64,000 nt of DNA from an uncultured Opitutia bacterium (GCA_937136395.1 CAKZOI010000046.1:62001-126000), one strand, 5' to 3'; counted from the stretch's first letter, positions 1 through 64,000 are shown. Made by a program: numbers and translations. The notes: generated by a model from the letters alone, not told the origin.

Positions 1-1064
1 GCCGTTTGAATTTTCAAACGTAGATATCTGAATGTCCGGAACCATAAAGGCCGATAAATCCGCTGCTCGCCGCCATCGGCTACAATTAGATCAAACGAGC
101 CGAGCCACTCTTTACCCTTAATCTCATTCCGATCTCCTTTCTGCCTTTTCTTTGGATCTTCAAACAAGGACTCCGCATAGCCCACTTCGATGGAGGCTCC
201 TTTGCCACCGCTAAAACGGAGTTCAGGATACGCATTCACCAGCTCTTCTCGGTCACATAAAATCGTCACCGTCTTATTCGGTGGTATTGTGACCGGTGCT
301 TTACCGTGTAAAAAGGCATCTGATATTTGGATACCCTTCGCCTCGCGAATACGATGTAAGCGGTCGAACCGATATTCTGGCATCGGAATACGACTCGAAA
401 CCAGACTGTAGTTAATGGTCCCCGAGACAGCCGTTTCCCACGCACTGTCGTCATACTTCGGCTGCTCCCATCCCCAAGGATACTGAGCACCATCAAACTT
501 CTCAAAACTACCCAAAGCATAGAACGAATGCAGCCGAGGCTTGCGCAGAGGACGGTAGCTCGAATTCTCCAAAGCCTTCCACTTGCCACTACCTGTGCTG
601 ATTGACGGATCTGTCACCCCTTTCAGGTAAAACCCAGCGGACTCTCCCATAAAGCTGACAGGAGCCAGCTATTCCCCACCGGGACTCCATACGACCGCAG
701 CCAAAACATTTTCGCCCGACTTTAAATGCGCAGATAAATCAACCGTTTCATAGCGCCAATGATCGGGATCTCCCAGCGCTGGACCCGAGGCGATACGAAC
801 TCCGTTTAGGTAGAGATGAAAAATCGTGCTGGCTGACACTTCAACCAGATACGACTCGGGAACCGTGCTCAGATTAAAACGTAGCCGATAATGGGAAACC
901 GCCGGAGCACTCGCCCCATCACTTTGCGACACGATCCATGTCGCCTCATTCACATCTGGCGCAAGGGCTACTTTATTGGGCAACGCAGGTAAGACAGGAA
1001 CCACCATTAGAGCGATGAGCCCTAAAAGGAGTCCTGAAATTTTTCGATATTGTATACTAAACAT
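1..1064 (-). pseudogene. GH78 alpha-L-rhamnosidase-like gene, 5' part, interrupted by an in-frame amber codon; runs off the window
   Basis: Reading on the minus strand from ATG at 1064, a signal peptide (about residues 1-28) is followed by a beta-sandwich N-terminal domain of the rhamnosidase type, with ...[13 protein letters not shown]... and ...[19 protein letters not shown] at 669-671 then stops the frame. The same frame continues without further stops to base 1 and still encodes recognisable GH78-type sequence, including EVGYAESLF, GDRNEIKGKEW and PLWFRTFRYLRLKI. The lesion is therefore a single nonsense codon in an otherwise intact frame; a CAG to TAG change is plausible. It could also be a sequencing error or a read-through codon. 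The gene is last in the operon that starts with the sugar symporter at 8119. The catalytic (alpha/alpha)6 domain would lie beyond the window, so activity cannot be judged. Confidence 0.72.
669..671 (-). other. in-frame TAG stop inside the GH78-like gene
   Basis: On the minus strand the codons read GGG GAA TAG CTG GCT CCT. Homologous reading continues on both sides in the same frame, so only this codon separates the two halves. Confidence 0.8.
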
Positions 1065-1113
1065 ACTATTTATTATCAGAAGGCAGATTAGTTGAACTCA
1101 CGATGAAAAAAGC

Positions 1114-3420
1114 TTACCGACTTACTGATAAATTATCGAATAAGTTTTGATCATACGAACTAGCCAAGGAGACATAGCCACGTTGCTGTTTCCCCTCAAA
1201 CTTGGCGATGGATTTCCCATCGATGAACGCCTCGACCTGCTTGTCAAAAAAACGAAGCTTAAGCTCATGCCACGCATTACCATCAAATCCCTCTACGAGT
1301 CCTGTTGCAAGTGTCCTCTGGTGGTTCAGTAGTGTCCACTTTCCAGTCTTATCTACCATGAGTCGCGGCCCGTTTTTCAAAAAACTGCCCAGAACGCGAC
1401 CGCCCAACTCAACGTGTCCGCCTTGAATGAGCACGTCTACCTTACAGGTATAGTTCACCCAACTTTCATCGCCGACTAAGGTATGCGGTTTGTCATTGGA
1501 GCGGCGATAAATCCGCATCCAATCATAGCCTTCTTCCGGACAGATCTGTTTCAGGCACTGCCCTCCCTGCGGATTTTCAGCAATTTCAAAACTGCCCTTT
1601 TGATCCGAATGATATTTCGGCAGGTCGCCGACTTTCCGGTCTTCATAATCCTCCGTATACGGAAATGGAAAAGGGCTGTCCTTCGGAATCTCGTAGGAGC
1701 CTTTTTGCTGACCGGTTGTGGTCGTCAGCGAATAGATACAATTGGGATCGAGTTTAATGGAGAACACACCGGCTTCTGGCTGAATTGACTGTTGTTGAAC
1801 AAACTGATTGTGCGCGTCCGATTTCCAGACCTGAACGGTTCCCGATGAAAGACCGTCCTCAATTTTAACGGTCAGCTCTTCGGCGTCTTCGGTGCAGATA
1901 ATCATACTCCAATTGTCACTGTTCTTTTCCTTCAGCGTCACGCAACTGCCTTTGTAGGTGCTCGCATCAAAAAGCCCGCAACCACTATCCAAATACTGCC
2001 AAGTGTCCGGTTCAGCAAACTGTGTGGTGTGAGCCGTCGCCCAGATGCACGGCCACACTTCATAAAATCCGCTCCACGGACGGTTTGCTTTCATCGCACC
2101 AGCTTTATCCCACGTCACCGTCGGCGTGATCGAACCAATCGGAGCCCAGATCAGGGTTTTGGTAATTTGATCGCGAATATAAAATTTATTATACATACGC
2201 GCGAGATTGAGCGCGCCCGCGCCGCCCCATTCCTTACCGGTCCAGCTCCAATCTTCACTCGCCCACAGTGGCACACCAGAGGCTTTGGCTTTATCCGTTG
2301 TCGGACGCCCGCGTCCATCCACCATATCGTCGGTAAACTCACGACCCGTTACATAATGATAACCCACAGCTTTGATCACTTTTTGGTATTCGGGATCATT
2401 CTCCAGATCTTCAAAGATTTGCCAATCGCCGCTATTATCATCCGGGCCCTGGATTCTTACATTCGTGTAGCCTTTCGCATCCAGAGTCGGGCGCATGTGA
2501 TTGACGAGCCAGTCGCGATCGGTGTCGTTTTCATTTTCTGCCGCCGCGACCCAATCAATATCCAAGCCCCAATCCCGCTTCGCCACGTCAAGAAATGCCA
2601 CAAAATAATCGGCCCCGTCCTGTGTGAAAATATTCGGCTTCAGCCAACCTGGGAAACTCCACGGCAGATATTCAAGAATCATGTCCGGATTCCGATCCTT
2701 CGCCTCTTTCATCAACCAGAATTCATAGCCGCGTGAAACTGGATTTTTCAGTTCTGCTTTGGTGATGGCATGCGACGGTTCGGAGCCACAGGTCGAATTT
2801 TCACCGCCGCCCATTTCCACTTTTAAATGCTGGAACGCCGCGCCAAATTTTGGCTTAAACAAAATGTCGAGAATCTCACTACGCACCGGATCGGTATAGT
2901 CATAAAGTAAATCCGTAGACGCACCCGCGCTCACCGCGCCGATGCCTTCAAAAGTGCGCCCGGAATCCTTTCCGCTCAGCGTAATGATCGATACATTTCC
3001 AAGCTTTTGAAGAACGGGCGGTTCAAACGTTTTCTCGGGATTTGTAATCTTGCCCATTTCAAACCAGCTCGGTTCACTTTTGGTCAGCCCGCGCTCGGTG
3101 CTCCACGACAACACCTGCCAATAGACTTTTTGCCCTGACTTCAGCGGCTCTCCTAAATAGTTGACGATTGTCTCCGAAGAGCTCGTCGGGCCTGTGTCCC
3201 AAATATCTGGATACTTCAGCTTTTCCGGAGAAGTCGCCATGCAGACACGATAACCGCCCTGAGCTGGCTTTTTCTCGTCTGGCACAAACGTCCAACTAAA
3301 CGAGGGGCGCGCAACGGTAATCCCCGTTGGGGTCACTTGGCCTTCACATTTTAAGTCAATAACTTCAGCCGCCTGCACCATTGAGCAGAGGCTCCATAAA
3401 GCGATGATCCATTTTTTCAT
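1114..3420 (-). CDS. secreted GH59-like (galactocerebrosidase-type) glycosidase with a rhamnosidase-type N-terminal domain
   Basis: 768 residues with a signal peptide at 1-18. Residues about 20-125 match the Fn3-like N-terminal domain usual in GH78 enzymes (RPSFSWTF, YRVCMATSPEKL, VYWQVLSW). From about 145 the protein is a galactocerebrosidase-type barrel: RTFEGIGAVSAGAST, then LPWSFPGWLKP. The candidate acid/base is Glu297 in AAENEND and the candidate nucleophile is Glu389 in LWASEDWSW, matching the NE and SEDxS motifs of GH59. The last ~180 residues resemble the concanavalin/lectin-like C-terminal domain of that family (WHELKLRFFDKQVEAFIDG). GH59 members remove beta-galactose, so a galactose-bearing side chain is plausible. 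The start overlaps the stop of the upstream DUF5107 gene as ATGA, indicating translational coupling. The GH78-domain-plus-GH59 architecture is unusual. Confidence 0.8.
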   Translation of the reverse strand: MKKWIIALWSLCSMVQAAEVIDLKCEGQVTPTGITVARPSFSWTFVPDEKKPAQGGYRVCMATSPEKLKYPDIWDTGPTSSSETIVNYLGEPLKSGQKVYWQVLSWSTERGLTKSEPSWFEMGKITNPEKTFEPPVLQKLGNVSIITLSGKDSGRTFEGIGAVSAGASTDLLYDYTDPVRSEILDILFKPKFGAAFQHLKVEMGGGENSTCGSEPSHAITKAELKNPVSRGYEFWLMKEAKDRNPDMILEYLPWSFPGWLKPNIFTQDGADYFVAFLDVAKRDWGLDIDWVAAAENENDTDRDWLVNHMRPTLDAKGYTNVRIQGPDDNSGDWQIFEDLENDPEYQKVIKAVGYHYVTGREFTDDMVDGRGRPTTDKAKASGVPLWASEDWSWTGKEWGGAGALNLARMYNKFYIRDQITKTLIWAPIGSITPTVTWDKAGAMKANRPWSGFYEVWPCIWATAHTTQFAEPDTWQYLDSGCGLFDASTYKGSCVTLKEKNSDNWSMIICTEDAEELTVKIEDGLSSGTVQVWKSDAHNQFVQQQSIQPEAGVFSIKLDPNCIYSLTTTTGQQKGSYEIPKDSPFPFPYTEDYEDRKVGDLPKYHSDQKGSFEIAENPQGGQCLKQICPEEGYDWMRIYRRSNDKPHTLVGDESWVNYTCKVDVLIQGGHVELGGRVLGSFLKNGPRLMVDKTGKWTLLNHQRTLATGLVEGFDGNAWHELKLRFFDKQVEAFIDGKSIAKFEGKQQRGYVSLASSYDQNLFDNLSVSR

Positions 3421-6400
3421 AATACCCTTTCTTGCTTTGAAACCAGATCTAATCCTTTTTCCGCTAAATGCAGTAAGCGATCCGCGTCTCGATTCTTTAC
3501 CTCATTCAAATCTTCTTCAAACACTAATAAATTAGGAAGCGATGTCGCAAAGTAATCGATTCGATCCTCCATTTCATTTTTGCGCTGTGCAAAATCTTTC
3601 ATTTCCGAAAATAGAGTTATGGCGTCGTCTTTACGCTTGAGCTCCGTCAGCGACAACCCGCGATAATACGAAAGCTCCGAATGCTCCGTCACTGCCATTG
3701 ATTGAAAATCGCCCGCTTCATTCGCGCTCGATTCGAACAATGCAGTGGCCTCCGACTCACGTCCCAAAGCACGCAAAGCTTTTGCGGTCCAATAACTCAC
3801 ATCTGCCTTCGCCTGTAACAAATGATAGGCCTCGCCCAAACTTGCTGGAGCTTGCATCGCTTGTTCAAAGTGCTCCAGTGCCATTTCTGGATCGCCGCTG
3901 TTTAATGATTGCTGGCCCAGCTTTAGCCTTGCCGTTTTATACTGATTTAGCACTTTTCCTTCGCCGCCTTCCCACGGATGAAATCGGCGATTAAGTAATC
4001 GGTGCAACGCCTTTTCCGATGCACCTGTTTCATTAAACAGAGTGGCCAGCGCGACCGAGCAATCATCGCGTTCATTCACCAAACTCGGACACGACAATAA
4101 GGTCTCCAACCGTGCTTCCGCCGAATCGCCGAGCTTTTCTCGCAACTGATCATATTCCGCAAAAATCCGCGCGTCGTTCGGATCGAGCTTCAACGCCTTC
4201 TGATACGCATTGCGCGCGGCTTCTCCATCGCGCCGCACATTCCAATAGGCGATGCCGAGATTGCGATGAAGCGTCGCGTGGCCGGGTTGGCTCTCCGAGT
4301 CCGCCGCCTGCTCCCATACTGAAATAGCATCCTCATGCCGTTTTTTATCGTAATAATAATTACCTAATCCGTAGGCGGCGTTGGCATCAACTGGCAGGGC
4401 GCTTTCTCCTATAGCGCCGCTGTGGAAGGCGCGAAGATTCGTGCCGACCTTCAGCACCCATTCCAGCACTAACTGATCGTGTAGTCGTGATGGGAAAAAA
4501 TAATCAGGACACAACCCACGCACTTGCTGCAATGCTTGCAAATCGTTTTTTAACCAAGCCAACGCATAATGGGTCAACTGCGATTTTTCTAATGGATTTG
4601 GAACCGAAACTTCGGATACCTCATGCGTGTGATGAAGTTCCAAAACCTCGATGGCTTCATCCACAAAACCGGCATCGGCATAATCATATACGACATCTAG
4701 AATCGTCTGCGCATCGTTACGGCTCTTTTCGATAAAACCATCGATCTCGCCCAAAGCGTGCCGTGCCCAGTGATCAAGCGGATCGATATTGAGCAAGTCC
4801 GTCAACACGGCGTTACCGTTTTGCCCCAGCTTATTCATCGCCAGCGCTTTTAGAATAATGGCTTTGTTATTTTGACGATTCGTGTCGAGCGACGCTTCGC
4901 AATGCTCCAAGGCTTGAATAAAATCGCCTTTTTTACAGTCAAGCGCGGCAAGCTCATAATAGGCGGCAGCACGCCACTCATAATTCCAAGTCGATTTATA
5001 AAATGCAGAATACGCCACATTTTCCAACCCTTGAAAACGGCGAACCAGGCCAAGGAAATAATGCGCTTCGCCGGTGCATGGATTCGGGTGACGACTGGTG
5101 AGTCGTTCAATGGCCGTCTCAAAATGCGCGGCGGCTTCAGTTAGCATTCCTCGACTAAGTTCCTTTCGGCCATACGCGATGTGCGTTCGTGCATCCTTTG
5201 GATCGCGTCGCAAAACTTCATCCCAATACAGTTCCGGGTAGCGCGTTGGGTGGCGATATTGCTCCAGATGCTCTGCCGTCAAATAGAGCTCTTCCAAGGT
5301 CTGGATGTCTTCTGGCATCGGCGGTTCGGTGGCTACGTCACGATTGCGTTCCAAAGCTTCTGTCTTGATCGGTTGATAAGCCACAAAACCGTCCACCGAA
5401 ATTTCCAATGCATAGAAGTCTTTTCCATCCCACTTAAACTGTGGTTGATGCCACGGGAGGTCGGGCGAAAGGGTGACCGTTTCCTCGAGCAAGACCGTTT
5501 CTCCGTCGCGCAGCACAATGCGGCAGTCATCGATTTTACGTGAAACCACTGCGCCGAGATTGAGTGTGCCGTCCTCATTCTGCACCAGTCGAACGGCGGC
5601 GTCTTTGGTGGCATTTTGAACGGGGCCAATTTTTTTGTAGGGCCACCAAAATTGAGAAAAGGTTTTGGTTTCGCAGGGCATTAAATAGGTGAAGTCCGGT
5701 TGATTGTCGGTATAGACACCCGCCATCAACTCAATGTATGGCGCTGGTTTTCCAGTTGGACCGATGCGGTCCGTCAGTTCGCGATCCCACGCCCAGCCAA
5801 ATGCATCGTTGCCCCAAGTCCACTGTTTTTTACCCGGCGATACGTGCCGATTGGCAACATGAATAAATCCACCCTCGGCGTCATAGTCATAGCCGCCAAA
5901 GAAATCAAATTTCGTATCACACACCATATAGCTGGTCGGCACCGGAATATTTTTATACCAACTCAGATCATTCGCGCCCGGACGGTTGGCATAATCCACA
6001 CCATAATACTCGTTGTTCGCTATCGGAAATGAACTTTGCGCCCGTACCGCATGGTCGGCAACATAGTGCACATCCGGCGGAAAGAAACTTTGATAATTTT
6101 CGTGCACTTCCGCCGCGACATTGGCCCACCAAAGAAAGGTCTGTGTGAAGGGCGTGCGGTTAAATAGACGCGCTTTCAGTTCCACCAACGCACTGCCCGG
6201 ATGCAGGCAGATTCCATGCATTCCTTTCATCCGATTGAGTGGGTCGTGCTCCGACATCCAAACCGTTTTAGTGCCATCTGCCTGTTCTTCAACATGCGTG
6301 TCCGTCGGCATGTAAGTGCCGGGGCGATGGTGCTGCGGCCAGTTAAATTCAACCCCTCCAGAAATCCATGGTCCAGCTAGTCCGACCAACGCTGGTTTAA

Positions 6401-6698
6401 TTTCGTCCTGCCGATAGAAAAAGTCGTAGTCGTTATTGACCTTATCCTGCCCGAGGAAAATACGGCCTCCAATCTCTGGAAGCAGTACCATGCGCACATA
6501 GTCATTTTCCAGTCGGATCGAATCATATTCTTGCGGTTCAGGTGTATCGAAAACCTTATCGATAAACGGGACCGGATAGACTTTACCGCAGGAACCTTGA
6601 TAGACCCGCTTTTCAAAAAAGCAGGGATTCTTTTCCGGCGCTCCCAGTCCATAGGTTGGAATGGTTAATGGCTCACGGGTTGCTTGAACTTTACTCAT
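3417..6698 (-). CDS. DUF5107 and tetratricopeptide-repeat protein, cytoplasmic
   Basis: 1093 residues, no signal peptide. The N-terminal ~440 residues have the DUF5107 character: a beta-rich, aldose-epimerase-like supersandwich suggested by NDYVRMVLLPEIGGRIFLGQ and GGVEFNWPQHHRPGTYMPTD. The remainder, roughly 470-1090, is a long helical array with TPR signatures such as AHYFLGLVRRFQGLENVAYSA-type pairs and GLGNYYYDKKRHEDAISVWEQA. Enzymatic function is not established from sequence; families of this build occur next to sugar transporters and glycosidases, so a role in intracellular glycan or sugar handling is inferred. It lies between the symporter (about 20 nt upstream) and the GH59 gene (4-nt overlap) in one minus-strand operon. 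Confidence 0.75.
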   Translation of the reverse strand: MSKVQATREPLTIPTYGLGAPEKNPCFFEKRVYQGSCGKVYPVPFIDKVFDTPEPQEYDSIRLENDYVRMVLLPEIGGRIFLGQDKVNNDYDFFYRQDEIKPALVGLAGPWISGGVEFNWPQHHRPGTYMPTDTHVEEQADGTKTVWMSEHDPLNRMKGMHGICLHPGSALVELKARLFNRTPFTQTFLWWANVAAEVHENYQSFFPPDVHYVADHAVRAQSSFPIANNEYYGVDYANRPGANDLSWYKNIPVPTSYMVCDTKFDFFGGYDYDAEGGFIHVANRHVSPGKKQWTWGNDAFGWAWDRELTDRIGPTGKPAPYIELMAGVYTDNQPDFTYLMPCETKTFSQFWWPYKKIGPVQNATKDAAVRLVQNEDGTLNLGAVVSRKIDDCRIVLRDGETVLLEETVTLSPDLPWHQPQFKWDGKDFYALEISVDGFVAYQPIKTEALERNRDVATEPPMPEDIQTLEELYLTAEHLEQYRHPTRYPELYWDEVLRRDPKDARTHIAYGRKELSRGMLTEAAAHFETAIERLTSRHPNPCTGEAHYFLGLVRRFQGLENVAYSAFYKSTWNYEWRAAAYYELAALDCKKGDFIQALEHCEASLDTNRQNNKAIILKALAMNKLGQNGNAVLTDLLNIDPLDHWARHALGEIDGFIEKSRNDAQTILDVVYDYADAGFVDEAIEVLELHHTHEVSEVSVPNPLEKSQLTHYALAWLKNDLQALQQVRGLCPDYFFPSRLHDQLVLEWVLKVGTNLRAFHSGAIGESALPVDANAAYGLGNYYYDKKRHEDAISVWEQAADSESQPGHATLHRNLGIAYWNVRRDGEAARNAYQKALKLDPNDARIFAEYDQLREKLGDSAEARLETLLSCPSLVNERDDCSVALATLFNETGASEKALHRLLNRRFHPWEGGEGKVLNQYKTARLKLGQQSLNSGDPEMALEHFEQAMQAPASLGEAYHLLQAKADVSYWTAKALRALGRESEATALFESSANEAGDFQSMAVTEHSELSYYRGLSLTELKRKDDAITLFSEMKDFAQRKNEMEDRIDYFATSLPNLLVFEEDLNEVKNRDADRLLHLAEKGLDLVSKQERVL

Positions 6699-6718
6699 TC
6701 TATTTCTCCGCCCTATGT

Positions 6719-8119
6719 TTAATCCGCAATTTCGCGTTCAATAGCTTCAAGCGATTTTCCCTTGGTTTCGGGAGTTCGGTAATAGAGCACTAGAAAACCA
6801 ATTAGACAAATCGCACCGTAGAGCCAAAAAGTGCCGTGTGCTTGCAGTGCGACATTGATTGGTTTAAATGTAACCGTCAGCGCAAAGCAGGCGATCCACA
6901 ATGCCGACACGCACAAGCTCATGGCTGTGCCGCGTATACGGTTCGGGAAAATTTCGGAAAGCAACACCCAGGTAATCGGAGCCAGCGTCATGGCATAACA
7001 GGCGATGGCCACCATCACCACCGCGATGACGACGACGCCCTGCAGTCCAAAATAGTAGCAGGCGCCGAGGATTGCATAGGTCACCGCCAAGCCACCCGAT
7101 CCCAGCAGCATTAATGGGCGCCGCCCCCATTTGTCTACGGTGAGAATGGCGACAAAGGTAAAGACGAGGTTCACGATACCCGTAATCACAATGCCGAACA
7201 TCATCGCGTTTACATCATAACCAGCGGCCTCAAAAATTTCCTGCGCATAATTAAAGATCACGTTTATGCCGCACCACTGCTGGAATACGGCGATGAATAT
7301 GCCGAGTCCGAGAATCTTCAATACCTTGGGGCTGAGCAGATCTTTATAAGCAACCTTACCGACTTCGCCTTCGACCGTAGATTGAATGTCGGCCACTTCC
7401 GCATCGGCATAGTCTGCTCCACCAATTTTTGCCAATACATTCCGCGCGGCTTCCGTTCGACCTTTTTTAAGTAACCAACGCGGAGACTCAGGAATGATCA
7501 ATGCCAGCAGGAAAAAGAGTCCCGCCGGAATTGTTTCGGCCGCAAACATCCAGCGCCATCCCACTTGGCCATTCCAGGAGTCGAGAATCATTTCGGCTGT
7601 CGCATTATCCGGAAGCGTATTTACGCGACTGATGACCAAATTCACAATCTGAGCGGCAAGTACCCCGATCACAATGGTCAGCTGATTGACCGATACAAAG
7701 GTACCGCGCATCTTTGAAGGCGAGACTTCGGCAATATACATCGGCGACACATTTGACGCTAGCCCGATGCCGATGCCGCCCAGAATACGGGCGACAATAA
7801 ATCCATTAAAGGTTTGTGAAAGCGCGGTCCAGATTGCCGACGCTGTAAAGAGAACAGCCGCAATGATGAGCACTTTTTTACGACCGATCCGATCCGTAAT
7901 GGCTCCCGAAAGCAACGCGCCGCCCAAACAACCCGCCAACGCCGAACTCATTGCCCAGCCAGACTTCCAGGCATTCGCGTCTCCTGATAGACCAAAGAAG
8001 GCTTCATAAAACGGTTTCGCACCGCCAATCACTACCCAGTCATAACCAAACAGCAGCCCACCCATGGCGGCTACCAGGCAGATATTCCAGATAAACTTTG
8101 AATTGAATTCTTGCTTCAT
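6719..8119 (-). CDS. sugar:H+ symporter, major facilitator superfamily (sugar porter family)
   Basis: 466 residues from the preferred ATG at 8119. That start is preceded by GGAAG five bases upstream and begins the typical cytoplasmic N-terminus MKQEFNSKF followed by the first membrane helix. An earlier in-frame ATG at 8194 would add 25 atypical residues. Twelve hydrophobic segments are apparent. Sugar-porter signatures are GGLLFGYDW in helix 1, DRIGRKKVL after helix 2, PESPRWL before the central loop, QQWCGINVIFNYAQEIF in helix 7, DKWGRRPL, and PETKGKSLEAIE at the C-terminus. It should import a monosaccharide with a proton. Being first in the operon with GH59 and GH78 enzymes, it probably imports their product. 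It is the only transporter in the window. Confidence 0.9.
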   Translation of the reverse strand: MKQEFNSKFIWNICLVAAMGGLLFGYDWVVIGGAKPFYEAFFGLSGDANAWKSGWAMSSALAGCLGGALLSGAITDRIGRKKVLIIAAVLFTASAIWTALSQTFNGFIVARILGGIGIGLASNVSPMYIAEVSPSKMRGTFVSVNQLTIVIGVLAAQIVNLVISRVNTLPDNATAEMILDSWNGQVGWRWMFAAETIPAGLFFLLALIIPESPRWLLKKGRTEAARNVLAKIGGADYADAEVADIQSTVEGEVGKVAYKDLLSPKVLKILGLGIFIAVFQQWCGINVIFNYAQEIFEAAGYDVNAMMFGIVITGIVNLVFTFVAILTVDKWGRRPLMLLGSGGLAVTYAILGACYYFGLQGVVVIAVVMVAIACYAMTLAPITWVLLSEIFPNRIRGTAMSLCVSALWIACFALTVTFKPINVALQAHGTFWLYGAICLIGFLVLYYRTPETKGKSLEAIEREIAD

Positions 8120-8159
8120 GTTTCTTCCAATGATGAATGATCTTCTCGACAATGAGCGT

Positions 8160-8165
8160 ATTATA
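8160..8165 (-). promoter_or_regulatory. candidate -10 hexamer of the symporter operon
   Basis: The minus strand reads GCTATAATACG, a perfect TATAAT, about 40 bases upstream of the symporter ATG at 8119. The region 17 bases further upstream is T-rich (TTTCTT) and only weakly resembles a -35 box, which fits an activator-dependent promoter. The palindrome ATCGCGAT lies between the two. The divergent AraC-type regulator starts 80 bases away, so this is the likely shared control region. Confidence 0.4.
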
Positions 8166-8245
8166 GCATCGCGATACTCATAAAGAAATGGCATATCTGC
8201 TGATTCTTAAATGGACTATCTTATTATAATTAATAGGTTCATCGA

Positions 8246-9154
8246 GTGGATCAAGATACACAACATTCTGATAAGCGCATTCGTGAGGGTTTCCCACATC
8301 AACGACTGGTGCTTGTGCCACCACAGGCGCTACAGAACTGCCATGCGCTGCCGATGGTCAGTCAACTACACATTACGCATATTGGATCGTTTCCTAAAGC
8401 ACCGCATCATTATGTAGAGCGGGGGAGTGAGCATCCGTATGCAATTTTGTTTTATTACACCGCCGGACGCGGTTGGCTTGAGCTGGATCAGCAGCGCTTT
8501 TCAATTCTACCTGGCCATGCCGTCGTCATTCCGCCGTATACGCCGCATGTTTACGGAGCAGATCAGAACGATCCGTGGTCCTTATTCTGGATTCATTTTA
8601 CCGGACCGCAAACCCAGCGCGTGCTGGATAGCCTGCAACTGAACTGTAGTTCCCCGCTGCTCTATGTCCCCGACGTTGAGTCGATGAGGCAAAGTTTTGA
8701 GGAAGTCTACGCGTGTCTGAATTATAATTATTCTGATGCCGGGTTGCTGTCCATGACCAGCGAACTGATGCGACTACTCAGCCGAATGAAACTCGATCAT
8801 AGCTCTTCAAATCGAAATAGGCATACCAAAGAGGAATGTATTGAAAACAGCATTCAGTTTATGAAAAACCACTTGGATATGGCGCTGAGCTTAAGCGACC
8901 TCTCGACACGATCCGGATTATCTGTTCCGCATTACAGCAAGTTGTTTCGAGAGCGTACGGATCAGTCGCCAATGGCCTACTATTCGGCACTTAAAATCCG
9001 AAAAGCCTGCGATCTGCTTTATCAAACCCGCCTGACCGTGCGAGAGATCGGCCTGAAACTTGGATACGAAGATCCCTACTACTTCAGTCGCGCATTTAAA
9101 AAAGTGCAAGGATGCTCACCGACACACTATCGCACCAGTATCATGAATGGATGA
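8246..9154 (+). CDS. AraC-family transcriptional regulator
   Basis: 302 residues from a GTG start. In-frame stops at 8231-8236 exclude an earlier start. The N-terminal half is a cupin-type sugar-binding domain (FYYTAGRGWLELDQQRFSI, then GHAVVIPPYTPHVYGAD). The C-terminal ~100 residues hold two helix-turn-helix motifs, with LSLSDLSTRSGLSVPHYSKL in the first and REIGLKLGYEDPYYFSRAFK in the second, followed by GCSPTHYR. A TATAAT at 8225-8230 lies just upstream, which would leave a very short leader. It is transcribed divergently from the symporter/DUF5107/GH59/GH78 operon and probably activates that operon in response to a sugar. Confidence 0.9.
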   Translation: MDQDTQHSDKRIREGFPHQRLVLVPPQALQNCHALPMVSQLHITHIGSFPKAPHHYVERGSEHPYAILFYYTAGRGWLELDQQRFSILPGHAVVIPPYTPHVYGADQNDPWSLFWIHFTGPQTQRVLDSLQLNCSSPLLYVPDVESMRQSFEEVYACLNYNYSDAGLLSMTSELMRLLSRMKLDHSSSNRNRHTKEECIENSIQFMKNHLDMALSLSDLSTRSGLSVPHYSKLFRERTDQSPMAYYSALKIRKACDLLYQTRLTVREIGLKLGYEDPYYFSRAFKKVQGCSPTHYRTSIMNG

Positions 9155-9230
9155 TTATTTTGAATGGCATACGAGCCATGCTAAAGACGTTGCAATAAAA
9201 CATATTCTTACTGTTTCGATAATCGGGACT

Positions 9231-10709
9231 TCATTTTAACTTCTTAGATCTCGTTTGGAAGGCCGGATCAAACTCTGGGCTCAAGGTGGATGGGATATCT
9301 GCGCCGGTTGCAACTTGCCACTCTTTGAGGGCTTTCAACAGTTCGGCGCCCCTCTCCGGATACTGATCGGAGAGATCGTTTGTTTCCCCAATGTCCTCCT
9401 TAATGTTGTAAAGCTCGGTGGTCCCTGTTTCAAAAAACTCCATTAGCTTCCAATCGCCCTTGCGCACGATGCTGCACGGTGTCGCACGCCAAACCATTTT
9501 GTCCGTGCCGTAAATTGGTTTGACCGCCACGGAGCCGTTTAGATACATCGGATAGTGCCAAAAGATCGGACGCTCTGGAATCGACATTCCCAACATCAGC
9601 GGAACGAGCGACACCCCGTCTTGCGGCTGGCTTGCGGCATCAGGCAACGGAGCCCCCGACAGCTCAGCGAAAGTCGGCATATAATCCACCCCCGTCACCG
9701 GCGTATCGCAAACGGATCCCGGCTGAATGGTGCCTGGCCAGCTCATCACAAGTGGCACGCGAATACCGCCTTCATAGAACCCGCCCTTGGAACCTTTAAG
9801 CGGTGCGTTCGAAGTGGCATTGCCTAACCCTCCGTTGTCAGAGGTAAAAATAAGCAGCGTATTCTCAGCGATGCCGTTATCTTTCAGCGCCTGCCAGACA
9901 CGTCCGACGGAGACATCAACCGCTTCGACCATGGCTGCATAAACCGGATCCCAATCTCGACTCCAGGTTTTAGAATCGCGTTTTCTCCGGTATTTTTCGA
10001 CGACGCGTTCGCGGGCATTGAGCGGGACGTGCACATCCCAGTGGCAGAGGTAGAGAAAAAACGGTTCGTCCTTATTTTCGGCAATGTAGTCCACTGCCGC
10101 ATCTGTGATCCATTCGGCGACATTCTCGTCACCATAGAGCCTGTTGTCCATTTCCAGACCCGCACCCCGTCCATCCGTATTATTTTGATCAAAACCCTGA
10201 CCATCCTTGCCAAGGTGCCACTTGCCCAGATGCAGGCTTTTGTAGTCAACCTGCTTCAACATTTCAGCAAGCGAAACCACCGACGGATCGAGATGGGTGG
10301 TTGATCGGATTTTCCCATCGCCCTTCTTATTGGATTCATTCGGTACCAGAAGCCGCATCAACGCGGAGTTCCCCTTTGATACTTTTCCGGGCTGCCACAT
10401 TTTTGTGCGAGGCGTATACATACCACTCATAATACATGAGCGTGAGGGTAAGCAATTGGCCGCCCCAGGATAAGCCATCGAAAACTCCATGCCCGACTTG
10501 CGCAACGCATCAATATTAGGCGTTTCGTAAAATTCGGCTCCGCTGTAGCCCACATCCGCCCAGCCCAAATCATCCGCAATGATGAATACAATATTCGGTT
10601 TCTCTGCCTGTGCTATGGCAGACCCAAGCAGAAGTGCAAAAGAACAAGCCCAAATATTTGCCCCGTTCAGCTTAAAACGCCCACGTATATTTTTTAAATC
10701 AGTTATCAT
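9231..10709 (-). CDS. secreted type I sulfatase (S1 family)
   Basis: 492 residues with a signal peptide ending near AIAQA (about residue 35). Metal-binding start NIVFIIADDLGWADVGY; formylglycine motif with Cys86 in NCLPSRSCIMSG, a canonical CxPxR; GKWHLGKDG; and TSDNGGLGN for the second metal site. The length is typical for S1 arylsulfatases. It removes sulfate esters from a carbohydrate after Cys86 is converted to formylglycine; the required maturase is not in the window. It is the last gene of the minus-strand sulfatase group and ends convergently with the AraC gene 76 bases away. Confidence 0.9.
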   Translation of the reverse strand: MITDLKNIRGRFKLNGANIWACSFALLLGSAIAQAEKPNIVFIIADDLGWADVGYSGAEFYETPNIDALRKSGMEFSMAYPGAANCLPSRSCIMSGMYTPRTKMWQPGKVSKGNSALMRLLVPNESNKKGDGKIRSTTHLDPSVVSLAEMLKQVDYKSLHLGKWHLGKDGQGFDQNNTDGRGAGLEMDNRLYGDENVAEWITDAAVDYIAENKDEPFFLYLCHWDVHVPLNARERVVEKYRRKRDSKTWSRDWDPVYAAMVEAVDVSVGRVWQALKDNGIAENTLLIFTSDNGGLGNATSNAPLKGSKGGFYEGGIRVPLVMSWPGTIQPGSVCDTPVTGVDYMPTFAELSGAPLPDAASQPQDGVSLVPLMLGMSIPERPIFWHYPMYLNGSVAVKPIYGTDKMVWRATPCSIVRKGDWKLMEFFETGTTELYNIKEDIGETNDLSDQYPERGAELLKALKEWQVATGADIPSTLSPEFDPAFQTRSKKLK

Positions 10710-10741
10710 AAATTTTTCGGATCTATTTTCAAAAACTCACC

Positions 10742-12688
10742 TTAAGCAATTACTGTAATCAAACATGAAGCCTTCATACCTTCCGCTTTTGGAAGTTCCA
10801 TTATGATGGGTAAACACTCCATGCCAGGCACCATGTTAAAAATTCGCTCCTTTGCGCTCTCTTTAATCTTCATTGGTGTAGTCGACTCAACGACCACCGT
10901 GCCGCCAGGCTTTTTGATGTCAATCCGTTTATCCGAAACGATCTTAACGGGCTCTCCGGTGCTTGAGATAACTGGGAGCACTAGGTTAGTTGCGCGCTTA
11001 CTGACCGCCCCATTGGCGGTCTCCGCTTCAATCGTAACAGCCTTACCACTGATCAGGTAGCTTACTTTGTAATCAGCAACATCATCATCCAATTTATTAT
11101 AATCTAAGTCATAGAGCCCCATCCGAATATCGAAGCGAATCGCGCTCCCATCATCCGACGCAATCACATCCGCCTGCAGGTCATAGAGATTATTAAAAGC
11201 AAGGCCATCTTTCACCGTTTCAATACGAGGTGTGAGGGCAAATTCTTCACCAGGCTGCGGTTGGGTATTATGAGGTTCTACTTGCATGTATTTCGCCATG
11301 CTAGCCGCAAACACAGTGCCCACCTTATCGTGATAGAGCACCGCTAGCGAACCGCCCGTGGCTTGTTGAATATGTCGTTTCCTAGCACGCGTGTATTGCG
11401 AATCATAAGCCGAAATCGTCGCACGCCATGGCCCTCTCGCCGCCAGTGTCACATCCAGTTCGTCAAATTTCTTTACGCCATTCGCGACTGCACGCGGCAA
11501 GGGTGCCGACTTATCCACCCTTGGAATCTCATGCTTATGATCCTGCAGATACGCCAACACTTTTGCATGAGCAAAGGTGTGGTGAATACAAGGCTTCACA
11601 CCGTGCGAAACATAATGCGGCCCTCCATGAAGCAATCCATTCGAAGTGCACTGTTTCAACAATTCTAAATTCTTAAACGCTGCCGTTCCAAAAGCTGGAT
11701 TCCGATCTGCCATCATGCTGAAGCCTGTCTGACACCCGTCGGACGTTCGGCTTCCCCAATACGACCACTTTGCCTGACGTGTCCCCCAACTGTTATCCCA
11801 TGCACCATCAGGCAACATGAACTCCAAATGACAATTCATCGACTCAGTGATAAACTGTAAGAGTGCTTCGTCTTTTTCCAAATGCGCATAGAGCACGAGA
11901 TTGTTAAAAGACTCTTCGACGTTATAGCCAAGGTCTACCTGCAACAGCCCTTTCGGACTTTTACGGTGGGTCGGTTTACCCTCTCCGAAGATAATTTTGT
12001 TCGGTTTTGTGAAGTAGTTTCGAACATCCTTCGCTAACTCTCGACTACGATCGATATATTTTTGCTCCCCAAGAACACGTCCAATCAAATTAAAAGCATA
12101 CAAAGACGTCATGCCATAATTCATATTTCGGTAAGTGAAGTTGGTAAACGTCGGGTAAATATACCCTTCCATTGCAAAGGCCAAACGCTCCTTCCATTCT
12201 TCTAGAAGAGCTGGAGGCAACAGGTCTCCGTGATAGTGAATCGACTCGGCCAAGGCTATGGCTGCAAATACTGTCGTCCCCGCCCAAGATGTCGGAGACA
12301 GATCATTGGTCCAACGTCCATCTTCACCGTCCACATTCTTCGACCACTCGAATGCATGGATTGCGGCATCCAGATACTTTTTCTCACCCGTTACCTTCGC
12401 CATATGCATGAACGGATACATCGCATCCCAGCACCGCCCATGAACGACTCCTAAGGGTTCACAAGATGGGCATCGTAACATCCCGTGAGTTTTTGGATCG
12501 GACGGATCGTTAACTTGATGCTCGATCATCGCATCACACCACTCCTTAAGAAGACTATATGATAACTCATTAAAACCGTCTGCGCCAAGTTCTTCAAAAG
12601 CAACGCCTTTGCAGCCACTCAATGCATACGCAAACCCAGCCGACGCCAAAAATGTTCTGTTAATAAAAGTCCTTCGATCCATATTCAT
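10742..12688 (-). CDS. Tat-type lipoprotein with apparent (alpha/alpha)-toroid and C-terminal beta-sandwich, function unknown
   Basis: About 648 residues from ATG at 12688 or 12682 (MDRRTFINR). A longer reading to 12760 would overlap the end of the cupin gene. The N-terminus combines a twin-arginine-like segment DRRTFINRTF with a lipobox LSGC, indicating export and lipid anchoring. Residues ~30-410 are helical with repeated aromatic motifs such as GRCWDAMYPFMHMAKVTGEKK-type hairpins, resembling the toroid of polysaccharide lyases and unsaturated-glucuronyl or arabinofuranosidase families. The last ~220 residues are predicted beta. I cannot assign a family. Its place among sulfatases suggests a carbohydrate-active enzyme. 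Alternatives are a polysaccharide lyase or a glycoside hydrolase. Confidence 0.6.
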   Translation of the reverse strand: MNMDRRTFINRTFLASAGFAYALSGCKGVAFEELGADGFNELSYSLLKEWCDAMIEHQVNDPSDPKTHGMLRCPSCEPLGVVHGRCWDAMYPFMHMAKVTGEKKYLDAAIHAFEWSKNVDGEDGRWTNDLSPTSWAGTTVFAAIALAESIHYHGDLLPPALLEEWKERLAFAMEGYIYPTFTNFTYRNMNYGMTSLYAFNLIGRVLGEQKYIDRSRELAKDVRNYFTKPNKIIFGEGKPTHRKSPKGLLQVDLGYNVEESFNNLVLYAHLEKDEALLQFITESMNCHLEFMLPDGAWDNSWGTRQAKWSYWGSRTSDGCQTGFSMMADRNPAFGTAAFKNLELLKQCTSNGLLHGGPHYVSHGVKPCIHHTFAHAKVLAYLQDHKHEIPRVDKSAPLPRAVANGVKKFDELDVTLAARGPWRATISAYDSQYTRARKRHIQQATGGSLAVLYHDKVGTVFAASMAKYMQVEPHNTQPQPGEEFALTPRIETVKDGLAFNNLYDLQADVIASDDGSAIRFDIRMGLYDLDYNKLDDDVADYKVSYLISGKAVTIEAETANGAVSKRATNLVLPVISSTGEPVKIVSDKRIDIKKPGGTVVVESTTPMKIKESAKERIFNMVPGMECLPIIMELPKAEGMKASCLITVIA

Positions 12689-12728
12689 AATTCTATTTTT
12701 TAAGGCTTCAGAAGATACGCTCCTTAAC

Positions 12729-13073
12729 TTAGTCATCAAACCATTCATCATTCGGGTCAAACGCGGGGACCGGAATATTGATGATCTTCATCTTACCGAC
12801 AGCGCGATGGCGACAACCCGGCTTGATGAGTATAGAGGCCATGGGCTTTACTGGCACAATATCTCCATCGAGTTCCATATGCCCCTCTCCTTCCAGGATC
12901 AGATAGATTTCGGTCAGCTTTTTATGATAATGAACCCGAGCATCCTCAGAGATATCAACCATGTGAAGCGTCGCCACTGGATTATCTGGACTGACAAATG
13001 CACGGCGCGATTCTCCGCAGGGACATGGCACGGAATCAATCGCATCCATTTGTTCTACTACATATTTTTTCAT
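12729..13073 (-). CDS. small single-domain cupin protein
   Basis: About 114 residues. ATG at 13073 is preferred because AAGGGG lies six bases upstream of it; in-frame ATGs at 13079 and 13088 are alternatives. The cupin metal motif is complete: VHYHKKLTEIYLILEGEG supplies two His and a Glu, and KPGCRHRA supplies the later His. There is no signal peptide. Such small cupins are often sugar isomerases, epimerases or sensors, and the particular role cannot be read from sequence. It sits between the toroid lipoprotein and the broken GH106 gene in the minus-strand series. Confidence 0.75.
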   Translation of the reverse strand: MKKYVVEQMDAIDSVPCPCGESRRAFVSPDNPVATLHMVDISEDARVHYHKKLTEIYLILEGEGHMELDGDIVPVKPMASILIKPGCRHRAVGKMKIINIPVPAFDPNDEWFDD

Positions 13074-13169
13074 CTGCATCCCCTTCATTAATCCATCAAT
13101 TTTTAGCTACAATGAAATAGCCCGATGAGTGAAGCACTTTAATCTAAATACAGCCAGTGAATTACTTCG

Positions 13170-13906
13170 TTAAAAATGGCTTATTGGCTGAATCGCTTGC
13201 AATTTCAGCACCATCGGCCCCAGCAAGCCTGAAGGCATCAACTTCCGATCATTAGAATAAAAGTTATAAGTCGTAAACGTTGAGCGTGGTCCTTCGGGCA
13301 TCGGTTCGTTGTCGATAAACCAGTCTGGCATTGGTTTGTTTTTTGAGTAGTCTGATGTATTTTCCAGCTGCTCATCACCGATCAGCCGATTCGCCCAGAG
13401 ATTGGTCACGCGAATCTCTAAATCATTACTTCCGGAACGGATCTGTTCAGTGACATCGATCTGAAAAGGCGGCTTCCAGAGAATGCCCGCGTTGTCACCG
13501 TTAATGATCACCTCCGCCGCGATCTCTACTCGGCCAAGATCCAGCACCACTCGCTGACCAGCCGTCGCAGTTATGAAGCCCTATTTTCAAGCCCAAACGG
13601 TCGGCCTCATGGATACCGTGCACCAAAAGCTCGCGAAAGGCTGGCGAATTAAATGATGAGGCACCATTGGCAATCTCTGGCTTGGTAACCGAAAAAAGAA
13701 TCGCCCCTCCGATTCCAGCATCCGACAACGCTCGCAGATCTTTCGATAGCCCTTCTTTTGACGCATTGCTATTCATCATATGCATCCACGTCATTGGTTT
13801 TGCATCCGATGGAGGATTCTTAAACCCATCTTTAAGTGCATCCGACGCAAAAAACCGCCGCAATCCCGGTAACTAATAAAAATAGCGCAAAAGCAAATCG
13901 TTTCAT
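13170..13906 (-). pseudogene. GH106 alpha-L-rhamnosidase pseudogene with large internal deletion and a T-tract frameshift
   Basis: ATG at 13906 has a strong AAGGAG six bases upstream and encodes a signal peptide, MKRFAFALFLLVTGIAAV. A run of six T then shifts the frame: dropping one T restores FASDALKDGFKNPPS and the GH106 N-terminal barrel segment through GLHNCDGWSASG. The next bases, in another frame, encode the GH106 C-terminal beta-sandwich from QRVVLDLGRVEIAAE to SGLLGPMVLKLQ, with a stop at 13170. Roughly the middle 900 residues, including all catalytic motifs, are absent when compared with the intact homologue at 54128-57484, which matches both ends closely. The junction lies in GGTCAGCGAGTGGT, which can encode both flanks. 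The SD overlaps the stop of the upstream sulfatase. Confidence 0.88.
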
Positions 13907-13909
13907 GTT

Positions 13910-15367
13910 CTACTCCTTATTCCTAGCAGCTGTAGCACCGTGGGGATCAATCGTCTTACCCTTCAGCGCCCCGACTTTTTCTTCCGGGATGGAATAGGAA
14001 TATTTATTGTCCATGTGGTCTAAACCAAATCGCTTACCGACTTCCAAAAATGGAGCGGGACCTTTTTCTGTGAGATAGTCGTGTTGTGCCGCCATCCAGC
14101 GGAAAAGTTCGGTTTTCAGCCGTTGTTTGATCTCCGCCATCTCCGGATTCTGCGCCATGTTCGTCATTTCGTGCGGATCGGTTTGGGTATCGAACAACAT
14201 TTCCTCCGGCACTTCCGGATGTTTCGCGGCACCGCGCTTGAGGAAATAGTTAATCACTGGATCCGCACTCGGGTTCTTTTCAGCGCGCTCCATGGTGTTG
14301 AAGCTGTAGGTGTAATGATAGCGTCCGTCATGGACCGAACGTTGCGGGAACACGTGGCGTGCTATAATACCCTGACTCACCACGACACCATAGACATAGT
14401 CGTGATGCTTACCACCGCCGTTTTCCAGAACCGGGAGCAGGCTCTTTCCATCGAGATTTTTCGGTGGGCTTCCGCCCGCCAGCTCAATCATGGTCGGAAC
14501 AAAATCAGCAAAACTGGTTAAGGAATCGGTGCGGCCCGGCTTGATTTTTTCCGGCCAGCGCACCATGAAGGCGACATTCAAACCGGAGTCAAACGTCGTA
14601 AACTTTCCACGATGCAAACCGTGATCGTCAGCATAGAACACCACGGAACTCTCCTTCATGCCATGCTTCTCGATCACTTCCAACAGCGCGGCAAACTCAG
14701 CTTCCTTTTCCTGAATACTTCGATAATCGTTTGCGGCACTTTTCAGGGCATTCGGATCACCTGCACGGAACGGAGGAACCGTTACGTCTTCAGGTTTGTA
14801 AGGCGTCTCATCAAAGTAAGGGGGATGCGGATATTCACTGGCTACAATGATACAGAATGGGTTCGGGCCGGGATCCGCCAAAAACGCATCAATTGCTTCA
14901 AGCGGAATCCACTTCCGCGGTGCGCCTTTTTTCTTAACCGATAGCAAATGCTTTGTCCACGCGAACTGACCTTTGGGTTGCACGTGGGATTTTCCGGCCA
15001 ATATGACGGTATAGCCCAGCTTTTCGAGATATTGGGGAAGTGTTTTTACCCCCTTGCGAATCTTACTATGATTAATAAAGCATCCGTTTTTAACCGGATA
15101 CATACCGGTATACAGCATGGAACGACTCGGCGCACAGATCGCCTGACCGGTAAAGGCGCGTTCAAAAACCAGTGCCTCCTGCGAAAATAGATCGGTAGTC
15201 GGCGTTGGCACCTTATCATTTCCATACGCCGCATGATCAAAGCGACTCTGGTCATCGCCTAAAAAGAAAATCACATTGGGTCGCGACCCCTTAATGCCGG
15301 TTTTCGCTTGTGCTGCATTCAATGAAAAGGCGCACAGAACAACTGCAATTAATATCGAATATCTCAC
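13910..15367 (-). CDS. secreted sulfatase, S1_8-like
   Basis: 485 residues, signal peptide to about residue 21. NVIFFLGDDQSRFDHAAYGN supplies the first metal-binding residues. Cys78 lies in a canonical ICAPSRSMLYTG formylglycine motif. GKSHVQPKG and FYADDHGLHRGKFT follow as later active-site motifs. The tail beyond residue ~430 (PFLEVGKRFGLDH...) is an addition seen in N-sulfoglucosamine-sulfatase-like members. The S1_8 label is from overall resemblance and is tentative. Its stop codon contains the SD of the following GH106 pseudogene. Confidence 0.85.
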   Translation of the reverse strand: MRYSILIAVVLCAFSLNAAQAKTGIKGSRPNVIFFLGDDQSRFDHAAYGNDKVPTPTTDLFSQEALVFERAFTGQAICAPSRSMLYTGMYPVKNGCFINHSKIRKGVKTLPQYLEKLGYTVILAGKSHVQPKGQFAWTKHLLSVKKKGAPRKWIPLEAIDAFLADPGPNPFCIIVASEYPHPPYFDETPYKPEDVTVPPFRAGDPNALKSAANDYRSIQEKEAEFAALLEVIEKHGMKESSVVFYADDHGLHRGKFTTFDSGLNVAFMVRWPEKIKPGRTDSLTSFADFVPTMIELAGGSPPKNLDGKSLLPVLENGGGKHHDYVYGVVVSQGIIARHVFPQRSVHDGRYHYTYSFNTMERAEKNPSADPVINYFLKRGAAKHPEVPEEMLFDTQTDPHEMTNMAQNPEMAEIKQRLKTELFRWMAAQHDYLTEKGPAPFLEVGKRFGLDHMDNKYSYSIPEEKVGALKGKTIDPHGATAARNKE

Positions 15368-15442
15368 TTTATCACTCCCTTAATCTTTTTTGTTAAAAAT
15401 CTTACCTAAGCTCGGTTTCATATTATTAATCAATTTCTCTCT

Positions 15443-16828
15443 CTATAGTGAGACCGCTTCAGCCTTTGCAATCTGTTGCTTCAGCAGTGATTGCATGCCC
15501 TTGAGAGCCTTGCTGTATTCGGGGTTGTTTGCCACATTCTGATTTTCCTTTGGATCCTTCTGTAAATCGAAAAGCATCTCTTCGCCATTTTCGTATCGGG
15601 TATAATTGAAGCGATCAGTGACCACTGCATCTGCGCCCTTGAAGCGTGCATAGGCCGATTCGTTGATGCTGGATGTAGGGTCATCCAAAACGGCCTCAAA
15701 GCTCGTCCCTTGCACCGATTCTGGAACGTCGAGCCTTGCTAGTGAGCAAAGGGTCGGAAAGATATCCACACTCTGGATCAACGCGTTAGACTTCCCACCC
15801 TCGAATTTTCCGGGTGCTTTAACGATTAACGGAACACGTAGAGCGTTGTGCATCGTGTTATGCTTTCCCCAAAAGGTATGCTCGCCAAGGTGCCATCCGT
15901 GATCGCCCCAAACGACTACAATCGTGTTGTCTGCCAACCCCAAGCGCTCAAGCTCGTTTAAGACATCGCCGGTGAGTTTATCTACATAACTGGTCGAAGC
16001 AAAATATCCGTGGCGCATCTTGCGCTGGAAGGCGTCGGAACCGACTTTAAAATCACCGAGACCATAGCCCTTAAACTCTCCACTTCCCCGCAAGGACTTG
16101 GGTGCATTACGAGGTCGATACGGGTTGCTGGCGAGCGGGATAGTTGCTTCGTCATACAGATCCCAGTATTGCTTAGGCGCATAGAATGGCAGGTGTGGAC
16201 GAATGAAGCCACAGGCTAAGAAAAAGGGTTCTCCGCTTTCCTTTAGTTTTTGTAGGTCGGCAATCGTATGCTCAGCAACGACGCCGTCCCCATACGCATT
16301 ATCCGGCGCGTCAACGCACTCATAGAACAGTCCATGCCCATTTTTAGATTTAACCTCAGCACTAGCGGGGTCCAGGCTTGCGGTATGACTGATTCCTGGG
16401 CTTTTTACTGGCCGACTCCAACTGCGTTCAGCGGTATCGGAACTCGTGTGGAATATTTTACCATTCGCCAGCGTGGTATAACCAGCCTCTTTGAATACCT
16501 GAGCCATCGTGATTGCACCTGGGGTATCCTTATCCACTTTGGCGAGATAGTTCACAAATCGCGTCTTTGTCGGTAGAATGCCGGTCATCATGCTGGCCCG
16601 CGAGGCCCCGCAAACAGCAACCTGGCAATACGCTCGATCAAAAAGCACTCCTTGAGAAGCCAGCAGATCGATATTAGGCGATTTTACAACGGTGTCGCCG
16701 TAACACCCCAGTTCCGGGCGCAGGTCATCAATCGCTATGAACAGGACATTGGGCGGCGCTTTTTCCTGCGCCATCGCGGTCGATGCCATCAGCCCTACAA
16801 CCCATATTAAGATTTCTATTTTTTTCAT
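15443..16828 (-). CDS. secreted sulfatase, iduronate-2-sulfatase-like (S1_7-type)
   Basis: 461 residues with signal peptide MKKIEILIWVVGLMASTAMA. NVLFIAIDDLRPELGCYG is the characteristic N-terminus of the iduronate-2-sulfatase-like group. Cys73 lies in VCGASRASMMTG, where Ala replaces the usual Pro of CxPxR while the Arg is kept; that variant is within the known consensus. Later motifs are FIRPHLPFYAPKQYWDLYD and WGDHGWHLGEHTFWGKH. Members act on sulfated uronic acid or rhamnose-type sugars, which suits a sulfated algal polymer. It is the second of the minus-strand sulfatases. Confidence 0.87.
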   Translation of the reverse strand: MKKIEILIWVVGLMASTAMAQEKAPPNVLFIAIDDLRPELGCYGDTVVKSPNIDLLASQGVLFDRAYCQVAVCGASRASMMTGILPTKTRFVNYLAKVDKDTPGAITMAQVFKEAGYTTLANGKIFHTSSDTAERSWSRPVKSPGISHTASLDPASAEVKSKNGHGLFYECVDAPDNAYGDGVVAEHTIADLQKLKESGEPFFLACGFIRPHLPFYAPKQYWDLYDEATIPLASNPYRPRNAPKSLRGSGEFKGYGLGDFKVGSDAFQRKMRHGYFASTSYVDKLTGDVLNELERLGLADNTIVVVWGDHGWHLGEHTFWGKHNTMHNALRVPLIVKAPGKFEGGKSNALIQSVDIFPTLCSLARLDVPESVQGTSFEAVLDDPTSSINESAYARFKGADAVVTDRFNYTRYENGEEMLFDLQKDPKENQNVANNPEYSKALKGMQSLLKQQIAKAEAVSL

Positions 16829-16887
16829 CTGTTTCCTTCTTTGTAGTGTTTAATCTCTAAGTAACGCATCAGATATCTTTAGATATC

Positions 16888-18216
16888 TCACTCACTCACC
16901 AGCATAGGTGTTTCTTTCACCCATTGATCAATAAGGTTAGAAAGTTTGTTCACTTTTGCAGAATTGTTTGATGCTAAATTCACGCGATCATCTGCATCAT
17001 TTTCAAGGTTAAATAATTCCTTTCGCGTTCGCCACATGGTTAACTTGTCCCACCCATCAATCACGACCCACGCTTTCAATCCGTGCTTTAGGTCATCTAA
17101 TTGACTAAGGTCCGAGTCGTGATCATATACATCCACAAAAACACGATTCCGCTTTTTCAATTGGTCTGGGTCGCGTAGGTCGAGTCCCTGCATTACAGCT
17201 GGTGGCTCAATTCCACATATACGTAAAATCGTTGGTGCCACATCAATATTACTCGCTAGTGTTTCACGGTCACGTATCGGCTTAATAGATGGTTCATGCG
17301 TGATGAAAATGGGTGTCCGTATGCCGCCTTCTGTGGGTTCACGTTTCGAACGGACTGAACGATTCGTTTTCTTCGGATTCTGCACCCAGCCGTTGTCACA
17401 GGTAAACACAAAGATGGTATTCTCGTAGAGCCCTTTCTCTTTCAAATGCTGCATAATTTGCCCACAGCCCTCATCGAACCACTCAACATTCGCCCAATAG
17501 CGAGCAGTTGGTTCGTCGGGTGCAATGTCCATATATTTTTTTAATAGACGATTTGGCGCGTTGTGCGGGAAATGGGGTAGGTAGACTCCATACCACATAA
17601 AGAACGGTTTTCCTTGGGACTGTGCTTTGTCGACGAAGTCATAAAATGGCTGCATTGTAGTGCGGCCAATCTCTAGGCCTTTATCACCATGCCGCCCCCC
17701 TCGACGCGCATCGCCGTGAGTCATCGCATCGGTAAACCCATGATCCAAAGGGTTCTCCTCCCACCATTTACCAGTTTGAAGGGTTAGATAACCATTGTCA
17801 CGGAGCGCCTCTATAAATGTGACACACTCCGAGAAAGGAGCCGTCATCAGACTACGCATACGGGCAAATTCTTCTTTATTCTTAAACTTATGCGTGCCCT
17901 TTGGCATCACTGGATCATTGCCTCGAATGCCGGTTTCATGTGGATACAAACCAGTTGCTAGGCTTGCCAATGACGGACGACAAAGCGGCGCCGTGACATA
18001 GCCGCGCTCATACAGCATGCCTTCCCCTGCAAGCTTATCTAAATGGGGAGTCTTTATATGCTCATGCCCCATAAATCCGTAGTCATTCCACCCCTGATCG
18101 TCGCTCAAGATAAAGACTACATTGGGCCGATCCACGGCGGACACTATACTGGCAATAAATAGCCCGGCCAACAACAGGACATTTAAACGAAATTTCTTTC
18201 TCATATGTTTATTCAT
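16888..18216 (-). CDS. secreted sulfatase with non-canonical CRPSL maturation motif
   Basis: 442 residues, N-terminal membrane-type signal to about residue 27. NVVFILSDDQGWNDYGFMGH gives the first metal site. The expected formylglycine motif is PLCRPSLASLATG (Cys79), with Leu83 where Arg is normally required. GKWWEENPLDHGF replaces the common GKWHLG. FTCDNGWVQNPKK supplies the second metal Asp and Asn. The C-terminus is shorter than in many S1 sulfatases. The sulfatase at 42922 carries the same CRPSL variant, so this is a subgroup trait rather than a random mutation. Activity and maturation route are uncertain. Confidence 0.8.
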   Translation of the reverse strand: MNKHMRKKFRLNVLLLAGLFIASIVSAVDRPNVVFILSDDQGWNDYGFMGHEHIKTPHLDKLAGEGMLYERGYVTAPLCRPSLASLATGLYPHETGIRGNDPVMPKGTHKFKNKEEFARMRSLMTAPFSECVTFIEALRDNGYLTLQTGKWWEENPLDHGFTDAMTHGDARRGGRHGDKGLEIGRTTMQPFYDFVDKAQSQGKPFFMWYGVYLPHFPHNAPNRLLKKYMDIAPDEPTARYWANVEWFDEGCGQIMQHLKEKGLYENTIFVFTCDNGWVQNPKKTNRSVRSKREPTEGGIRTPIFITHEPSIKPIRDRETLASNIDVAPTILRICGIEPPAVMQGLDLRDPDQLKKRNRVFVDVYDHDSDLSQLDDLKHGLKAWVVIDGWDKLTMWRTRKELFNLENDADDRVNLASNNSAKVNKLSNLIDQWVKETPMLVSE

Positions 18217-18233
18217 AGTTATTTTTCATTAAA

Positions 18234-21200
18234 TTATTGTGATACTGTTTTCTTCACCGCAAAGCGCAGCTCCACTGGTCCCAAGAGACCGGAATCCACT
18301 AAAGGCGAATCCTTGGTATAAAACCGGCAGGTAGTGAAGGTTTTGCGAGGAGTCTCAGGTCGCGGCGTTTCATCCTTTAACCAGCGAGGAATTGCGTCGA
18401 TGAGCAGCTCGCCTGATTTCTTCTGATCCAAAGCCGGATACTGCTCATCTCCGATCATACGGTTGACCCACAGATTGGTGACTCGGATCTCGAGCTGGTT
18501 ATCGTGCGCTTTGAGCAAGCCCGAAACATCGAGTTGGTATGGAGGCTTCCATAAAATACCGAGATCCTTACCGTTCAAAACGACTTCTGCGAACAACTGC
18601 ACGTCTCCAAGATCCAAGTTGACCGCATGCTGGTCTCCAAGTCGATCGGTAGGCACATCAAACTGCTTCCGATACGTGGCGGTTCCAGAGAAATACTTCA
18701 ACTCTGGATCGCTATGTTCGGGCCATGAAATGAGTTGATCCAAATGGACCTTACGAGGACCCCATCCTGCAGGACATTGTAGATCCCAATCCGTCGAAAG
18801 ATCGACCGGTTCGGGTGTGGTCGCCACTTGAACTGAGTGACGTTTTCCGTCGGAATAGATCAGTTCATACTCACCTGGCACCCATGCCTTGAGCATTGCA
18901 CCATCCTGAGTGATCGATAGGTTCGCGGGCTCGGGATCTGCCGAAACAGGGTCGGATGGTCGGTTGAGTTGCAAGGTGTCATTTTGTTTCACAGTGACGG
19001 TAAAATCTTCGTCACCGATCGAGTAATCCACATGCAATTGCTTCATCGTTCCACGTGCAGGGTCGGTCTTAACCAAGTCCCATTTCACGACCGCTTCGAT
19101 CGAATTATTTTGAATCCTTGATTGAATTTTATCCGTTACGTCGACCTGCCGGCCGGCATCCCCTTCTAAGTCTCCATAGACTGCTTTACGAATCTTCAAT
19201 GGCAATGGCTTCGGAGCTTTTGAATCAAACGGCGTGGTTCCATTGTGCAGTAATTTCACAATACTCGGCGCTTCCGCAGCCTCTTGGAAAACTACAAAAA
19301 CTGATTCGGCGGGCTCCATAAAGAGCTTCACCAGAGTGCGTCCATCGTCCGTCGACGTGTAAAGAGGTGCTTGTTCAATTGCACCCGTTTGCGGCTTCCA
19401 AAATTGCGGGACACGCCCCTGAGTCCGCAAGGTGACTTCAACTTGTCGACTCACCTCCTGCTGGTTGGAGATCATATAGACATCCGTAGATCCAATTTTA
19501 CGATGAATCCACTCATACCCGATTCCTGCGTGTAGCGTCGGCGCAAGACTCTGCACCGAACTAAACTCAACAGCTGGCAAGACCCCCATGGATGTGAGGA
19601 TTGGACCTAATGTATCCGTCCAATAAATGGTTCCTTTACCATAACGATTCTCCTGAACGGTGACCCCGTCGCATTTGCCCCAGATCCTATCGGCCGTCGA
19701 TTGAACGATACGATCTGCATTCGGCGCGTCCTGTAGGCCAGGCGTGCGGTCTGGCTTGGGCCAAACGACATGGGCACCATCTTGAATCAGGTCTTGAATT
19801 TTCTTCAACACCTCAATTCGAACCGGTCCTTCTGGCATGACTAGTAATCGGTATTCCATCAACCCAGGAAGCACCAGACGACCGTCCTGAACAGTCAACT
19901 TCATGAGGTTTTTGCGTGAAATCATATCGTAATCATACCCTCGCGGAAGCGCTGGCTGAAGGTCATCCTTTAGCTCCGCTACCTGTGGCGCGTTTTCACC
20001 TGGATAATAGAGCAGGTCTGCTTGGAAGGTTCCTTCTTGTAGGAGATATTGACTACGCGCTAGATATTCATTCCACGCTTTGCCCTGCTCATACCATGTG
20101 TTGTTACGGTTATTCTGAAATCCCCACGGTCCCATCGTCATTCCGGGGAGCACATCGTCTTCCCACGGCTGATGAACAAAGGTGTGGAAAATGAAACGGT
20201 TGATTCCCTGACTCAAATAATAGTCGCCCTGCGCTTTTAAGAGAAACGGATGGTTCACAAACGCAGCCCCTTGCCGTCCCGCCGTAAAGGCCTCCGCTCC
20301 GACAAAACGACGTCCATTGGTATGGGCGGCGGACGCAGACATTTTTGAAGAGCTATTGTGGAAGTCGACAGGCTTCAACACCCACCATTCGCCCATCGGT
20401 ATATCGACAACGTCCGCCACAGCAAAGTTATCGAGATTGCCAGGTCGACCATAGGGCTCGCACGAAAGCACCAGGCCGTTCTTGTGACACATTTCGGCAA
20501 AATATTCGTAATAGTTTTCAGTCCACATATCAGCGATCACCCGGCGAAAATCCCAGAGAAAGCGTTCAGTATGATCCAGGTTATTGACGACGCGTCCCGT
20601 GACAGCTGGCAGGTGTTTGATCAGGTCATAGCCCATGCGTTGCTTAAAATCGTTCTCAAAACCCTTGGTCCAGTTCTGCTCACCGGTTTCGTAACTATCA
20701 ATGAGCACATTATTAAATGCCTTGCCCGTCAGTGGTCCGACATCATCGATTACCTTCTGCACGGTATGTTTCCAGTGCCAAGCCGCAGCGGCTTTACTCA
20801 TTTTATCGCATTCACTACCGCGGCCTTCCTTAGGCGCAGGACGGTTCCTTTTTCCGCCCACGCCATGCCCAAAGCGAACAATCGTCCAATCGCCCTTCGG
20901 CACATTCCACTTCAATTGCCCGTCGGCATCCATCTTATCGGTAAGATCGACAATGGCTTCGATCTCAATCTGGTCACCGGCAGCCACCTTGCGGGTATCC
21001 GAATTGATTTTATTGTCGCGTTCAAACCCAGCCTTGGCCTTCCAGTTATCCACCCGAAAACCATCGTCCCCGCCTCTCTCAGATTCTGGTGTCGGAAAAG
21101 CCAGAACAGCTATATCCTGAAAATAATTATCCCGAAGGTTTTCCGGGCGTGGTAATTTCAGATTTACGGATTTAGGACCAGCGACCTGTTGCTCCGTCCA

Positions 21201-21605
21201 CAGCACAATCTGCATCGCATATTCAGGCGTGATCCATGGCCCCCCACTGCTGGACCAGCCTGCGCATTGATGGTAGCATACCTCCAGACCGAGACGATCC
21301 GCCTCCTGAATCGTGTGCGTCATAAGTCGTCGCCACTCTTTACTCAAATATTTAAGAGGCCCGGGATCCATCTTGTATTCAATCTGGAAGGCCTGAAAGC
21401 CACCAATCCCTGTTCGCTCCATCGCCTCAAGGTCTTTGGTAATCCCCTCTTCCGAGACATAGCCATTCATCCAATGCCACCAGGTGTGCGGCTTTGCCGA
21501 ATTCGGTGGATTTTGGAAGCCTTGCTCCAAAGATTCGGAAGCAAACATATTGGATGCGATCACGCCGATAAGAGCGCTGATGGATAGGATTCTGCTGAGG
21601 TTCAT
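18234..21605 (-). CDS. secreted GH106 alpha-L-rhamnosidase with an inserted DUF3395-like module
   Basis: 1123 residues with a signal peptide to about residue 23. The barrel begins at SLEQGFQNPPNSAKPHTWWHWMNG. Family motifs follow: HQCAGWSSSGGPW (113-124), LIDSYETGEQNW (Glu306), SCEPYG (Glu383), MGEWW (Glu406) and GAEAFTA (Glu438); acidic residues in these motifs are the catalytic and calcium-binding candidates. Residues ~803-881 are a small module (IRKAVYGD...VDVTDKI...DPARG...VDYSI) also present in two neighbouring enzymes. The C-terminus (935-1118) is the family beta-sandwich with LNGKDLGILWKPPY and VTNLWVNRMIGDEQ. It hydrolyses terminal alpha-L-rhamnose by inversion. It belongs to a minus-strand string of GH106 and GH78 genes. 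Confidence 0.9.
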   Translation of the reverse strand: MNLSRILSISALIGVIASNMFASESLEQGFQNPPNSAKPHTWWHWMNGYVSEEGITKDLEAMERTGIGGFQAFQIEYKMDPGPLKYLSKEWRRLMTHTIQEADRLGLEVCYHQCAGWSSSGGPWITPEYAMQIVLWTEQQVAGPKSVNLKLPRPENLRDNYFQDIAVLAFPTPESERGGDDGFRVDNWKAKAGFERDNKINSDTRKVAAGDQIEIEAIVDLTDKMDADGQLKWNVPKGDWTIVRFGHGVGGKRNRPAPKEGRGSECDKMSKAAAAWHWKHTVQKVIDDVGPLTGKAFNNVLIDSYETGEQNWTKGFENDFKQRMGYDLIKHLPAVTGRVVNNLDHTERFLWDFRRVIADMWTENYYEYFAEMCHKNGLVLSCEPYGRPGNLDNFAVADVVDIPMGEWWVLKPVDFHNSSSKMSASAAHTNGRRFVGAEAFTAGRQGAAFVNHPFLLKAQGDYYLSQGINRFIFHTFVHQPWEDDVLPGMTMGPWGFQNNRNNTWYEQGKAWNEYLARSQYLLQEGTFQADLLYYPGENAPQVAELKDDLQPALPRGYDYDMISRKNLMKLTVQDGRLVLPGLMEYRLLVMPEGPVRIEVLKKIQDLIQDGAHVVWPKPDRTPGLQDAPNADRIVQSTADRIWGKCDGVTVQENRYGKGTIYWTDTLGPILTSMGVLPAVEFSSVQSLAPTLHAGIGYEWIHRKIGSTDVYMISNQQEVSRQVEVTLRTQGRVPQFWKPQTGAIEQAPLYTSTDDGRTLVKLFMEPAESVFVVFQEAAEAPSIVKLLHNGTTPFDSKAPKPLPLKIRKAVYGDLEGDAGRQVDVTDKIQSRIQNNSIEAVVKWDLVKTDPARGTMKQLHVDYSIGDEDFTVTVKQNDTLQLNRPSDPVSADPEPANLSITQDGAMLKAWVPGEYELIYSDGKRHSVQVATTPEPVDLSTDWDLQCPAGWGPRKVHLDQLISWPEHSDPELKYFSGTATYRKQFDVPTDRLGDQHAVNLDLGDVQLFAEVVLNGKDLGILWKPPYQLDVSGLLKAHDNQLEIRVTNLWVNRMIGDEQYPALDQKKSGELLIDAIPRWLKDETPRPETPRKTFTTCRFYTKDSPLVDSGLLGPVELRFAVKKTVSQ

Positions 21606-21651
21606 CGTTTCAATTTTGAGCTATTGAGGGAAAATACATTGCGAAATAACA

Positions 21652-24600
21652 TCACGGCTCCACCTTTCGCACGGCGGATGGAATGATACGCACGGGGCCG
21701 AGCAGTCCAGATGTCTGCAAACTGGAATCCTTATGCCAATGCTTGAAGGCGGTAAAACTCACCCGTTCGCTGGGCCGCTTGCTTTGATTCAACAACCAAT
21801 CGGGCCATTGCTTCACATAGGGTCCCTTTCTCTCAAAATCTGACGGGAGTTGTTCATCGCCGATCAAACGGTTTGGCCAGAGATTGGTGATTTTAATTTC
21901 CAGATCGTTGACGCCCTCCTTTACAAAATCATCGATATTCACTCGGTAAGGCGCCTTCCACACTATGCCAGCGTCCTGCCCGTTTACGCTCACTTCTGCG
22001 ATCACGAAGACACTGCCTAAATCCAGCTCTAGGGAATTACCAGAATCCAATATTTGCTGCGAGAGTGTGAACTGCTTCTGGTAACTAGCGGTTCCCGAGA
22101 AATAACGAATCGCGTCATCGGAAGCGACCGACCACGAGCTTAAACCATCAAAGGTGGTTTGAGTGGGCTCCCCATCTTTACTTGGAAAACTGACCTCCCA
22201 TGCACCCGCCAGTTCAATCGTTTCGGGCACGGATTCGACCTTGATCGTTTCGGTAGCTCCTGCGGATGTGGTGTAGGTCATGCTGCCAGCGTATGGAGTC
22301 ACCCAATACAGTGCATCTTGGTTCGTGATCAGTTTGGAAGCCGGGGTGGCTTGAGCAAAACTGAACACTCGGCCTTTGGGTATCGTCTTGGTGTATTCCT
22401 CACCATTCGCCGAATACACGACACGCAGGGCTCGCTTGCGATTGGCTTCAAAGGCCGAATCAACGAGATGATCATCCACCGCTAGGTTTAATTCGCCCGC
22501 CGCAACTGCCCTTTGAATTGCTTCCGTCACATCATAGACGGGACCACCAGGAGGGATACCCGCGACGCCGTTTCCAAATCTCCCAAAGACAGCCTTCTGG
22601 ATTTTCAGCTCCTCTTGACCACTGGCATCGATACTAAACGGCTCATTCTCAATCGCATTCTTTTCGTAAACGGTTTCACCAATCGTGTAAGCAACGCGCA
22701 GTTCTTTTTTATACCCCGGCGCTGGATCGCCAGAGCGTAGCATCTTTCGGCTGGCGGTGATCGTTAACGCATTATTCTGAAGGTTCTCCAGCAACACGCC
22801 GGTCACATCTGCTAAGCCGTCAGGTAAGAACGTTCCGTATTCTGCCTTTAGGATCTGTAGTTGTTGTAGCGGCTCGGCTTTGGGCTTTTGCAGCTCCATA
22901 GAGGCACGCACGATATGAGCATTCACAGGAGCGGGTTTTCTAAATACGAAAAACACCGAACTCTCTGGCTCGAATTGAACCGAGACCGATGTGGTTCCAT
23001 CTCCATTCTCCCGCCAAATCGCGGCATTGGAGATCTCTCCGGTTTCAGCGTTCCAGAGTTCGGGTTGCTGACCTGCGACACGAAAACGGCACCATTCTTC
23101 CCGAGCTTCCTGCCTAGCGTTCGCCACGAAATAGATATCGATTTCATTATATTTACGATGGATGAAATCGATCTGGTCAGCGCTTCCTGACTCGATGGAA
23201 AAATCAGGTGGCAGCGATCCATGCTTTAGGAAATCAGTGATGGATCCTTCTTTGATTAAATCAGCCGCCTGTAGTGTTTCCGCCACTTGCCCCACTTGTG
23301 TATCACAGTGCGGGAAGCCTTGGAGGCTGGGCGATTTCTGAACCTGTGTGCCAAAAACAGTGCCCCCGGCTTGTGTCAAATCCTCAATCACCTGCATGGT
23401 CTCAGGTGTCATCCAAGTCGTTTCCGGCAAAACGAGCGCTTGATACGTCGCCCCATGCGGTGTGCGGATCAGACCATCTTCGACGCTCAATTCGTCGATT
23501 TTATTTTTACCAATCAAGTCGTAATCATAGCCGAGTGCTTTGATCTGCGGCATCAGTATGCCATCGTTTGGGGACGACTCTCCAGTAAACACTAAAATAT
23601 CGGCAAAGCTTTCTCCTTGTTGCAGTAGGAATTGGCCGCGCCCGATATAATCCATATAGCCCTTCCCCTGTTCCCACCAGGTATTCAAGCGATTAAAATC
23701 AATGCCGAAGGGTCCCAAAGTTAAACCAGGTCCAAGCTCCCACGGCTGATGCACGTAGGTATGAAAGACGAAGCGATTGATGCCTTGCGCCCAAGCCATG
23801 TCCCCGATCGCTTTCAGTGAAGCTGGATGTTCGTTCCATCCGCCCATCGCAGTAAACGCTTCCGCTTCGGCGAACGGGCTGCCGTTGAGCTTGGCAATCG
23901 AAGCGACAAATTTGGGTGAATCGAAAAAGGCGAGGCTGCCGCTCCAGAATTCCGCCATCACCAAGTCAGCCGTTTCGCCGACCTGCATATTATCAAAGGG
24001 TCCCCAATACGGCTCCGTTGAAAACTTCATTCCATGCTGATTACTCAGCTCACGAAAACGTCCGTAATAATTCTGCGCAATCAGGTCGCCAATCGTGCGA
24101 CGAAAGTCCCACAAAAAGCGTTCCGTTTCTTCGCCACTCTCGACATAGTAACCCGCGATGGTCGGCAAATAGCCGAACAAATCATACGAGCGAAGTCGTT
24201 TAAACTCTGCTGCAAAATCAGGTGTCCAGTTGGCAGTGCCGACCTCGTAGCTATCAATGTGACACTTGGTAACCACCGGACCAATCAGCGGACCGAGGCG
24301 ATCAATAATCGGAGCGACGCCGCCTTCCCAGAAGACATCTGCCGCCTTACGACTCATCTTGTCGCACTCCAAGCCGACGCCGCCCGCTGAAGCAAATCGA
24401 TTCAACTCACCCGTGGGTGTGTGCCCCAAGCGTAAAATAACCCACTCCCCTGCGGGAGCTTCCCATTCGAGCACACCGTCGGCTGACACCTTTGCGCTCA
24501 AGTCGATGATCGCGTCCTTACGAACCACGGCCGATTTTGAAATCGATTTGGCATCGGGTGCCATATGATTACGAATGCGCTCGGATATAATTTTGATATC

Positions 24601-25242
24601 CAGTTCATCAATACGTTGATCACTTTGCGGCTTGGGAAACGCGAGGACGGCGATGTCTTGATAATACTCTAACTTGGTTTCAGGTTGCGCGAGTTTACCC
24701 GAAAACAACTGACCCCCAGTATGAGAGACCTCGCTAAAAACAAGGTGCTGCATGGCAAACTCAGGCGTCACCCAAGGACCACCGCTCGATGACCATCCCG
24801 GGCAATTATGAAAGCCAAGTTCGAGACCAAGCCGTTTCGCTTCCTGCGCCGAGAACTCAAACATATCCAACCATTCTTCTCCCAGATACGGAGCGGATCC
24901 CTCTGGAGTTCCTAGTGTGACATTAAACAACTGAACGCCATGAATGCCGACCCGCTGCATGGATTCCAAATCAGCCGTAATCGCCTCACGACTCACATTT
25001 CCATTGATCCAATGCCACCAGGTATAAGCCTTGGCTGAAGACGGAGGATTTTTAAAGCCCACTTCTAAAGCATCCGCGCCGTGTGCAACGGTAGCACACA
25101 GGAGACTACCGAAAGCCAGCAAGGTGCGCATCATGCGAGTATGATGACCTTGAACAATAGATTTAAGCACACCAGTGGGCTGTTTCCACAGCCCCAACAG
25201 ATTCTTCCTGATTCCCTTCATCGTATGATTTTCAAATTTCAT
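21652..25242 (-). CDS. secreted GH106 alpha-L-rhamnosidase with two tandem DUF3395-like modules
   Basis: 1196 residues from ATG at 25242, seven bases after the preceding gene. A cleaner signal peptide starts at the in-frame ATG at 25134 (MMRTLLAFGSLLCATVAHGA), so the first 36 residues may not be translated. Barrel motifs: FHNCPGWSSSGGPW, HIDSYEVGTANW (Glu333), STEPYW (Glu410) and AEAEAFTA (Glu459 and Glu461). Residues ~794-873 and ~877-962 are two successive copies of the LKAEYG...DVT...DPAPG...LRVAYTI module. The C-terminal sandwich spans ~1010-1186 (VNGQDAGIVWKAPY, TNLWPNRLIGDEQLP). It is longer than its paralogues because of the duplicated module. Confidence 0.89.
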   Translation of the reverse strand: MKFENHTMKGIRKNLLGLWKQPTGVLKSIVQGHHTRMMRTLLAFGSLLCATVAHGADALEVGFKNPPSSAKAYTWWHWINGNVSREAITADLESMQRVGIHGVQLFNVTLGTPEGSAPYLGEEWLDMFEFSAQEAKRLGLELGFHNCPGWSSSGGPWVTPEFAMQHLVFSEVSHTGGQLFSGKLAQPETKLEYYQDIAVLAFPKPQSDQRIDELDIKIISERIRNHMAPDAKSISKSAVVRKDAIIDLSAKVSADGVLEWEAPAGEWVILRLGHTPTGELNRFASAGGVGLECDKMSRKAADVFWEGGVAPIIDRLGPLIGPVVTKCHIDSYEVGTANWTPDFAAEFKRLRSYDLFGYLPTIAGYYVESGEETERFLWDFRRTIGDLIAQNYYGRFRELSNQHGMKFSTEPYWGPFDNMQVGETADLVMAEFWSGSLAFFDSPKFVASIAKLNGSPFAEAEAFTAMGGWNEHPASLKAIGDMAWAQGINRFVFHTYVHQPWELGPGLTLGPFGIDFNRLNTWWEQGKGYMDYIGRGQFLLQQGESFADILVFTGESSPNDGILMPQIKALGYDYDLIGKNKIDELSVEDGLIRTPHGATYQALVLPETTWMTPETMQVIEDLTQAGGTVFGTQVQKSPSLQGFPHCDTQVGQVAETLQAADLIKEGSITDFLKHGSLPPDFSIESGSADQIDFIHRKYNEIDIYFVANARQEAREEWCRFRVAGQQPELWNAETGEISNAAIWRENGDGTTSVSVQFEPESSVFFVFRKPAPVNAHIVRASMELQKPKAEPLQQLQILKAEYGTFLPDGLADVTGVLLENLQNNALTITASRKMLRSGDPAPGYKKELRVAYTIGETVYEKNAIENEPFSIDASGQEELKIQKAVFGRFGNGVAGIPPGGPVYDVTEAIQRAVAAGELNLAVDDHLVDSAFEANRKRALRVVYSANGEEYTKTIPKGRVFSFAQATPASKLITNQDALYWVTPYAGSMTYTTSAGATETIKVESVPETIELAGAWEVSFPSKDGEPTQTTFDGLSSWSVASDDAIRYFSGTASYQKQFTLSQQILDSGNSLELDLGSVFVIAEVSVNGQDAGIVWKAPYRVNIDDFVKEGVNDLEIKITNLWPNRLIGDEQLPSDFERKGPYVKQWPDWLLNQSKRPSERVSFTAFKHWHKDSSLQTSGLLGPVRIIPSAVRKVEP

Positions 25243-25249
25243 TTGCTGA

Positions 25250-27016
25250 TTATTCCATGATCACAGTCACGCCATCAGGTGCATCCACTTTCGAATCGAT
25301 CGTGCCATCGGCTTTTCTCTCATGCCGCACCTGGATCGGACCGTGCGGCGTCGGATAGCTTCCTTGAGCCCATTTCAACTTACCCAGTTGCGGCGCAACA
25401 CTTACCTTGGTGAAGCCGGGCTCCAGCGGTGTGATACCGAGAACCGTTTCACTCAAAAATGCAGTAGGTCCACTCGCCCAACCGTGGCAAAGGCTATGAC
25501 GGTATCCAATATAACAATACGCTCCGAAATCGCCATGGATGTCCACTCCACCCTCCGGCACGAGTTCGTCAATCGGCGACGCGCCTTCTGCCCATTCGAG
25601 ATTGAAGTCCTCCCAGAAAGTCGTCGCACCGAGGTCGAGCATAGCTCCCCAATATTCGGAGATAAAGTCCATTGCGGTATCCGCATGTCCACCCTTTGCA
25701 AGGGCTTGAAGCACATAGAATCCATAAAATGTGGAGATACCAGTCGGACCTCCAGTCATGAGCGTATCCTCAGCGGTGAGCTCTGGAGAACGCATCTTGG
25801 CGAGAGCCAATAAAGCCGCGCCAGACTTCGACCCATTGGTATCCGGAACGACGAGGCGGGCTCGATCAGCCGCTTCTGCACAGGTCGCTGCGGTCGCATC
25901 TTCGCCAAGCACCGTCAACATGCGCTCGCTGGCTTCGAGTGTCATCACTAGCAATGCTTGCAGACCTGCGGTCACCCCTTGTTGATTGCTAGAACTAGGC
26001 CAATCGAGAAAACGCTTGCCGTTGATTTGCTCGGTGCCATCGGGACCCACAAGATCGGCTAACTTTAAGGAGAGGCTTTTCAGGTATTCGCGTTGCTCCT
26101 CTAGGTATTCGTGATTTCCGTGATGCATCCACCACTGTTCGTGGATCAGGATCCACCACATCGAGTAAGAGCTGATGTTGTTCATCCATTTACTTGCTGG
26201 AGTGAGATCGCGTATATAATCGAGACTGTCGGGAACGACGTCGTTGTAACCAAACACTGCATTGATGGTAGAGACTTCGGGATGCATGTCGCCCACCCAA
26301 ACAAGGCGATCCCGTTTAATGCCGTCGTAGAGGTATTCCTGCATGTTGAGATGCACCGTATAGGCGCCGACCTGCCAAATTTTGTTGAGGCGCTCGTCGT
26401 CGCACTCGAAGGAACCAATCTGCGGGACATCACGAACTTTCAGAAGTGCACGCACCTCCGACAAGTTAACGGGTAGTTTTGGATCCACATTATCGATACG
26501 GACAAAACGGAAGCCACTAGGACCAATGATTCGCTTACCAAGCCATGGGAGCGTCAGGACCATATCGCGTATCGCATGATCGTTTTTTGCGGTGTGTCCT
26601 TCGCCAACTTCCGACATGGCTTCTGCGACCGATTCTCCTAGGCGCACACGCACTAAAGGAGGCGTCTTACTCCGAGTGCGTGCCGTGTAAATTTCGACAT
26701 CGCCAGCGATTTGCACACCGAAGTCCAGCAGGATCGAACCGCCTGCTTGCGTGTCGGTCGGAGGCAACAACACGCAAGGTTTGTGCACATTCACAAGACT
26801 CGCCTGACCGGTGCCCTTGGCAAGCAGTGTCTCGCCGTTTCGAACACCGTGTTCACTCGTCCATACGATTCGCTTGGCGGAGACATTGAAGGTCGACAAG
26901 GGACTTTTCTCGCCGATCACATTTGCGCAGAGTAAGCCCTGTGTAATCAGCAATAGCGGTAAAGCTAGGCACGTCGTCCGCAAAAGAGAGGACTGCAAAA
27001 AAGACATGGTATGCAT
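25250..27016 (-). CDS. GH78-type alpha-L-rhamnosidase, compact form
   Basis: 588 residues with a signal peptide to about residue 31. A short beta domain (LLDFGVQIAGDVEIY, FRFVRIDNVD) precedes the (alpha/alpha)6 domain. The acid motif is DGIKRDRLVWVGDMHPE (Asp231 to Asp243), a variant of DCPQRDERLGWTGD. The candidate base Glu lies in GATTFWEDFN near residue 455. It ends in the usual C-terminal beta domain (GFTKVSVAPQLGKLKWAQG, TPHGPIQVRHE). It lacks the N-terminal Fn3-like and lectin-like domains of the full-length GH78 proteins nearby. Expected activity is release of alpha-L-rhamnose. The next gene begins 8 bases downstream. Confidence 0.85.
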   Translation of the reverse strand: MHTMSFLQSSLLRTTCLALPLLLITQGLLCANVIGEKSPLSTFNVSAKRIVWTSEHGVRNGETLLAKGTGQASLVNVHKPCVLLPPTDTQAGGSILLDFGVQIAGDVEIYTARTRSKTPPLVRVRLGESVAEAMSEVGEGHTAKNDHAIRDMVLTLPWLGKRIIGPSGFRFVRIDNVDPKLPVNLSEVRALLKVRDVPQIGSFECDDERLNKIWQVGAYTVHLNMQEYLYDGIKRDRLVWVGDMHPEVSTINAVFGYNDVVPDSLDYIRDLTPASKWMNNISSYSMWWILIHEQWWMHHGNHEYLEEQREYLKSLSLKLADLVGPDGTEQINGKRFLDWPSSSNQQGVTAGLQALLVMTLEASERMLTVLGEDATAATCAEAADRARLVVPDTNGSKSGAALLALAKMRSPELTAEDTLMTGGPTGISTFYGFYVLQALAKGGHADTAMDFISEYWGAMLDLGATTFWEDFNLEWAEGASPIDELVPEGGVDIHGDFGAYCYIGYRHSLCHGWASGPTAFLSETVLGITPLEPGFTKVSVAPQLGKLKWAQGSYPTPHGPIQVRHERKADGTIDSKVDAPDGVTVIME

Positions 27017-27052
27017 ATTCTAAATAATTCGAATTAACGACTTGTTCTCAAT

Positions 27053-27322
27053 TCTATAACGCTACTTTTTTAATTGGTTTTACCTGAACGGGACCAGCTA
27101 GCCCAGACGGCTGAATGGCACGCTATGCGTTCAACCGGCGAGTCGAAGACACACTGGCTTAAAGCTTCGCTCGCCTCTCCTAGGAAACCGTCTGGATACT
27201 TGAGCTCTACAAACAGCCGATTGCCATTGGATCCACCTTGCCGAGATCCAATTCGTAGCGCAGGTCTTTCTGTTCGTCACACCAACAAGGGAAATGATTG
27301 CTAGAATTCTGGCTAAGCTCAT
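27053..27322 (-). pseudogene. decayed GH106 remnant retaining only the two ends
   Basis: ATG at 27322 encodes MSLARILAIISLVGVTN, resembling the signal peptide of the GH106 protein that starts at 21605 (MNLSRILSISALIGVIAS). Within a few bases the sequence continues, in a shifted frame, as EQKDLRYELDLGKVDPMA, matching the C-terminal sandwich of the GH106 at 30432 (GLRYLLDLGKVDPMARVW). It then jumps to NRLFVELKYPDGF, matching NRLIGEMQYPDAF, with the LNGQDVG...NLWS segment missing. It ends as GERSFKP and then RAIQPSGLAGPVQVKPIKKVAL followed by a stop near 27054. At least three frame changes and two deletions are present. Confidence 0.8.
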
Positions 27323-27409
27323 CTTTTACTATGTTAGAGTCCGCATCAATTGGCAGTCATTGGTCAAATCGTAAGGCGCCGCAACAAATCCAATGCATAC
27401 ACGCCTAAA

Positions 27410-30397
27410 CTATATTTGATTATTTGGCACTGCAATCTCATAGGTGCCCGATCCGACGCGAAGCATCAAGCGGCCGTCTTCCAGCTTAACTTTTGAGGGT
27501 GGCACGGCTCGCCCATCCACTGTAATTCCTCTGGTGCTACCAACGGGAAAATACACTGTTGCGGTCGTGTTCGTCGGCACTGTGATTTTCCAATGAAAGG
27601 TCCCCTCTTCGATTTTCCAATCGCTACTGATACGTCCGCGAATGGAGTCGTAATGACCTTTCGCCCAGGTGATGCCGTGCCCAACCTCTGGCTTCATTAT
27701 AATCTCCTTGTATCCCACGCCATTGGTGTCGATCCCGAGCATCGTGTAGAACATCCATTCACTACAGGCACCGTAGGCATAGTGATTGAATGAATTCATC
27801 GAGCTCTTACTGATCCCGCCTTCATGTGTATAGCTATTCCAACGCTCCCAAATCGTCGTCGCACCCTGTTCAACGGAATAGCCCCAAGACGGATAGGTCT
27901 TGTTTTGCAACAAGCGATACGCCAGATCGCTCCGGCCGATTTCGGTGAGAGTCGGCAGTATAATGGGCACTCCAAGGAACCCGACTGAGAGGTGGTAATC
28001 TTTGTCCTGAATTCGTTCAACCAAATGATCTGCCGCCTGCTTGCGCTGCGCTTCGGTCAGTAGGTCATAGTGCAGGGCCATGCAATACGCAGTTTGTGTA
28101 TTCCCCTTCACCCGACCGTCCGCATCGACAAAGGAGGCTTGGAAATGCTCACGAATACGCCCGAACAGTTCCTGATATTTTTTGGCGTCCGCTTCTTTAC
28201 CGATTGCATCAGCCATCTCCGCCATCAACTGGGTGACGTATGCGTAATAGGCTACGGAAATCACATCCAAAGGCGTTTTGGAACCAACAGATAGCCAGTC
28301 GCCAAAGCCCTTGCCTAGACCATTCAGTCCCTTGCGACCGCAGGCTTTCAGGTAGCGAGCCATCCCGTCGTAATGTTTTTCAATCACACGAGTATCCCCA
28401 TACACATTATAGATCACCCAAGGGCAAATGATTCCGGCATCGGACCACCCCGGGCTGCCACGTCCATGCATAACGGGCGCCTGTTTCCCATAGAGATTTC
28501 TTTCATTCAAGGTGTCTTCAAGGTCCACGAGCCACTTCGTGAAAAAAGAGGCGACATCCTGATGGTAGGTCCCGGAACGAATATAGACCTGGGTATCGCC
28601 GGTCCAGCCTAAGCGTTCATCGCGCTGCGGGCAGTCGGTCGGCACTTCAAGATAGTTCGAGCGCTGCCCCCATAGAATATTGCTATGCAGTTGGTTCAGC
28701 ATTGGATTCGAGCACTCAAATGAACTGGTCATTGGCGCGTCGGAGTGAATTACAATTCCCGTCACCATATCCGGCGTTGGAGTTCCGTTTAGGCCAGTAA
28801 TTTCAACATACCGAAACCCATGAAATGTAAAGCGCGGCTCCCATACCTCTGGACCGCCGCCCTTGAGAATATAGGTGTCGGTAGCGCGGGCGGAACGGAG
28901 GTTTTTAGTATGCACGGAGCCATCGGAGTTAAGCATTTCACCGAAACGCATCACGACTTTCTCGCCAGCCTGACCATTCACTTTTAGCCGTATCCAACCC
29001 GAGAAATTCTGCCCCAGATCAAACACATGATGACCTTTCTTCGGCTCGGACAAGTTGACCACTGCCAGTTCCTGCGTGCGACGGACTGGAACGCCTGGAT
29101 ACGCTTGAATTAAAGGCTCTACATTGAGAGCCGTGCCAGTGTCAACAGCACTCCATTGGCGATCATCAAAGCCCGGGCGATTCCAACCGGGCATCTCTAA
29201 ACGCGCATCATACATCTCACCTGCCTGCATGTCAGACTCGAGAATCGGCCCGAAAGCTGCCTTCCAAGAAGCGTCGGAGGCAATGATTTCTGTGCGTCCG
29301 TCCGCAGTGTCAATATGCAGCTGCCCACGTAGGCGAATCTTGTCTCCATACTGATTCTGACCCAAATTACTGACATTGCCACGGAACCAGCCATCGCCGA
29401 GAATTCCGCCTATAGCATTGTCGCCTGGCTGCAGTAAATCGGTGACATCGTATGTGCGGTAATAAATGCGTTTGCGATAGTCAGTCCAGCCCGGCGTGAA
29501 AAATTCGTCGCTCACACGTTGGCCATTCAGGTGCATTTCAGCGAATCCCTGAGCCGTGATATACAGCACCGCACGCTTGATCGGAGCTTTCACCTCAAAC
29601 TCTTTGCGCAGATATGGAGCTGGAAGATACCGTCTGTTTAACAGTTTCTGAACTTTGGGAGTTACTAATTTAACAAGGTCATTTTCGTTTAAAGCAACCC
29701 TTCGTGTCTTCCCTTGCAGTGTGTATTCCAACTCCAGCACCTTCTTCACCCCGTCGGCGGGATCTCCACCAGCAAACTCATTGGTGATCTTGAATTCATA
29801 GGTGCCCGAAGCCACAAGTTTCGCAATTTTTGACTTTAGATCTACTTGCTTTGAAGGTTTCCCACTTTGGCCGTATAGCGCCTTAAGGATGACTATCTCT
29901 GGCTCTTCCCGAACCGTGTCTTCGGGCAAATCGGGAATCTTATCAAAACCAACCCATTGAGCAGTCCAGTCTGTCGGCTCCAGCAAACCCATCGAATACA
30001 AAACTGGTTTGCTCCATGCTGAGGGTTGATCGCTTCCATCCCAAACCATTACCTTCCAATAGCAACGCTGGCGGGAGACTAACGGCTTTCCCTGATATTC
30101 AATCTGAATGCTCTCATTCGAGCGCACTTTTCCCGAATCCCAAAGATCGCCTGTATTCTTTTCCAACCTCTCCGGCGAACTCGCCACAAGAATACGATAG
30201 GCACTTTGCTGTTGATTCCGCTGATCTGATTCCAATTGCCAGCTAAGGCGCGGCTTAGCGTTATCAATACCCAATGGGTTCACATGATATTCGCATCGAA
30301 GTTCGCCCGGTTGAATGATTTCAGCAGCAAAGGCGCTAGTGAGTCCACCGATGCACATCAATACGGCGGATAGTATGATTGATTGTATTGTATTCAT
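27410..30397 (-). CDS. secreted full-length GH78 alpha-L-rhamnosidase with inserted DUF3395-like module
   Basis: About 995 residues from ATG at 30397; a TTG three codons upstream at 30406 is a less likely start. Signal peptide to AFAA. Numbered from the TTG: an N-terminal Fn3-like domain (40-140, PRLSWQLESD, YRILVASSPERL), the small KALYG...VDLKSKI...DPADGVKKVLELEYT module (~169-248), and a rhamnosidase lectin-like domain (HLNGQRVSDEFFTPGWTDY, GDGWFRG). The (alpha/alpha)6 catalytic domain has the complete DCPQRDERLGWTGD motif (591-604), WSDAGIICPW, and the general-base candidate in GATTIWERWN. The C-terminal beta domain closes the protein. This is the most canonical GH78 in the window. Confidence 0.93.
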   Translation of the reverse strand: MNTIQSIILSAVLMCIGGLTSAFAAEIIQPGELRCEYHVNPLGIDNAKPRLSWQLESDQRNQQQSAYRILVASSPERLEKNTGDLWDSGKVRSNESIQIEYQGKPLVSRQRCYWKVMVWDGSDQPSAWSKPVLYSMGLLEPTDWTAQWVGFDKIPDLPEDTVREEPEIVILKALYGQSGKPSKQVDLKSKIAKLVASGTYEFKITNEFAGGDPADGVKKVLELEYTLQGKTRRVALNENDLVKLVTPKVQKLLNRRYLPAPYLRKEFEVKAPIKRAVLYITAQGFAEMHLNGQRVSDEFFTPGWTDYRKRIYYRTYDVTDLLQPGDNAIGGILGDGWFRGNVSNLGQNQYGDKIRLRGQLHIDTADGRTEIIASDASWKAAFGPILESDMQAGEMYDARLEMPGWNRPGFDDRQWSAVDTGTALNVEPLIQAYPGVPVRRTQELAVVNLSEPKKGHHVFDLGQNFSGWIRLKVNGQAGEKVVMRFGEMLNSDGSVHTKNLRSARATDTYILKGGGPEVWEPRFTFHGFRYVEITGLNGTPTPDMVTGIVIHSDAPMTSSFECSNPMLNQLHSNILWGQRSNYLEVPTDCPQRDERLGWTGDTQVYIRSGTYHQDVASFFTKWLVDLEDTLNERNLYGKQAPVMHGRGSPGWSDAGIICPWVIYNVYGDTRVIEKHYDGMARYLKACGRKGLNGLGKGFGDWLSVGSKTPLDVISVAYYAYVTQLMAEMADAIGKEADAKKYQELFGRIREHFQASFVDADGRVKGNTQTAYCMALHYDLLTEAQRKQAADHLVERIQDKDYHLSVGFLGVPIILPTLTEIGRSDLAYRLLQNKTYPSWGYSVEQGATTIWERWNSYTHEGGISKSSMNSFNHYAYGACSEWMFYTMLGIDTNGVGYKEIIMKPEVGHGITWAKGHYDSIRGRISSDWKIEEGTFHWKITVPTNTTATVYFPVGSTRGITVDGRAVPPSKVKLEDGRLMLRVGSGTYEIAVPNNQI

Positions 30398-30431
30398 ATT
30401 GCTCAATTTAAAATTCTCGAGGAATTGCTCA

Positions 30432-33400
30432 TCAAGGCTGCAAGGCTACTTTTTGAATCGCTTTGATTTGAACGGGGCCCGCCAGTCCGGAGGGCTGAAT
30501 AGCGCGGTTTTCGTTTAACTTACGCTTAGAGATCCACTTCGGTTTAAACGTGCGTGGACCTTCACCGGGAAATGCATCTGGATACTGCATTTCTCCAATC
30601 AGTCGATTGCTCCACAGGTTCGTCACATCCACTTTCAGCTCATTTTTTCCAGCTTTCAGGTGTTCGGTCACATCGACTGTGAATGGTGGTTTCCAAAGCA
30701 GTCCCACATCTTGTCCGTTTAACCAGACGCGAGCCATTGGATCCACTTTGCCGAGATCCAATAGGTAACGAAGGCCCTGCTGCCCCACCTGATCTTCGGC
30801 GACTTCAAACGTGGTGCAATAGCCCCCAGTTCCTGAATAATGAACCACCGAAAGTTTTTCATGGTCGGTCCAAAAACCAAGGGTATCGAGTGCAATCGAA
30901 CTGGGCATATCGCGCCCCGGCATAAATTCCAAGGTCCACCCTTTACGACTCAATACCAACGGTTTCGGCATAGGATTTACCTTGAACTGTTCAACCGATT
31001 GATCCGCACGCTTGAGCGCATAGCTTCCCGCTGCTGTAGCATACGCGACCTCGTTTCCATTTTCGGAAACTATCGAAAGGAACTTCGGTCCCTTCACGTC
31101 CACAACTGGATTACTGACTTTCTCGTCGCTCTTTCTAAACACGACAAAGACTGACCCCGCTGGATTCAGTTGCAAGGGCACTTGGATTCCATTTTCCACT
31201 GTCTTGAAGTGTGTCGTCTTTGTGATGCGTCCTGTGTCGGCATACCACAACTCTGGCTCTAATTCTGAGGAAACTCGAAAGATGGGCTCCAGCTCGACGA
31301 CTGTCTTTTTCTGATTCGAAACAAAATAGATGTCAAAATCATCGCTCTGACGATGGGTCCACAATACCGCTTCAGGATCAATATTTGAGACATCGGTTGG
31401 AAGATTGATCGACTGCATCACAGACGCTAGCTCAACGCCTTGAATCACTTTGCCGTTTCCAAACGATTTGACTCCGTTATCGCCTGCTTTCATCCCCTGC
31501 CACATTTCCTTGGCTATCGACTGAACCAACGCATCCGCCTGCTTCGCATCCTGTAGGCTCGGTGAATGCTCCGGTGCTTCGCCGTAAAGAATCCCTCCAG
31601 CAGCCACCAACTCTTTAAACTTATTCAATACTGCGGGGCGCATCGTTTTGAGCGGCGGTAACACCATCACGGCATAACTTTTGCCATCGGGAAGCGTCCA
31701 TCGGCCATTCTCAACCGACATGCGCTCTAACAATACCTGAGCATTAATAAAATCGAAATCATATCCAACCGGCTGCTCGGGCTGACGTGTTCCTGACATA
31801 ATCGGAGCATCTTCTCCAATGAAGTAGGCGAAATCGGCAACGTGCTGGCCCTCTTGTAATAACACATGGCAGCGGCGCAGATAATCGATCCAATCCTTGC
31901 CCTCATAATACCAAGTATTGTGACGATTAAACTCCGTTCCAAACCAAGCATTGATACCGGGCATCTGCTCGTCGGGTTGCTGGATATTCACGTGCAGCAC
32001 AAAATGGTTGATACCTTCTGTGAAAGCCCAATCGCCGCGCGCCTTCATTTTATAAGGAGTTAACTCCCAGTTCTGCCCCGACGTCAGGGCCTCGGCATAC
32101 ACAACCTTTTTCCCATAGGCATGTGCGGTCGATGCCGCCGATCGGCATTCAATGTTGCCGAGAGTGCCAGTGGCCCAGAATTCACCTGCCACCATATCGC
32201 ATGCACCCCCATAACGCATAAACTCTCCTGGAAAGCCCCAGTGGCCATAGTTTTCCAACCAAGTTTTTAGACCATGTTCATTGCTTCGCTCTTTCAACCC
32301 AGCCGCATACACATCCGCCAACTGATCCGCGATCATCCGGCGCAGATCCCAAAGAAAACGATCTGAAGCCTCTGGGCTCTGAACAACACGACCACTGAAA
32401 ACTGGCAGAAACGGCATCGGGTCATAGCCATACTTTGCTTCAAAATCACTTTGTAGGTCGTCAGTCCAATTTTGCGAGCCCTGCTCGTAACTATCGGCAA
32501 CCACGTATTTAAAAGCAGTTTTTTCTTCAGGCGTGAGACGAGTCAACAACTCACCAACAAATGCATCAAAATGCGAATCCAGATGCTCACGGCTCATTTT
32601 GTCGACTTCCAAGCCGCTCGCATTCGGCGCTGCAGGACTGTTCTTCACACCAGTGGGCAGCATCCCGATTCGCTGAATCACCCAGTCTCCCTTAGGAATT
32701 TGGCAGACAAGTCGGCCCTCATCATTCATTCGGTCCGTCAAATCATAGACCTTAGAGGGATCAATAAACGACGACATATCCAAATCAGTTCGAGCAGAGG
32801 GCCATTGGTAGTCCTCCCATTTCGGAGTCGGTCTGGGATACATTTTTCCCAACTGCTTTTCAACGGCATACTCCACACGCGCAGCAGAAAGGATTTCGAT
32901 TTCGGCAAAACCAGTGCCCTCATCACCACGGCTCGTTCTAAAATTTGAAAAGACAATGCGAAAACGATCCGACTTTGTCGGTGGCAGCGAGAGATACAAG
33001 GCTCCATCGACCATGGGACCGGCATTTCTAGCCTTCCTGCGTCGATCATACTTTCCAGTTTGAATCACTTTATATTGACCGTCCACCCATGCGGAGATCG
33101 TCACGTCCGCCATAAAAATCCCGAGATCAGGTTGGAGCGCCACTGCCTGCGCTGTAAATGGCTCACTGAGCTCAAAATCAAGTTGCTGTTTCTTTTGTTT
33201 CTTGCTGATCGCCAAGCTTGCACTGGAACTCAGATCCCCATCGACTAAATGCTGCGCATTCTCAATTTTGGGCAAGCTTCTTACCTTAGGATTGCGTGCA
33301 CTGAACGGCTTGTCGACACGACTCGATACTGGAATCGCCAACACCGCAACATCTTGAAAGTCACCCTCCGGAGCCGGGAGCACCTGATTAAATGAGAGCG

Positions 33401-33830
33401 GGCCGCTCACCTGAATTTCCTTCGATGCAAGATAACGCATCGACTGTTCAGGTTTGATCCAAGGACCACCAGACTGACTCCACCCTGGACAATTGAACAG
33501 CCCGATATCCACACCTAAACGTTTTCCTTCCCGAACCGCGTGGACTGTGATGTCCCACCACTCTTCGCTCAGCATCGGAACCGGACCTTTATCGCCATCC
33601 GCGAAATACTGATTTCCGATCAGTGCCGTGCCAATACCAACCTCTGCCATCGCCTCAAGGTCTTTGGTCACGCCCTCTTTCGAAATATTATTATTAATCC
33701 AATACCAATAGCACCACGGTCGGCTCTCGATCGGTGGACTGACAAAGTCTTTATCCAGGGTATCCGCTCTCAGTTGCACAGTGAACGCACAGAGTGCGAC
33801 CAAGGCTAATATCATTCGTTTAAAATTCAT
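30432..33830 (-). CDS. secreted GH106 alpha-L-rhamnosidase with inserted discoidin-like domain
   Basis: 1132 residues, signal peptide to about residue 22. Barrel motifs: WYWINNNISKEGVTKDLEAM, NCPGWSQSGGPW, ADSYEQGSQNW (Glu449), LENYGHW (Glu526), AGEFWA and YAEALTSGQNW. Between ~185 and ~320 an extra beta domain (HLVDGDLSSSASL, FRIVFSNFRTSRGDEGTGFAEIEI) resembles an F5/8-type carbohydrate-binding module. The C-terminal sandwich has VWLNGQDVGLLWKPPF and VTNLWSNRLIGEMQYPDAFPGE. It lacks the DUF3395-like module of the two GH106 genes downstream. Its C-terminus is the closest match in the window to the decayed remnant at 27053-27322. Confidence 0.9.
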   Translation of the reverse strand: MNFKRMILALVALCAFTVQLRADTLDKDFVSPPIESRPWCYWYWINNNISKEGVTKDLEAMAEVGIGTALIGNQYFADGDKGPVPMLSEEWWDITVHAVREGKRLGVDIGLFNCPGWSQSGGPWIKPEQSMRYLASKEIQVSGPLSFNQVLPAPEGDFQDVAVLAIPVSSRVDKPFSARNPKVRSLPKIENAQHLVDGDLSSSASLAISKKQKKQQLDFELSEPFTAQAVALQPDLGIFMADVTISAWVDGQYKVIQTGKYDRRRKARNAGPMVDGALYLSLPPTKSDRFRIVFSNFRTSRGDEGTGFAEIEILSAARVEYAVEKQLGKMYPRPTPKWEDYQWPSARTDLDMSSFIDPSKVYDLTDRMNDEGRLVCQIPKGDWVIQRIGMLPTGVKNSPAAPNASGLEVDKMSREHLDSHFDAFVGELLTRLTPEEKTAFKYVVADSYEQGSQNWTDDLQSDFEAKYGYDPMPFLPVFSGRVVQSPEASDRFLWDLRRMIADQLADVYAAGLKERSNEHGLKTWLENYGHWGFPGEFMRYGGACDMVAGEFWATGTLGNIECRSAASTAHAYGKKVVYAEALTSGQNWELTPYKMKARGDWAFTEGINHFVLHVNIQQPDEQMPGINAWFGTEFNRHNTWYYEGKDWIDYLRRCHVLLQEGQHVADFAYFIGEDAPIMSGTRQPEQPVGYDFDFINAQVLLERMSVENGRWTLPDGKSYAVMVLPPLKTMRPAVLNKFKELVAAGGILYGEAPEHSPSLQDAKQADALVQSIAKEMWQGMKAGDNGVKSFGNGKVIQGVELASVMQSINLPTDVSNIDPEAVLWTHRQSDDFDIYFVSNQKKTVVELEPIFRVSSELEPELWYADTGRITKTTHFKTVENGIQVPLQLNPAGSVFVVFRKSDEKVSNPVVDVKGPKFLSIVSENGNEVAYATAAGSYALKRADQSVEQFKVNPMPKPLVLSRKGWTLEFMPGRDMPSSIALDTLGFWTDHEKLSVVHYSGTGGYCTTFEVAEDQVGQQGLRYLLDLGKVDPMARVWLNGQDVGLLWKPPFTVDVTEHLKAGKNELKVDVTNLWSNRLIGEMQYPDAFPGEGPRTFKPKWISKRKLNENRAIQPSGLAGPVQIKAIQKVALQP

Positions 33831-33923
33831 CTTATTGTTTTATCTCAACTGGTATCTCATATGCATACACTCAAATCAGTAGTGTTGAGCGCTTAGTGTA
33901 TCAGATACTTTAACTCTTATTGT

Positions 33924-36755
33924 TTATTTGTATTTAAATTGATAGCTGCCAGAGCCTACTTCATAGCGCAGCCATTTCCTTCCACCTTCAGTGACCAAGG
34001 TAAATTTTTTCTGGAGATCGCGATGTGCGCCTGAAGAGAGTTCTCTCCCCTGCTTGTATGGAATAAATAGAGAAGCCCTAGTGTTTGGCGGAATTTCAAC
34101 ATTCCAGAGAAATTCATCTCCATCGTTTTTCCACTCACTACCGATGGTCCCGTAGGGAGATACCACGCTGGATTTCACCCAGTCGATTTGATCGCTCAGT
34201 TGAGGCTTTATTTGGAAATGCTTGTATCCAACGGTTTTTTCATCAGGTCGAATACCACCGAGTGATTCATGCATAAAGGCGGCAAATCCGCCGTTCATTG
34301 GATGATTGAATGAGTTTCTGAACTTCACTTTCGTCCAATCAAAACGGCGTTCGGGCCAAGTAGACAAACCCAAGTTCATAACAAAACCAGGTCCAGGAAA
34401 GGTGGTGTCGTTCAGCATACGGTAAGCGAGCTCATCATGGCCATTGTCAGCCAATACCGTATAGAGGTGCCGTAGGCCATGGATACCACAGGCATGGTGA
34501 CCATCGTGCCGTTCATTGATGTCATACAGTAAGGCCTCCACGCGTGCTTCAATTTCACTTTCAGGCACCATGCCTAGCTTCAACGCCATCACAGTGGCGG
34601 TCTGACTGCCGTAGTGTTTCAGTCCTTTGCTGCCCTCAATGGGTTTGAGGTAAACTTTGTCGAAGGCTTTCCGGGTCCGTTCCGCTTCTTCAAGACACCA
34701 TTTGCTGTAGTCCGGTTCATCCATCAGCAGGGCCATTTGGCTGATGAGCTCCAAGGCCTGAAAATAAAACGCCGTACCGGATACAAAGGGGTGGCACTCC
34801 ATGAATTCGGGGGCGGCTTTGCGATCCCAATTCGGCGGGCACCAGTCGCCAAGGCCGTTATCAATCACGCCATCCTTGGTTTTAAAGGATTTGTAGTAGG
34901 TGATAAAGTCCTTGAAGTGCTTGTAGTGTGGGCGGAAGGCTTCCGCATCGCCAGTATGTACATACATGCGCCAGGGGATGATGACATAGGCCACCGCCCA
35001 ATCGATGGTTCCAACGCGATTAGCGCGCTTACCTGGCGCCACCATGGGCGGAATACCCGGGCTGTCGGGAAGTAGCCGTTTGGCTTTCTGGTCTTTGCTC
35101 AAGCTGTCCTGCACATCCCGCATAAACTTCAAATACATCCGCGCCATGTCATAGTTGTAAAGACTGAGATCCGCTGTGGCATGGGCATCGCCGAGCCATC
35201 CGCACTTTTCACGAGCCGGACAGTCCTCAGGGAGCGAGTGCCAGTTGCCTTCTAGGCTCAGCAGGCTGGCAGCATACTGTTTGTTAAGCATCTCGTTGGA
35301 TGACTCAAACGAGCCCGTTTTTTCAATCGCGCTACGCACAAAGACCGCTTCAATCGTCTCTGCAGTGGGTGCTTCAGCCAAGCCAGTGATTTCGAGATAT
35401 TGAAAGCCAGAATAGACAAATCGAGGTGAGTAGGACTCGGGTCCATTTCCTTTACAGATATAATAATGATCTTCTGGAGCGCCAGGGGCACCACCTCGGG
35501 TTTTCTGATCCCCCCGCCCCGTATCTTGATCTAAAATTTCGGTGGGATAAAAATGTATCACGTCACCAGCTTTTTGGTTTAGTGTGATATCATACCAACC
35601 CGAGAAGTTTTTTCCGAAATCAACCAGATACGTGTCAGCGGCTACTTTCTTAATGGAGACGGGTTTAAATCGTTCCACTTCTTTAATCGGTTCCAGAAGC
35701 TGTGGGCGCAACTTACTGTCGGGACACGGCGCTTGCAATTTGACTGCCTGCTGCCAACTCGAATCGTCGAGGCCGGGTTTCGACCAGCCTGAAATTTCTT
35801 TCCGCGCATCATAGCTTTCGCCCCAGTAGACATTGTCGAATAAAATCGGGCTTACGGTGGCCTTCCAACTGCTGTCCGTCACAAAGGTTTCACTACTTCC
35901 GTCAGTATACTCTACGAAGATTTTGGCGCGGAGTCTTGGTTTCCCATATTCAAACTTAGGGTTGAAGGCGAGGTTCTGGCCATAGAATCCGTTCCCGAGC
36001 CAAGCACCTAGGGCATTGACTCCCGGCTTCAGCGCATCGCTGATATCGTGCACGACATAGAGCGTGTGTTTTCCATAATTGGTCTGTCCGGGATCCAGCA
36101 CATGATCGCAGATCTTGTTTCCATTGACGTAGAATTCGCAATAGCCTAAGCCACTGACATACGCACGGGCTTTGCTGACATTTTTAGATATATGGATCTC
36201 CTTACGCAGCAGTGGTGAAGGATTCGAGCGCAGCGCTTCCTGCTGGTTATTCGGTTTACGACTCGCGAACTCTGAATCGCGAGTGTCCTTTTCCAAGCCG
36301 ATCCAATGTGAACCGCCCCACTCTCTCGCATCTAACAATGCCATCTCCCAAGACGCGACTTCCGACCAGTCACTTTGATGGCCTCTATTATCTGTAATCC
36401 GCACTTTCCAGTAACATGCCTGACGACTCTGCAACGCTTTCCCTTCATAGCGAACCAGCACCGACTGTTCCGAGGCAACACGACCGCTATCCCATAGATC
36501 ACCTTGATCTCTCGCTAACAACTTCGGGTCGCTCGCCACCAAAACATGGTAGGATTCCTGTAAGATCTGCTTCGCCTCCGGATCAGATACCTTCATTTTC
36601 CAACTGAGACGGGGTTGCTGGACATCCAACTGTATCGGGTCTTGCAGATGCTCAACCTTTAAATCATAGGCAAGAATATCGGTGGACTTTTCTGCCAGCA
36701 CGGCAGTGATACCCGTTATGAGTAAGAGAGTGAAATATTTGAGGTATTTTATCAT
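33924..36755 (-). CDS. secreted GH78 alpha-L-rhamnosidase
   Basis: 943 residues with a signal peptide to about residue 21. Fn3-like domain 30-140 (QPRLSWKMKV, YHVLVASDPKLL, CYWKVRI); lectin-like domains with FYVNGNKICDHVLDPGQTNY, GNGFYGQN and FDNVYWGESYDAR. The catalytic acid motif is DCPAREKCGWLGD (511-523), with Lys-Cys in place of the usual Arg-Leu. The candidate base Glu is in STWPERRFDW. The C-terminus is the typical sandwich (KPQLSDQIDWVKSSVVSPYG). Expected to release alpha-L-rhamnose. It is the head of the tightly packed GH106/GH78 string; a 94-base gap separates it from the next gene. Confidence 0.92.
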   Translation of the reverse strand: MIKYLKYFTLLLITGITAVLAEKSTDILAYDLKVEHLQDPIQLDVQQPRLSWKMKVSDPEAKQILQESYHVLVASDPKLLARDQGDLWDSGRVASEQSVLVRYEGKALQSRQACYWKVRITDNRGHQSDWSEVASWEMALLDAREWGGSHWIGLEKDTRDSEFASRKPNNQQEALRSNPSPLLRKEIHISKNVSKARAYVSGLGYCEFYVNGNKICDHVLDPGQTNYGKHTLYVVHDISDALKPGVNALGAWLGNGFYGQNLAFNPKFEYGKPRLRAKIFVEYTDGSSETFVTDSSWKATVSPILFDNVYWGESYDARKEISGWSKPGLDDSSWQQAVKLQAPCPDSKLRPQLLEPIKEVERFKPVSIKKVAADTYLVDFGKNFSGWYDITLNQKAGDVIHFYPTEILDQDTGRGDQKTRGGAPGAPEDHYYICKGNGPESYSPRFVYSGFQYLEITGLAEAPTAETIEAVFVRSAIEKTGSFESSNEMLNKQYAASLLSLEGNWHSLPEDCPAREKCGWLGDAHATADLSLYNYDMARMYLKFMRDVQDSLSKDQKAKRLLPDSPGIPPMVAPGKRANRVGTIDWAVAYVIIPWRMYVHTGDAEAFRPHYKHFKDFITYYKSFKTKDGVIDNGLGDWCPPNWDRKAAPEFMECHPFVSGTAFYFQALELISQMALLMDEPDYSKWCLEEAERTRKAFDKVYLKPIEGSKGLKHYGSQTATVMALKLGMVPESEIEARVEALLYDINERHDGHHACGIHGLRHLYTVLADNGHDELAYRMLNDTTFPGPGFVMNLGLSTWPERRFDWTKVKFRNSFNHPMNGGFAAFMHESLGGIRPDEKTVGYKHFQIKPQLSDQIDWVKSSVVSPYGTIGSEWKNDGDEFLWNVEIPPNTRASLFIPYKQGRELSSGAHRDLQKKFTLVTEGGRKWLRYEVGSGSYQFKYK

Positions 36756-36819
36756 ACTGTAGTCATTTGTTGTCGGTGCCTATGTCGCAATATTTATCGA
36801 TCGAAGTAGTCATTAACTG

Positions 36820-39800
36820 CTAGGGCTGATTCACAGTCAGTCGCACGAATCGTTTGCCTGAACCTTTCGGAAGTGTCGCGCGTCGGTTTTCCAGTTCGCT
36901 GGTGTCGGGGTTTTCTGGGTCTGCGGACTCGGTGACGCCGACACTGCTCCATGATCCAGGAAGTAGTGTATCGCTCCATTGGACGCTGAAGGTGACGCCG
37001 GCGGCCAGAGCCGCCTTGCTGCGGGTGTAGCGGAACTCCAAGGTGCTGCTGTCGACTTCTACGGGTGTCGAGAGCAAGGTGCCGGCATGTGGGTTCTGCC
37101 CAGTGGCAAATTCGAGCAAGTTACTCTCGCCGTCGAAGTTCGCATCGTAGCTGTCGGCTGCCGAGCCGGTGTTCTCGATGGTGCCGAAGTATTCGAACCG
37201 CCACGCTTCTATACCGGACAGAGACAACGGGGCTGTGAATCCCGAGATCGCAAGATTATCCAGGAACAGATGATGTCCCAGACTACCTTCCGCGCCCCCA
37301 TCGAAGGTGATCCTGATGGTTGCCGACTCTCCGGGCTCAAGTGTTCGGTCGGCGAGCTCCACGAAATAAAGATCGACCTGGTCGTGAGTGTCGTTGGTGC
37401 CGGATAGCGTTCCCGCCGCATGGTTGATCTCCTCGGCCGAGGACTCGAACACGCTGCCGGTGGTCATGTCACCACTCAAGACCTCCAGCTCGTAGGCTCT
37501 CGGCGCGTTGGGACGGAAGGCGAGCACATCCATGTGGAAGCCATCGAGATTCCATGAAGTCGGACCGTTGTTGGTGAGAGTCAGAGTCATCTCGGCACTG
37601 GCGACCCCGTTGAGCGCGGTCATGTTCGCACCCGTTCCGGATGTTACCCCGCTCGCAGCGACGCCTCCTCCATCAAAGGATCCCCAGGTGCCGTCGCCGC
37701 TTGAGCCGCGTCCACTGCTGCTGTTGTCCGTTGTGCTCCAGTTCGCGCCGGTAGTCGAAGCTGTCGCCGTCGCCGTGATTCCCACGGCGGTCACGCTCGC
37801 GACCGGGGCTGTGCTGCTGGACCATTGGTCCCAACCAGCGACCACCTGTATTCCGGTCGACGGGTCTCCTACGATGATCGTGCCGTTACCAGAAAAGACG
37901 GCGTTTCCGAGCCCGGAGAGATCGGCTGGGGTATAGATTCCATCGGCAACGGCTTCACCGCCCAGACTCAGGCCGGCAACCGCCCATCGATTAGAGGCCA
38001 CCTTGACTTCTGTCCCAGGGGCATCCGCCACGTTGAGCATAGCATCCTCGTCCCAGTCTCCACGGATCTCCAAGCTGCCCCCCGCGGCGACCTCGATATC
38101 GGCATCGCCCACCGCACCGCCTTGCTCGAAGACGAGCGTGCTTCCCTCCGCCACTTCCCAGGTGCCTGAGAAGGTATTGTTGCCATTCGTGATCGTGATC
38201 GAGCTTAGGCCCTCGGCTGAATTCTCCTTTGCCAGAATCCGGCCGCTTCCTCCGATCCGCGAGGACACCTTGAGGCTTCTCTCAATCGGCCCCCCGCCCG
38301 CACTGCCAAAGGAAAGAAAACGCGTGGTTCCCGAGTTGGTGATGCCCCCTGCAAGCGCATTGGTGATCGACGAACCGGTTCCGGCCGCTAGTTCAGCAAA
38401 GTCCCCTGCTCCGTAGCTGGATCCGCCTTGGAGAATCAAGGAGTCGACCGTCGTCACCTCCCCAGATTCTTCGATCGCCCGGACCTGGAAGCGGCCGCCC
38501 GGCCCCACCGTGAGAGAGAATCCTGGAAAGGTCGAATTGCCGCCCTCGCCGCGCACGTTGCCCGTGTCGGGGATCAGATAATTGAATCCTACGACCGGTG
38601 GCTGGCCGTTTTCCCAGGTGCTGCCGTCGTTCACATTGACCGGGCTGCCGAGCGCGGCGCCAGCCATCGGGATGGTCAGCGCATAGCTGCCGTTCATGAC
38701 ATCCATCACTTGGACCGATGTCAGCGCGCTGCGATAGAGCACGACGTCGTCGATAGAGCCTTCAAAGTGTTCGTTGGGTTTGTTATCGCCATCGCCACCG
38801 ATAAAGAATGGAAGCGGTGCAGTTTCATTATAGTTGATGGTGACTGGACTGCCCTGAGCGACACCATCGACATACCATTGGTAACTGGTGCCGTCTTTGA
38901 CCATGGCGTAGTGGTGCCACTGGTTCGAGGGCAGGTCGCTGTAATTATAATCTTCGATATTGGCAGCAGATCCCGTATCGGCGAATGCTGCCTTGTTTGG
39001 CATAAACTTGATGAACTCCAAGCTTTCGGAGCCAGTGCCACCGTAACGGTTGCCGACCATGATTGAGCCAGAATGTGAGGTCGCTTCCTTCTTCGCCCAC
39101 CACGACCAGGTAAAGTCGTCCGTGTCGGCGAGGGCGTAGCTGAACGCCGTTTCGATGCGGTCGTCGGTGCCGTCGAAGACCACGTAGGATCCACGGGTGG
39201 CATCGCTGCCCCACGACGCACCGTTGAGAAGCGAGGCGTCCGAACCGAAGCCAGAAACGTCAGCCGTCGAATTCCCTGAACCTTCATCCAGCGGCCAGTG
39301 AGCCACCAGACCGGAATCCGGCCCAACGACAATCTCGCCCCTATCATAGCTCAGGGCTTGCTCCAATGAAATCAGTCCACCAGGACCCCTTCCTTCAAAG
39401 AGGTCTCTTTGTTCAATGATGGATAGGGCCGTTGAGAATAGTGTCGGTTCATATTGCGTTCCATCTGGGGATGTTTCAGGAAGCAAGGGGAAATTGTCCG
39501 AGTAGGTAATGATCATGAAGGCGACGTCATCACGACGAATGAAGTCGGTGCTCCCAAGCATCGCGGGGGTCGACAGCCACCTCATGAACTCACGCATTCC
39601 TTGGAATCCACTGTCGCTACCGTTGGTGTTGAAAGGCACCTGAAACTTGAAAAACTTGTCCTTCACTTGGGAATTTCCCAAGGCCCAAAGGAGGTAATCC
39701 TGCCGGCTCCCATTGTTCTCGAACCAAAGCTGCGCTTTGGCTTCGATGGAAACCCCTGCTACGATTGCCTTCTGCGAAAAGGAACGGGAACGCGAGCCAT

Positions 39801-40341
39801 TGTTCCTTACGTTGCTGATGATTTTTACATCCGCCCGACCGTTGTTGTCCAGCCAGTCACGCAACTCCTGCAGGTCGGCATCAGACCACTCCTCCACCGG
39901 CAGGTCGCGATCTTCGCCAGGCTGATTGTCGAAGGGCATCACCCACTTGATCTTGAGGCCCAGCTGGCTTTCCTTCCTGAACTTCACTACCAACGTATCA
40001 GGCAGAGGATCCCGACGATCGCCGCCAAATCCATCATAGGCGAAATGCGTGCGGGGAAACTCGAGGACGGCATTGTTCTTGCCGTTTGGCATACACTGCA
40101 CGATCTCCTTCCACTCGGCCGCGGTGTTTTTTTCGGCGCTGGGTCGCTGGGTGTCTACATTGTTGGTGTTGATCCCTTCGATCTGCTCAGCCACGATATC
40201 CCACTGGTCTTTGAGTGTATCATGGGACCCCTTTGGAATGTAAGGTAAGCCGAACCAGACCTCATATCCAAAACTAGTACTGGCGCAAAAAAGCACCATC
40301 AAAAGTGCCAATCTATGGGTAATCAATTTCCTAAAGCTCAT
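36820..40341 (-). CDS. large secreted LamG-domain protein of unknown function, GC-rich
   Basis: 1173 residues, signal peptide to about residue 25. Residues ~26-335 form a domain I do not recognise (EVWFGLPYIPKGSHDTLKDQW, GLKIKWVMPFDNQPGED). A LamG/concanavalin-like domain follows (LVAHWPLDEGSGN, DDFTWSWWAKKE, WHHYAMVKDGTSYQWYVDG, FEGSIDDVVLYRSALT). Then comes a glycine- and serine-rich, autotransporter-passenger-like stretch (NTFSGTWEVAEGSTLVFEQ) and a beta domain. The end, EAWRFEYFGTIENTGSAADS then DANFDGESNLLEFATGQNP, is a calcium-loop-like module common on secreted Verrucomicrobiota proteins. Base composition is clearly richer in G+C than the neighbours: by hand count 40 of 60 bases at 37681-37740, against 30 of 60 at 41101-41160. 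This suggests a different origin. Confidence 0.72.
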   Translation of the reverse strand: MSFRKLITHRLALLMVLFCASTSFGYEVWFGLPYIPKGSHDTLKDQWDIVAEQIEGINTNNVDTQRPSAEKNTAAEWKEIVQCMPNGKNNAVLEFPRTHFAYDGFGGDRRDPLPDTLVVKFRKESQLGLKIKWVMPFDNQPGEDRDLPVEEWSDADLQELRDWLDNNGRADVKIISNVRNNGSRSRSFSQKAIVAGVSIEAKAQLWFENNGSRQDYLLWALGNSQVKDKFFKFQVPFNTNGSDSGFQGMREFMRWLSTPAMLGSTDFIRRDDVAFMIITYSDNFPLLPETSPDGTQYEPTLFSTALSIIEQRDLFEGRGPGGLISLEQALSYDRGEIVVGPDSGLVAHWPLDEGSGNSTADVSGFGSDASLLNGASWGSDATRGSYVVFDGTDDRIETAFSYALADTDDFTWSWWAKKEATSHSGSIMVGNRYGGTGSESLEFIKFMPNKAAFADTGSAANIEDYNYSDLPSNQWHHYAMVKDGTSYQWYVDGVAQGSPVTINYNETAPLPFFIGGDGDNKPNEHFEGSIDDVVLYRSALTSVQVMDVMNGSYALTIPMAGAALGSPVNVNDGSTWENGQPPVVGFNYLIPDTGNVRGEGGNSTFPGFSLTVGPGGRFQVRAIEESGEVTTVDSLILQGGSSYGAGDFAELAAGTGSSITNALAGGITNSGTTRFLSFGSAGGGPIERSLKVSSRIGGSGRILAKENSAEGLSSITITNGNNTFSGTWEVAEGSTLVFEQGGAVGDADIEVAAGGSLEIRGDWDEDAMLNVADAPGTEVKVASNRWAVAGLSLGGEAVADGIYTPADLSGLGNAVFSGNGTIIVGDPSTGIQVVAGWDQWSSSTAPVASVTAVGITATATASTTGANWSTTDNSSSGRGSSGDGTWGSFDGGGVAASGVTSGTGANMTALNGVASAEMTLTLTNNGPTSWNLDGFHMDVLAFRPNAPRAYELEVLSGDMTTGSVFESSAEEINHAAGTLSGTNDTHDQVDLYFVELADRTLEPGESATIRITFDGGAEGSLGHHLFLDNLAISGFTAPLSLSGIEAWRFEYFGTIENTGSAADSYDANFDGESNLLEFATGQNPHAGTLLSTPVEVDSSTLEFRYTRSKAALAAGVTFSVQWSDTLLPGSWSSVGVTESADPENPDTSELENRRATLPKGSGKRFVRLTVNQP

Positions 40342-40371
40342 ATGCCATAGTGTTTAAATGATCAAAAGCTA

Positions 40372-42750
40372 CTACCTGGTCGCCGAAACCGTCCACGCCC
40401 CAGGAGAAACATTAAACTTAATATACTTATTATCTTCACCGTTCCAAGTAATGCCCGGAACATTTCCAATAAAGGCTCCATTACTCCATACTTTCATACC
40501 GTTCACCTCAATCGTCTTTGGAGAAATCGACGCCTTTGGAATGCCGACCACTGCCGTGGTGCCTTGCGGGGAATCCAAACGAATGCCATAGGCTTTATCC
40601 GTCCGCTCGATTTCAACTGTAATATCGCCCTGCACGCTGGGGATCACCTGCTTTAGCGATGTGAAATGCGCTAAGTTTGGCAGAATCTGATATTCACGCC
40701 AGCCTGGTTTGCTTGGAGCAATGCCAACGATATGCTTAGCGAGAATCGTGTTTGGCGCATTCCAAGCGTGATTATACGACCCTCCGCTAGGGAACTTTTC
40801 ATAGAGTGTGCTAAGGCTCTTACGATCCACCTGACTTTGGTAGCGTTCCTTCATACGCTTGAGCGCCGCGTCGTAACGCCCCGCATAACACATAGCATCT
40901 TCAACCATCCACTCAAAATGCGGACTGCAAAAATGATTCGGAATCAATACGTTTTCAACGATCGCAGCATGCTTATCATCTCTGGCTAGACCACTGAGAA
41001 TAGCCAGCGCATTGGCGCGGTCGTCCTGAAATTTTGTAGCATTGCTGCTGTAATAGTTACCGGTCCAGTATTTGTCATTAAACCCTTTTTGAATGGCATA
41101 GATCCGTTGGTCATACCACGCAAGGTCTTGTTTTTCGCCAAGCTCCAGCGCCATTTTCTTCGCGCTATTAAGCGCCATGAAGTAAAGCGCATCGAGCACC
41201 ACATTCTGATCAATCGTATCCTTGACTCCCCAATCGCTCCAGTTCCATGAATCCATAGAACGTTTATTGCGCTTGGGTAAACCATCCTTACCAATGGTCC
41301 AAAGATTTAAGTATTTACGGATATATGGATAGGCGTATCGAAGCGTTTCCTCATCACCCGTGTTAATGTAATATTGCCAAACTCCTTGATCAACAAACTG
41401 AAGACTTTGGCTGGGCAACTCACGCAAGCGCAATGGCCCTAGCGCGGCATAAACACCTTCATAACTGAAAGCCATGGTCATTCGAATGGCTTTCTTTAGT
41501 AACTGCCTGCCAGACTCATCCATGCAATAAAACAGGTAACTAGCCTGATCTGCCACATCGCCGATCCAAAGTGCCCGTTCCCGATCTGGGCAATCCATAA
41601 AATTATCACGGGCACAGACAAACAGAGTATTGCGCCCCATCCACCAGAGCCGTTCGTAGAACGGATCATTCGATTCAAAAGAACTTGCATTAATATCCCC
41701 CACACTCATCCAGCGATACTTTAGCCCCAATACTTTCACACCGGCGGGGATGTCATATTTAATGGTGTGCCCACTCATCCATGAAAAACTCTCGAAGGAC
41801 TGCTTGCCTTGCTTAGTCGTATAGTAAGCGTTGATCTGATTGAGACGATTATCGGTCGTGACTGCAATCTCTACACCCGCATCGGACTCCACCATTAGGT
41901 AGGGAGTGATTTGTTTATTAAACGGTAATTGGCAGACGATGGTTTCCCCCTTACTGATAAAGGGAAATTTTGCGGCAGGATAATTTTCGTAATCCTTTAG
42001 TCCATGGTTCATTAGCGCAGGCACATAGTTTTTCTCTAAATTATACCACGGCGCCGCAGGTGGATTACCTTTTTCTGTCGCAGCTTTCCAAGCTGCATCA
42101 GAAAAGTCAGGAGAGGTCCAATCACCCATTTCATTTCGCGCATCATACCGAACGCTGAATTGAACAATATTTTTTCCTGCGTCACAACCATCGATCGCAT
42201 ACGCTGGATCCGCCTTCACCTTCCAGCTACTATCTGAAATTAACTTTTCCCCATTGAGATCTGCTTGAAAAAGAAACCCTCCCTTACCGCTATCGATATG
42301 CGTCCCTTTGTGAGTCTCTTTGCCCCAATACCATGCGAGCACAGCAATCGTATTTTCGCCGGGCTTGAGGTAAGGAGCGATGTCCACCGCTTCATACCAT
42401 GTGTTTGAAGGCTTTCTCTCAGGCGGGAGATCCCACATCTCTTTGATTCGTTTCCAAGGTTTTGCTGGACTAGACCCTCGCGCGACGCTGCCTTCAAAGA
42501 CTACCAGGTCTCTATTGATCCACATCCAATACTTACTGTCTGCAGAAATATTCGCGATTACCGTTTCAGGCACCTTATCGACCTTTATCTCTTTGCGAAA
42601 TGCCACCCACGCGTTGTCAGGGCCGTCTTCAGCCTGCCAGATCCACTGCGCCTGCCAGTCGAGCAAAGGTTCAGCTGCCGCAGAGTGACTTAGCATCAAT
42701 ACGCATGATACGATCCACAGGATTTTCTTAAATAGATTAGATAACTTCAT
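40372..42750 (-). CDS. secreted GH78-like alpha-L-rhamnosidase (paralogue A)
   Basis: 792 residues, signal peptide to SAAA (about 26). It starts directly with a galactose-binding-like domain (WQAQWIWQAEDGPDNAWVAF, KYWMWINRDLVVFEG, YLKPGENTIAVLAWYWG) instead of the Fn3-like domain of longer GH78 enzymes. The catalytic acid motif is DCPDRERALWIGD (386-398). The base candidate is in STLYEKFPSGGSYNHAWNAP. The C-terminal beta domain ends WNGEDNKYIKFNVSPGAWTVSATR. The protein is very close over its whole length to the product at 51746-54115 and more distant from that at 57491-59863, so the three form an in-cluster family. Confidence 0.88.
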   Translation of the reverse strand: MKLSNLFKKILWIVSCVLMLSHSAAAEPLLDWQAQWIWQAEDGPDNAWVAFRKEIKVDKVPETVIANISADSKYWMWINRDLVVFEGSVARGSSPAKPWKRIKEMWDLPPERKPSNTWYEAVDIAPYLKPGENTIAVLAWYWGKETHKGTHIDSGKGGFLFQADLNGEKLISDSSWKVKADPAYAIDGCDAGKNIVQFSVRYDARNEMGDWTSPDFSDAAWKAATEKGNPPAAPWYNLEKNYVPALMNHGLKDYENYPAAKFPFISKGETIVCQLPFNKQITPYLMVESDAGVEIAVTTDNRLNQINAYYTTKQGKQSFESFSWMSGHTIKYDIPAGVKVLGLKYRWMSVGDINASSFESNDPFYERLWWMGRNTLFVCARDNFMDCPDRERALWIGDVADQASYLFYCMDESGRQLLKKAIRMTMAFSYEGVYAALGPLRLRELPSQSLQFVDQGVWQYYINTGDEETLRYAYPYIRKYLNLWTIGKDGLPKRNKRSMDSWNWSDWGVKDTIDQNVVLDALYFMALNSAKKMALELGEKQDLAWYDQRIYAIQKGFNDKYWTGNYYSSNATKFQDDRANALAILSGLARDDKHAAIVENVLIPNHFCSPHFEWMVEDAMCYAGRYDAALKRMKERYQSQVDRKSLSTLYEKFPSGGSYNHAWNAPNTILAKHIVGIAPSKPGWREYQILPNLAHFTSLKQVIPSVQGDITVEIERTDKAYGIRLDSPQGTTAVVGIPKASISPKTIEVNGMKVWSNGAFIGNVPGITWNGEDNKYIKFNVSPGAWTVSATR

Positions 42751-42921
42751 CGGTATTTGTAATTCTGTGCGACGCTTCCAAGAGCCATAGAGTAAATGGA
42801 AAGGCTAATCTCGGAATTCTACCAGTGAAAGAATCCCTCTGAGGCTTCTTTAAGCGATTCCGGCATTTAGGCAGGGGCGATTTTGGTTTGAGAAGATTTC
42901 GGGCCGTTCTTCAGAGCCTCC

Positions 42922-45732
42922 CTAGGGAGTTGCACCGCCGAAGACATCAATTTCAGAATAACCGACGGCGTTGTTCTCCTGGCCACTCGGCCAGTCGAAG
43001 CGGATCGCAGCAATCCCCGAGGCACCGATGCCGGTAATACTCATCTTGCCCTGAGTCTGGGAGGGCGGATTGTAAACCTCGTTGGTAACGACCGCTTGGT
43101 TGAAGACGGTGGGGCTACCGACAAGGGACATTGTGATGGTGACTTTGATTTCGTCGCGTCCGTCACCCGTTCCCCAGTTCGAGTAAAGGTCGATCTGGTC
43201 GATGTCGTAGCCCGTTGGACTGGCGGTCAGATCGAGGAAATACTCTGCGAACTCATCGTTCTGGACCATGGCGGAACCCCGGCTATTGGCTTGATTATTG
43301 AACCACACGCCGTCTCGGAGTGAGGCTTCACCACTTGGGGTCAATCCTTGCAAGTAAGTTGTGTCCGTTCCACCGGGGGCGTTATCCAAGTCTGAGCCAT
43401 TGTGTGAACTGAAGGCAGTCTGTAGCAGGTCGGAATTCGAGACGGTGAAGCTCGCAGCTTCGGAGTTCGTGACTGTGAGGACGGCGGGAGGAGGCGTATT
43501 GACCGTAAAAGGCTCGCCAATAGAGGAAATTCCAAAGCGATAGAACTTCTTATCTGAGAGCATACTATCTGTCATGGCGACAAGACCGTCTAGGTTGCTA
43601 TCACTAGCGACTTCAACCCAGCCGACACTAAGATCTGTCGAAGCCTCAATCAAGACAGGCTGGTCTTTAACACCAAGATCCGCAGATATGATGACGTCTT
43701 CGCCGTCGCAAGTGATTTGGGCATTGGTTGCATGTCCATAATTGCCATAGAGTATCTGGAAAGGTAGATCGAAATTAGCACTACTCCAGTTGAGTCCATC
43801 GATCAGCCCCGAGTAGTACATCGCGCCTCCAGCGTAGCCTCCGGTGCTATTGTAGGCCATATCAAAGCCGTTGTTGGGCTGAGCGCTGCTTTTTACCAGG
43901 AAGCCAAGTTGCTGTCCACTGGTGACTGAAACGGGCGTTCCGAATTGAAAAAGGCTCCAATAGAAGCCCGCTTGATAGACGGGGTCTGGGCGTATCGTCG
44001 AACTAGCGAGCAGCGCGCCGAGTGGTGCGCCATTTCCATCGAGTTGACGAAGTTCCACAGTGATCGATTCAGCAGGAGCAGTGTGTTCGAACGGAAGGTT
44101 GATACCAGTCAAGAAGCCGTCCCTGGTAATCGTAATGGACTGGCCAATAGAATTGGGAATAGCGATCGAATTACTAGCCTGGGTTTGTGAGAACTCGGTA
44201 GACCAGACCATGTCTTTCGGATCATTGTACCAAGTGTTGAGCAGGTTCGACAATTCGGCAACCTTGGACGGGTTCGATCTTGACAGGTCATTGGTTTCGA
44301 AAGGATCGACTGGGTCTCCCGTCGCTGTATTATAGAGATGAAAGAGATCAGGGGAACTAGGAGAGCCATAACGAGAGCCACTCGGATATTCGAGCAGTTT
44401 CCAACCATCCTTTACAACAAAGGTTGCCTCCAAAGTTTCCTCAGGATTCTCGAGGCTGGCCATGTCATGAGCGTAGACATCGCAGAAGATGGCATCGCGT
44501 GCGTAAACCGCATCAAGATCCATCAAATTGACCCCTTGCTGTTCGAGCGTAGGCTTGAGATTAACGGCCGCCAGAGCGGTTGGCACCATATCAATCACGC
44601 TCACAGGTTGAGTAATGATTTGTGGTTCAATTTCGCCACCTGGCTTGATTTTGCTCGGCCAATGGACGATAATTGGAGTCCGCGTACCGGCATCTGCGGG
44701 ATTTCTTTTTGCCTCCCCGGTCCGCGCACCATTGTCTTTCCTGGTGATCCAGCCATTGTCACAAATGAAAATGATCATCGTGTTGTCGGCAATGCCTGCG
44801 GCATCGAGATGATCTAAAATCGCTTCCAGACCTCCGTCCAAGCGCTCGATGTTGGCATAATATTTGGCGGTCCAGTCGCGGTCCTCGTAAGGGCTATCAT
44901 CGACCAGAGGGTCATATTTGGCCTTTAATGCTGGCGGTGGATCAAAAGGGTTGTGCGGTAGGAAGGGTGCATACCAGACGAAGAAGGGATCGTCGTTAGC
45001 GACGCAATCATCAATGAAATCCGTAAGCGGTACGATGGTGTTGGCGTAGTTGATTCTCTTTTGATTCGCAGCATCCCAGTGCTCCGGACGTTGGATATCG
45101 TTCACGTAGTCCACACGGCCGATCATCAAGCCCCAGTCGCCATGTCGACCCTGATTGGCATAACTTGGTCGGCTTCCAGTGTACTGTGAAGGCCCCGTTC
45201 CAGAGGAGACGGTGTTGACTGTGTCGCCCTCTGTGAATCCGCCGAGTGAGTGATGCCCGCCCCACCATTTTCCAGTTTGGTAGGCTCGGTAACCATGCCT
45301 CTTGACTAAGGTCCGAGCGATTGACTGAGTCATGAGGATCTGCTCATCGGCTGGAGTGTCATTCGATGTGCCGGAAATATTGTTGCCGCTTACTTTATTC
45401 TGATGCGGAAACATCCCCGTGATCATCGCTTGAAGCGAGGGGCGGCAGAGGGGAACCGTGTAGCCATGAGTGAAAGTGAGTCCTTCATCGGCCAATTGAT
45501 CAATCGTGGGCGTTTGCGCTACCTGTTGAATCTCATAGTTGTTTGGAATGGCGTTATCGAAAGCAGGCCCTTCCACGTCGTTACGATACATAAAACTATA
45601 GTCCCACCAAGCTTGGTCATCCGCTAGGATGAAAATGATATTGGGCTGATTGTTGGACGTGGCTTGCAGCAGTGAAGTGGCCGAAAGAAGAACCGAGAGG
45701 GCTAGTAAATAGGGGCTAAGTCTAAGATACAT
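42922..45732 (-). CDS. multidomain secreted sulfatase with CRPSL motif and C-terminal lectin-like domains
   Basis: About 936 residues from ATG at 45732, which begins a good signal peptide (MYLRLSPYLLALSVLLSATS); ATG at 45774 would add 14 residues. Sulfatase domain to about residue 520: NIIFILADDQAWWDYSF, formylglycine motif VPLCRPSLQAMITG with Leu in the Arg position, TGKWWGGHHSLGGF, ICDNGWITRKDNG. A middle beta domain (~530-680) with SITITRDGFLTGINLPFEHT follows. The last ~170 residues (EAASFTVSNSDLLQTAFSSH, SNWGTGDGRDEIKVTITMSL, VGYSEIDVFGG) are homologous to the PEP-CTERM protein encoded immediately upstream, but without the PEP anchor. A substrate-targeting role for that domain is inferred. 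Confidence 0.85.
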   Translation of the reverse strand: MYLRLSPYLLALSVLLSATSLLQATSNNQPNIIFILADDQAWWDYSFMYRNDVEGPAFDNAIPNNYEIQQVAQTPTIDQLADEGLTFTHGYTVPLCRPSLQAMITGMFPHQNKVSGNNISGTSNDTPADEQILMTQSIARTLVKRHGYRAYQTGKWWGGHHSLGGFTEGDTVNTVSSGTGPSQYTGSRPSYANQGRHGDWGLMIGRVDYVNDIQRPEHWDAANQKRINYANTIVPLTDFIDDCVANDDPFFVWYAPFLPHNPFDPPPALKAKYDPLVDDSPYEDRDWTAKYYANIERLDGGLEAILDHLDAAGIADNTMIIFICDNGWITRKDNGARTGEAKRNPADAGTRTPIIVHWPSKIKPGGEIEPQIITQPVSVIDMVPTALAAVNLKPTLEQQGVNLMDLDAVYARDAIFCDVYAHDMASLENPEETLEATFVVKDGWKLLEYPSGSRYGSPSSPDLFHLYNTATGDPVDPFETNDLSRSNPSKVAELSNLLNTWYNDPKDMVWSTEFSQTQASNSIAIPNSIGQSITITRDGFLTGINLPFEHTAPAESITVELRQLDGNGAPLGALLASSTIRPDPVYQAGFYWSLFQFGTPVSVTSGQQLGFLVKSSAQPNNGFDMAYNSTGGYAGGAMYYSGLIDGLNWSSANFDLPFQILYGNYGHATNAQITCDGEDVIISADLGVKDQPVLIEASTDLSVGWVEVASDSNLDGLVAMTDSMLSDKKFYRFGISSIGEPFTVNTPPPAVLTVTNSEAASFTVSNSDLLQTAFSSHNGSDLDNAPGGTDTTYLQGLTPSGEASLRDGVWFNNQANSRGSAMVQNDEFAEYFLDLTASPTGYDIDQIDLYSNWGTGDGRDEIKVTITMSLVGSPTVFNQAVVTNEVYNPPSQTQGKMSITGIGASGIAAIRFDWPSGQENNAVGYSEIDVFGGATP

Positions 45733-45803
45733 TAGGGTAAATGCTGTTAACGGCGAGCGATAACCTATCGCCATCGTAGTTAGGGTTTAGTTTATTAGGG
45801 CTT

Positions 45804-45837
45804 AAAAAAAGCCCCGCACCAGCTTAGGGTGCGGGGC
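45804..45837 (-). terminator. rho-independent terminator of the PEP-CTERM gene
   Basis: Perfect 10-bp stem GCCCCGCACC (45811-45820) and GGTGCGGGGC (45828-45837) with a 7-base loop, followed on the minus strand by seven T (45804-45810). It lies 39 bases after the stop of the PEP-CTERM gene and before the sulfatase start, so it separates these two homologous-domain genes into different transcripts. Confidence 0.9.
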
Positions 45838-45875
45838 GTGAAATGGTCAAACGACACCCATGGGTGCGTTTAAAA

Positions 45876-46646
45876 CTAGCGGCGACGCGTTACAATTGCT
45901 CCGAAAGCCAATAGGCCTGCAAGCAACGCGAATGTGCTTGGCTCAGGAATTGCACTAGCAGTTCCAAATACATCCAGCTCGGAGTAGCCGACAGCACCGT
46001 TTTCCTGTGTGAGCCATTCAAATTGAATGGCTGCAACATTGGTAGTCGTGATTCCAGCAACGCGCAACAAGCCTTGAGTTCCGTCCACGTCTCCAGTGCT
46101 TATTGGGTTATAAATTTCGCCTATTAGGACGACTTGATCAAAAACAGTCGGCGTGCCGATGAGTGCAAGACTGATGGTAACATTGATTTCGTTACGGCCA
46201 TCACCACTGCCCCAGTTACTGTAAAGATCAACACCTGTGATATCATAGCCATTCGTGTTGGTGGAGACATCAAAATTGAATACGGCAGTTTCATTGCTTT
46301 GCACCAACGCAGAGCCACGGCTTTCAGCAGAAGCCTTGCCGATTTGAGTAAAGTCACCAGTGGTACTACCCCAGCCCGCTGCATCATTATTATACCAAGT
46401 TCCATCGCGAAGCGATGCTTCACCAGTAGTAACTCCTTGGCCAGCTAGCTGAGTTAAGTAAAGAGTATCATTGGCATTGGTACCTTCACTCAAGGAATCG
46501 CCACCGTATGAGGCAAACTGGGTTTGAAGCAGGTCAGTGTTCGACACCGTAAAGCTTGCCGCAGTGAAAGTATCCACTGTAATTTGCGCCTGGGCAGCCG
46601 TCATCGTTGCGGCCGCGGCCATTAGCGTTATAATGTGTTTTTTCAT
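45876..46646 (-). CDS. PEP-CTERM-anchored secreted protein with the sulfatase-associated lectin-like domain
   Basis: About 256 residues from ATG at 46646 (MKKHIITLMAAAATMTAAQA signal peptide); an upstream in-frame ATG at 46679 would spoil the signal. The body (FTAASFTVSNTDLLQTQF, GEASLRDGTWYNND, DLYSNWGSGDGRNEINVTIS, AVGYSELDVFG) is one beta-rich domain, clearly homologous to the C-terminus of the adjacent sulfatase. The C-terminus IPEPSTFALLAGLLAFGAIV followed by TRRR is a classic PEP-CTERM exosortase sorting signal. Likely a surface-displayed carbohydrate-binding protein. No exosortase is visible in the window. It is flanked by a terminator and by a divergent two-component system. Confidence 0.85.
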   Translation of the reverse strand: MKKHIITLMAAAATMTAAQAQITVDTFTAASFTVSNTDLLQTQFASYGGDSLSEGTNANDTLYLTQLAGQGVTTGEASLRDGTWYNNDAAGWGSTTGDFTQIGKASAESRGSALVQSNETAVFNFDVSTNTNGYDITGVDLYSNWGSGDGRNEINVTISLALIGTPTVFDQVVLIGEIYNPISTGDVDGTQGLLRVAGITTTNVAAIQFEWLTQENGAVGYSELDVFGTASAIPEPSTFALLAGLLAFGAIVTRRR

Positions 46647-46802
46647 ATTTTCATGCGTTATTGATTGGGGGCTATACATATATTGAAATAATTATAAATC
46701 CCCCCATAGATTAGAGGCAATTGAGCTATAACAACGGAGTACCATTTGATAATTAATGTCTTCATAAATATAACTCATTGTGCACCTATAGGCAACTACG
46801 CG

Positions 46803-46815
46803 ATCACGTAGTGAT
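46803..46815. promoter_or_regulatory. perfect inverted repeat ATCACGTAGTGAT in the divergent promoter region
   Basis: ATCAC-GTA-GTGAT lies in the 212-base gap between the PEP-CTERM gene and the histidine kinase, 44 bases before the kinase ATG. Its position and symmetry fit a regulator-binding site, possibly for the response regulator encoded downstream. It could be chance. Confidence 0.3.
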
Positions 46816-46858
46816 TTAATGCGTGTTTTTGACCTGCAATGCTTGTATTTTCGGATAA

Positions 46859-48793
46859 ATGAGAACGTTTCTACCATTCAGTGTCACCGTCGTAACATGT
46901 CTATGTTTCCTGTTATTGCAGGTGAATCTTTATGCCGAGAGTTTGGAGTCTTTTGACACGCGAATCCATGAGATCGAAGAAAAGCTGAAGCATTTACCAA
47001 TTCGAGAGCCCGGTGAATCGGGAGGGAATGCAGGATTGTTAGTCGTTCATTACAAAGAATCAGAGCCCATCCTTCACTCTGTCACAATTGACTTAGAGGA
47101 GGTTTATCCGATTGATCAGATTGCGCTGGTTCCTACGCGCTTAGAGGACATAGAAAGGCAGATGGAGGCTGTGGGCTTTCCCATTCGTTTTGAACTTATT
47201 GGGTCAACAACGGCCGATTTTTCGGCTCCTGTTTCTTTTTACAATGGGGCAGATGAAAATTACCCAGACCCCAATGGGTATCCAGTTATTTTTAATGCGG
47301 GTGCCCTCAAAGCCCGTTACATTCGTCTCGTCGTGTATGACATGCCAACGATTCGACGCTTTCGTGCGTTTTCCTTAGCTGAATTTTTTGTCTTTTCAGG
47401 GGGCAGAAATGTAGCCCTGCAGAAGACAGTGGATGCCCCCACCTCACAAGCATTAGATGCTATTTTCGACAAGGCCTATCTGGTGGATGGTCAAACTTCA
47501 ATGGGGCAGCCTGTCGCGCACAACGGACCACGACCATCATGGCGCGGATGGCACGCCGATGTTCAAAGCCATGCGATGTGCGATGAAACCGTGGAACTAC
47601 AATTTGAACATTCGCATGTGATAGAAGAAGTACGCCTCTATCCGGTTTATCACAGCCTTTGGCCTAAAAATGTAGATTATGGATTCCCAATCCGCTTTCG
47701 ACTTCAGATCAAGCAAGCGCATTCAGAATGGATAACCGTGGAAGACTGGTCGAAAGAGCTATTCCCTAGACCAGGCAATAGCCCTGTCTCCTTTTCACTT
47801 GGAGGGCGCCCAGCCGATGCCGTGCGCCTTCAGGCACTAACCATACCCAATAGCGCTTTTCGAAGATACACTTTTGCTTTAGCTGAGATGGAAGTTTACG
47901 CGAATGGAGTCAATATTGCACCGACAGGTGAAGTCATTTCGTCGTCTCTGTATAGGCCTGCTCAAGCCGATTGGGATGAGCGGGCGCTAACCGATGGCTT
48001 TGCTACCCGTGGGAAAATCATGCCATTATTGACTTGGCTTAAAGGCTTAGCAAAGAGAGGGACGCTTGAGGCTGAACTGGCTTCGCTGATCGAGGCGCGG
48101 TCAATTTCACAAGCTAGGCTCACACAACAACTCAGAACGACCGTCATCGTATTATTTGCCGCACTCCTACTTGCTGGCTGCATGATGCTTTACAACCGGG
48201 GTAAACAAAAAAAATATCAGCAACAGCTTCAAAGCCAAATTGCTTCTGACTTACACGATGAGGTGGGCAGTAATTTAGCGAGCATTACCATATTAGCTTC
48301 TGCCGCGAAGGATCAATGCGAGCCTAATTCTTCACTAGCAAAGAGCCTGCAAAGAACAGTCGATATCTCTAAGGAAACCGCCTCCTCAATGCGTGACATT
48401 ATATGGGTACTTCATCCTAATCGCAAAAATAAGCTTAGCTTAACTACAAGGTTACAGGATATAACGGCGAGTTTACTAGCCGACATTGATTACACTTTGG
48501 CTAAATCCGAAAACATCTTAGTCAATCAACTTTCCATGAATACATTACATCATTTTCTACTATTTTATAAGGAAGCTCTGCACAACTTGACAAAGCATAG
48601 TAAAGCGAGCGAAGTAGATATTATTCTAAGTTCACACAAGAGAACCATACGATTAGTGATCATTGATAACGGCATACCCCTACCCTCTGGATCTCTTCCT
48701 AAAGGACTCAGATTGCGCGCACAAAAAATACCCGCGCTTCTGAGTTATCAGAGAGACGCCGAAGAAAACCGATTGAGCCTAGAAATTACATGA
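46859..48793 (+). CDS. sensor histidine kinase with two discoidin-like extracytoplasmic sensor domains
   Basis: 644 residues. N-terminal signal or membrane segment (1-25). Two tandem beta domains of F5/8-type (discoidin-like) fold are suggested at ~50-180 (LHSVTIDLEEVYPIDQIALV, ARYIRLVVYD) and ~185-350 (VALQKTVDAP, LVDGQTS, VRLYPVYHS). A membrane helix lies at 427-444. The HisKA_3 dimerisation helix has His466 in SDLHDEVGSNLASI. The ATPase part has the N-box KEALHNLTKHSKASEV and DNG at 603-605; the glycine-rich G2 region is reduced to PKGLRLRAQ. The sensing part resembles carbohydrate-binding modules, so an oligosaccharide ligand is inferred. The gene overlaps the response regulator by ATGA. 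Confidence 0.88.
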   Translation: MRTFLPFSVTVVTCLCFLLLQVNLYAESLESFDTRIHEIEEKLKHLPIREPGESGGNAGLLVVHYKESEPILHSVTIDLEEVYPIDQIALVPTRLEDIERQMEAVGFPIRFELIGSTTADFSAPVSFYNGADENYPDPNGYPVIFNAGALKARYIRLVVYDMPTIRRFRAFSLAEFFVFSGGRNVALQKTVDAPTSQALDAIFDKAYLVDGQTSMGQPVAHNGPRPSWRGWHADVQSHAMCDETVELQFEHSHVIEEVRLYPVYHSLWPKNVDYGFPIRFRLQIKQAHSEWITVEDWSKELFPRPGNSPVSFSLGGRPADAVRLQALTIPNSAFRRYTFALAEMEVYANGVNIAPTGEVISSSLYRPAQADWDERALTDGFATRGKIMPLLTWLKGLAKRGTLEAELASLIEARSISQARLTQQLRTTVIVLFAALLLAGCMMLYNRGKQKKYQQQLQSQIASDLHDEVGSNLASITILASAAKDQCEPNSSLAKSLQRTVDISKETASSMRDIIWVLHPNRKNKLSLTTRLQDITASLLADIDYTLAKSENILVNQLSMNTLHHFLLFYKEALHNLTKHSKASEVDIILSSHKRTIRLVIIDNGIPLPSGSLPKGLRLRAQKIPALLSYQRDAEENRLSLEIT

Positions 48794-49440
48794 GCACCGA
48801 ACCGCTATCCGTGTGGCTAATTGAAGACCACCAAAATTATCGAGATATTGTTGCTGCAGCACTCCGTGCGCGAAGTGAAATCAAAACCCTACTCGATTTT
48901 AAAAATGCCGAAAGCGCACTCAAGCGGCTCAAACGCATGCCATCCTCTATGCCCGATGTCATACTACTAGACCTGGGCTTACCTGGCATTTCTGGACTAG
49001 AGGCCATTCCTCTGTTCAAACAGTATCTTCCAGAAACCGACATCATCGTGCTCACCGCATTTGATAATAAACCAAAAGTATTTGAAGCGATCGCAGCCGG
49101 AGTCTCTGGGTACCTACTCAAATCATCCACTCCAAACGAAATCACAAAAGCGGTCATGGAAGTCCGCAATGGAGGATCGCCACTCACACCGCAGATTGCC
49201 CGTCATGTAATTACTGCATTCTCCGCAACACGAACTAAAAAGCTGGCGACGGATTTAACGCCACGCGAAAAAGAAATTCTGGCTTACTTAGCGGATGGTC
49301 TCGCCAAAAAACAAGTGGCTGATAAATTAAACATCAGCCCCCACACAGTTGATTATCACGTCCGAAAAATTTACGGTAAACTCCATGTCAACAACCTCTC
49401 TGGTGCGATCACAAAAGCAGTCAAAGACGGCCTCGTTTAG
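48790..49440 (+). CDS. NarL/FixJ-family response regulator
   Basis: 216 residues. The receiver domain has acidic residues Glu12-Asp13 (VWLIEDHQNY), phospho-acceptor Asp61 (VILLDLGLPGISG), Thr89 (IVLTAF) and Lys111 (GYLLKSS). The C-terminal LuxR-type helix-turn-helix spans ~150-216 (LTPREKEILAYLADGLAKKQ, then ISPHTVDYHVRKIYGKLHV). Its ATG overlaps the kinase stop (ATGA), so the two are co-translated. The pair is embedded between GH78/GH106 operons on the opposite strand and probably controls them. Confidence 0.93.
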   Translation: MSTEPLSVWLIEDHQNYRDIVAAALRARSEIKTLLDFKNAESALKRLKRMPSSMPDVILLDLGLPGISGLEAIPLFKQYLPETDIIVLTAFDNKPKVFEAIAAGVSGYLLKSSTPNEITKAVMEVRNGGSPLTPQIARHVITAFSATRTKKLATDLTPREKEILAYLADGLAKKQVADKLNISPHTVDYHVRKIYGKLHVNNLSGAITKAVKDGLV

Positions 49441-49479
49441 TTGATCAATGATAACTCAACAAACGTGCCTCTCCGCGGC

Positions 49480-51690
49480 TCATTGGGAGACGATAAAAAC
49501 AGATTGAATTGGTGATAGCTCCAAAACGACTTCTGTGTATTCAACCTCAGCTTTTTTGACTGCATGGTGTAACCATTCTTCCTGAATCTCGCCGGTATGA
49601 GGATTCCAACTTTGGGGAGTCAGGCGGCCGCGTAATTGCACTGTAGCTTTGATCGACTCGTCGCTGGAATTGGATAAATAATAGATATCCCGCCCGTCTT
49701 TGACTTTATGGATATAAGAGAGATGCGAGGGCCCTTCTGGCAGCTGCTCGTCCAGAAGAATACTCACGTCCGGAACTGGCAAAAGTGCATCAATTACCGT
49801 AGAGAGCGTTTCTCTATTCGGATCTGGGATGAAAACAGCACATCCGCCCCGATCGTTCCGCTGGGTTTGAATCTCCTTAGTTTGATCCTCTGTCGAATCG
49901 ATTCCAAAGATCGTTTGGACAAGGTCGACCACTTCCTTGTCTCCGCCGAGCTTGGTGGACTTGTGGGGAAGTTGTGTCGTAGCAATGACGGTTCCGCCCT
50001 GTTGATAAAACGCATTGATCTTGGCCAAGGTTTCGGGAGTGATGATACTGCTGCCCGTCATGATCATGGCGCGGTATTCCTGATGGATTCTTTGGTTGTC
50101 CAGGTGGATACGACCGTCTTGTAAACGATACTTTTCCTCTAGGAAAAATTCGGAATGAACAAAGGTGAAGTCCCGTCTAAGCTCCCTGCTGAGGAGCCCA
50201 CTGATTTCCAGATAATCGGTGATCGGTGAAACGAAGTCTCCTTGGAAATGATTCGCGGGATCTTCAAAGCGATACCAACCTGCCAATTCTTCATACGGAT
50301 AGAGCACTGCGATATCTGACACTCGCCGGCCTCCCCGAAGTAGAAAACTCGCGCGACCAATAAACTCTGAATAGTCTGGTAGATCCGCCGCGATTTTTTC
50401 GCTATCGCTAGAAACCAAGGGCGGAATGCGCTCCTCAAGGGTTACGTCATTCCACATCGCGTGCGGTATGACAATATTCACACCACGGGTAAACAGATCC
50501 ATCGCATTGCGATAGAGCGTGTCGGTGTTGAATGTTTCTTCAGGAAAGGCTCCATAAGTTTCAACCGCAACATCTGGACGATCATAATAGTCCGCCGCCG
50601 AGCTGATCATCTTAAAACCATTTTGACCGTAGCCATAACCGATGATTGAATCCATTAAGGGAATGGTGGTGTAACGATAGAACTTGAAAATATCGCCATT
50701 CATCGCCACAGGGTTCGGCCCATAGTTTCCTGGTGGGTGCCCCGTATCTTTCAGCCCATTTTTCTTTGCCCATTCAGACACCAGTTTTGGAAAGCCTTCA
50801 GCCAGTAACTCTGCACGCGTTCTAAAAAATGCGTGACGCAAGGCTTCGGTTTCTGGGCCCACATCATACCAGAGAGCTGGATAATGAGGTGCAGGATCAT
50901 AGCCATTGAGTGCTTCAAACGCTTCATTGAATCGTGCAGTCCAACCGCGCGGATAACGATAGAACCCGACATCGTCGAAGAATACTGTTTTGATCGTCTT
51001 GCCAAATTCCTCTCCAAACCGCAGAGCATATTGATCATAGGTCAACGTTATCAAATGCTCGACTGCCTCAGGGTCTAGATAATCTGCTTGCCTGTATTCC
51101 TTGTGAGTGCCGTCGGTGACCAAGACGAAATACATTACTTTCCATACGCCAAGCTGAGATGTTTCCCATTCTAGCTCATTCTCTTTGATGAATGGGCGTA
51201 GATCAACACGTTCTTTAGTTTCAGCATGCATCGCCACCGCGCCCATGAGCTTACCGCGTGGTAAGCGATCAAAAAAACGCATGGCCCCGACAAACTGCTT
51301 TTCGACTAGGTCCAAACGCTTGCGGGTGTGCTCTGGATATTGCTTTTCCATTTTGCCACCAGCCATTCCGCTTGGGAAGCCTGCGTCGTCATAATAGATC
51401 ACCTCTAAGTCTAGTTCCTTAGCGGCATCCATGATGTCTGCATAACGCGCAAAATACTCATCACTCAGAAACTTCGGCTTTATATCAACGCATGGCAGCG
51501 GACTCACTCCAGTAAATCCCGCCAGCTCTTTGGCGTCCTTTAACTGTTTATATATCCCACTCTTTGTCAGCTCTCCGTTAATAAACCAAAACGGCATTGG
51601 CTTATATTCGCTAGGTGGGCTCTGAAAGCGGGATTTCCACACCTCACTTTCAGAGCCCGTATGACAAAGGTTTGAGCGGGTAGTAGGCAT
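49480..51690 (-). CDS. divergent GH106-related protein without signal peptide
   Basis: 736 residues. The N-terminus MPTTRSNLCHTGSESEVWK is hydrophilic, so export is not predicted. The fold is recognisable as GH106-related: FQSPPSEYKPMPFWFINGEL, YYDDAGFPSGMAGG, TVFFDDVGFYRYPRGW, VETYGAFPEETF, and a middle region with DIAVLYPYEELAGW. The IDSYE motif of the other GH106 proteins is replaced by FFDDVG and the EPYG motif by HPPGNYG, so key acidic residues differ. The C-terminal galactose-binding sandwich is absent, which explains the shorter length. It may act on oligosaccharides inside the cell or have a different activity. It is the last gene of the operon starting at 59863. Confidence 0.72.
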   Translation of the reverse strand: MPTTRSNLCHTGSESEVWKSRFQSPPSEYKPMPFWFINGELTKSGIYKQLKDAKELAGFTGVSPLPCVDIKPKFLSDEYFARYADIMDAAKELDLEVIYYDDAGFPSGMAGGKMEKQYPEHTRKRLDLVEKQFVGAMRFFDRLPRGKLMGAVAMHAETKERVDLRPFIKENELEWETSQLGVWKVMYFVLVTDGTHKEYRQADYLDPEAVEHLITLTYDQYALRFGEEFGKTIKTVFFDDVGFYRYPRGWTARFNEAFEALNGYDPAPHYPALWYDVGPETEALRHAFFRTRAELLAEGFPKLVSEWAKKNGLKDTGHPPGNYGPNPVAMNGDIFKFYRYTTIPLMDSIIGYGYGQNGFKMISSAADYYDRPDVAVETYGAFPEETFNTDTLYRNAMDLFTRGVNIVIPHAMWNDVTLEERIPPLVSSDSEKIAADLPDYSEFIGRASFLLRGGRRVSDIAVLYPYEELAGWYRFEDPANHFQGDFVSPITDYLEISGLLSRELRRDFTFVHSEFFLEEKYRLQDGRIHLDNQRIHQEYRAMIMTGSSIITPETLAKINAFYQQGGTVIATTQLPHKSTKLGGDKEVVDLVQTIFGIDSTEDQTKEIQTQRNDRGGCAVFIPDPNRETLSTVIDALLPVPDVSILLDEQLPEGPSHLSYIHKVKDGRDIYYLSNSSDESIKATVQLRGRLTPQSWNPHTGEIQEEWLHHAVKKAEVEYTEVVLELSPIQSVFIVSQ

Positions 51691-51745
51691 AATTATGATC
51701 TAAAATTTGAAAATTACCGCCTACTCAAACCTGCAACTTGTCCGT

Positions 51746-54115
51746 CTAGTAGCGTGCCTGACTGATGAGACTCCACGAACCATGAGGAACATTGAATTTG
51801 ATGAATTTATCATCCTCACCGTTCCATGTGATACCAAGGGGATTGCGGACAAAGGCACCCCTCTCCCAAATAACACTTCCGTTTGCGGTAACCGATTTAG
51901 GCGAGATGGATGCCTTGGGAATACCGACAATCGCGGTCGTGTCTTCCGGAGAATCGAGCTTCACGCCATAGGCTCCGTCCACTAACTTTATTTCCACCGA
52001 AATATCGCCCTTCACACTGGGAATCACCTGATTGATGGCTGTGAAATGCTCTAGGTTCGGAAGGATGGCAAACTCACTCCATGCGAGTTTGGTCGGCGCA
52101 ATCCCTGCGATGTGTTTGGCTAGAATGGTATTCGGCGCATTCCACGCATGATTATAAGAGCCACCTTGGGGAAACATTTCATATAGCGTGCTCAGCCATG
52201 TGCGGTCGACTTGGAGTTGGTAGCGTTCCTTCATACGCTCCAGTGCCGCATCATAGCGTCCCGCATAGCACATCGCCTCTTCCACCATCCACTCAAAGTG
52301 TGGACTGCAGAACTGATTAGGAATCAAAACGTTTTCGACAATCGAATCGTATTTGTCTGGACCCGCTAGACCAGACAGAATCGTCAAAGAGTTGCCGCGG
52401 TCATCCTGAAACTTCTTAGGGTTACTGGAGTAAAATGCCCCCTTCCAATACTTTTTATCAAATCCAGTATCCATAGACTGAATACGCTTATCATACCAGG
52501 CGATGTCTTTTTGATTACCCAGCACGATCGCCATTTTCTTAGCACTATTGAGCGCCATGTAGTAAAGCGAATCAAGGATCAGTTTATCATCGACGGTTCC
52601 CTTTTCTCCCCAGTCGCTCCAATTCCATGAATCCATGGAACGTTTTTCTCGCTTCGGTAGTCCATCGCCGCCCATCGTCCAGAGATCAAGATAATCACGA
52701 ATATAGGGATAGGCGTAGCGGAGGGTCGCTTCGTCGCCAGTATTCACATAATACTGCCAGACGCATTGATCCACAAACTGCAAGCTCTGCGTGGGCAACT
52801 CACGAAGGCGTAACGGACCGAGCGCCCCGTAAACCCCATCATGGCTATACGCCATCGTAATGCGAATGGCTTTTTTCAACAACTGACGTCCGGCATCGTC
52901 CATGCAGTAAAACAAATAACTTGCCTGATCCGCCACATCACCGATCCAGCAGGCGCGTTCGCGATCCGGGCAATCCATGAAATTATCACGAGCGCAGACA
53001 AATAATGTATTACGCCCCATCCACCAGAGACGTTCGTAGAACGGATCACTGGATGTAAACGAACCCGCCTCAATATCACCCACACTCATCCAGCGATACT
53101 TCAGGCACAGCACTTTGACCCCTGCTGGAATTTCGTATTTGATTTTGTGACCATTCATCCAAGAAAGGCTTTCGAATGACTGCTTTCCTTGTTTGGTGGT
53201 GTAGTATGCGTTGATACGGTTCAAGCGATTGTCGGTGGTGATATTAATTTGAAGCCCCGCTTCAGCCTCCACGACCAGATAAGGAGTGATCTGTTTATTG
53301 AAAGGTAGTTCGCAGCTGATCGTTTCGCCTTTGCTGACAAAGGGAAATTTGGATTCTGGATAATTCTCGTAGAACTCCAGACCATGGTTCACTAAAGCCG
53401 GCACGTAGTTTTTCTCTAGATTATACCAAGGAGCCACTGGTGGAATTCCCTTTTCGGTAGCCGCTTTCCAATCTGCATCGGCAAAGTCGGGCTCTATCCA
53501 ACCATTCATCTCTTTGCGCGCATCATATTTCACGCTATACTGCACAATGTTCTTATCCGGCTCACCGCTGTCCAGCGCGTAGGCTGGGTCCGCTTTGACC
53601 TTCCAGCTTTTGTCGGAAACTACCTTGCGACCACCTATATCAGCTTGGAAGATAAAGCCACCTTTGCCGCTATCGATATGTGTTCCCTTATGTGTCTCAC
53701 GTCCCCAATACCATGCCAATACAGCTATGGTATTTTCTCCAGGCTTGAGGTATTTGGTAATGTCGACCGTTTCATACCAAGTGTTGGAAGGCTTGGTATC
53801 TGCAGGATCCAGCCACATTTCCTTCTTTCGTTTCCATGGTTTGGCGGGGCTCGGGCCTCTCGCCACACTGCCCTCGAAGACTGCCAGTTCTCCATTAATC
53901 CACATCCAGTATTTGCTGTCTGCGGAAATATTCGCGATCACCTGATCAGGCACTGCATCGATATTCACGGTCCTACGAAATGACACCCAAGCATTGTCAG
54001 GTCCATCCTCAGCTTGCCAAATCCACTGCGCCTGCCAGTCGACCGAACCTTGATTCGCCATCGCACACATCACTGCGCAAATACTTAATAATCCAAATGT
54101 AATTAACTTTTTCAT
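51746..54115 (-). CDS. secreted GH78-like alpha-L-rhamnosidase (paralogue B)
   Basis: 789 residues from ATG at 54115. AAGGAG lies eight bases upstream of this ATG, whereas the ATG at 54121 is only two bases from it, so the later start is preferred. Signal peptide to AMA. Domain order as in paralogue A: WQAQWIWQAEDGPDNAWVSF, YLKPGENTIAVLAWYWGRE, catalytic motif DCPDRERACWIGD, base candidate in STLYEMFPQGGSYNHAWNA, end HGSWSLISQARY. Long near-identical stretches with the product of 40372-42750 indicate a fairly recent duplication. It follows the GH106 gene by about 12 bases. Confidence 0.88.
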   Translation of the reverse strand: MKKLITFGLLSICAVMCAMANQGSVDWQAQWIWQAEDGPDNAWVSFRRTVNIDAVPDQVIANISADSKYWMWINGELAVFEGSVARGPSPAKPWKRKKEMWLDPADTKPSNTWYETVDITKYLKPGENTIAVLAWYWGRETHKGTHIDSGKGGFIFQADIGGRKVVSDKSWKVKADPAYALDSGEPDKNIVQYSVKYDARKEMNGWIEPDFADADWKAATEKGIPPVAPWYNLEKNYVPALVNHGLEFYENYPESKFPFVSKGETISCELPFNKQITPYLVVEAEAGLQINITTDNRLNRINAYYTTKQGKQSFESLSWMNGHKIKYEIPAGVKVLCLKYRWMSVGDIEAGSFTSSDPFYERLWWMGRNTLFVCARDNFMDCPDRERACWIGDVADQASYLFYCMDDAGRQLLKKAIRITMAYSHDGVYGALGPLRLRELPTQSLQFVDQCVWQYYVNTGDEATLRYAYPYIRDYLDLWTMGGDGLPKREKRSMDSWNWSDWGEKGTVDDKLILDSLYYMALNSAKKMAIVLGNQKDIAWYDKRIQSMDTGFDKKYWKGAFYSSNPKKFQDDRGNSLTILSGLAGPDKYDSIVENVLIPNQFCSPHFEWMVEEAMCYAGRYDAALERMKERYQLQVDRTWLSTLYEMFPQGGSYNHAWNAPNTILAKHIAGIAPTKLAWSEFAILPNLEHFTAINQVIPSVKGDISVEIKLVDGAYGVKLDSPEDTTAIVGIPKASISPKSVTANGSVIWERGAFVRNPLGITWNGEDDKFIKFNVPHGSWSLISQARY

Positions 54116-54127
54116 AATCATGACTCC

Positions 54128-57100
54128 TTACTTCGATAAGATAATCGCCTTTTGTATTTCCTGTTTGAGTTGCACCGGACCGAGCAGACCAGAGGGCAAC
54201 AATTCTTTATCTTTTCTATAAAAATTGAAGGTGGTAAATGTTGAGCGTGGCCCATCAGGCATTGGCTCATTGTTCACATACCACTCGGGCATTTTTGCCT
54301 CGGGACCTCGCGCATAGCCTGAGGTGTCTTTCAGGGCTTCATCGCCAATCAAGCGATTGCTCCAAAGATTCGTTACTCGGACTTCGAGCTGGTTACTTCC
54401 TTCGACCAACTGATCGGTCACATCGATCACAAAGGGAGGCTTCCATAATATGCCTACATTGTTCCCGTTTAGAATTATCTCTGCGGCAATCTCAACACGT
54501 CCGAGATCGAGGTAAACACGCTGTCCTTCCCCCTGCCATCCAGTTGGGACATTCAACATCGTTCGATAGGCCGCCGTGCCAGAAAAGTGTTTGATGTCGT
54601 CGCGAGTGTGATCCTTCCAATCTGACAGTGACATGAAGTCGATCATCCTATCGCCTGTCAGCCCAGGCCCGTCAAATTCTACCCGCCAAGCTTGATTCAG
54701 CTGGATCGGCTGTTTCAGATCTACTACGACGACCTTGTCGATCTGCCCTGAGATCCGTGTGATTTCGTATTCTCCCTGAGATTCAGAAATGAGCTGCATC
54801 TTGTTATTTTCATCCAAAATAACACGTCCACCTGCTGGCGTGACTTTCGCTATCGGATCCAAACCTGCACTTGATTCACGGAAGACCACAAATACGGATC
54901 CAGATGGATCCAAGTCGATCGGCATGTCCGTGCGTCCATTTTTCTGCGCGAACTGCGCCTGCTTTTCTACTTTTCCAGTATCAGGATACCATAGCTCAGG
55001 GATTCGGTCGCCTACGCGGAAAGAGCAATGCAACGTTTGTGGCGTTTTCTCGCGGTGATGGACAAAATACACATCATCCGCTCCGACTTTGCGGTGCATG
55101 AAATAGGCATCAGGTTGCTCTTTAATCAGTAGATCAGGTTCCAACGAGAATAGACTTAGGTTGGCAGGTAACTTGTCTGCAAAAAGCACCCGACCTTGGC
55201 CAACCTGATTCACGCTCCCTGGCTTGCCCCAGAGCTGATTTGCCAAGTCAGAAAATTCATCCGCTTTGGTCTGGCGCTCCAGATAACCGATCGGCCCAAT
55301 CGGTTTTTTACCAACAATCGTTACGCCCGCCTCTGCGAGCGCTTGTAGACGCTTGAGTGATTTGAGATGTATGCGATCGCAATCATTCAACACAAGAATC
55401 GAATAGGTGGTTCCTTCAGGCAGCACCATTTTTCCATCTTTCACGGTGATGCGGTTTATCAACACGTCGGTATTACAACTGTCATGATTGAACCCATCGG
55501 GCAACGAGGCTTGATCTCGCGTCACGGGACCATTCGGTTCATCGTCGCCGATATATACCAATACGTCGGCAACTGGAACGCCTTGACGGAGTATGAACGA
55601 ACCGCGTTGATTGTATTTCATCCATGCCTTGCCGGCGTTATACCACCAAGTCTGTGTGCGGTCGATATGCGACCCCACACTGCCCATGGTCATGCCCGGA
55701 GCAACATGCGGATTGGCCTGATGCGCATAACGGTGAAACATGAATTCGTTAATTCCTCGCGCCCAGGACGCGTCGCCGTATTCCTTCATCAACCACGGAT
55801 GCCCCTTCCAGTTTAAGTCCGCCCACGATGTAAATGACTCGGCCGAAATGACAGGCTTGCCATAGATGTGCGCCGACTGCACTGCGGAGTGAACATTGAA
55901 GTCATCATTCATCCAAAATTCGCCCATAGGGATGTCACAGGCACCCCCCACTGCGAGGTCATTCAGAGGGCCATTGCCATACGGCTCAATGTAAGATTTC
56001 ATTCCGTGCTCATTGCAGAGATCAGTGAAACGCTGAAAATAGTTTTCGGTCATCATATTGGCAACCAAGGAACGGAAATCCGCGCAAACGGCTTCCACAG
56101 TTGCTTCATCACCGATAAAGTGACCCGCTAATGCAGGCAGAAACGGCGTCAAATCGTAGCCCATTTCTTTTTGATAGATTTCATCAAAACCATCGGTCCA
56201 GTTTTGCCAGCCCATCTCATAACTATCGATTTCGGAGAAGAGTAAGGACTTCCCCACCAAGGGACCGCTCTCCTCAATGACCTTCCCCATGTAGGCTTCA
56301 AAATGCCGATCCAAGGCACTCGCATCGAGCTTGTCACACTCAAGACCTCTCCCAACATTCGTAGCTGGAGTGTTTTGCGCGCCGGTAGTGGTGTAACCAA
56401 ATCGCATGATTCGCCAGCTCCCTTCGGGTAGTTGAGTCGACAAGGAATGCCCTTTCAACTCACCACGATGCAGCACCTTGACCCGATCGAGCGGTATATA
56501 CTCCGTCTCTATCGCTGGCCCTTTTCCTGGGCGGTTATACGACATACACGCCTCGGGAATCCAATCTTTTCGGCGCGGATACGCTGCCAAATCAATATCG
56601 TGAACACCACCCGTTCGCCTACCCATGAACACGAACCTGAAAAATCGTGCCGTTACAGCCTCTGGAAAACTGCTTTCATTGGCCCATGTGCGCTTTCCTG
56701 GACGAACCGGCTCGATCACCATAACTTCAGTAAAGTCCTTACCGTCGTTAGAGACTAGCAACTTACATTGACCATCTCGCATCGTATGCTCAACCCAAAG
56801 TGATCGAGCGCTAAACGGCTCGGCATACTCAAACTGAATCCAGCGATCCTTCTGCGCTTTCGATTTTATGGCTACAGTATTTGATAAATCGCCATCAAAT
56901 AGTTTTTTCGCCTCTTGCGGACCCGACGCACTGGTCACCTTTGGGCGATTGTGAGCCGCCTTCAATTCTTCCGAGTTCGAAGGAATCGCCACCACCGCAA
57001 TATCACGATAATAGTTATAGCGAATTTCTGGGCGCGGCACCTCGATTTCGACCTCGCCTCCTTGAACCACTACGTCATCCCAAACAAGATGCTTCATGGA

Positions 57101-57484
57101 ATCTTCCACACTCACCCAAGGACCACCGCTCGAAGACCATCCGTCGCAGTTATGCAATCCGATGGTCAACCCCAATTCATCCGCCACCTTTACGCCGTGC
57201 GTGAGCACATCGCGAAACTTCTGCGAGTTGAAGGGTGTGTTGCCCTCAGGAATTCCACTGTAAGCAATCGAAAAGATCAGCGCACCGCCGACTCCCGCTT
57301 CATCCAGCGCCCTTAAGTCAGCTTCGAGCCCCGCCTTCGACGCATTGCCGTTCATCATATGCATCCAAGTCAATGGTCTGCAATCATCAGGCGGCTGAAC
57401 AAACTCATGGGGCTTCAGCCCAGCATGTGCCGTCAAAGCGGCAATTAAACTGAATGCGATATTTCTGCGAAAGAGACGACTCAT
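54128..57484 (-). CDS. secreted GH106 alpha-L-rhamnosidase with inserted discoidin-like domain
   Basis: 1118 residues, signal peptide to about residue 21. The barrel opens with HEFVQPPDDCRPLTWMHMMNGN. Motifs: HNCDGWSSSGGPW, EIDSYEMGWQNW (Glu423), YIEPYG (Glu500), MGEFW and SAESFTSW. An extra beta domain at ~180-300 (KLFDGDLSNTVAI, WIQFEYAEPFSARSLWVEHT, ARFFRFVFMG) resembles an F5/8 module, as in the GH106 at 30432. The C-terminal sandwich has LNGNNVGILWKPPF and VTNLWSNRLIGDEAL. Both ends of the pseudogene at 13170-13906 match this protein closely. The start lies six bases after the preceding gene, within one operon. Confidence 0.9.
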   Translation of the reverse strand: MSRLFRRNIAFSLIAALTAHAGLKPHEFVQPPDDCRPLTWMHMMNGNASKAGLEADLRALDEAGVGGALIFSIAYSGIPEGNTPFNSQKFRDVLTHGVKVADELGLTIGLHNCDGWSSSGGPWVSVEDSMKHLVWDDVVVQGGEVEIEVPRPEIRYNYYRDIAVVAIPSNSEELKAAHNRPKVTSASGPQEAKKLFDGDLSNTVAIKSKAQKDRWIQFEYAEPFSARSLWVEHTMRDGQCKLLVSNDGKDFTEVMVIEPVRPGKRTWANESSFPEAVTARFFRFVFMGRRTGGVHDIDLAAYPRRKDWIPEACMSYNRPGKGPAIETEYIPLDRVKVLHRGELKGHSLSTQLPEGSWRIMRFGYTTTGAQNTPATNVGRGLECDKLDASALDRHFEAYMGKVIEESGPLVGKSLLFSEIDSYEMGWQNWTDGFDEIYQKEMGYDLTPFLPALAGHFIGDEATVEAVCADFRSLVANMMTENYFQRFTDLCNEHGMKSYIEPYGNGPLNDLAVGGACDIPMGEFWMNDDFNVHSAVQSAHIYGKPVISAESFTSWADLNWKGHPWLMKEYGDASWARGINEFMFHRYAHQANPHVAPGMTMGSVGSHIDRTQTWWYNAGKAWMKYNQRGSFILRQGVPVADVLVYIGDDEPNGPVTRDQASLPDGFNHDSCNTDVLINRITVKDGKMVLPEGTTYSILVLNDCDRIHLKSLKRLQALAEAGVTIVGKKPIGPIGYLERQTKADEFSDLANQLWGKPGSVNQVGQGRVLFADKLPANLSLFSLEPDLLIKEQPDAYFMHRKVGADDVYFVHHREKTPQTLHCSFRVGDRIPELWYPDTGKVEKQAQFAQKNGRTDMPIDLDPSGSVFVVFRESSAGLDPIAKVTPAGGRVILDENNKMQLISESQGEYEITRISGQIDKVVVVDLKQPIQLNQAWRVEFDGPGLTGDRMIDFMSLSDWKDHTRDDIKHFSGTAAYRTMLNVPTGWQGEGQRVYLDLGRVEIAAEIILNGNNVGILWKPPFVIDVTDQLVEGSNQLEVRVTNLWSNRLIGDEALKDTSGYARGPEAKMPEWYVNNEPMPDGPRSTFTTFNFYRKDKELLPSGLLGPVQLKQEIQKAIILSK

Positions 57485-57490
57485 GAGGGT

Positions 57491-59863
57491 TTACTGTGTT
57501 GCTGTGATCAACCACTCACCGGGAGCGACATCGAATTTCCAATACTTCTCGTCTTCGTCGTTCCATGCAATACCTTCGACGCCCTCTACAAAAGCACCAT
57601 TTTTCCAGATGATTGCCCCGTTGGCTTTAATGATCTTCGGAGTGATGGATGCCTTCGGAATCCCGACGATCGCGGTCGTGTCTTCTGGCGAAATGAGCTT
57701 CATGTCGTAGGTGTTATCCGTCAACTGAATCTCCATGGTAATATCGCCCATCACACTCGGAACGATTTGTTTCACCGCGGTCATGTGTGCCAAGTCGGGT
57801 AAAACTTGATATTCTTTCCAGCCAACCTTGGTGGCAGATATACCTGCGATATATCGAGAGAGCACATAATTCGGCGCATTCCATGCATGATTATATGTGC
57901 CGCGTCTTTTGCCGAACTTTTCGCATAGCGTCGTCATAGCCTCATCATTCACTTGAAAAGCGTGGCGCTTCCTCATGCGATGGAGTGCAGCAGGTGTATC
58001 ACCCGCCAAAATGATTGCCTCTTCAATGATCCACTCCATGTGGGGGCTGGCGTTGTATTCAGTGGTCAATACGTTTTTTAACAGGGCCGGATATTTACTT
58101 TCATCGGCAAGTCCGTTGAGCACCGCCAACGCACTCACCCGCTCATCTTTAACCGCGCCTTCAGTGCCGTAATAGCCGTCACGCCAATAAACTCTGTCGA
58201 AGTTTTCTTCGATGCTTTTGATTCGCTCGTCATACCATGCCACATCCTTGGTTTCGCCCAATTCAATGGCCATTCGTTTGCCCGCTTTCAAGGCAATGTA
58301 ATACCAGCAGATTTCAACAGGATGCTTATCTGGATTGGTTCCCCAATCCACCCAAGTAGCGTATCCATTCCGGATTTTAGGCAGACCAGTAGGTTCCATT
58401 TCCCACAGTTTAAGATACTTAAATACGGAGGGATAGGCATTAGCTAGGGTGTCCCGGTCACCGGTGTTATAATAGTAGCGCCAGATACCTTGATCAATAT
58501 ACTGATTACTCTGCACAGTCAGCTCGCTGCTCTTTCCACGGTAGTCACCAAATCCTGGCGCAAGTCCCTGAATGATATCGCTATCCTGATAGGCAATGGT
58601 GTTATCGATGCCTTTTTTCAGAAGCAAACGTCCTGGCTCATCAAGCGTGTAGAATACAGGTCCAGTCTGGTCGGCGACATCGCCAATCCACAAGCCGCGC
58701 TCACGGTCTGGGCAGTCCATATAGCAGTCGCGCGCACAGATGTAGAGCGTGTTCGCCGCCATCCACCAGATGCGCTGGAAATACGGATCGCTGCATTCAA
58801 AGGTGCCAGTAATTTCGCCCAAACCCGTCCAGCGATACTTTAGCTCTAACACTTCAACACCTGGCGGAATCTTATACTTGGCTTCATGCCCGTTCATCCA
58901 TGAGTAGGTTTCAAATGCCTGCTCACCGTGCTTTGTGGTATACTGGGCGTTAATTAAGTTGAACGGGTTTTCCGTTCCGATGTGAATGGTTTTACCGCCT
59001 CCGCTCTTCACTTTTAGATAGGGTGTGATTTGCTGGTTAAAAGGCAGCTTTGCAAAAACAGTCACAGGCTTTTTGTCCTCGTTTTTGTAAGGCAGCGTGA
59101 TTGATTTTTCTCCGATTCGAATTGATTCATAATCTGCCAGACCACGGTCATTCCATTGCGGTATGGGACGCTTAACAAATTTGCCCCAGGGTGCAGCTCC
59201 GAACGCGCCCTTCTCTGTGGCGGATTTCCAACTCGCATCCATAGTGTACTTCTCCGAATACCATGCCCTATCCGACCAGTCGCCCATCGCCTTGCGTGCA
59301 TCATATTTCACGTCCATTGCATTCGGGCGGTTGGCGGATCGACCTAAGCCTTTGGCTTTGGGATCATACGCTGGATGTTGCTTTAGTTTCCAGGTTCGAT
59401 CCGATGCTAACAACATTTCGCCTAGATCTGCTGAGAAGAATAAACCGCCTTTACCGCTATCCTCGTGTGTCTTTGCAGTCTTACCCCAATACCATACTAA
59501 GATTGCGACACTGTTTTTACCGGATTTTAGGTAAGGCTGTATATCCACCTCATCATAATAAATCCCATCCCGATGCGGACCACGCGCTAGACCCCCTTCA
59601 AACAGCACCATCTCACCATTGATCCAAAGCCAGTATTTAGTATCGGTTGAAATATTAGCTAGTGCCGCATTCGGCACTTTCGTGAGATCAAAGTCCTTTC
59701 GGAACGCCACCCAAGAGTTTTTCGGGCCGTCCTCTGCTTGCCAGATCCACTGAACGTCTGTATTCGCAGTCGCCTTTGTGTGTATGGATAATAATGCGCA
59801 CAGGCTGCATAATAGAGCCACGAACTTCGTTCCAAATAGAGATTTAAATTTCCGAATTTTCAT
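57491..59863 (-). CDS. secreted GH78-like alpha-L-rhamnosidase (paralogue C)
   Basis: 790 residues with a signal peptide to about residue 33. It shares the architecture of paralogues A and B (VQWIWQAEDGPKNSWVAF, YLKSGKNSVAILVWYWGK) but is clearly more distant and carries a small insertion around KNEDKKPVTVFAKLPF. Catalytic motif DCPDRERGLWIGD; base candidate in TTLCEKFGKRRGTYNHAWNA, with Cys where the others have Tyr. The C-terminal beta domain ends WKFDVAPGEWLITATQ. It is the first gene of the four-gene minus-strand operon 59863 to 49480. I see no strong promoter hexamers immediately upstream. Confidence 0.87.
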   Translation of the reverse strand: MKIRKFKSLFGTKFVALLCSLCALLSIHTKATANTDVQWIWQAEDGPKNSWVAFRKDFDLTKVPNAALANISTDTKYWLWINGEMVLFEGGLARGPHRDGIYYDEVDIQPYLKSGKNSVAILVWYWGKTAKTHEDSGKGGLFFSADLGEMLLASDRTWKLKQHPAYDPKAKGLGRSANRPNAMDVKYDARKAMGDWSDRAWYSEKYTMDASWKSATEKGAFGAAPWGKFVKRPIPQWNDRGLADYESIRIGEKSITLPYKNEDKKPVTVFAKLPFNQQITPYLKVKSGGGKTIHIGTENPFNLINAQYTTKHGEQAFETYSWMNGHEAKYKIPPGVEVLELKYRWTGLGEITGTFECSDPYFQRIWWMAANTLYICARDCYMDCPDRERGLWIGDVADQTGPVFYTLDEPGRLLLKKGIDNTIAYQDSDIIQGLAPGFGDYRGKSSELTVQSNQYIDQGIWRYYYNTGDRDTLANAYPSVFKYLKLWEMEPTGLPKIRNGYATWVDWGTNPDKHPVEICWYYIALKAGKRMAIELGETKDVAWYDERIKSIEENFDRVYWRDGYYGTEGAVKDERVSALAVLNGLADESKYPALLKNVLTTEYNASPHMEWIIEEAIILAGDTPAALHRMRKRHAFQVNDEAMTTLCEKFGKRRGTYNHAWNAPNYVLSRYIAGISATKVGWKEYQVLPDLAHMTAVKQIVPSVMGDITMEIQLTDNTYDMKLISPEDTTAIVGIPKASITPKIIKANGAIIWKNGAFVEGVEGIAWNDEDEKYWKFDVAPGEWLITATQ

Positions 59864-60199
59864 AATGTCGTTTAAAAATTAGAGTTTATCAATGTGCGCC
59901 TACAGTTAATCAAATATGGGTCAGGCTTCGTATGATTAAGTTCCTGATTAGCAATTGGCTCAAATTATTGTGACAGTGCGGATCGTGTCTACAGGGCACC
60001 TTACACTTGGCGAATGCATAGAATAAGTCATGCAGATCACCAAGTCGCAGTGCTCCCATAGCATTGATCGTATCACATCATGCGATCAAATCCGTAGCGA
60101 TTCTCTAGGGCGAGTTGTTAGGGGTTAATTTTCGAGTGTTGCATTGTTTTAGTGAAAGAGAGCCACTTGTAGAGCGAAAAATTAATGAACCTTGAAATC

Positions 60200-60237
60200 G
60201 GGTCGAGGTCATGCGGCCGATTGCTCGACCTCGACCC
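60200..60237. repeat. 11-bp perfect inverted repeat GGGTCGAGGTC
   Basis: GGGTCGAGGTC at 60200-60210 and its exact complement GACCTCGACCC at 60227-60237, separated by 16 bases. No T tract follows on either strand. Confidence 0.75.
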
Positions 60238-60307
60238 ACTGTTAGGCGTATATTTAACCGCCCGCTTCTGCTAGAGCATTCTGCAACTAGGTTGACGTAT
60301 CGCAGGT

Positions 60308-60377
60308 GGTAGGGAGCGTTATCCTTAACGCTCCGTGGGCATACTGTGACGGTTCGATAAGGATATCGAACCCTACC
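60308..60377. repeat. nested REP-like element: outer stem enclosing two hairpins
   Basis: The outer arms GGTAGGG (60308-60314) and CCCTACC (60371-60377) enclose GGAGCGTTA-TCCT-TAACGCTCC (60313-60334) and GGTTCGATA-AGGA-TATCGAACC (60351-60372). Each inner stem is 9 bp and perfect with a 4-base loop, and the two inner hairpins could fold into a cloverleaf-like three-way junction on either strand. It is likely a dispersed REP-type element. Confidence 0.75.
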
Positions 60378-60390
60378 TTATTCCTCTGAA

Positions 60391-60468
60391 TAAACGCGGA
60401 GGACGCGGAGAAATGACGCAAATCATCTCACTGAATCCTCCACGAACTCTCTGCGTCCTCAGCGGTTA
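60391..60468. repeat. imperfect 21-bp inverted repeat with GAGGACGC core
   Basis: The left arm 60391-60411 and the complement of the right arm 60448-60468 agree at 18 of 21 positions, sharing the GAGGACGC core. A 36-base spacer separates them. Confidence 0.65.
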
Positions 60469-60606
60469 ACTTTTTACCAGTTTGAGTCAGTGTTTGATTT
60501 CGGGTATTTCAAGTTAATGGCAATAGCAACAGACTATTACTACGAATCTACCCACAGGATTCGGATGATGAGCGTGACTTAGGAAAACGATGTTTTAATT
60601 AGTGCT

Positions 60607-61407
60607 CTAAAGCGCTACTTTGCAATCGGCCCCCAAGTGGCCATAACCTGCTGAAGATACTTCAGGCGATTGGGCATTTTTTTGCGCTAATTCATCTTGA
60701 ACACGCTGAGGCAATCGCTCGGGGTGCTTGAAATATGTGCAAGCAAATAAAGCAAACTCTGGGAGATCCTCTTTCTTCGGCTGTTGCTCAGCGTATTGGG
60801 TAATAAATGCACGATCCTCCTTCTGCGCTTGCAACCAGCCTTCACTCCGGGCGTGTTCTGCCTCTAAGGCCACGTGAATCGCCTCGTGAAAGACGGTTTC
60901 TTCAAAATCGTTATTAGCCAGTCGTATCTCAATATTCTCAGAATAAACGACAAAGAAGCCACCCCTCTCTTCAGCAAATGCGCTTTCATTCCCAAAGTGA
61001 ACCACCACATGTTTAAGCTGGGAGCGTAACGCATGCGGGAGCTTAGCCATCGCGTCAGCGCAGTGTCGCGCATAAAGCGCTGCAGAACTTTCAAGCTGAG
61101 GGGAGGCCCACACCTCGACTATCGTACCGTCCGAATAGGTCAGTTCAAACACACCCACATTCTCAAGGAAAAGCGCGTCATCCCCATCTCCACTACGCTT
61201 ATCCGGCATCTCCTTACGCTCACGTCCCACTTCATTCATACGAAACGCGACCGACGGATCATCCGTATGAATGAAATCGATTTCAGTCGATGCGACCGAA
61301 TTCTTAAATAGCGGACGGGCGAACATAGGGCCACCAGCAAAGACCCCAATACCGATTAGCATGAGGATACGGATGCTGATGTTGCGAGCTATATACTTAA
61401 AAATCAT
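60607..61407 (-). CDS. predicted secreted zincin-type (HExxH) protein
   Basis: About 266 residues from ATG at 61407; the longer reading to 61560 has an untypical arginine-rich, cysteine-containing leader. An N-terminal hydrophobic segment (ISIRILMLIGIGVFAGGPMF) implies export. The motif VFHEAIHVALEAEH (His174 and His178) fits a gluzincin or basic-secretory-type metalloprotease site, followed by YAEQQPKKEDLPEFALFACT, which may provide the third ligand. The upstream half contains FELTYSDGTIVEVWASPQ. The substrate is unknown and nothing in the context links it to the glycosidases. It is isolated between repeat-rich gaps. Confidence 0.6.
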   Translation of the reverse strand: MIFKYIARNISIRILMLIGIGVFAGGPMFARPLFKNSVASTEIDFIHTDDPSVAFRMNEVGRERKEMPDKRSGDGDDALFLENVGVFELTYSDGTIVEVWASPQLESSAALYARHCADAMAKLPHALRSQLKHVVVHFGNESAFAEERGGFFVVYSENIEIRLANNDFEETVFHEAIHVALEAEHARSEGWLQAQKEDRAFITQYAEQQPKKEDLPEFALFACTYFKHPERLPQRVQDELAQKNAQSPEVSSAGYGHLGADCKVAL

Positions 61408-61632
61408 GTGTCGATCTACACGTCTACTCAAAGGGTGACCTTTCAATAAACCTGAAACGATCAGTTCTAACCGTTCATAAACATGAATGCACGTTAATCT
61501 ATGACTGTTTTCTAAAATGTTTGATCCGGGGCACTCTCTTGTAGCCTCGGCGATCGGCACCAGGACCTAATACCTCGCACTGATTCAAACGGGTAAACAA
61601 TTTAACCGCATAGTTCCTACGCGAACTACGGC

Positions 61633-61723
61633 AGACCTCCGTCGCGAAGTTCGCAGAGTATAAGGAGGGGGCTTTTGTGACATGCTCAGCCTCAGTTCGC
61701 TGCGCCCTATGCGACGGAGGTCT
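61633..61723. repeat. 13-bp perfect inverted repeat AGACCTCCGTCGC
   Basis: AGACCTCCGTCGC at 61633-61645 and its complement GCGACGGAGGTCT at 61711-61723, separated by 65 bases. No T tract follows. Confidence 0.7.
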
Positions 61724-61815
61724 AATACCATTTCTAGTATGGTTTGATCCGTTAGCGCAGGCGTGTCTCGAATGGCACTACCTTTAGGATGTTTTCAGCC
61801 CTTATAAAAGGTGGA

Positions 61816-61834
61816 GTCGCCTCGCCGAGGCGAC
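61816..61834. repeat. GTCGCCTCG palindrome, copy 1
   Basis: GTCGCCTCG-C-CGAGGCGAC is a perfect 9-bp palindrome with a one-base centre. A near copy lies about 120 bases away at 61935. Confidence 0.7.
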
Positions 61835-61934
61835 CGTGCGGCAACCGGCACCATATACCTAAAGAATGTGGATCATCCAACTCTATACAACGGTCATCTA
61901 AAACCTTTTGGCGAATCGTAAGCAGCGGGCAAAC

Positions 61935-61955
61935 GGTCGCCTCCGCGAGGCGACC
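61935..61955. repeat. GGTCGCCTC palindrome, copy 2
   Basis: GGTCGCCTC-CGC-GAGGCGACC is a perfect 9-bp stem with a 3-base centre, nearly the same element as at 61816. The two together look like a paired REP unit. Confidence 0.7.
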
Positions 61956-62003
61956 CCACCAAAAAAATGCTCTTAAAGTTCTAAATACATCGTCTTTATA
62001 AAC

Positions 62004-62037
62004 AAAAAAGGGCACTGGAAATTAATCCAGTGCCCTT
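62004..62037 (-). terminator. rho-independent terminator of the second PEP-CTERM gene
   Basis: A 12-bp stem AAGGGCACTGGA (62008-62019) and TCCAGTGCCCTT (62026-62037) with a 6-base loop AATTAA, continuing into an uninterrupted T run on the minus strand (62004-62009). It lies 29 bases beyond the stop of the 62066 gene. Confidence 0.9.
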
Positions 62038-62065
62038 CACTCAATATATATGAAAGTAGTCTACA

Positions 62066-62887
62066 CTACGAACGGCGGCGAACCGCTGCAACGCTCAAGC
62101 CGAGAAGGCCTGCGAGCAGCGCGAATGCACTTGGCTCAGGAACTGGATTGGCAAGATTTGAGCCTTGGGCGAAGTGAAGGTCATCAAATGCTGCAAAGGT
62201 GTTATCGCGCGCAGCTCTGATGAAGATCGATTCAATCGTGGCTGCAGCAGTGGTGTTGCGAAAAACCAAATCATCACCAACTAGGGTTTGCGTGGCCACA
62301 GTGGCATCACCATCGCGTTGCATATGGACATCGTAGGTATCTGCAGCATTATCGAGAACGACCCAAACATTATACCACTCATCCACAGCTGCAGGCACAT
62401 TCAAATTATCGTAAGTACTCGCGTTGTAACCATAGAAATTTGTTCTATTAGACGTAGCCCCATCGGTCCGATTGCCCAAGCGAACAATACCAGCTGCATC
62501 ATTCCAACCTGCGTCTAAAGCATCAGTAATCCCCATGCCAACACCAGCATGAGCACCACCTGTTCCAATTTGTGCACGGAAAAAGAACGTACCTGTCGCA
62601 GCATCAGCGAGTAGCGTGCTACCGTTATTGAAAACACTGTGTACGTCGCCGTCATAAGTAGCACCAGGCGCATTGCTAGCGGTGCTTAGATATTGGTTAC
62701 CAGTCTCAGTTCCGACTGTATGATCTGAACGGCCTGCTGGAACAGTCGATGTCCAATTGGCAGCAGCGCCAATAGATGAGCCAGCAGTGTATGATTCGAA
62801 ATCGTCGAGGAGAACAAACTGCGCCTGAGCAGCCGTCATCGATCCGACAAATCCAAGTGTAATTAAAGCACTATTTCTTATTTTCAT
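62066..62887 (-). CDS. PEP-CTERM-anchored secreted lectin-like protein
   Basis: 273 residues with signal peptide MKIRNSALITLGFVGSMTAA. The body begins FVLLDDFESYTAGSSIGAAA and contains FFFRAQIGTGGAHAGVGMGI, EWYNVWVVLDNAADTYDVHM and FDDLHFAQG, a LamG/concanavalin-like beta sandwich. The C-terminus VPEPSAFALLAGLLGLSVAA followed by VRRRS is a PEP-CTERM sorting signal. Probably a surface carbohydrate-binding protein. It has its own terminator downstream. It is divergent from the GH105 gene, with which it shares the operator-bearing gap. Confidence 0.85.
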   Translation of the reverse strand: MKIRNSALITLGFVGSMTAAQAQFVLLDDFESYTAGSSIGAAANWTSTVPAGRSDHTVGTETGNQYLSTASNAPGATYDGDVHSVFNNGSTLLADAATGTFFFRAQIGTGGAHAGVGMGITDALDAGWNDAAGIVRLGNRTDGATSNRTNFYGYNASTYDNLNVPAAVDEWYNVWVVLDNAADTYDVHMQRDGDATVATQTLVGDDLVFRNTTAAATIESIFIRAARDNTFAAFDDLHFAQGSNLANPVPEPSAFALLAGLLGLSVAAVRRRS

Positions 62888-62950
62888 TGTATTATGATGT
62901 TAACATTTAGGGGTTCGGCGTTATTTGATTGTCAAACAACACAACTATGT

Positions 62951-62989
62951 AAGAAACATTTCCTACCACCCGTCAAGAAACATTTCCTA
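62951..62989. promoter_or_regulatory. two direct copies of AAGAAACATTTCCTA, LacI-operator-like
   Basis: AAGAAACATTTCCTA occurs at 62951-62965 and 62975-62989, 24 bases apart start to start. The GAAACATTTC core is quasi-palindromic and differs from the LacI/GalR-type GAAACGTTTC by one base. Both copies lie in the 194-base gap between the divergent PEP-CTERM and GH105 genes, so a local sugar-responsive repressor or activator is inferred. No LacI-family gene is in the window. Confidence 0.55.
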
Positions 62990-63081
62990 ATATTTGCTAT
63001 AACCGTCAACATATTCAACTTAGTTTAACCCTACCAACTTCGCAGAAAACCTCACCAATACACCCGACAACCAAGAATACG

Positions 63082-64000
63082 ATGCGCCCCCTAATCCACA
63101 AGAAGACACACCAATCCCTACTCATACTTTGCAGTTCAGCCATTTATGCTTTCGGTGCTCCCGCATCGAGCACCCTCCCGTCGAGCACCGAAATCCTCGC
63201 GACGGCGACCCTCGTGAATGACTACTGGATTGCCAACAACAACTTGGGCGATGCCCAATGGTCGAACGCGACCTACTACACAGGCAATCAACGATTGTAT
63301 GAAATCACTGGCAACTCTGCCTATCTGACACGCTCGCTCGACTGGGCAGTCTCCAATAACTGGCTGCGCAGTGAAAAGCCATGGAAATATAGCACACAGG
63401 CAGAAAATGACGAAGACGCTGATAATCACTGCTGCGGCCAGACCTATATCGACCTCTATGAAATAGATCCACAAGCGATACGAATTGCAGACATACAGCG
63501 CGCGAACGATTACCTCGTGGGCGAAACAGAGACCGGTTATTGGTCATGGATCGATACATTTTACATGCACGGACCTACTTTTGCAAAGCTCGCGATCACC
63601 ACTGGTGACACTGATTATACAGACAAGATGTGGGCGATGTATAACGACACGAAAGTGACTCAGAATCTATACGACGCCAGCGAGGGTCTATGGTATCGGG
63701 ACAGTAAGTATATTTTTGGGAATGGAAATCCCAAGTCTACCTCTAGCAATGGCAACAAAGTTTTCTGGGCGCGTGGCAACGGCTGGATGATCGGAGGCCT
63801 CTGCCGCGTGATCGACGCTCTACCTGTGGGCTACGCACACCGAAGCGATTACGTCACTATGCTTCAAACCATGTCAGCCGCACTGATTCCCTTACAGCAA
63901 TCAGATGGCTTTTGGCGCTCAAGTCTCATGGAACCGACACAGTTCGATACGCCCGAAACAAGTGGCACCGCTTTTTTCACCTACGCGATGGCGTGGGGCA
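63082..64000 (+). CDS. secreted GH105-like unsaturated rhamnogalacturonyl/uronyl hydrolase, 5' part (gene runs off the window)
   Basis: From ATG at 63082 the frame is open to the window end (306 codons). Signal-like N-terminus, SLLILCSSAIYAFGAPASS. GH105/GH88-type motifs follow in order: ATLVNDYWIANNN, CGQTYIDLYEID, WSWIDTFYMHGPTFAKLA with the likely catalytic Asp of the WxDxxYM type, FWARGNGWMIGGLCRVIDAL, and PETSGTAFFTYAMAWG at the edge. Such enzymes hydrate the unsaturated uronyl residue left by polysaccharide lyases, often linked to rhamnose, which fits the rhamnosidase-rich context and ulvan-type substrates. The C-terminus is outside the window. Confidence 0.88.
   Translation, partial: MRPLIHKKTHQSLLILCSSAIYAFGAPASSTLPSSTEILATATLVNDYWIANNNLGDAQWSNATYYTGNQRLYEITGNSAYLTRSLDWAVSNNWLRSEKPWKYSTQAENDEDADNHCCGQTYIDLYEIDPQAIRIADIQRANDYLVGETETGYWSWIDTFYMHGPTFAKLAITTGDTDYTDKMWAMYNDTKVTQNLYDASEGLWYRDSKYIFGNGNPKSTSSNGNKVFWARGNGWMIGGLCRVIDALPVGYAHRSDYVTMLQTMSAALIPLQQSDGFWRSSLMEPTQFDTPETSGTAFFTYAMAWG

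Follow-up and report, generated by a model that had tools for sequence, protein, structure and literature searches.

Organization of the locus

The DNA described here is a stretch of 64,000 nucleotides from an uncultured Opitutia bacterium (GCA_937136395.1 CAKZOI010000046.1:62001-126000), which as a whole is referred to as the window and along the full length of which all positions are counted. Its minus strand encodes, in the order of transcription, a small secreted PEP-CTERM protein (45876..46646), followed by an intrinsic terminator, a sulfatase (42922..45774), a GH78-type alpha-L-rhamnosidase adjoining the sulfatase (40372..42750) and, last, a LamG protein (36820-40341). On the plus strand, domain scans identify a sensor histidine kinase (46859..48793), divergent from the PEP-CTERM gene, and a LuxR-type response regulator (48790..49440). 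GH78 and GH106 rhamnosidases are located on both sides of the gene pair formed by the PEP-CTERM protein and the sulfatase, the surroundings of which are a rhamnose-degradation cluster. This rhamnosidase-rich setting fits the published consumption of sulfated methyl pentoses by Verrucomicrobiota, which are described as specialists for these sugars and in which rhamnosidases are surrounded by sulfatases (PMC8857213). Alpha-L-rhamnosidases are dense across the window from 25250 to 59863, with GH78-type ORFs at 25250, 27410, 33924, 40372, 51746 and 57491 and GH106 ORFs at 30432, 49480 and 54128.

The small protein had been proposed to be anchored by PEP-CTERM, and its C-terminal sorting signal (IPEPSTFALLAGLLAFGAIVTRRR; 45879..45953, minus strand) is indeed recognized by TIGR02595 with 21.2 bits (cut-off 16), PF07589 giving 19.6 bits, slightly below its cut-off of 20.7. 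With a C-terminal PEP-TM-Arg signal and two exosortase genes (PF09721) in the genome, it is a member of the PEP-CTERM class. Its ORF opens at 46679, and the end coordinate 46646 is an internal Met (MKKHIITLM...), which is the likelier start of the protein. The strong terminator claimed to separate the two genes is real: it consists of a 10-bp stem followed by T7 on the minus strand (45837-45811), with a folding energy of -22.9 kcal/mol and a z-score of -4.5, and lies ~39 bases past the anchor gene and ~37 ahead of the sulfatase ATG. Its position between the genes implies that the sulfatase would be expressed by read-through or from a promoter within the anchor gene, which may let the cell produce more anchor than enzyme. 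No such terminator was found in the related cluster of Haloferula rosea, which also has the genes in swapped order.

The sulfatase is a protein of 950 aa that starts with a likely signal peptide, followed by a sulfatase catalytic domain (PF00884, the domain of S1 formylglycine sulfatases, 136.8 bits, residues 44-405; 44560..45645, minus strand) and by a middle region (43909..44178) with a resemblance to DUF4082 below threshold (14.4 bits, cut-off 28.4). The Cys, DD, DNG and PH motifs appear intact when inspected by eye; the active-site motif reads CRPSL and departs from the S1 signature C/S-x-P/A-x-R, the Cys being kept and the Arg, which 99% of S1 sulfatases retain (PMC5066984), being replaced by Leu. 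The same motif is found in the Haloferula and Rubripirellula counterparts of the enzyme and, within this genome, in 3 of about 30 sulfatases, a second example in the window being located at ~17209-18126. Its recurrence in two other sulfatases of the genome and in the two counterparts makes CRPSL a mark of a subfamily and not a sequencing error. A literature search for CRPSL in connection with sulfatases found no paper.

A module common to the anchor protein and the sulfatase

The sequence-only reading held that the end of the sulfatase and the body of the adjacent PEP-CTERM protein are one and the same module, and a BLASTP comparison of the two ORFs bears this out, with 105 of 213 residues identical (49%, 189 bits, E 8e-59). 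All four motifs quoted for it (TVSNxDLLQT, GEASLRDGxWxNN, LYSNWGxGDGRxEIxVTI and VGYSExDVFG) are present in both copies. The shared stretch, given as ~170 residues, was measured to be slightly longer, at ~188 residues, corresponding to residues 763-950 of the sulfatase (42925..43488, minus strand); the module's last strand is where the sulfatase ends. The anchor-borne copy (45948..46592, minus strand) carries an 18-residue insert following the WxNN motif. A search of the genome returned no further copies beyond these two.

Fold and family of the module

The module has no entry in Pfam or NCBIfam, and the copies in the window match no model there, including PF00754 and PF22633 at the gathering cut-off. 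Relatives were collected from genome collections, 43 of which were aligned; when members were scanned singly against Pfam and NCBIfam, the matches were scattered and at chance level, with one weak F5/8 type C match (1 of 43 members, E 0.0082). No significant match came from searching the PDB by sequence, whether two, six or 43 module sequences were used, and the kinship of the module is therefore drawn from its fold and from profile-profile comparison.

The AlphaFold2 model of the sulfatase-borne copy (mean pLDDT 89.4, pTM 0.89) folds as an all-beta sandwich that also has short helices. Foldseek (best E 2.7e-4) matches it to F5/8 type C domains, CBM32s and fucose-binding modules, 2j7m (a CBM32) and 2j22 (fucose-binding) being among the best. 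The top fold matches are intracellular eukaryotic proteins, VIA-align giving human PP25 (1tvg) a Z of 14.7 with an rmsd of 2.1 Å over 132 aligned residues; many CBM32s and CBM32-bearing enzymes follow at Z 11.8-12.9, and one of the close matches is CBM32-6 of CpGH89 (4a42, Z 12.6). The predicted fold is thus the discoidin jelly-roll beta-sandwich of the F5/8 type C superfamily. For the profile comparison, an F5/8 type C alignment was built from the relatives' genomes, which itself retrieves CBM32, neuropilin and galactose oxidase structures. Aligned with hhalign, the module profile matches it over most of the module length with an E of 4.6e-5 and a score of 35.4, whereas 100 column shuffles never exceed 13.2 and the reversed profile scores 14.4; the profile similarity thus goes beyond what chance produces.

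Taken together, the predicted fold and the profile match place the module as a divergent family of the discoidin superfamily and not as a new fold. The description of the module as new stands in that no Pfam or NCBIfam model covers it, and does not stand in that, by predicted fold and profile, it belongs to the F5/8 type C or galactose-binding-like superfamily, which includes CBM32 and CBM47; it is a new sequence family within a known fold and kind. It resembles F5/8 type C domains (PF00754, CBM32, CBM47) in fold (Z 11.8-14.7), in the order of a DG, a strand and a final E motif in the profile alignment, and in being an appendage of secreted carbohydrate-active enzymes, but differs from them in a sequence that stays under the Pfam cut-off, a longer N-terminal part, a near-invariant Trp105 and a QEN...GYxE loop in several subfamilies. 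Among the 43 members, Glu179 is invariant and Gly60 nearly so. The galactose-binding type of CBM32 has canonical His, aromatic, Arg, Asn and Phe ligand residues (PMC3313936); the alignment of the module with CBM32 through profiles has 12% identity, which is too low for a reliable mapping of such residues.

Distribution and carriers

When the whole PEP-CTERM protein was used as the query in relatives, mostly the sorting signal alone was returned, and for this reason the body alone was used for later searches. At an E of 0.001, the module is found in 25 of 387 Verrucomicrobiota genomes and in 5 of 392 Planctomycetota genomes; it is absent from the two other genomes of the window's genus. Enzymes carrying it include a sulfatase with an N-terminal module, a GH78 rhamnosidase with two copies, and SASA and GDSL esterases. 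These fusions to a sulfatase, GH78 and esterases support the proposal that the module is used both as an enzyme appendage and as a surface protein. A FAD-binding protein with PEP-CTERM and beta-helix, PKD, LamG and PATR proteins also carry it, tandem arrays contain two to five copies, and 10 of the 11 short ORFs that hold the module only terminate in PEP-CTERM. The module is, in other words, mobile across proteins.

Giant proteins in which the module is arrayed in tandem alongside PATR, Ig and PKD repeats could be taken to mean that it serves as a structural stalk or spacer without a ligand, spread through domain shuffling in surface proteins, and CBM32 domains that do not bind are known (PMC3313936). 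We regard this as improbable, since the stand-alone module proteins of ~250 aa have nothing to space, and the Q-E/D-N ... G-Y-x-E loop is repeated in several distant subfamilies and Trp105 retained in 41 of 43 members, although this conservation could itself be structural.

The genes that bear the module are clustered, 16 of 52 lying within 10 kb of another compared with 0.6 expected under random placement, a count that includes the locus in the window and that of Haloferula; when these two query loci are left out, it becomes 11 of 46. Local duplication could be an alternative cause of this clustering.

History of the gene pair

In Haloferula rosea, a member of another family, the same neighbourhood is found, with the module-bearing sulfatase 70%, the PEP-CTERM module protein 45% and the rhamnosidase 79% identical to those in the window; the cluster also holds a 907-residue module-Big5-LamG protein. 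Divergent from the latter, an ECF-type sigma factor and a FecR-LamG protein are encoded (L192:2404-5393), the FecR-LamG protein being another regulator with a sugar-binding-type domain beside the module cluster. The enzyme-borne module is 75% identical to that of Haloferula and ~50% identical to the neighbouring anchor copy, which indicates that the fusion is old and that the neighbourhood was kept in two families. These values also bear on the suggestion that the pair is a local gene duplication giving two proteins without a functional link. The adjacency of the genes and the lack of a further copy in the genome speak for it, but an old fusion in a neighbourhood preserved in two families makes it very unlikely.

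The cluster is kept in part in Rubripirellula obstinata, where a two-component system and a PEP-CTERM module protein are followed by a sulfatase with no module but with a PEP-CTERM of its own. The kinase-regulator pair lies ahead of the PEP-CTERM module gene, and its sensor differs from that in the window. A single open frame (L054:6740-9991) spans a LamG-PEP-CTERM protein and a sulfatase with its own PEP-CTERM, and probably represents a fusion or else two genes that share a frame with no stop between them.

This arrangement is relevant to a different role for the module, that of a protein-protein tether, in which the sulfatase copy would dock either on the PEP-CTERM copy or on a surface partner that both share, and the anchorless enzyme would be kept at the cell. 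The module abuts the PEP-CTERM signal in the stand-alone proteins, the sulfatase in the window stops exactly where such a signal would start, its Rubripirellula counterpart has the signal in place of the module, and the module genes are clustered. There are, however, many tandem-module carriers without a PEP-CTERM partner nearby, and, among domains of solved structure, the nearest relatives found in secreted enzymes bind sugars and are not known to bind one another; a tether is accordingly considered unlikely.

In a tree of the module, the three copies borne by enzymes or multidomain proteins form a clade (support 100/91) nested among the PEP-CTERM copies; this enzyme clade groups with the PEP-CTERM copy of the window at 96/87, the deeper fork being weaker (87/57). 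A relative of the sulfatase from a Haloferula-genus genome (55% identity in the catalytic part) lacks the module and has LamG domains instead. The nesting, the Haloferula and Rubripirellula neighbourhoods and the LamG-bearing sulfatase together suggest the anchor lineage as the source of the sulfatase's module, as well as a putative transfer of the cluster from one family to another; the acquisition most likely preceded the passage of the cluster between the two verrucomicrobial families.

Anchor-enzyme pairs elsewhere

The Haloferula-genus genome with the LamG-bearing sulfatase also encodes a small LamG-PEP-CTERM protein that adjoins a LamG-LamG-SASA esterase (L191:1564-5761), the LamG copies being 75% identical. 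In a genome of the window's genus (L195:5504-10806), a PEP-CTERM protein with an unnamed body adjoins a BD-FAE-type esterase that has the same body (36% over 184 aa). The pairing of an anchor with an enzyme is thus displayed by three unrelated modules. Pairing as a general trait of PEP-CTERM proteins was considered and rejected: among about 46 proteins at 40 loci, the pair in L195 was the one clear case of an anchor beside a large enzyme, with a few small or PEP-PEP paralogue tandems besides, and the rate is a lower bound, as the survey filter missed the LamG pair. The pairing therefore recurs but is uncommon. In its signal peptide, its C-terminal PEP signal with an Arg cluster and the presence of exosortases in the genome, the protein in the window resembles other PEP-CTERM/exosortase surface proteins of Verrucomicrobiota, from which it differs in having a body in common with the neighbouring enzyme, a feature clear in one of the about 46 sampled from relatives. 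A literature search for PEP-CTERM together with discoidin found no paper.

Proposed function

Carbohydrate binding by the module is plausible and likely from its predicted fold and context, and a glycan-binding role would be the most economical reading. In the best explanation, to which we give about even chances, the module is a mobile F5/8 type C beta-sandwich through which anchor and enzyme act on the same sulfated rhamnose polysaccharide. That the two copies are homologous, how the module is predicted to fold, to which proteins it is fused and which genes surround it are results of the analysis, while glycan binding is inferred, because this fold also serves non-sugar ligands and because CBM32-6 of CpGH89 (4a42) is reported to be without a sugar-binding function (PMC3313936). 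Against the explanation as a whole count the adhesin-like PATR and PKD carriers, which have no enzyme part, the intracellular eukaryotic proteins at the head of the fold matches, the rarity of the pairing and the lack of the terminator in the Haloferula cluster. Under the glycan-binding model, both copies would bind a glycan of the sulfated, rhamnose-containing polysaccharide that is degraded by the surrounding cluster. An exosortase would sort the PEP-CTERM protein to the surface of the cell or to its exopolysaccharide, and there the protein would hold the chain; the module of the sulfatase would keep the enzyme on the same chain in the same place. The N-terminal region of the sensor kinase is F5/8 type C-like (PF00754, 26.4 bits, slightly under the cut-off of 28.2), and a ligand of the same kind may therefore be sensed by this kinase.

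A known parallel is CpGH89, on which several related beta-sandwich CBM32 modules are present, some of which bind galactose and some of which do not (PMC3313936); all of these copies are on a single enzyme, whereas in the window a separate anchored protein carries one of the copies. The proposed role of the anchored protein also resembles another system by analogy.

Bacteroidota PULs have the surface glycan-binding proteins SusD and SusE/F. The likeness would lie in having the gene for an anchored binder next to those for degrading enzymes and for a sensor; the anchoring differs from that of the PEP-CTERM protein, and the likeness is one of analogy only. A broader proposal, which is tentative and on the whole doubtful, is that the module is the founder of a new carbohydrate-binding family whose ligands are sulfated rhamnose-rich polysaccharides, and that anchor-enzyme pairs beside a sensor, in which a PEP-CTERM-anchored module is matched by enzymes bearing the same module, are a Verrucomicrobiota and Planctomycetota counterpart of the Bacteroidota surface glycan-binding system.

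The locus draws its interest chiefly from the pairing of anchor and enzyme. Verrucomicrobiota have many PEP-CTERM proteins, and a body shared with an enzyme offers a testable guess at a role, namely the holding of substrate. If the two members of the pair bind the same sulfated methyl-pentose glycan, this would help to explain how enzyme and substrate are retained at the cell (PMC8857213).
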